Shown: positions 1 through 21,509 of the stretch, in pieces | Layout of the letters: each line of letters starts with the position of its first letter | Numbering within the stretch: position 1 is the stretch's first letter | DNA from: Candidatus Dormiibacterota bacterium | GTDB taxonomy: Bacteria; Chloroflexota; Dormibacteria; Dormibacterales; Dormibacteraceae | Length of the DNA: 21,509 bases | Assembly: GCA_003151665.1 (NCBI GenBank) | Contig: PLYD01000095.1 | Location: forward strand, 5,383 to 26,891 | Reading direction: 5' to 3' | Translations under genes and position numbers: made by a program | The notes under the pieces: generated by a model | What the model saw: only the letters and a program-made list of their open reading frames with translations | Database searches by the model: none | Told to the model about the DNA's origin: nothing

Positions 1-191
1 GGGAGCAGGTCTGGAGTGAACTGGATGCGGCGGAAGGTGCAGTCGAGGGAGCGTGCGAGCGACTTGGCCAGCATCGTCTTGCCGACGCCAGGCACGTCCT
101 CGATCAGAAGGTGGCCTTCGCACAGGAGAGTCACGAGGCAGAAACGGACCTCATGCTCCTTGTTGACGATGGCTCGCCCAACGTTGGACAT
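1..191 (-). CDS. MoxR-family AAA+ ATPase, N-terminal part (cut by window edge)
   Basis: The reverse strand encodes the N-terminus of a MoxR (AAA_3) ATPase. MoxR proteins are chaperone-like ATPases that often act with DUF58/VWA and transglutaminase proteins in assembling or activating other complexes. The Walker A region reads [16 protein letters not shown], preceded by the family-typical helix and the strand [10 protein letters not shown], and followed by [11 protein letters not shown], where the window ends. I chose ATG at 189-191 ([15 protein letters not shown]), which has GAGG five bases upstream. A TTG at 228-230 would add 13 residues resembling the usual N-terminal helix and is a real alternative. 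The usual IVGK is IVNK here. A TATAAT box lies upstream. The gene is divergent from the Hint-domain lipoprotein; its downstream partners are outside the window. The family assignment is firm and the start is less certain. Confidence 0.9.
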
Positions 192-251
192 GACCGCCTC
201 GGCAACCCGGGTGACTACATCGCTCGCCAAAGCGGGGCCCCCATCGAGGCG

Positions 252-257
252 ATTATA
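252..257 (-). promoter_or_regulatory. Putative -10 box (TATAAT) for the moxR gene
   Basis: On the minus strand a perfect TATAAT occurs in otherwise GC-rich DNA. A start site about 7 bp downstream would give a leader of roughly 15 nt to the TTG at 230 or 54 nt to the ATG at 191. No good -35 box lies at 17 bp spacing. The nearest TTGACC is 27 bp upstream of the box, too far for a standard sigma-70 promoter. This is a sequence match only. Confidence 0.4.
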
Positions 258-359
258 GGTTCGGATCGCGCCGGCTCCATCTCAGGTCAATACGCTCGCC
301 GCGTACATTTGGTTCCGCGCGTTACCACTATGGCCACGATGGCGTATTCATGAGCAGCG

Positions 360-1277
360 ATGCAATCTGAAGAGCGAGACTCGCACGCGATCCACGGCCG
401 GAGGATCGCGGCCCTGTTGGGCGCGATCCTCCTGGTTGCTTGCGGCTCGGCGGCGCCAAGCCCCGTGGGCTCCCCACTCAGTAGCTACGAGCTCAAGTTC
501 AAGGTGATGGACGCGGTGGGCACGCCGGTCTACTGCGATCCCGACTTCTACCCGGTCGCCCGCGACGGTGGAGAGCTGGCCAATGCGATCACGGAATATC
601 CGAACATCCGCGCTCAGGCCGGCCTGTATGCCGCAATCGTGGCGCACGAACATCTTCCCAGCGGCGATCTGACCGACGCTCAGAAGCTGACCGCCTACCG
701 CGCCTACAAGCTGCTCAATGCGCTCGTCCTCACGCCAAACGGCAACGAGTACGCCTTTGAGTTCCGGGCGCAGCCGAAAGACCAGTCCACGATCCAGCTG
801 GTCAAGGGCACCGTGCGGGTCGACGGCGTCGTGACTGTGTCGTCCAGGACCAACTCGGGGCCGCCGCCCTGCCCGATCTGCCTGGCCGCGAGCACGCTGA
901 TCGCTACGCCTGGCGGCGCCGTGCGTGTTGTGGACATGAAAGCCGGGATGCTGGTGTGGACTGCAGGTCCCGACGGCATGCGGGTGGCGGTCGCGGTGCT
1001 CGAGGTCGGCAGCACACAGGTCCCTGCCGGGCATTTGATGGCGCACCTGGTGCTTGCGGACGGCCGCGAATTGCTCGCCTCGCCAGGCCACCACACGGCT
1101 GAGGGGCGCGCCCTTGGTTCCCTCGCGGTCGGCGACTCGCTTGATGGATCGACGATCAAGCTGTGGGAACTAGTCCCGTACTCGGGCGATCGCACCTACG
1201 ACCTGCTGCCGGCGGGGCCGACCGGCACCTACTGGGCGAACGAAATCCTGCTGGCGAGCACCCTCTCGGGGACTTAA
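360..1277 (+). CDS. Lipoprotein with C-terminal Hint (hedgehog/intein-type) domain
   Basis: Predicted 305-aa lipoprotein. A short basic N-terminus and hydrophobic stretch (residues 16-27) end in a lipobox LVAC with Cys28. Residues 40-165 are an unassigned extracytoplasmic region. From Cys174 the sequence follows the Hint plan: block A C174-LAASTLIATPGG followed by VVDMKAG, a block-B-like H244-H245-TAEG followed by GSLAVGD, and a block-F-like TYDLLPAGPTGTYWANEILL near the end. Hint domains perform N-S acyl shift at the first Cys (inteins, hedgehog, bacterial intein-like proteins). The terminal His-Asn needed for C-terminal cleavage is absent, so splicing is not expected; cleavage at Cys174 or a purely structural role is inference. 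No clear SD precedes the ATG. The 3' end overlaps the hydrolase gene by 4 bp (TTAA). Lipoprotein and Hint calls are good; function is unknown. Confidence 0.8.
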   Translation: MQSEERDSHAIHGRRIAALLGAILLVACGSAAPSPVGSPLSSYELKFKVMDAVGTPVYCDPDFYPVARDGGELANAITEYPNIRAQAGLYAAIVAHEHLPSGDLTDAQKLTAYRAYKLLNALVLTPNGNEYAFEFRAQPKDQSTIQLVKGTVRVDGVVTVSSRTNSGPPPCPICLAASTLIATPGGAVRVVDMKAGMLVWTAGPDGMRVAVAVLEVGSTQVPAGHLMAHLVLADGRELLASPGHHTAEGRALGSLAVGDSLDGSTIKLWELVPYSGDRTYDLLPAGPTGTYWANEILLASTLSGT

Positions 1278-2200
1278 CTAACTTCTTCCTCTTCGACCAG
1301 GCGGAGGTGGCCGCTGACGTCGAGGCCAAGGTGCCTGGCGAAGAAGCCTGCGACCCGCTCGACGTACAGAGGACGGTCGGCGAAGTACGCGCCGGTGTGG
1401 GGCGCGCCCTGGACGATCCAGATCTCTCGCGGCCCGCGGTAAGCATCGTAAAGCCGCCGGCTGTGGTTCACAGACGTGATGTCATCGGCCCCGCCGTGAA
1501 TAAAGAACAGCGGACGCGGCTCCAGCGAGCTGAGCACCGTTTGCGGGCTGCACTCCGACAACAGGCTGCCACTTCGAACGCGAAGCATCAAACCCGCCAA
1601 CCACACAAACGGTTCGCCGGGAACCTTGATCGCCTTCCTCACGTTCTCAGCCATCAAAGTGCGCAGGTCGCTGAAGGGGCTGTCGAGCACCAGCGCTTCG
1701 ACGCCCGGCTCTCCCGCAGCGCCCAGAAGGGAAACCACCGCTCCCATCGAGTAGCCGATGAGGCCGATCCTCGCCTTTGGAATGCGTTTTCGCGCAAACG
1801 CGATGACGGCCTGCAGCTCCAGCACCTCCTTGATGCCGAAGGTGATGGGCGCGCGGTCGCTACCTGGCATGCCGCGATACGAATAGAGGATGACGTTGAA
1901 CCCCTTGCGCCACAGGGCAGCGGAGATGCCGAGCGAGTTCGTGCGCTGGCCTTTATGGCCACCCGACACGATGACCGTCTGGGGCGAGCCTGGCTGGCGG
2001 AAGTGCCATGCACCGAAGCTGACCCCGTCCGCGGTCACCAGCTCGACCTCTTCGGAATCCGCCTGGAACTCGAAGGGCGTGAAAGTGAAGTCGTCGAGGA
2101 AAGCAGGCTTGTCCGGCACGAAGGCGCGCCGGTAGACAGCGTATGAAATGAGGAAGTAGAGAGCGAGAATCACGACGGCGACGAGGGCGGCGTAAGCCAT
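1274..2200 (-). CDS. Membrane-anchored alpha/beta hydrolase
   Basis: 308-aa alpha/beta-hydrolase-fold protein. Residues 2-21 form a single N-terminal membrane helix, so the catalytic domain is probably tethered outside the membrane. Ser151 in GYSMG is the nucleophile elbow, an acid is likely in GGADD (Asp239/240), and His268 in GAPHTG completes the triad. The oxyanion loop reads VSGGHKGQR rather than the common HGxxxN. LVLDSPFSDLR after the nucleophile is typical of COG1073-type hydrolases. The substrate cannot be told from sequence; esterase or peptidase activity is possible. It starts with ATG 21 bp after the stop of the cobalamin adenosyltransferase gene and looks like the last gene of a four-gene minus-strand operon. 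The acidic C-terminal tail (EEEE) is unusual. Confidence 0.85.
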   Translation of the reverse strand: MAYAALVAVVILALYFLISYAVYRRAFVPDKPAFLDDFTFTPFEFQADSEEVELVTADGVSFGAWHFRQPGSPQTVIVSGGHKGQRTNSLGISAALWRKGFNVILYSYRGMPGSDRAPITFGIKEVLELQAVIAFARKRIPKARIGLIGYSMGAVVSLLGAAGEPGVEALVLDSPFSDLRTLMAENVRKAIKVPGEPFVWLAGLMLRVRSGSLLSECSPQTVLSSLEPRPLFFIHGGADDITSVNHSRRLYDAYRGPREIWIVQGAPHTGAYFADRPLYVERVAGFFARHLGLDVSGHLRLVEEEEVS

Positions 2201-2221
2201 GTGGAACTACCCGATCGAAGC

Positions 2222-2833
2222 TTAGCCCGAATGTCTCACGCGAGGTTTCGCCGCCTTGGAGACGCGGCCGGAAAGGCCCTCCTCGTATCGGGCGAGAACA
2301 AATAGCAGGAGGCTCAGGCGGTTGAGCCACCGGCGCACCTGCGGGTTGTCGAACCCGCCTCCGCGCTCGAGCGTCAGGCAGCGGCGCTCCGCCCTGCGAG
2401 TGATCGCCCGTGCGAGGTCCAGCGCCCCCGATGCCGGGGTAGCGCCGGGCAGGATGAAGCCATCGGGCATCGGGACGGCTTTCTCGAGCTCCGCTGTGAA
2501 TTCCTCCAGGCGCTCGACCCCAGCCGTTGTCGTGGAACCGAAGGACACCTTGGACTCGGGGTTGGTCGCAAGCTCCGCCCCCAGGGCGTAAAGCCCGCGC
2601 TGCAGCTCTTCACAGATCGCTCGCACGCGCGCGTGGGCCGACAGCGCCTTGGCGAGGCCGATCGCGCTGGACGCCTCGTCGACCGTGCCATAAGCCTCAA
2701 TACGCGGATCGTCCTTGCGCGCGCGTCCACCGCCCAGGAGCCCAGTGGATCCGTCGTCGCCGCCGCCCGCCAGCTCGAGCATCGGCTTCTTTCTACCAGG
2801 TGAACCTGACCCACGCTTGGTCGAGGCCTTCAC
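2222..2833 (-). CDS. PduO-type ATP:cob(I)alamin adenosyltransferase
   Basis: 203-aa protein of the PduO/MMAB family, which transfers the 5'-deoxyadenosyl group of ATP to cob(I)alamin to make adenosylcobalamin for B12-dependent mutases, diol dehydratases or ribonucleotide reductase. The core signatures are present: GDDGSTGLLGGGR, KDDPRIEAYGTVDEASSAIG, FILPG and the arginine-rich ARAITRRAERR helix involved in ATP binding. The GTG start overlaps the phosphofructokinase stop (GTGA, 2830-2833), suggesting translational coupling. An ATG at 2780-2782 is an alternative giving 186 aa, close to family length. The usual N-terminal TRTGD motif directly before GDDG is missing (LAGGGDDG); with the GTG start a T-K-x-G appears at residues 5-8, about 17 residues earlier. 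The function call is strong and the start is ambiguous. Confidence 0.9.
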   Translation of the reverse strand: MKASTKRGSGSPGRKKPMLELAGGGDDGSTGLLGGGRARKDDPRIEAYGTVDEASSAIGLAKALSAHARVRAICEELQRGLYALGAELATNPESKVSFGSTTTAGVERLEEFTAELEKAVPMPDGFILPGATPASGALDLARAITRRAERRCLTLERGGGFDNPQVRRWLNRLSLLLFVLARYEEGLSGRVSKAAKPRVRHSG

Positions 2834-3864
2834 TCGAAGACGCGGCTCAGGTCGTAGAGCTCCTTCGGCACGCGCCGCGTCTCCTTGACGACCTCGGTCA
2901 GGGGCACAACTTCGACCTCGCCGTTGCGACGGATTGGGATCACGCCGCTCTTGCCTTCGGTGATGAGCTCAGCCGCCCTGACGCCAAGCCGAGTCGCCCA
3001 GATCCGATCGGTCGGGGTGGGTGAGCCGCCACGCTGAAGGTGGCCCAGCACTGTCACCCGGGTCTCGAAGCCGGTCTCGCGCTCGACCCTTCCCGCCAGC
3101 GCATCGCCGATACCGCGCTTGGCGAGCTGCACGTGGCCGAACGCGTCGGTTTCCTGTGCACCTCCCGCCTCCGCTTCGAGCTCGGGGATGTGAGCGCCTT
3201 CGGCGACGACGATGATGCTAAACAGCTTGCCGCCGCCGCGACGCCGGTACAGGTGGCCGACCACCTCCTTGAGAGTCACCTCGAACTCAGGGATCACGAT
3301 GAGATCAGCGCCGCCGGCAAGGCCTCCGACGAGCGCGACCCATCCGGTGTCTCTACCCATGACCTCGACGACCATGACGCGGTGGTGTGCTGATGCGGTG
3401 GTGTGGAGTCGGTCGAGGGCGTCTGTGACCACGCCGACCGCCGTGTCGAAGCCAATGCAGAACTCCGTCAGCGAAAGGTCGTTGTCGATTGTCTTTGGCA
3501 CTCCCACCGTCGGAAAGCCCGCCTCGTGCATCGCTGCGGCGACGCTGAGCGTGTCATCCCCGCCGATCGGAACGATCCCGTCGATGCCGTTGCGGCGCAG
3601 CACACGAATCACTGTCGCGACGCCGTCCTGCATCTTCAAGGGGTTGGTGCGGGAGGTGCCCAGGATGGTGCCGCCCAGGGGAAGAATGCCGCGCACACCT
3701 TCCGGTGCGAGCTCCTCTATCAGTCCGTCCTCGAGGCAACCGGCCCACCCGTTTTGCACGCCGCTAACGCGGTGACCGAGCTGGAAGGCGCGCCTCGCGA
3801 CCCCGCGGATCGCCGCGTTGAGGCCGGGCGCGTCGCCACCGCCGGTCAGGATTCCGATTCGCAC
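2830..3864 (-). CDS. pfp: Phosphofructokinase, probably pyrophosphate-dependent
   Basis: 344-aa PfkA-family enzyme phosphorylating fructose 6-phosphate at C1, cytoplasmic, in glycolysis. Numbering happens to match E. coli PfkA: GGGDAPG at 8-14, GGDD at 101-104, PKTIDND at 123-129 with catalytic Asp127, and MGRDTGW at 169-175. Residue 104 is Asp and 124 is Lys. In this family Gly104 accepts ATP, whereas Asp104 with Lys124 marks pyrophosphate-using enzymes, so PPi:fructose-6-phosphate 1-phosphotransferase (EC 2.7.1.90, reversible) is inferred; ATP-PFK remains the alternative. The GTG start is 9 bp after the HAD phosphatase stop and the gene overlaps the adenosyltransferase by 4 bp, so it sits inside an operon. 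Confidence 0.9.
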   Translation of the reverse strand: MRIGILTGGGDAPGLNAAIRGVARRAFQLGHRVSGVQNGWAGCLEDGLIEELAPEGVRGILPLGGTILGTSRTNPLKMQDGVATVIRVLRRNGIDGIVPIGGDDTLSVAAAMHEAGFPTVGVPKTIDNDLSLTEFCIGFDTAVGVVTDALDRLHTTASAHHRVMVVEVMGRDTGWVALVGGLAGGADLIVIPEFEVTLKEVVGHLYRRRGGGKLFSIIVVAEGAHIPELEAEAGGAQETDAFGHVQLAKRGIGDALAGRVERETGFETRVTVLGHLQRGGSPTPTDRIWATRLGVRAAELITEGKSGVIPIRRNGEVEVVPLTEVVKETRRVPKELYDLSRVFE

Positions 3865-3873
3865 GAGGATAGG

Positions 3874-4545
3874 TTAGAGGGTCGAGGCGCGTGTATCGAG
3901 CCGCGGGAGCAGATCTCGCAGCGGCACGTCGGAGAGCGAGCGGAGCACGAGGTCGGCCTGGCTGAGGTCCAGCGTGGCGGTGATCGAGTTCGGGATGGCG
4001 ACGCAAAGCATGCCCGCCCGTTTGGCCGCAATCACACCGTTGGGTGAGTCCTCGATGGAAAGTGCCTCGGCGGGGCTGACGCCGAGGCAATCGAGCACGG
4101 CGAGGTAGAGGTCGGGCGCCGGTTTTGCGTTGTTGACGTCGTCGCGACAGCGCACGCAACCGAACCGGCCGAGGATGCCCAGCCGCTCGAGATGGCCGCT
4201 GACCCAGTCGCGAGTCGAGCTGGAAGCCACGCCGAGCTTGAGGCCAAGAGCCGTGGCGTCGTCGAGGTATTGCAGGATCCCGGGCAGAACCTGCTGGGCA
4301 AGAATCATCTCCGTCCGTCGCCCGATACGCCCGTCAATCACCTCTTGGGAGAGAGGCCGGCCGAGGCGCTCCTCGAGGTGGCGCTGTGGATGGAACTCGG
4401 TGGTCGTCGATCCGACGATCTGCACCCACCGCTCAAAGGGCAGCGTCTGGCCATGCGCCTCGTACACCTCGACCCAGGAGCGATAGACCGGCTCCTCGGT
4501 GTCGAGGATCAGTCCGTCGAAGTCGAAGACAATCGCGCGAATCAC
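3874..4545 (-). CDS. HAD-family sugar-phosphate phosphatase / beta-phosphoglucomutase-like
   Basis: 223-aa haloacid-dehalogenase superfamily protein with an alpha-helical cap (subfamily IA, CbbY/beta-PGM-like). Motif I is DFDGLILDTEE, with nucleophile Asp8 and Asp10; motif II is VASSS (106-110); the motif III lysine is Lys141 in NNAKPAPD; motif IV is IEDSPNG with Glu165 and Asp166. Such enzymes hydrolyse or isomerise small phosphorylated metabolites; NAKPAPDLYL and EDSPNG are typical of the sugar-phosphate branch. The exact substrate is not determined, though being first in an operon with phosphofructokinase fits sugar phosphates. The start is GTG, preceded by AGGGG at short spacing. It is divergent from the DUF2254-like gene across 64 bp. 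Confidence 0.87.
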   Translation of the reverse strand: MIRAIVFDFDGLILDTEEPVYRSWVEVYEAHGQTLPFERWVQIVGSTTTEFHPQRHLEERLGRPLSQEVIDGRIGRRTEMILAQQVLPGILQYLDDATALGLKLGVASSSTRDWVSGHLERLGILGRFGCVRCRDDVNNAKPAPDLYLAVLDCLGVSPAEALSIEDSPNGVIAAKRAGMLCVAIPNSITATLDLSQADLVLRSLSDVPLRDLLPRLDTRASTL

Positions 4546-4609
4546 TATCCCCTAACTATGGCGTGCCAATCGCTTAGGATCGCCGTGGCCGTGTGCTCGG
4601 GATCTTTCA

Positions 4610-6304
4610 GTGGCTGACGAGATGCGCCAATCGCCGGCGCGTCCTGTGGTGAGCGAAAGCGGCGCTCGCGGCTGGTTCGGCGCGGCGCTGTCCGGCCTCG
4701 CCCTGGTCACTGTCGCACTCATGCTGGTCATCCTTTTCGGCTTCCTGGACGCTATCCACTACAGCTCCATCAGGGACTTCTTCACCCCCGACCCGACGGC
4801 TGCCGCCGGCACCCTCGGACTGGTTGGTGGCGCTGAGGGTGTGACCCTGAGCATCGTCATCATCTCAGTCGTCTTCGGCATCCAGACGACGTCGTCGCGG
4901 TACTCGCCGCGGATCATGGGAATCTTCACCCGCAACCCGCTGAATGCGTTGGTGCTGAGCTTTGCGCTGGCCTCGATCCTCTACACGTTCCTGGTTCGCG
5001 CCGAGGTCAAGGTCAACTACGTGCCGACATGGAGCGTCGCCGCCGCCGTGATCCTGTCGCTCATCAACTTCGCGATCCTGCTGCCCTACGTCGGCTACAT
5101 CTTCGAAGTGATGCGCGCAGAGACCCTTGTCAGCAGCATCATGCGGCGCGCCAGGCGCGCGCTTCGGGCCGCGATCAACAGCAAGGACAGCCGCCGTCGC
5201 CGCGGTGAGCTCATGACCTCGATCGCCCAGGTGACCGACATCGCTTTCGGGTCGATCCAACTGCGAGACATGACGGTTTGTGTCCTCTGCATCGAGGCGC
5301 TGGGACAGCTCCTCGCCGAGGACTACCTCACGATCAAGAAGGACGTGAAGCTGGACTGGTTCAAGGTCGGCCATACCGAGCTGCCCGGAGCTTCGGATCA
5401 GATCCTGGCGGAGGTGAATCGAGCAGGGACCTGGTTCACCTACACGCTCATGTCCAGCTTCGTCGACATGATCGGTCTTACTCCGGTGCACAGGAAAGAG
5501 GCAGTACATGCCATTGCCGTGGCCACCCGCAACGTCGGGCTGGCGGCCATCGAGGTCGGAGACAAAGAGGTGGCCGAGCTCTGCCTCCGCTTCTTCAACA
5601 CCTACCTGCGCGCGGCGATCAACCAGTCGGCGCCGACTTTCGCGTCGGCGATCATGAACGAGTACCGCAGGCTCGCCATCGGCGCGCTCGAGTGGCGACC
5701 GGACCTCGCGATCGAAGCGGCTTCGCACCTTCTCCGTTACGGCCGCCACTTCGACGAGGCGGGCATGCCGGCGATCTATGGCGCCGCCGCCGAGGATGTC
5801 GCCGACCTCGCGATCGAGGCAGGGGGCCGGGACCCGCAGGTGACGCATCGCCTCGCGCTACTGATGGTCCGGAACCTGCTGGACCTTATTCCGAACGCCA
5901 GGCCGATCGGACTCAACGGACTGTTCAAGGGCGTGGCCAAGCTCACGTTCTGGGCCATGGCCGCTGACCAGAAGGACATCGCACACATCCTGGTCGAAGG
6001 CATCGCCGCCGCTCCGCCTGATTTCGTGGACGCGGCCCTCGACCGCATGGAATCGATGCAGAACGGCTTGTTCTGGGAGGTGAACGAGCGCGTCATCGCT
6101 TTCGACTGGGTCGAACAACCGCTGCGAGCCGAGATTCCCCGGCTGAGGGCTGCGCTGCGGCGCGCCAAGGCTTCAGGGCACACTCTGACCATCGAGCTGG
6201 AAAAAGCGATCCCCATCACCCAGGACCTGGTGAAGCCGGAGCCCAACGCGACTCCTGCGCCGGGCCAGGCGGTCGCGCCGGTCAGCGCGGAGCCGGCTGG
6301 TTGA
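4610..6304 (+). CDS. DUF2254-like integral membrane protein
   Basis: 564-aa protein with four predicted membrane helices near the N-terminus (about 22-48, 77-95, 112-130, 140-165), followed by roughly 370 mostly alpha-helical soluble residues and a Pro/Ala-rich tail. The stretch FGIQTTSSRYSPRIM after TM2 resembles the SSxxSPR motif of DUF2254, a widespread family of unknown function. The soluble part is longer than I expect for that family and I recognise no enzyme motif in it. The start is GTG at 4610 without a visible SD; ATG at 4622, four codons on, is an alternative. The 3' end overlaps the convergent globin gene by 23 bp. Membrane location is clear, the DUF2254 link is moderately supported, and the role is unknown. 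Confidence 0.72.
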   Translation: MADEMRQSPARPVVSESGARGWFGAALSGLALVTVALMLVILFGFLDAIHYSSIRDFFTPDPTAAAGTLGLVGGAEGVTLSIVIISVVFGIQTTSSRYSPRIMGIFTRNPLNALVLSFALASILYTFLVRAEVKVNYVPTWSVAAAVILSLINFAILLPYVGYIFEVMRAETLVSSIMRRARRALRAAINSKDSRRRRGELMTSIAQVTDIAFGSIQLRDMTVCVLCIEALGQLLAEDYLTIKKDVKLDWFKVGHTELPGASDQILAEVNRAGTWFTYTLMSSFVDMIGLTPVHRKEAVHAIAVATRNVGLAAIEVGDKEVAELCLRFFNTYLRAAINQSAPTFASAIMNEYRRLAIGALEWRPDLAIEAASHLLRYGRHFDEAGMPAIYGAAAEDVADLAIEAGGRDPQVTHRLALLMVRNLLDLIPNARPIGLNGLFKGVAKLTFWAMAADQKDIAHILVEGIAAAPPDFVDAALDRMESMQNGLFWEVNERVIAFDWVEQPLRAEIPRLRAALRRAKASGHTLTIELEKAIPITQDLVKPEPNATPAPGQAVAPVSAEPAG

Positions 6305-6665
6305 TCATCGCGGTGGAAGCGGTCTCGAAGTAGTCGATCAACGCTTTGTACACCGCTGGGATGAGCTCCAGCGATTCGACTGCAGCCTTCATGTGCCCCA
6401 TCCACGCGTCGCGCTCGGCCTGCCCGATCGCGAAAGGCTGATGCCTCATTCGCAGTCGTGGATGCCCGCGTTTCTCGTTGTAGGTCGAGGGGCCGCCCCA
6501 GTACTGGATCAAGAACAGCGAGAGGTGCTCGGTGGCGCCGGCAAGATCCTCATCGGGATACAACGGCCGCAGCAGCGGGTCTTCCTCCACCCCCGCGTAG
6601 AAGCGCGCCACCAACAGCCGAAAGGTGGCCTCGCCACCGGCCGCCTCGAAAACGTTGCCGACCAC
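6282..6665 (-). CDS. glbO: Group II truncated haemoglobin (trHbO)
   Basis: 127-aa truncated globin with a two-over-two fold and haem b, cytoplasmic. Key trHbO residues are visible at the positions I remember for the M. tuberculosis protein: TyrB10 = Tyr23, TyrCD1 = Tyr36, proximal HisF8 = His75 in RMRHQPF, and TrpG8 = Trp88 in RDAWMGHM. YWGGPSTYNEKRGHPRLRMR is the family signature. Members bind O2 tightly and are proposed to handle NO, peroxide or oxygen delivery. The gene starts with GTG 8 bp after the DUF2268-like protease and looks like the last member of the MFS-protease-globin operon. It overlaps the convergent DUF2254-like gene by 23 bp. Identification is firm; why it is paired with the protease and transporter is unclear. 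Confidence 0.93.
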   Translation of the reverse strand: MVGNVFEAAGGEATFRLLVARFYAGVEEDPLLRPLYPDEDLAGATEHLSLFLIQYWGGPSTYNEKRGHPRLRMRHQPFAIGQAERDAWMGHMKAAVESLELIPAVYKALIDYFETASTAMINQPAPR

Positions 6666-6673
6666 GCGCTCGC

Positions 6674-7591
6674 TCAGGCCTTCCCCTTAGGCGCGAGCCC
6701 AGCACCGGCCAGGATTTCGGCCGTGGGTCGAACGATCGCTTGTGCCGCCTTCAAGCCTGTGGCCGCCAGATACTTTTCGACGATCGCCCGCCCGACGGCG
6801 TAGCCGCCCATGTGGGGCACGCCGACCGGCCGCAAACCCATCCGCGCGGCCACCTCGTCGCCCAGGACGTAAGGAGTCCAGTCTGGAAAAGAGCGGCCGG
6901 TCCCAAAAGCCTCGGTGACCTTCTGCCAGGTCGAATCGAGCAGATTGCCCGTGACCAGGGCATACCAGGCTCCTGTCGAACCGGGCCCGCACACCTCGAC
7001 CGTGAAGACCTCGGCGAGGCCCTCTTGGATCACCCACTGCTCGAGGTCGAAGTGGCCCCCGACGTTGGGGGTTCGAATGTTGTGTGCCAGCTCATGAACT
7101 CCGCAAGCGCCGATCCTCGACGCGTTGTAGTCGGTCGGCCAGGCCACCATCCAGATGCGGCCGGGGACCGACCCCATCCCGTAATAGCCCTTTGTACTTT
7201 CGATGAATACCGGGTCATCGGGATTTCCCAGGGTGAGCACCACGTCTACGGTCTCGGCATGGTGAATCCCGGGCAACACCGACTGCTGGTACTCCCAGGC
7301 GCGTGCGAGGTCGCGTTTGAGCTGCCCCCAAGCATCCGCGTCGACCAGGCGCTTCAACGCCGCGGGGTAGCGCGGATCGTCGACTCCGACCCTGAAGCCA
7401 TCACCTTGCTCGTGGATCTGCTTCAGCTGCTTCATGGCCGGCTCATCGAACTCGGAGACGCCCCGCATCGCCGCGAGCGCGCCGAGCCTCTTGGCAACAG
7501 GCAGCTTGAACAGGCCGGCCATGGCCGCGGCATCATCGTGGACCACTATCTCCATCTGACCGCTGGTCGTGAGCACGGTACCCATTGTCAT
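6674..7591 (-). CDS. Putative DUF2268-type zinc metalloprotease
   Basis: 305-aa predicted metalloprotease without signal peptide or membrane helix, so probably cytoplasmic. The zinc motif is HELAH at 166-170, in a GVHELAHNIR context; Glu190 or Glu194 in QEGLAEVF is the likely third ligand, as in gluzincins. This arrangement (HExxH, about 20 residues, EGLAE) matches predicted Zn-proteases of the DUF2268 type, whose substrates are mostly unknown. The N-terminal 150 residues are mixed alpha/beta with no other recognised domain. The ATG overlaps the MFS stop (ATGA, 7588-7591), implying coupled translation, and the globin follows 8 bp downstream. The fold call is moderate; metal binding is strongly suggested. 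Confidence 0.75.
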   Translation of the reverse strand: MTMGTVLTTSGQMEIVVHDDAAAMAGLFKLPVAKRLGALAAMRGVSEFDEPAMKQLKQIHEQGDGFRVGVDDPRYPAALKRLVDADAWGQLKRDLARAWEYQQSVLPGIHHAETVDVVLTLGNPDDPVFIESTKGYYGMGSVPGRIWMVAWPTDYNASRIGACGVHELAHNIRTPNVGGHFDLEQWVIQEGLAEVFTVEVCGPGSTGAWYALVTGNLLDSTWQKVTEAFGTGRSFPDWTPYVLGDEVAARMGLRPVGVPHMGGYAVGRAIVEKYLAATGLKAAQAIVRPTAEILAGAGLAPKGKA

Positions 7592-8784
7592 GGAGTGACC
7601 GCGGCTGGAACTTCCCGCTGGCTGGCGGCGATGCGCTCCATCTCGTCCTCGCGGGGCAGGAACCAGGCAATCGCTATCGTCGCGAGCACGAGGATGACGT
7701 TGGTCATCAGCGATTTCTGCAGCCCGATGTGGTCGGCGATGGCGCCATTGATGGGCACGCCGAGGGCTCCGGTTACAAAGCCAAGGCCCATGACCAGGCC
7801 GGACGCAAGGCCGGCGCGTGCCGCCATCAGCTGCTGCCCCATGAGCAGCATCAAGGGCGCGGTTGAGGCGGCAAGCACGCCGATGAGGATGGCGCTAAGG
7901 AATGCCCACGGGCCCGGGAACAATGTGTACAGCAGGACCGCGGGCGCGCTCAGCACGAGGGTGGCGAGGATTACGGTTCGGCGGCCGAAGCGATCGGCAA
8001 GCGATCCACAGCCGACGGTGCCGACAGCGCTTGCGAGCACCAGGGTGGTGGCGAGGGGGCCGTAGAAACCTGGGCCGTACCCCATCTGCGCGTACCAGGT
8101 CGGGGTGAACGACTGAAAGACGTTGACAGTCCAGCTGCGGGACATCATCACGCCGATGACCATGGCCAGGGCGAACACGGGGATCGCTGGCCTCGCGACA
8201 CCGGCAGCACCGCGGCGCGCGACCTGCGGCACGGACGAGCGCATCCTCCATAAGAGGTAGGTGCCCGTAACGACGCCCGGGATAACCAGCACGCCGGTGC
8301 CGTGAACACCCAGAGCTCCGAACAACGCGATCCCGATGAGCGGGCCGAGGGCCACCCCGACGGTGCCGGCGGTCACGTAGACCGACATTCCGAAGCTGCG
8401 CCTCCAGGCCGGCAGCAGAGCACGCACGTCGAGCGCCCCGAATGGATGGAACGCGCCAGAACCGAGGCCAGAGGCACACGCGATCGCCAACAGCAGCGGG
8501 AAAGACTGCACGAACCCGATGAGCGCAAACGTGAGCGCTGTCCACGCGAGGGCGACGCCGGTCAGCCTGGTGCCGTAACGATCGGCGATCAGGCCGAACA
8601 GAGGCTGCGAGATTGCCGCCATGCCGCTGTACGCGAGGCTCACGAGGCCAACCGTCGCAAAGCTCAGCCGGAAACGGCCGATCAGGATCGGATACAGCAC
8701 CGGAATGACACCCACGTAGCTGTCCACCGTCAGGTGCCCGAGCATCAGAGTGAGCAGCTTTCCGTTGCGCAAAAAGACCTTCAC
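7588..8784 (-). CDS. MFS transporter, fosmidomycin-resistance (Fsr)-like
   Basis: 398-aa major facilitator with about 12 membrane helices. The N-terminal signature LGHLTVDSYVGVIPVLYPIL is the Fsr-type TM1; the loop 2/3 motif GLIADRYGTR and the second-half GSLADRFGRR are classical MFS motif A copies. Fsr-like carriers export fosmidomycin or related small anionic compounds, but substrates in distant members are unproven. The GTG start fits the usual N-terminus of the family. It heads the transporter-protease-globin operon and is divergent from the ornithine-cyclodeaminase-like gene with only 22 bp between start codons, leaving room for only very short leaders. The stop overlaps the next ATG. 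Confidence 0.88.
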   Translation of the reverse strand: MKVFLRNGKLLTLMLGHLTVDSYVGVIPVLYPILIGRFRLSFATVGLVSLAYSGMAAISQPLFGLIADRYGTRLTGVALAWTALTFALIGFVQSFPLLLAIACASGLGSGAFHPFGALDVRALLPAWRRSFGMSVYVTAGTVGVALGPLIGIALFGALGVHGTGVLVIPGVVTGTYLLWRMRSSVPQVARRGAAGVARPAIPVFALAMVIGVMMSRSWTVNVFQSFTPTWYAQMGYGPGFYGPLATTLVLASAVGTVGCGSLADRFGRRTVILATLVLSAPAVLLYTLFPGPWAFLSAILIGVLAASTAPLMLLMGQQLMAARAGLASGLVMGLGFVTGALGVPINGAIADHIGLQKSLMTNVILVLATIAIAWFLPREDEMERIAASQREVPAAVTP

Positions 8785-8806
8785 CGCGGGAATATCATGC
8801 CCAGTA
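8785..8806. promoter_or_regulatory. Very short divergent promoter region with near-symmetrical -10
   Basis: Only 22 bp separate the GTG of the MFS gene (minus) from the GTG of the cyclodeaminase-like gene (plus). The AT-rich core at 8791-8798 reads AATATCAT: TATCAT (8793-8798) on the plus strand and ATGATATT on the minus strand. Each lies 6-9 bp from its start codon, the geometry expected for leaderless transcripts. No convincing -35 boxes are present. This is inference from sequence. Confidence 0.35.
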
Positions 8807-9754
8807 GTGCGCGAGCTTCTCTACCTGAGCCAGTCCGACGTCGAAGATTTGCTCGACGTGGACGCAATGCTCGAGGCGATCGGGCAAGCGTTGGTGCTCT
8901 TCTCCTCCGGGGTCACGTCAGTCCCACCGCGAACCGCAGCGCGGGCGCCGGATGGATTGATGGGGGTGATGGCGGGGTACGTGCCTGGCGTCGCATTGGA
9001 GGTGAAGCTCGTATCGGTGTTCCCCGGCAATCACGGGCACGGAGTTCCAAGCCATCAAGCGCTCATCGCGCTTTTCGATGAGAAGGATGGGACGCCGCTC
9101 GCCGTGATGGACGGTACCCACATCACGGCTATTCGCACCGGGGGCACGGCCGCGGTCGCCACGCGCGCGCTCTCACGTGCTGACTCGAGTGTGCTCGCCA
9201 TCCTTGGCGCCGGCGTGCAGGGCGGTTCGCACCTTGACACGTTCACGCACGTGCGGGACTTCACGGAGATCCGCGTGGCATCTCGGGACCAGGCCAAGGC
9301 GGCCGCACTGGCGGCCCGGCATCCGAATGCGCGGGTCGCGGCTTCCTTCGAGGAGGCAGTGCGCGGTGCCGACGTGGTCGCGTGCTGTACCGACGCGCGA
9401 GAGCCGGTGATCAGGCGCGAGTGGCTGAAGCAAGGTGCTCACGTCAGCTCCGTGGGCGGAACCTTCGGGCCGGAGCTGGACCCCGAGACGGTGGCCGCGG
9501 GCATGGTGTTCGTCGAATGGCGAGGCGCCGCCACCAACGCGCCTCCGGCCGGCGCTCACGAGCTGCAGGGCCTCGATGCGAGCGCGATCACCGAGGTCGG
9601 CGAGGTGCTGGCGGGCACGAAGCGTGGCCGGACCTCAGCCCGCGACCTCACCATTTATAAGTCCACGGGCCACGCAGTCGAGGACGCGGCGACAGCGAGC
9701 CTGGTCTACGCGCGAGCGCTGGCTCAGGGCGCCGGCCGACGCCTCCCTCTCTAG
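8807..9754 (+). CDS. Ornithine cyclodeaminase / mu-crystallin family protein
   Basis: 315-aa NAD(P)-dependent protein of the OCD/mu-crystallin fold. The family covers ornithine cyclodeaminase, archaeal alanine dehydrogenase, ketimine reductases and amino-acid dehydrogenases in siderophore pathways, so the substrate is open. Counting from the GTG at 8807: substrate-site Lys67 in EVKLVSVFPGN, MDGTHITAIRTGG with Arg110, and Rossmann glycine motif GAGVQG at 134-139. The usual GVQARxH is GVQGGSH. The reading frame is open upstream to 8750, but that would overlap the MFS gene; GTG 8807 gives the normal family N-terminus (RELLYLSQSDV). It probably has a leaderless or very short leader. The stop is shared as CTAG with the convergent phosphoesterase. 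Confidence 0.88.
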   Translation: MRELLYLSQSDVEDLLDVDAMLEAIGQALVLFSSGVTSVPPRTAARAPDGLMGVMAGYVPGVALEVKLVSVFPGNHGHGVPSHQALIALFDEKDGTPLAVMDGTHITAIRTGGTAAVATRALSRADSSVLAILGAGVQGGSHLDTFTHVRDFTEIRVASRDQAKAAALAARHPNARVAASFEEAVRGADVVACCTDAREPVIRREWLKQGAHVSSVGGTFGPELDPETVAAGMVFVEWRGAATNAPPAGAHELQGLDASAITEVGEVLAGTKRGRTSARDLTIYKSTGHAVEDAATASLVYARALAQGAGRRLPL

Positions 9755-10389
9755 AGGTCGATCAGCCGCAGAGGCACCGCGTTAATGATCTGGGTGCCTG
9801 CCAGCTTGCGCTCCACATGCGCGCGGCCGTATGGATGCACATGGCCATGAATGAACAGCCTAGGAGTGAGGTCCTTGACCAGCCTCACGAACCCCGCAAA
9901 ACCCCGATGAGCCAGATCGTCCGGGGGGCCCCAGCCTAGCGGCGGAGCGTGCGTCAGCAGCACGTCCAACTTCCGGGCCCCTCGGGCAGGGTTGAGCCTG
10001 ATGCGCATTTCGAGGCTTAGCGCCCGCCAGCGCATCTCTGCGTCGGTGTACTGATTCGGGCCGGGCCTGTACCGCATCGAGCCGCCAAGTCCCGCAATGC
10101 GCAGCCCGGCAGCGACGACGACTCGGCCGTCGGCGTTGTCGCAACCCTGGGGCCCCGTTTGTGGTTTCTCGGTTCGCAGCGGAGCCCAGGTTGGATCTCC
10201 CGATCGCAGCTCGGGGTCGTGGTTGCCCGGTACATAGACAAGGGGAACGTCGAGCCGGCTGACCACGTACTCGAGATAGTCAAAGGGAAGGTCGCCGCAG
10301 GAAACCACGAGGTCGGGACGGAGTCGCGAGAGCTTGTCGGTGTAAAGCCCTTCGTCAACCTCGTCGGCGATCGCGAGGATCCGCGTCAC
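9751..10389 (-). CDS. Calcineurin-like metallophosphoesterase
   Basis: 212-aa cytoplasmic phosphoesterase with a dinuclear metal centre. Visible motifs are GD (32-33, CGDLPFDYLEY), GNHD (55-58), His147 in LLTHAPPLGWG, and GHVH (182-185). The first motif, normally DxH, reads IADEVDEGL with Asp9 but no His two residues on; this variant may change metal 1 coordination. The closest type I can name is the COG2129-like predicted phosphoesterases; substrates are unknown (nucleotides, phosphodiesters or proteins). The GTG start follows the antiporter stop by 3 bp, so it is the last gene of the SDR-antiporter-phosphoesterase operon. The stop is shared as palindromic CTAG with the convergent gene. Confidence 0.88.
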   Translation of the reverse strand: MTRILAIADEVDEGLYTDKLSRLRPDLVVSCGDLPFDYLEYVVSRLDVPLVYVPGNHDPELRSGDPTWAPLRTEKPQTGPQGCDNADGRVVVAAGLRIAGLGGSMRYRPGPNQYTDAEMRWRALSLEMRIRLNPARGARKLDVLLTHAPPLGWGPPDDLAHRGFAGFVRLVKDLTPRLFIHGHVHPYGRAHVERKLAGTQIINAVPLRLIDL

Positions 10390-10392
10390 GCG

Positions 10393-12180
10393 TCAGGCGA
10401 GAACTTCGCGGCGCTGTTGCAGGCGCTCAATCTCCGCGGCGCGGATCTTGTCGAAGCCCTCTTCGAAGCCCTGCTTAAGCATCGCCGCGATTTGTGGCGC
10501 CGAGTGGAGCCTCGGCAGGTACACGAGATCGGCTCCCGCTGCATAAAAGCTGAGGGCCTGCGGTATGTGCTCGGTGGTGAGCATCACGCGCGCCTTCGGG
10601 CATGCGGCTCTGCTGTTCTTGAGCATCCTCAGATTGTTGGTCCCTCGCAGAATGTCGTCGGTGATGCTGGAAACCACAAGCTCTGCGTCCTGGATTCCTG
10701 CATGCCGAAGGGTGTCCGCATGAGCGATGTCCCCATAGATGCAGCTGACCTTTCGATTGCGAAGCTCGCGCATCACGCTCGGGTTGAAGTCGATGACGAG
10801 GATCTTGCTGAGAAAGTCCCTGTCCGCGTCGCTGTCTCCTGCGTGCTCGAACTCATGGAGGATCGAGCTCGCGTCTCTGAAGAAACCAAGAAAGACAACC
10901 CTCTCCTGGCGGCCCTCAGGCTTAGGCTCGGCATCAGTTGCCGAGTCGAGGTCCTTGACGCGAAGTATCTTGAGCGCCCGGCTCAAGACCTTCTGGACGG
11001 CGTGGCTCGAGTTGATCATGTACGTGGAAACGACGGCCGTGAGGGCAAACGTGATGATCACAACCGTCACGACGTCTGTGGTGATCTGGGGATGAGGCTG
11101 CGTCGTCAGCCCGAGAGAGGCGATGACGATCGAGAACTCGCTCACCTGGGCCAGGTTGATCGCTGGAAGCAGGCTGGCGCGGTGACCCATGCGCAGGCCG
11201 TAGAGGATGGGCACCACCGACAGCCGGCTCACAATCACGAAAGCTGAGGCCGCCAACGAAAGCCCGAGGAGTCCTGCGAAATGGGTCAGGGCGGCGTGGT
11301 CCTCGAGGCTGGGCACCGGGATCTGCATCCCGAGCGCGACGAAGAACAGCGTGACGAAGAAGTCGCGGATGCTTACCGCTTTGGCCATGACGTCCAGGTT
11401 GTAGGGGAAGGTCGAGAGGCTGACGCCGGCTATGAGCGCGCCCATCTCGCGCGATAAACCGATCGCTTGCGCGACGCCGGCGAGGAAAAAACACCATGCC
11501 AGCGCGCTGACCAGCACCAGCTCGGGCGCCTTGGCCACCGCCCGGAACAGGTGCGGGAGGATGTACTTCGAGATGTTCAACGCCCCGACGACCAGGAGCG
11601 CACCCTTCAAGAGCGAGAACGCGAGGGGAAAGAAATTTGGATTGGCAAGGTTGGGCTGCACTGCAAGCATTCCCACGGCCCACAGGTCCTGGATCACCAG
11701 GACGCCGAGAGTGACCCTTCCGGGCAGCGTGTCCAGCTCGAACTTGTCGTAGAGCAGCTTGACGACGACCAGCGTGCTCGAGAGGCTCATGCAGGCGGCG
11801 AGGTACAGCAGCGAGTAATCGCCCTGCGTGTTGCGCACGCCGATCAGGTAGAAGAAACCCCACCCGAGCGCGATGCATATCGGCACCTGCAGAGCCCCGG
11901 TCAGGAGGACGGGCGCGCCGGCTGTGGCCAGCTTCTTCAGGTCGATCTCGAGCCCGATGATGAAAAGCAACAGGATCAGCCCGATCTCGGCGACGGTCTG
12001 GATGCTGGCCTGGTCCTTAACGAAATTGAGGACGTTTGGACCTATGACCACGCCGGTCACCAGGTAGGCGAGGATCAGCGGCTGCCGCAGGCGCCAGCCG
12101 ATAAGCGCGAGCAAAGCAGCCGCGCCGACGCAGATGCCGATGCTGGACAGCAGGTCGTTACCAAAGGCCGGAAAGATCAC
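10393..12180 (-). CDS. CPA2-family cation/proton antiporter with degenerate TrkA-N-like domain
   Basis: 595-aa membrane transporter of the KefB/CPA2 Na+/H+ (K+/H+) exchanger type. About 12 hydrophobic segments fill residues 10-390, with LLFIIGLEIDL (71-81), the QD motif at 164-165 (VIQDLWAVG) typical of Kef carriers, and FFVALGM (279-285). The C-terminal cytosolic part (about 425-570) resembles the TrkA-N/RCK domain (ILVIDFNP, YGDIAHADTL, VMLTTE), which binds NAD(H) or other nucleotides to gate transport. Its first beta-turn reads VVFLGFFRDASS, so the Rossmann GxGxxG is lost. The likely role is K+ or Na+ export in exchange for protons. The GTG start overlaps the SDR stop (GTGA, 12177-12180). 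Transport class is firm; ion specificity is unknown. Confidence 0.9.
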   Translation of the reverse strand: MIFPAFGNDLLSSIGICVGAAALLALIGWRLRQPLILAYLVTGVVIGPNVLNFVKDQASIQTVAEIGLILLLFIIGLEIDLKKLATAGAPVLLTGALQVPICIALGWGFFYLIGVRNTQGDYSLLYLAACMSLSSTLVVVKLLYDKFELDTLPGRVTLGVLVIQDLWAVGMLAVQPNLANPNFFPLAFSLLKGALLVVGALNISKYILPHLFRAVAKAPELVLVSALAWCFFLAGVAQAIGLSREMGALIAGVSLSTFPYNLDVMAKAVSIRDFFVTLFFVALGMQIPVPSLEDHAALTHFAGLLGLSLAASAFVIVSRLSVVPILYGLRMGHRASLLPAINLAQVSEFSIVIASLGLTTQPHPQITTDVVTVVIITFALTAVVSTYMINSSHAVQKVLSRALKILRVKDLDSATDAEPKPEGRQERVVFLGFFRDASSILHEFEHAGDSDADRDFLSKILVIDFNPSVMRELRNRKVSCIYGDIAHADTLRHAGIQDAELVVSSITDDILRGTNNLRMLKNSRAACPKARVMLTTEHIPQALSFYAAGADLVYLPRLHSAPQIAAMLKQGFEEGFDKIRAAEIERLQQRREVLA

Positions 12181-13238
12181 GAGGGCTGGATGACCTTTTC
12201 CCCGCTCCCCTCCGATTGAGCGACGTCAATGTGGTCCCACCGGCGCTGCAGCGACGGCCAATCGTCCGCGTTGCCGAGGATCAGGAATCGAGGATGGTGC
12301 ATCGACTCGATTAGGCCGGCCACCAGCGGGTCCAGAAGTCGCGATCCATCCTCTGGCTGGTCAGCCGCGCCCAGCCACCGGCCGATGCCACGCGACCTTG
12401 TGTTCTGGCCGATGCGCGGGCTCTTCGAGCCCGGACAGTACAGCGAGACGAACACGCCGCTGCCCTTGAGCTGGCGGGCCAGGCCTTCGGTGAAAGCGGC
12501 GAGGGCGGCATGGCCACTGTCGTACGGGATCGTCATCGTGTCGCCGGGCAGGAGGCCTCCGTACGAAACGGCGTTGACGAGGTGGCCGGATCCGCGTTCG
12601 GTCATGTGGGGCAGGAAGTTGGTGACAGTGCGCACCGGTCCGAGAAGGTTGGTCTCGAGCATCCAGGTCCAGTCATGCGTGGATATCTTGTCGAGCTTGC
12701 CCTGCAGAAGCACTCCCGCGGCGTTGACCAGGATGTCTACCCTGCCCATCGCTTTGATGGAATCGCGTACCAAAGCGCGCACGGATGTGTCGCTGCGAAT
12801 ATCGGTCGACACGGCGATCGCCGATTCGCAGGTACCGAGCTTCAGCACGTCCTCGACTGTCTTTTCCATTCGAGGTGTGTCGAAGTCGGCGACCACGAGG
12901 TTGGCTCCCTGGCGGGCAAGCGCTTTCGCGATGGCTTTGCCGACCCCGCTCCCGCCGCCGGTAACGACAGCGACCTTGCCTCCAAGCGCGCCATGAACCT
13001 GCTGCTTCGCCGCTTCAAACAGTCCCGGCACGGCGAATACTATGCACCGCCGCCGAGTGAAGCCGGTGCCGCTAAGCGAGTGAAACGAAGCGCCGTCCAG
13101 CGTGGCTCCGTCAAGGCGGTTCGCGAGGAGCAGCCGCGGCGCTTCACTGATGTCAAGGCGCCGGCCGTAGCCCGTCACCGACCGGACGTAGACGCTCGAG
13201 GCAAGCGCCACCTTGGTCAAGCGGCCGCCGCCACGCAT
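12177..13238 (-). CDS. SDR-fold oxidoreductase with altered catalytic site (YxxxH)
   Basis: 353-aa short-chain dehydrogenase/reductase-fold protein. The cofactor motif TGGGSGVG is at 93-100, DFDTPR ends beta-2 (Asp favours NAD), NAAG is at 172-175, the catalytic-type Asn is in ETNLLG (197), Ser225 is in NAVSYG and Tyr239 in IPYDSGHAAL. The Lys expected four residues after Tyr is His243, so normal SDR catalysis is doubtful. About 85 residues precede the Rossmann fold, unusually long; their codons are GC-rich at third positions, so they look coding. I chose ATG 13236-13238 (GGAG just upstream). The frame is open to 13397, but a strongly SD-marked plus-strand gene occupies that region. GTG at 13029-13031 is a shorter alternative. 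It heads the antiporter operon. Fold certain; activity uncertain. Confidence 0.82.
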   Translation of the reverse strand: MRGGGRLTKVALASSVYVRSVTGYGRRLDISEAPRLLLANRLDGATLDGASFHSLSGTGFTRRRCIVFAVPGLFEAAKQQVHGALGGKVAVVTGGGSGVGKAIAKALARQGANLVVADFDTPRMEKTVEDVLKLGTCESAIAVSTDIRSDTSVRALVRDSIKAMGRVDILVNAAGVLLQGKLDKISTHDWTWMLETNLLGPVRTVTNFLPHMTERGSGHLVNAVSYGGLLPGDTMTIPYDSGHAALAAFTEGLARQLKGSGVFVSLYCPGSKSPRIGQNTRSRGIGRWLGAADQPEDGSRLLDPLVAGLIESMHHPRFLILGNADDWPSLQRRWDHIDVAQSEGSGEKVIQPS

Positions 13239-13241
13239 AAG
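13213..13241 (+). promoter_or_regulatory. Putative promoter for the 77-aa membrane protein gene
   Basis: TTGGTC (13213-13218), a 17-bp spacer and CATAAG (13236-13241) form a plausible sigma-70-type promoter. Transcription would begin near 13248, leaving about 34 nt that carry the strong SD at 13265-13272. It overlaps the start codon of the divergent SDR gene. Unverified sequence match. Confidence 0.35.
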
Positions 13242-13264
13242 CTCCAAGGTGGTCGGCAATAGAT

Positions 13265-13272
13265 AAAGGAGG
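13265..13272 (+). promoter_or_regulatory. Strong Shine-Dalgarno site (AAAGGAGG) deciding the start at 13282
   Basis: AAAGGAGG is nearly perfectly complementary to the 16S rRNA 3' end and lies 9 bp before GTG 13282. It is one of the best SD sequences in the window and supports reading the plus strand here rather than the longer minus-strand SDR frame. Confidence 0.75.
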
Positions 13273-13281
13273 GAATCGACG

Positions 13282-13515
13282 GTGAAGCAGGGACCGCAGC
13301 CGCCCCCACGCCTGGTGGTTTGGTGGGAGGGGTTGGAGACGTGGCTGCAGCTCGCGATCTCGTTTCCGATCTTTGCCGTCCTCACCTTCCTGATCAACGT
13401 CGGCGCGTTCAGCCAGCCGGTCCCACGCTCGATCTTTTACGGGCTGTTCGAGGGGGGCGTCCTCAGCGGCCTCATGGCGGTGGCGACGAGCACGGAGCGA
13501 GGCCGGCGAGGCTGA
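13282..13515 (+). CDS. Small two-TM membrane protein, unknown function
   Basis: 77-aa protein starting with GTG after a near-perfect SD. After a Pro-rich, basic N-terminus with WWEG, residues 20-41 (WLQLAISFPIFAVLTFLINVGAF) and about 50-68 (SIFYGLFEGGVLSGLMAVA) are hydrophobic enough for two membrane helices; the tail is Arg/Glu-rich. I recognise no family. It is divergent from the SDR-antiporter operon and upstream of another small plus-strand gene, separated by 140 bp. The SD and the membrane pattern make a real gene likely; function is unknown. Confidence 0.65.
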   Translation: MKQGPQPPPRLVVWWEGLETWLQLAISFPIFAVLTFLINVGAFSQPVPRSIFYGLFEGGVLSGLMAVATSTERGRRG

Positions 13516-13618
13516 TCGGGGCGAGTCGGCGATGCGAACCTCGTTTCCGACTCCTCCCGGCAAACTCACAGTCGACACACACTGCGTGCTGAGGCTTCGT
13601 CGTCAGTCTCGGCACCAA

Positions 13619-13630
13619 CGCTCATGAGCG
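13619..13630. repeat. Perfect 12-bp palindrome, possible operator
   Basis: CGCTCATGAGCG is its own reverse complement and sits 12 bp before the SD of the small gene at 13656, near where its transcript would start. A dimeric regulator binding here could block transcription; as RNA it could fold only a weak hairpin. Function is inferred from position only. Confidence 0.4.
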
Positions 13631-13641
13631 AATAAAAACTG

Positions 13642-13647
13642 AAGGAG
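13642..13647 (+). promoter_or_regulatory. Strong Shine-Dalgarno site (AAGGAG) for the gene at 13656
   Basis: AAGGAG lies 8 bp before ATG 13656, optimal spacing. It strongly supports the small downstream ORF as a translated gene. Confidence 0.7.
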
Positions 13648-13655
13648 ACGACGAA

Positions 13656-13913
13656 ATGAACGGAGTTCGAAAGACAGTGGCAGCGGCGGCTATCGCGGGG
13701 TCGATGCTGATAGGAGGCGTGATCGGAGCGGTAATGTATGGGGCCACGACGATCGGCGCCGCGGCGGCCACGACCGCATCACTCACAGCGGCCACACCGA
13801 CACCCGCCGCCAACCGCCCATTCGTATCCAATGAGGCCGCGGCCCACGAGGCCGGCGAAAGCGCCGCGCGTGAAGCTCAGGAAAACGCCGGCATCCGGTC
13901 GACGGTGCCCTAA
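13656..13913 (+). CDS. Small exported or membrane-anchored Ala-rich protein, unknown function
   Basis: 85-aa protein with ATG and an ideally spaced AAGGAG. Residues 7-38 (VAAAAIAGSMLIGGVIGAV and the following segment) form a signal peptide or membrane anchor with Arg5-Lys6 before it. The rest is Ala/Thr/Pro-rich, then Glu/Ala-rich (HEAGESAAREAQENAG), probably an extracytoplasmic helix. No family recognised. A 12-bp palindrome lies just upstream and a strong hairpin about 45 bp downstream, so it may be a single-gene transcript. The combination of strong SD and small size suggests high expression. Confidence 0.65.
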   Translation: MNGVRKTVAAAAIAGSMLIGGVIGAVMYGATTIGAAAATTASLTAATPTPAANRPFVSNEAAAHEAGESAAREAQENAGIRSTVP

Positions 13914-13958
13914 GCCTCCCCTTTCATTGGTCGGCCGGTAATGAGGCTGACCCCAACA

Positions 13959-13999
13959 CCGCAGGGCGGCGGCCGGTGAAACGCCGCCCCGCCTTGCGG
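13959..13999 (+). terminator. GC-rich hairpin downstream of the 85-aa gene, possible terminator
   Basis: CCGCA (13959-13963) pairs with TGCGG (13995-13999), and GGGCGGCG (13964-13971) pairs with CGCCGCCC (13982-13989) around a 10-nt loop, with a 5-nt bulge on the 3' side. The stem is strong but is followed by TCAAATTG rather than a T-run, so it is either a U-poor terminator or a 3'-end stabilising hairpin. The rest of the 186-bp gap (13914-14099) shows no gene. Confidence 0.5.
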
Positions 14000-14099
14000 T
14001 CAAATTGCCTCACAACAGACTCACAGAGATTCCCTAGCGACCTCCCATGGTGATTTCCCATGCTTCCAACATGACCCCGGTTACCTCGATGCTCCTTAG

Positions 14100-14828
14100 A
14101 TGAGGACGCGGATCCTGGTCGTCATCGGGGCCGTCGTGGCCGTGGTCGCCCTCGCTAGTGGGGCCGGCTATGTCTATTACTTCTCCGGACTTCGATCAGC
14201 GCCAGCGCAGCTCGGTTTGAGCGCGACCCCCATTGCAGCAACGAGTCCAACCGTGACGCCAGCGGCGACCGCCTCGCTGACCGGCAGCTGGACCGTCACC
14301 ACCGGTTCGCTCGCGGGCTACCGCATCAACGAGCTCTTCGTGGGCCAATCTTCCAAACACCAGGCGGTGGCGCGGACATCGACGGTGAGCGGTAGCCTGA
14401 CTGTGAGTGGCGACTCGACCGGCTACCAGGTGAGCTCGCTGACATTCACCGCAGACCTCACGAGCCTGCACAGCGTCGACACGGTCGCCGGACGCGACGT
14501 GACACAGCGGGACGGCGTCGTCAATCGCCAGCTCGACGTGCAGCAGTTTCCGACCGCGACTTTCACCGCCACTTCAGCATCAGTCCCCGGCGGAATTGCA
14601 AGCCAGGCGGTTGACGTGAGCGTCACGGGCAAGCTGACGATTCACGGTGTCACCAAGGACGTCACCATCAAGGCGAAGGCTCAACTCGTCGGCGCCAAGG
14701 CGGAGATCGCGGGCAGCACCTCGATCGCGATGAGCGATTACGGGGTGGCGCCTCCGCAGATGCCCTTCGTCACAGTGGATTCGACGCTGCTGCTCGAGTT
14801 CGACATCTTTCTGGTGCGGTCCGCCTAG
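14100..14828 (+). CDS. Membrane-anchored YceI-like domain protein
   Basis: 242-aa protein with an N-terminal membrane helix (residues 4-29) and a Thr/Ala/Pro-rich linker, then a YceI-like beta-barrel domain (about 60-240). Typical elements are GSWTVTTGSLAGYRINELFVGQSS, VDTVAGRDVTQRDG, FPTATFTATS, VTGKLTIHGVTKDV and a final beta strand. YceI proteins are extended lipocalin-like barrels that bind isoprenoid or other lipids outside the cytoplasm; the ligand here is unknown. The ATG has no visible SD. The stop is shared as CTAG with the convergent substrate-binding protein gene, 4-bp overlap. Domain call is confident. Confidence 0.9.
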   Translation: MRTRILVVIGAVVAVVALASGAGYVYYFSGLRSAPAQLGLSATPIAATSPTVTPAATASLTGSWTVTTGSLAGYRINELFVGQSSKHQAVARTSTVSGSLTVSGDSTGYQVSSLTFTADLTSLHSVDTVAGRDVTQRDGVVNRQLDVQQFPTATFTATSASVPGGIASQAVDVSVTGKLTIHGVTKDVTIKAKAQLVGAKAEIAGSTSIAMSDYGVAPPQMPFVTVDSTLLLEFDIFLVRSA

Positions 14829-16501
14829 CGCGTCTTGTGGAGGTGGATGAGCACCACCTCCCAGTCGGGAAGGTTCCAAGGAGCCGGGGCCGCATATGGA
14901 TTCGCCGCCGTTGGCCAACCGCCTAAATCCAGAGTCGAATACTCGTACCAGGCCACGCCCTCTGTGATCGGGATGACCGGAACGTCCTCCAGCATGATCG
15001 CCTCGACCTGCTTGATCAGGTCGTGCTGCTTGCCGGAGTCGGTGGTGGCGCCGAACTGGTCGAACAGGGTGTCCGCTGCGGGGTTGTTGTACCGGCCATA
15101 GTCTCCTGCCGCCGTGGCTCCGAGCGCGGCCGTGGTCGCGCTGTCCAGTGTGTTGCGAAGCTCGTAGTAAGGCGTCGGCCCGGGAGATGTGTTGAGCGAG
15201 CCGTACGCGAGGTCGAAGTTACCGGTGAAGAGCTTGTCGAAATACGTGCTGCTGTCGAGGTTTTGAGCCTTTAGCTCGATGCCGAGCTGCTTGAGGTTGT
15301 CCTGGATCGCCTGCACCGACGCGACCCAGTCCGTGTAGCCGGCGAGGTCGATGATTGAGAACGAAAGCTTCCTGCCAGACGAGTCCTGGTAGATCCCCGA
15401 GCTGCCCTTGGTGTAGCCCGCCTGCCGTAGGAGGCCGGCCGCCTTCGCCTGATCGAATTTGTAGCTGTACTTCGCCGCCTGCCCCTGGTCGATCCAGCTG
15501 TCGAACGTGGGCGACAGGACGCCGGTCTGGTTGCCGGGCGGCTCGTAACCGTACTCGCCTATCTGGGAGACGCTGCCACGGTCGATTGCATACGCAAAGG
15601 CCTGACGCACCAGCTTGTTGTTAAGTGGCGACCTCTTGACGTTGAACCAGATGTTGACGTTGTTGATCGGCGGAAACCAGTACTTGTTGTGTATGGGGTC
15701 CCTCGCACCGTAATAGGTGCCGATGTTGGGGATGAACTGGCCGCCCCACTGCGCCTGGCCTGACGCCAAGGCCAGGTTCGCTGGATCGTTGTCGACGAAA
15801 GCCGGGTAGTTGACCGTGTCGAGATATGGCACCCCTTTCTGCCAGTAAGTCGGGTTCCGGCTGTATCTGATGTTCTGCCCTGTGCACTCGCTCATCGTGA
15901 AAGGCCCGGTACCGACCGGAGCTATGACCACCTGTGTCGCGGGTTTCGCGTAGCCGGACCAGATGTGTTGCGGGACGATCGGGGTCTGGCTGGCGACCTG
16001 GTAGAAGCTCGGCACAGCAGGCTGCCTGAAGGCCATGATCACCTTGTCCGCGCCCTCCTGCTTGACGCTGGACAGCACCCGCCAATCCGACATTAGATCA
16101 AGCTCCGGGTATTCGTTCAAAAGATTGAACGTGAACACCACGTCGGCTGCAGTGAATGCCTGACCGTCGCTCCATTGGACCCCGTGGCGGATGTTGAAGG
16201 TGAGCGTCCTCGCATCGGCGCTCCACGAGTAATCGCTGGCGAGCCATGGTGTCCTCGTGTCGTTGAGAAGGTTGTCGTAAACCAGCGGTTCGTAAAGAAT
16301 GCCGAACGACTGGCCGCTCATTGGCGACTTATAAGGGTTGAAATCGCATTGCCAAAGTGCGCCCGTCTCGTTGGCGATCGTCACGGTGCCGCCCGTCATT
16401 GGCTTCGATGGCGTGGGACCGGACGTCGTGCACCCAACACAGGCCCCGAGCGCCAGGGTCAGGGACGCCAACCAGCCGACGACTCGACCAACCCGCCTCA
16501 T
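14825..16501 (-). CDS. ABC transporter oligopeptide/dipeptide-binding lipoprotein (SBP family 5)
   Basis: 558-aa extracytoplasmic substrate-binding protein of the OppA/DppA type (SBP_bac_5), which captures peptides, nickel or glycosides for an ABC importer. The start is ATG 16499-16501 (MRRVGRVVGWLASL), giving a lipoprotein signal with lipobox LGAC at 18-21 (a second Cys at 24). Family signatures follow: FNPYKSP, GILYEPLVY, WSADARTLTFNIRHGVQWSDGQ split around ADVVFTFN, VGTGPFTMSE, YAIDRGSVSQIGEYG. An upstream GTG at 16505-16507 is possible. No permease or ATPase gene is adjacent in the window, so it is an orphan SBP. It is divergent from a HEWMH protein over 103 bp. The substrate cannot be called. 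Confidence 0.92.
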   Translation of the reverse strand: MRRVGRVVGWLASLTLALGACVGCTTSGPTPSKPMTGGTVTIANETGALWQCDFNPYKSPMSGQSFGILYEPLVYDNLLNDTRTPWLASDYSWSADARTLTFNIRHGVQWSDGQAFTAADVVFTFNLLNEYPELDLMSDWRVLSSVKQEGADKVIMAFRQPAVPSFYQVASQTPIVPQHIWSGYAKPATQVVIAPVGTGPFTMSECTGQNIRYSRNPTYWQKGVPYLDTVNYPAFVDNDPANLALASGQAQWGGQFIPNIGTYYGARDPIHNKYWFPPINNVNIWFNVKRSPLNNKLVRQAFAYAIDRGSVSQIGEYGYEPPGNQTGVLSPTFDSWIDQGQAAKYSYKFDQAKAAGLLRQAGYTKGSSGIYQDSSGRKLSFSIIDLAGYTDWVASVQAIQDNLKQLGIELKAQNLDSSTYFDKLFTGNFDLAYGSLNTSPGPTPYYELRNTLDSATTAALGATAAGDYGRYNNPAADTLFDQFGATTDSGKQHDLIKQVEAIMLEDVPVIPITEGVAWYEYSTLDLGGWPTAANPYAAPAPWNLPDWEVVLIHLHKTR

Positions 16502-16604
16502 GCGCACACGGGCATCTTGGCAGCCATGTCCAATGGGATCGACTCGATAATCCTCGGTTAGCGCAGCGCGCGGTCGACCGGGATGCCTCGCGTACTCTTT
16601 GGCA

Positions 16605-17102
16605 ATGGTCGTCCGAAGCGAGCTGGCGGGCCTGTCAGACGCCGAAGCGAGGCGCATCTTCGATGGGCTTCCCCGTGCCGGGGACTACGAGGTCGTCGTC
16701 AAGCCGCTCCGCTACCGCACGCGACCGCATCTCGCCGCCCGATGCGAGTTCGAGGAGCACCGGATCGTGCTCCAGGTACCAGTGCCTTTCCGGCCGTTCA
16801 AGGAGCCTGTCATCTTCGCTGCGCGGCGCAAGCGCGGGCCCGGGATGCGCTTTGCGTGGGCGTCCGAGACGGTGTCTTTCCGGCTCAGGCGAGAAGTTCT
16901 CCGGTTCCTTTACTGCCATGAGTGGATGCACTGGTACCTGTACGAAGCGCTGGGCAAGCGATCCTCAGCCGAGACCGCGTGCGACAGGTTCGCGCTGAGA
17001 AACTTCCGGCGCCCTCAGGTCACTACGGCTGACGCCGACGAGGCCCTCAGGCGACGCCGGACGTCAGCCACCAGTACTCGCAGTCGGGCTCGAGTCGGCT
17101 GA
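16605..17102 (+). CDS. Small HExxH metallopeptidase-like protein
   Basis: 165-aa cytoplasmic protein without signal or membrane segment. The zinc-binding helix FLYCHEWMHWYLYEALGK has HEWMH at 105-109; the following SAETACDRFALRNF supplies Glu123 or Asp127 as a third ligand. Motif and spacing resemble SprT-like or similar minimal zincins, but the family is not certain. A basic C-terminal tail (RRRRTSATSTRSR) could bind nucleic acid or be artefactual read-through, as it lies over the convergent gene (39-bp overlap). ATG 16605 chosen; a TTG two codons earlier is possible. Divergent from the orphan peptide-binding lipoprotein. Confidence 0.72.
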   Translation: MVVRSELAGLSDAEARRIFDGLPRAGDYEVVVKPLRYRTRPHLAARCEFEEHRIVLQVPVPFRPFKEPVIFAARRKRGPGMRFAWASETVSFRLRREVLRFLYCHEWMHWYLYEALGKRSSAETACDRFALRNFRRPQVTTADADEALRRRRTSATSTRSRARVG

Positions 17103-17474
17103 CGAAAAGGCTGCGCGCATCTTCTTGCCGCGCAGGAGAGCGATCACCGCAAACGGCAGCGCGATATTCACCATCAGCGACACCGGACCCCGATTGGCGC
17201 CGATAGGAATCAACAGGAGGAGGGTCGAGCCCACAAGGCAGGTACCTTCCAGGGCCAGCGTCCACCGGCGCGAGCGGTGCGAGCGGCGCACGAGGCCGAT
17301 CGCCAGCAGACAGGCCAGCCCGGCGAGCACCCATGAAGCAATCCCCAGCGGCACCATCCAGGGCTCGCCCGCCAGCGCGAATGGAAAAGCGGAGAGGCCG
17401 GCCGAGAACCAGAAGGTCGCCTGCATAAGGAGGAGGACGAATGCCGCTTCGGGACGTGAGCTCGGGTCGCTCAT
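17064..17474 (-). CDS. Four-TM membrane protein, unknown function
   Basis: 136-aa integral membrane protein with four predicted helices (about 9-31, 37-62, 72-92, 96-114) and basic loops (RRSHRSRR between TM2 and TM3, RGKKMR after TM4). No recognised family. The ATG overlaps the stop of the preceding His-rich membrane protein gene (ATGA, 17471-17474), so the two are translationally coupled and probably work together. The same frame is open up to 17600, but an earlier start would run deep into the neighbour. The 3' end overlaps the convergent HEWMH gene by 39 bp. Confidence 0.75.
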   Translation of the reverse strand: MSDPSSRPEAAFVLLLMQATFWFSAGLSAFPFALAGEPWMVPLGIASWVLAGLACLLAIGLVRRSHRSRRWTLALEGTCLVGSTLLLLIPIGANRGPVSLMVNIALPFAVIALLRGKKMRAAFSSADSSPTASTGG

Positions 17475-18553
17475 GCGCTCGCCTGCACGGCAGCGACCGC
17501 GCGCGGATCGATATCCACCGCGAAGGGTCCGCTTGGGTTGTTGACGATCCACACGTGGAGCATCGGTGCCACGCTGATGTCGATAGAGCCGACGGGGCAC
17601 GTTGCAAACGGCGTCATGAGGCTGAACTCAAGACCGAGCGGGGTGACACAGATGTTTTCGTGCTCGTGCCACGCGGTCAAGGGACCGCCCGGATCCGGGC
17701 CGAACTGGCCGATGTGCTGCATCTGGAACATCGCGCCGATCAGCACGGGACCGCGCCGAGTGTTGGCGTAGACTAGACCTTGGGGCCGCTGCGGATCCAT
17801 CACATAGCCGGCCTTGACGTATGCGTCGTTCATCCAGTGCGTCGACGGAAGGTTGCCAGGGCCGCCAGGCCGATAGCCGGCCTTCCAGGCCAGGCGCCAG
17901 TCCTCGTACGGGGCGATGGCGGCCTTGGTCTCGGCGTAGAGCTGCGCCGCGGCCGCCTCCTGCTCAGGCGTGGCGACCGCGTTGGTGGTCTGTAGGACGG
18001 CGCCAATGTGAACGTGCCGGGCGCCGGCTGTGGACAGGTCGACGCCCCAGATCGTGGCGCCGCTGACCACCGTAAGCAACGGCAGGCTGGTCGCCAGCGC
18101 CGCCCAGTACCATGCGCGGTCACGGGGACGCGCCTCACCCCTCACTGGGACCAGGACGAATCCGAGCGCGGTCAGCTCGAGCAGCTTGGTGGCCAGCGCG
18201 ACCTGGTCCGGCGTGTCGAAGCCGAAGGCGATGAAAACGAGGTATCCCAGCAGCGTCGCTACGAGCAAGACCGATGACGCGAGCCTCCACCACCGCCAGG
18301 TGAACGCCGCCGCGAGGACGATGTAAGCCACTCCGTTCCCGACGAATAGCGCAGCGGTGATGGGTTCGCCGAGATGGGTCGGAACAAGGCCGAGGTGGAT
18401 CGCACCGGCCATCGCCATCAGGATGGCGGCGGCGCGCATGGTCCCGGGTACCGCGCGATGCGCCGGCATAAGGCGCATCACGATCAGGGCGATCGGAAGG
18501 GCTATCAGGCCGGCGTACAGACCGATTGCGTGATCAGGTGAAATGTCGAACAT
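17471..18553 (-). CDS. Six-TM membrane protein with C-terminal His/Cys-rich extracytoplasmic domain, unknown function
   Basis: 360-aa protein. The N-terminal half has about six membrane helices (10-30, 39-58, 64-84, 91-111, 118-137, 149-169). The C-terminal half (175-360) is soluble with strongly patterned residues: THWMNDAYV (His239), FQMQH (His280), GGPLTAWHEHENIC (His296, His298, Cys302), Cys319-Pro, and MLHVWIVNNPSGPFA (His333). I recall the same WHxHxNxC and MxHVW...GPFA plan in uncharacterised actinobacterial proteins, from memory and unchecked. The His/Cys cluster suggests metal or haem binding outside the membrane; this is inference. It starts with ATG 22 bp after the histidine kinase stop and is coupled to the four-TM gene, so it is likely part of the two-component operon. 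Confidence 0.75.
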   Translation of the reverse strand: MFDISPDHAIGLYAGLIALPIALIVMRLMPAHRAVPGTMRAAAILMAMAGAIHLGLVPTHLGEPITAALFVGNGVAYIVLAAAFTWRWWRLASSVLLVATLLGYLVFIAFGFDTPDQVALATKLLELTALGFVLVPVRGEARPRDRAWYWAALATSLPLLTVVSGATIWGVDLSTAGARHVHIGAVLQTTNAVATPEQEAAAAQLYAETKAAIAPYEDWRLAWKAGYRPGGPGNLPSTHWMNDAYVKAGYVMDPQRPQGLVYANTRRGPVLIGAMFQMQHIGQFGPDPGGPLTAWHEHENICVTPLGLEFSLMTPFATCPVGSIDISVAPMLHVWIVNNPSGPFAVDIDPRAVAAVQASA

Positions 18554-18575
18554 GCCGTCATCGTCGGACCCCTAC

Positions 18576-19964
18576 CTAAGAGGTCCGTAAGAAAGGCAGG
18601 TCGACGAAAAAGCCTGCGCCGCCGTCCGGGCTGCCGGCCGCGACGATGCGGCCGTGATGCTGGTCGGTGATCCAGCGAGCGATGGAAAGGCCGAGTCCCG
18701 CACCGTGATCGGTCTGGGCGCCCCCTGATCGCGTGCGCGCTGCGTCGGACTTGAAGAAGCGCTCAAAAACACGGTCACGATCATCGATTGCGATTCCCGA
18801 CCCGTCGTCGCCCACCATCAGACGTGCCCAGTCGCCCTCGACCGCCAGCTGCACGGTGATCTTCGAGCGAGCGAACCGGCTGGCGTTGTCGATCAGGATC
18901 CAGAGCAGCTGTCGGAGCGCGTCTTCGTCGCCGGCCACGCTGGCATCGGCTGCGTCCACCACGACTGTCATGTCGGGATGTAGCGAAGCCGCCTGGCGGC
19001 ACACCCCGGTGATCAGCGGTTTGAGCTGGATCGGCGCCAGCACGAGCTGAAGACCGGAGTCAGCGCGCGCGAGAGTGAGCATTCGGTCGACGAGGCGGGC
19101 CATTCGATCGCTCTCGGCGACGATGTCTCCGGCCGCGGCGCGGCGAACCGAATCGTCGACGGCCGGACCCTGGGACAGCAACCCTGCGTTCCCTTGAATC
19201 GTCGTGAGTGGTGTGCGGAGCTCATGCGAGGCATCGGCCACGAACCGTCTCTGTGACTCGAACGCATCCTGCAGCTGATCGAGCATCCGGTTGAAGCTCG
19301 CGGCCAGCAAGGCCACCTCATCTCTGCTGCGCATGCCGGACAGACGGCGGCCGAAGTCACGGGTCCGGCCGATATCGTCAGCCGCGCCCGCGACGTCTTT
19401 CAACGGCTTGAGCGCCCGGCCCGCGACCAACCACGAAGCGATCAGGGCAGCCAGCAGGGTTGGCACTCCCGAAATCACTAGGAAGCCGACGATGCCCGAT
19501 AGATTGGACTGCGGCACACGCGTCGACTGTCCCGCCACGACGAAGCCGTGCGGGAATGGCTGAGCGTAGATACGGAGCTGCGGGCCGGCGTTGCGGTCGC
19601 CTTGCGTCGCGAACGCGCTGCCCATGCGCGCTGCGTCGTCCAGGATTTGCAAAGGAACGGCCGGGGGCGCGCCGTTCAGCACGCCAGTCGTGTAGATCAG
19701 CGTGCCGTCCGAGCTCAGCACCTCGACGAATACGTCGGTGCTGCTGCGAAGGTCGACCGGGGCGATCACGGGTCGCGGCGCCAGATCAAGGTTCGGGGTG
19801 GTTGCCAGGGCCCCGATCGCAGCTCCCGCGCGGGCCCGAAGGTCCCTGTCCTGGTTGGTATCGACGCTGCGAGACACAAGCCCGTAGATGGCGAGTCCGA
19901 AGATCACCAACGCCAGCGCGACGACGGCGGCCCCAAACAACGCAAGACGGACGCGCAGCGACAC
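18576..19964 (-). CDS. Sensor histidine kinase (HAMP-HisKA-HATPase)
   Basis: 462-aa membrane sensor kinase. Two membrane helices (about 6-29 and 157-180) flank an extracytoplasmic sensor of about 125 residues, followed by HAMP (180-233), HisKA with phospho-acceptor His247 in DASHELRTPL, and HATPase_c with N box (Asn360 in IDNASRF), G1 DDGSGIA (386-392), F box FERFFKS and G2 GAGLGLS (421-427). It autophosphorylates and passes phosphate to the adjacent response regulator. I chose GTG 19962-19964: GAGGG six bases upstream gives a good SD and the stop of the regulator is 2 bp away. The frame is open to 20213, inside the regulator gene, but that extension is not credible. The signal sensed is unknown. 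Confidence 0.94.
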   Translation of the reverse strand: MSLRVRLALFGAAVVALALVIFGLAIYGLVSRSVDTNQDRDLRARAGAAIGALATTPNLDLAPRPVIAPVDLRSSTDVFVEVLSSDGTLIYTTGVLNGAPPAVPLQILDDAARMGSAFATQGDRNAGPQLRIYAQPFPHGFVVAGQSTRVPQSNLSGIVGFLVISGVPTLLAALIASWLVAGRALKPLKDVAGAADDIGRTRDFGRRLSGMRSRDEVALLAASFNRMLDQLQDAFESQRRFVADASHELRTPLTTIQGNAGLLSQGPAVDDSVRRAAAGDIVAESDRMARLVDRMLTLARADSGLQLVLAPIQLKPLITGVCRQAASLHPDMTVVVDAADASVAGDEDALRQLLWILIDNASRFARSKITVQLAVEGDWARLMVGDDGSGIAIDDRDRVFERFFKSDAARTRSGGAQTDHGAGLGLSIARWITDQHHGRIVAAGSPDGGAGFFVDLPFLRTS

Positions 19965-19966
19965 GA

Positions 19967-20635
19967 TCAGCCCTCGCGAAGCGCATAACCCGCGCCGCGA
20001 ACCGTGTGCAGGAGGCGGGCCTCGCCTCCCTCTTCCAACTTTTGGCGCACATAGCCGACGTAGACGGCAACCACGTTGTCTCCTTCCGGCTCGTCTTTCC
20101 AGACCGCTTTCAGCAACTGTTCTCGCGTCAGCACCTGGCGCGGATGACGAAGGAAGTGCTCGAGCAGGTCGAACTCGGTGGCCGTGAGCACGATCGGCCG
20201 AGCTCCTCGCCACACCTCATGGCTTGCCGGCTCGAGCACCAAGTCGGCGAATCTCAGGTGGTCGGCTGGAGCGGTCCTGCGCAGGAGCGCGCGGACCCGA
20301 GCCAGCAGCTCCTGGTACGCGAAGGGCTTGACGAGGTAGTCGTCGGCGCCGCTGTCGAGCCCTTTCACTCTTTCCTCCGTGCCGCCCAGGGCCGTGAGCA
20401 GCAGGATCGGAAACTGGGCGGTCGCGCGCAGTCGGCGGCAAACGCCGATGCCGTCGAGGCCGGGCAGCATCACATCAAGGACCACGAGGTCGGGCGGCTG
20501 CTCGCGCGCTCGCTGCAGGGCCTCCAGACCATCGACCGCCGACTGGACGTCGTGCCCTTCAGCAGTCAGCACGCGCTCGAGGGTGGCGGCGAGGCGGCTG
20601 TCGTCTTCGACGATGAGGATCCTCGGCCGGCCCAT
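19967..20635 (-). CDS. OmpR/PhoB-family response regulator
   Basis: 222-aa transcription factor. The receiver domain (1-118) has acidic pocket Glu10-Asp11-Asp12, phospho-acceptor Asp54 in VVLDVMLPG, Thr81 and Lys103 in DYLVKPF. The winged-helix DNA-binding domain (about 130-222) shows LTATEFDLLEHFLRHPRQVL, AVWKD and TVRGAGYALREG at the end, typical of the MprA/PhoB class. ATG 20633-20635 has no SD, and an AT-rich promoter lies immediately upstream, so the mRNA may be leaderless. It is the first gene of the operon followed by its kinase and two membrane proteins, and is likely to control them. Confidence 0.95.
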   Translation of the reverse strand: MGRPRILIVEDDSRLAATLERVLTAEGHDVQSAVDGLEALQRAREQPPDLVVLDVMLPGLDGIGVCRRLRATAQFPILLLTALGGTEERVKGLDSGADDYLVKPFAYQELLARVRALLRRTAPADHLRFADLVLEPASHEVWRGARPIVLTATEFDLLEHFLRHPRQVLTREQLLKAVWKDEPEGDNVVAVYVGYVRQKLEEGGEARLLHTVRGAGYALREG

Positions 20636-20644
20636 ATGTAGCGA

Positions 20645-20684
20645 TATATAAGCCGGTTGTATGGATTAGATAAGACTGTGCCAA
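20645..20684 (-). promoter_or_regulatory. Putative promoter(s) of the two-component operon
   Basis: On the minus strand two overlapping sigma-70-like candidates exist in an AT-rich island: TTGGCA (20679-20684)-17 bp-TACAAC (20656-20661), and TTATCT (20668-20673)-17 bp-TATATA (20645-20650). The second would start transcription within a few bases of the regulator ATG (20635), giving a leaderless mRNA, which fits the missing SD. Prediction only. Confidence 0.5.
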
Positions 20685-20691
20685 GCTCCGG

Positions 20692-20767
20692 GGCCACCTC
20701 CGGCCACCTAAGGGTGGCCGACTCCCCGCGGAAACGAGGAGTGGGTTCGGCGCCTACAGGGGGCGCC
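20692..20767 (-). terminator. Cluster of hairpins between transglutaminase gene and two-component promoter
   Basis: CGGCCACC-TAAG-GGTGGCCG (20701-20720) is a perfect 8-bp stem with a 4-nt loop. GGCGCC (20749-20754) pairs with GGCGCC (20762-20767), the latter touching the transglutaminase stop. ACTCC/GGAGT (20721-20725, 20738-20742) could form a third weaker stem. A second GGCCACC (20692-20698) could compete for GGTGGCC. No T-run follows. The likely role is termination or 3'-end protection of the transglutaminase mRNA; a regulatory leader is less likely because it lies upstream of the predicted two-component promoter. Confidence 0.5.
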
Positions 20768-21509
20768 TAGATCGCGTACTCCACCTCGGTGAGGGTGACG
20801 CGCTTGTGCGTCACCAGACGGCCGGCCACGCGCGAGATGTAAGACCCGGATGTCGGCGCCACGTCCGAATAATCGGCTCCGACCGCGATCGTCACGTAGT
20901 CCAGGCCGCCCCTGCTGGCATGAGTGGGATCGAACGTCCACGCGATGGCATCTCCGCTGCCATCGCCCACCGGCAGGACGACCTCCACCCACGCATGAGT
21001 TCCGCCCTGCCCAACCAGGTGGCCGGAGACATAACGGGCAGGCAGCTGGGCCGAACGGCAGACCGCAAGCATGATGTGTGCGTAGTCCTGACAGACCCCA
21101 AAACCCTGGGCGAGCGCCTCGGCGGCAGTGGTGTGCACGCCTGTGAGGCCGCCCTTGTAGTGCATCGACTGGTAGACCCAGTCGTTGATCCGGTCGGCAA
21201 GAGGCAGTCCCCAATCAGCGGACTCGGCGAGCTCGGCAGCCGCTCTGACCATACGCGCGTCGGCGCAGGTGAGCTGAGTTGCCTCGAGAAGGTAGCTCTG
21301 CATCGCCCAGCCGGAGGGCAAGCGGTGCAGCTCGTGCGAGCTGCGCTCGACGGTAACCTCGGCAAGAAACTCGATGGCCGAGCTCACGCGCGGGGCAAAG
21401 GCATTGACGATCACGTTGCCGAACCTGTCCTGCTGGTTCTCGAACCGCACTCCGTCGACTCCGGCCGACACCCTGTGGCGGAGGCGCCGCTGGTCGCCAA
21501 ACCGCTCCG
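20767..21509 (-). CDS. Transglutaminase-like (papain-fold) protein, N-terminus outside window
   Basis: The frame is open to the right edge, so at least 247 residues are visible and the start is missing. A bacterial transglutaminase N-terminal beta domain (RFENQQDRFGNVIVNAF and following) precedes the papain-like core with Cys in GFGVCQDYAHIML, His in GGTHAWVEV and Asp in FDPTHA, forming the Cys-His-Asp triad. Such proteins are proteases, amidases or cross-linking enzymes; in bacteria they often accompany alpha-E and circularly permuted ATP-grasp proteins or MoxR/DUF58 systems, which could lie beyond the edge. No membrane segment is visible. A GTG at 21469-21471 exists but would remove family-typical residues. 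The stop is followed by a hairpin cluster. Confidence 0.9.
   Translation of the reverse strand, partial: ERFGDQRRLRHRVSAGVDGVRFENQQDRFGNVIVNAFAPRVSSAIEFLAEVTVERSSHELHRLPSGWAMQSYLLEATQLTCADARMVRAAAELAESADWGLPLADRINDWVYQSMHYKGGLTGVHTTAAEALAQGFGVCQDYAHIMLAVCRSAQLPARYVSGHLVGQGGTHAWVEVVLPVGDGSGDAIAWTFDPTHASRGGLDYVTIAVGADYSDVAPTSGSYISRVAGRLVTHKRVTLTEVEYAI

Follow-up and report, generated by a model that had tools for sequence, protein, structure and literature searches.

What might two membrane proteins of unnamed families be doing directly behind a conventional two-component pair? The question is posed by a 21,509-nucleotide stretch of Dormibacterota DNA (the window), in which four genes lie on the minus strand. 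These code for an OmpR/PhoB-type response regulator of 222 aa (RR; 19967..20635), a membrane histidine kinase of 462 aa with a GTG start (HK; 18576..19964), a 360-aa protein with six predicted transmembrane (TM) helices and a C-terminal extracytoplasmic domain (MP; 17471..18553), and a 136-aa partner with four TM helices (TM4; 17064..17474). The GTG start of HK was taken because the longer listed open reading frame start, at 20213, falls inside the RR gene. RR and HK are separated by 2 bp (19965-19966) and HK and MP by 22 bp (18554-18575), while MP and TM4 overlap in an ATGA at 17471-17474. RR combines Response_reg and Trans_reg_C domains (Pfam E-values 2.3e-28 and 5e-24), and HK shows the architecture TM, outer sensor of ~127 residues, TM, HAMP, HisKA and HATPase_c; with the receiver and winged-helix regulator and the HisKA-HATPase kinase all above the Pfam cut-offs, the pair belongs to the OmpR family of two-component systems. 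A sequence-only reading of the window had given this anatomy correctly to the base, including the gaps, the overlap, the six helices of MP with their His and Cys residues, and a separate kinase sensor of about 125 residues. A consensus scan for promoters and terminators across 16500-21000 returned none, including between the kinase and membrane genes, where the sequence-only reading held that such a pair would break the operon; this is a weakly informative result as shuffled sequences yield just 0.5 and 1.8. The four-gene operon is real. Neither MP nor TM4 finds a family above cut-off in Pfam or NCBIfam, bearing out the earlier description of MP as uncharacterised, and we call the operon undescribed on the basis of these libraries and of a search of a partial collection of the literature, in which no description of it was found.

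To place the operon in a wider context, we compared loci from related genomes (L021-L060) with those from a scan of 84,980 species genomes, in which 139 stretches were confirmed and 80 kept (L061-L140). A profile of the MP outer domain gave 120 matches over these 120 loci, of which 36 duplicates and three incomplete frames (L080, and L130 twice) were dropped. Fifty of the proteins are of the MP type, combining the TM part with the outer domain, and in 42 of these the upstream DNA extends for 3 kb or more. RR and HK precede MP in 39 of the 42 (the exceptions being L036, L114 and L135), and TM4, detected with profiles built from some of these same loci, lies directly beside MP in 41 (30 after, 10 before and one in the same frame). 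In L094, the sole miss, a run of masked letters separates MP from a TM4-like stretch continuing in the same frame. Among the eight MP-type proteins with less upstream DNA, HK was seen in four and TM4 in six, and a smaller count over 86 loci (without L061-L094, mostly on the same contigs and with a looser TM4 rule) gave 32/35 and 35/35, respectively. A further 31 relatives were counted as having the outer domain only; among the 24 of these with 3 kb upstream neither RR and HK (0/24) nor TM4 (0/24) was found, and one of the remaining seven (L079), which is followed by TM4, is an MP cut by the contig end. The domain-only relatives adjoin oligopeptide-type ABC genes, a setting that may hint at a peptide or chelate as the ligand. 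As the arrangement recurs in 39/42 testable loci, it is more than chance; the proviso of the sequence-only reading, that homologues might never be linked to two-component genes, is contradicted by the same count. The cassette thereby shows the feature typical of three-component systems, namely a further envelope protein encoded with an RR-HK pair (39/42 loci).

Hosts of the cassette include Dormibacterota, Actinomycetota (Acidimicrobiia and Kineosporia) and one record labelled Chloroflexota. Many of the relatives are labelled 'Chloroflexi bacterium', and we infer that they are Dormibacterota as they group with those so named; the close protein matches include Candidatus Dormibacteraeota by name. 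Two or more phyla of soil bacteria carry the cassette.

Variations in gene order offer insights into the relationship between the two membrane proteins. TM4 is the downstream gene of the two in the Dormibacterota loci, whereas it comes first in ten loci (L111, L114, L116, L117, L122, L124, L126, L134, L135 and L137) labelled as Acidimicrobiia, Acidimicrobiaceae, Kineosporia or plain 'bacterium'. The two groups of TM4 proteins are homologous, with an hhalign probability of 98.6% against 0.4 to 8.5% in control comparisons. The record labelled Chloroflexota (L096) has a single frame of 446 aa in which a TM4-like part is followed by MP; this part scores 91.7% against the Dormibacterota profile, 6.0% against the Acidimicrobiia profile and 26 bits in a profile search, and the protein seems to be a TM4-MP fusion. 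That the genes overlap, swap order and appear fused in one record suggests that TM4 and MP might form a complex. The genes also disappear together: the nearest genome compared (G001) matches the flanks at 93-97% (87% for a 97-base piece) and lacks window positions 17120-20596, leaving a remnant in which the start of RR is joined to the end of TM4 and the operator discussed below is retained. The loss in this relative is confined to the four cassette genes.

The kinases also bear on the association. In genomes outside Dormibacterota, the best match of the window HK adjoins, by coordinates, an MP homologue in 8 of 12 cases (L096, L117, L134, L111, L124, L137, L122 and L126). The margin can be wide (e.g. 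357 bits for the MP-adjacent kinase versus 138 for the runner-up among 78 matches) or small (173.6 versus 169.8 bits in L126). In the other four the best match lies at contig breaks (L120 and L133) or at a contig edge (L135), or the genome has no distinct match (L114). In a maximum-likelihood tree of 50 kinases, a clade with support 96 unites 27 cassette kinases, two contig-edge kinases and six paralogues, leaving the 15 other kinases outside it. Taken by themselves, the cassette kinases do not form a clade: the HtrA-linked paralogues are nested among them, and with support 82 the kinase of L096 joins these paralogues. The closest paralogous pairs (L171-L174; kinase 42-48% and regulator 57-61% identical) serve a protease and ABC-exporter-like operon rather than MP-TM4. 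As these loci share neighbours coding for an HtrA-like protease, an HlyD-like protein and a MacB-like ABC pair (Pfam assignments for L171), it seems that a cassette-type kinase was duplicated and re-used beside HtrA-like genes. Across 61 related genomes, MP (a match that extends into the TM part with ≥43% identity, with weak TM-only and domain-only matches excluded; 27 genomes) and a strong kinase match (E <= 1e-80; 30 genomes) occur together in 26, MP only in one (G008), the kinase only in four and neither in 30 (Fisher p = 5.6e-12 on 26/1/4/30, a value that ignores the relatedness of the genomes). Of the four kinase-only genomes, G041 and G045 have pairs resembling the paralogue, G051 does so by identity only, and the match in G028 ends at a contig edge. 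One could argue that MP and TM4 merely hitchhike beside a common kinase pair to which they have no functional tie, given the three TM4-MP loci with no pair upstream and the duplicated pair serving another operon. However, linkage in 39/42 loci across phyla despite changed gene order, the joint loss and the shared kinase clade make mere co-location very improbable.

The known systems closest to the cassette include the heavy-metal responsive CusRS/CopRS pairs, with which the cassette shares an OmpR-type regulator, a HAMP-HisKA kinase and a sensor between two TM helices. CusRS/CopRS pairs form operons with envelope proteins, and their kinases have conserved His ligands in the outer sensor. In NCBIfam the window kinase indeed scores best with TIGR01386 (193.7 bits), and TIGR01387 is matched by the regulator at 190.7 bits, as might be expected if this were an ordinary metal-resistance operon of that kind with an unannotated target. 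Yet both scores are far under the respective cut-offs of 292.55 and 279.2, and neither MP nor TM4 matches a known copper or efflux family in Pfam, the CopC and CopD models, used to check for CopC/CopD/YcnJ copper proteins, giving no hit at E <= 1; we therefore consider this reading quite unlikely. The sensor itself differs too, as no His or Cys is conserved across 27 aligned cassette sensors, the one in the window having one His and no Cys. The proposal that the kinase sensor detects metal or redox state through such residues is thus unsupported, and the potential metal holder would be MP rather than the kinase.

The MP C-terminal domain (residues 190-360; 17474..17986, minus strand) yields a confident structural model, for which the fold searches gave no clear match to a cupin or other solved fold, and searches of Pfam, NCBIfam and PDB sequences with this domain gave no result; no PDB sequence match was recovered with the whole of MP either. 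There is likewise no match in PHROGs for the outer domain or TM4, and none in the PADLOC anti-phage models for MP or TM4, the regulator and kinase giving weak partial matches only, which leaves the cassette outside those systems. Against this lack of relatives stands a striking set of conserved residues in 294 outer-domain sequences: H239 (17837..17839; 292/294), the motif H296-x-H298-x3-C302 (17648..17668; each of the three 294/294), C319 (17597..17599; 292/294) and M331-L-H333 (17555..17563; M331 290/294, H333 294/294), all on the minus strand. The genome loci were gathered with patterns containing WHxH and MLHVW, which biases the set toward those residues, and 233 of the proteins were collected without such patterns. 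Of the six ligands originally nominated, H239, H296, H298, C302 and H333 hold up as invariant or nearly so, and His280, present in only 83/294, does not. The positively charged residues of the MP loops (four K/R before the last helix, one in each other inner loop and none in the outer inter-helix loops) place the C-terminal domain outside the cell, so the claim of a His/Cys set in an extracytoplasmic domain stands. A metal site in this domain is likely, as judged from the sequence alignment. No constant metal, enzyme or resistance gene neighbour was found at the loci, and the identity of the metal is consequently a guess.

Invariance of this degree is also usual in active sites, and conservation extends to W295 (293/294) and to a number of Gly, Leu and Met residues. 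Hence, the outer domain could instead be an enzyme or a haem/redox protein, its His and Cys residues being catalytic or haem-binding or the Cys pair forming a redox switch. Given that no enzyme family or fold is matched, and that 2/294 sequences lose C319 yet keep C302, which argues against a disulfide switch being a constant feature, we regard this as unlikely, preferring the metal site. A purely redox-driven disulfide switch was dropped. Separately, invariant residues of this sort could be catalytic or structural.

Further His residues, overlooked by the sequence-only reading, occur in the membrane part and linker of MP. The six helices span residues 6-174, and the pair H53-x6-H60 at the outer end of TM2 (18374..18397, minus strand) is kept in 222/225 and 222/226 sequences. 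In the linker before the C-terminal domain, H180-x-H182 (18008..18016, minus strand) is invariant in 35 close sequences, and an HH or HxH is found in 62/80 proteins overall, comprising 47/50 of the MP type and 15/30 domain-only relatives. The membrane part shows a weak profile match to DUF7475 (PF24287), with some homologues above the cut-off or carrying the precomputed domain (e.g. 35.3 bits for L096, with L092 at 30.8 against the cut-off of 31.3). The window MP itself is under this gathering cut-off (19.3 bits), and its outer domain lies outside the profile. The literature collection searched gave no paper under the name DUF7475.

Upstream of the RR start codon is a putative promoter/operator, TCTTATCTAATC-N11-CTTATATATC (20643..20675, minus strand), a 33-nt element with CTTAT repeated 22 bp apart. 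Sixteen upstream regions share, with variants, TCTTATsnAATC followed by CTTATATATC or CTATAAATC just before the RR start; ATAAGA occurs in 15/16 of them versus at most 10 in 50 simple shuffles, and GATAAGA in 10/16 versus at most six. We searched 25 genomes with patterns derived from these upstream regions, such that matches before cassettes are expected and the informative point is rarity elsewhere. The pattern TCTTATNNAATC gave 14 matches, 10 before cassette regulators, one at the G001 remnant and three elsewhere, and CTTATN14-24TATAWMTC gave 15, of which 13 precede cassettes, one is at the remnant and one elsewhere (G009:C189); the reversed controls gave none in either case. Of the 15 genomes with RR-HK, 13 are caught by CTTATN14-24TATAWMTC, G003 by TCTTATNNAATC, and G019 has a variant seen in the upstream comparison. 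No match to CTTATN14-24TATAWMTC was found in G008 or in eight genomes with neither cassette nor remnant, of which G012 has one match to TCTTATNNAATC. Because the element is so rare elsewhere in these genomes, the regulator looks dedicated to its own operon, though a pattern search would miss weaker sites. A TATA about 9 bases before the ATG suggests a leaderless transcript. Despite a -10-like TATA within the CTTAT repeat, the idea that the repeat is a plain promoter only was set aside, as its rarity argues for a specific regulator.

Taken together, these observations lead us to favour, with somewhat better than even confidence, a self-contained envelope sensing-and-response operon in which a TM4-MP complex, metal binding and autoregulation are the inferred elements. 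In this proposal the MP outer domain would bind a transition metal via H239, H296, H298, C302 and H333 (and C319, M275 and M331), a soft-ligand metal such as copper being the first guess, and H53/H60 and the linker HxH may pass the metal on or complete the site. The kinase would respond to the state of the envelope, possibly to that of the MP-TM4 complex itself, and the phosphorylated regulator would bind the 33-nt element and raise mainly its own operon, so that the amount of MP-TM4 follows demand. In its favour we count the linkage, the MP-adjacent best kinase matches outside Dormibacterota, the kinase clade, the co-occurrence of MP and kinase across the 61 genomes, the apparent fusion in L096, the rare operator, the loss in G001, the near-invariant ligands and the linker HH/HxH. 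Counted against it are the three of 42 TM4-MP loci lacking RR-HK, the failure of the cassette kinases to form a clade of their own, the lack of a constant metal, enzyme or resistance gene neighbour, the oligopeptide-type ABC genes beside the domain-only relatives, the linker His pair in just 15/30 of these relatives, and the collection patterns that favour some of the conserved residues. Of the metal- or redox-sensing envelope module first proposed, the conserved operon linked to RR-HK and the invariant His/Cys survive, while the kinase sensor His/Cys and His280 do not.

A possible but less favoured alternative is that MP-TM4 is mainly a co-receptor: in the role of an accessory protein it would bind the ligand and control the kinase, and it would not be an effector. 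The kinase sensor lacks conserved His or Cys, such that a metal signal would need another binder, and this slightly favours co-sensing, as would the RR-HK linkage, the shared kinase clade and the scarcity of other strong operators. On the other hand, a co-receptor with only itself as output makes little sense, barring weak targets of the regulator, and the three of 42 TM4-MP loci with no RR-HK upstream slightly favour an effector regulated by the pair. Sensor and effector roles for MP-TM4 can both be possible together. A more specific version of the favoured operon, which we hold to be doubtful, makes MP-TM4 a metal receptor-effector complex of unsolved fold whose loaded state is read by the kinase, forming a closed four-component loop in Dormibacterota, Actinomycetota and Chloroflexota.

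Comparable arrangements are described for HbpS-SenS-SenR of Streptomyces, in which the kinase and regulator are partnered by an extracytoplasmic protein with links to iron, haem and redox stress (PMC4991794, PMC3754957), and for the accessory-protein systems QseG-QseE (PMC12691602) and VraG-GraS (PMC7951975), in which an additional protein of the envelope regulates the kinase or supplies its input. These are likened to the cassette by description rather than by sequence: HbpS is a secreted octamer, whereas MP has six TM helices and another membrane protein as its putative partner, and the trait shared with QseG-QseE and VraG-GraS is the extra envelope protein, the contact of MP/TM4 with the kinase being putative.

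The outer domain is of particular interest in that it lacks a Pfam or NCBIfam model and a detected solved relative, yet its potential ligands are practically invariant. Further, with a conserved operator that scarcely occurs elsewhere in each genome, the regulatory loop is open to direct testing. Should a metal be confirmed, groups that are mostly known through metagenomic data would gain an envelope module for handling metals. The full cassette is also present in Kineosporia sp. A_224 (L137), the sole one of the 80 scan loci named as a strain and not a metagenome-assembled genome, suggesting that a cultured host may exist.

In G001, the genome nearest to the window among the related genomes compared, the locus L170 (G001:C33:239500-250500) lacks window positions 17120-20596, which is nearly exactly the span of the four cassette genes encoding the regulator, the kinase, the six-TM protein and its four-TM partner. 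The deletion junction lies at about position 5086 of L170, its flanks are mostly 93-97% identical to the window, and the operator, the conserved element preceding the regulator start codon (20643-20675, minus strand), is still present. Between the operator and a transglutaminase-like gene upstream of the cassette (20767-21471) there is a perfect inverted repeat, GGCCACC-CTTA-GGTGGCC (20702-20719, minus strand), which may be a terminator devoid of a T run.

Convergent to the cassette is a plus-strand gene (16599-17102) with an HExxH-like HEWMH motif, which adjoins the cassette in nine loci, counting the window, among the gene clusters of the loci compared. A Pfam search with this gene returned nothing above the cut-off; its product resembles a small metalloprotease. 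Elsewhere in the window, a YceI-like gene (14100-14828, plus strand) and an SBP_bac_5 binding protein gene (14825-16657, minus strand) overlap end to end by 4 bp.

Relatives sharing only the C-terminal extracytoplasmic domain of the six-TM protein have a different N-terminus and lie near SBP_bac_5 and oligopeptide-permease cluster genes (L047, L048, L051-L058 and L127; checked against Pfam in L127 only). In an Armatimonadetes record (L115, 1220-2823) each of two neighboring genes contains this domain, and in L129 and L140 it is preceded by Met-rich stretches, a feature of some copper-binding proteins. A six-TM protein of the Dormibacterota type is present in L087, titled Gammaproteobacteria, which is probably a MAG under a wrong name. 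A paralogue of the kinase-regulator pair is followed by HtrA-like, HlyD-like and MacB-like genes in L171-L174, with which L175 and L176 are grouped as loci of the paralogous pair.
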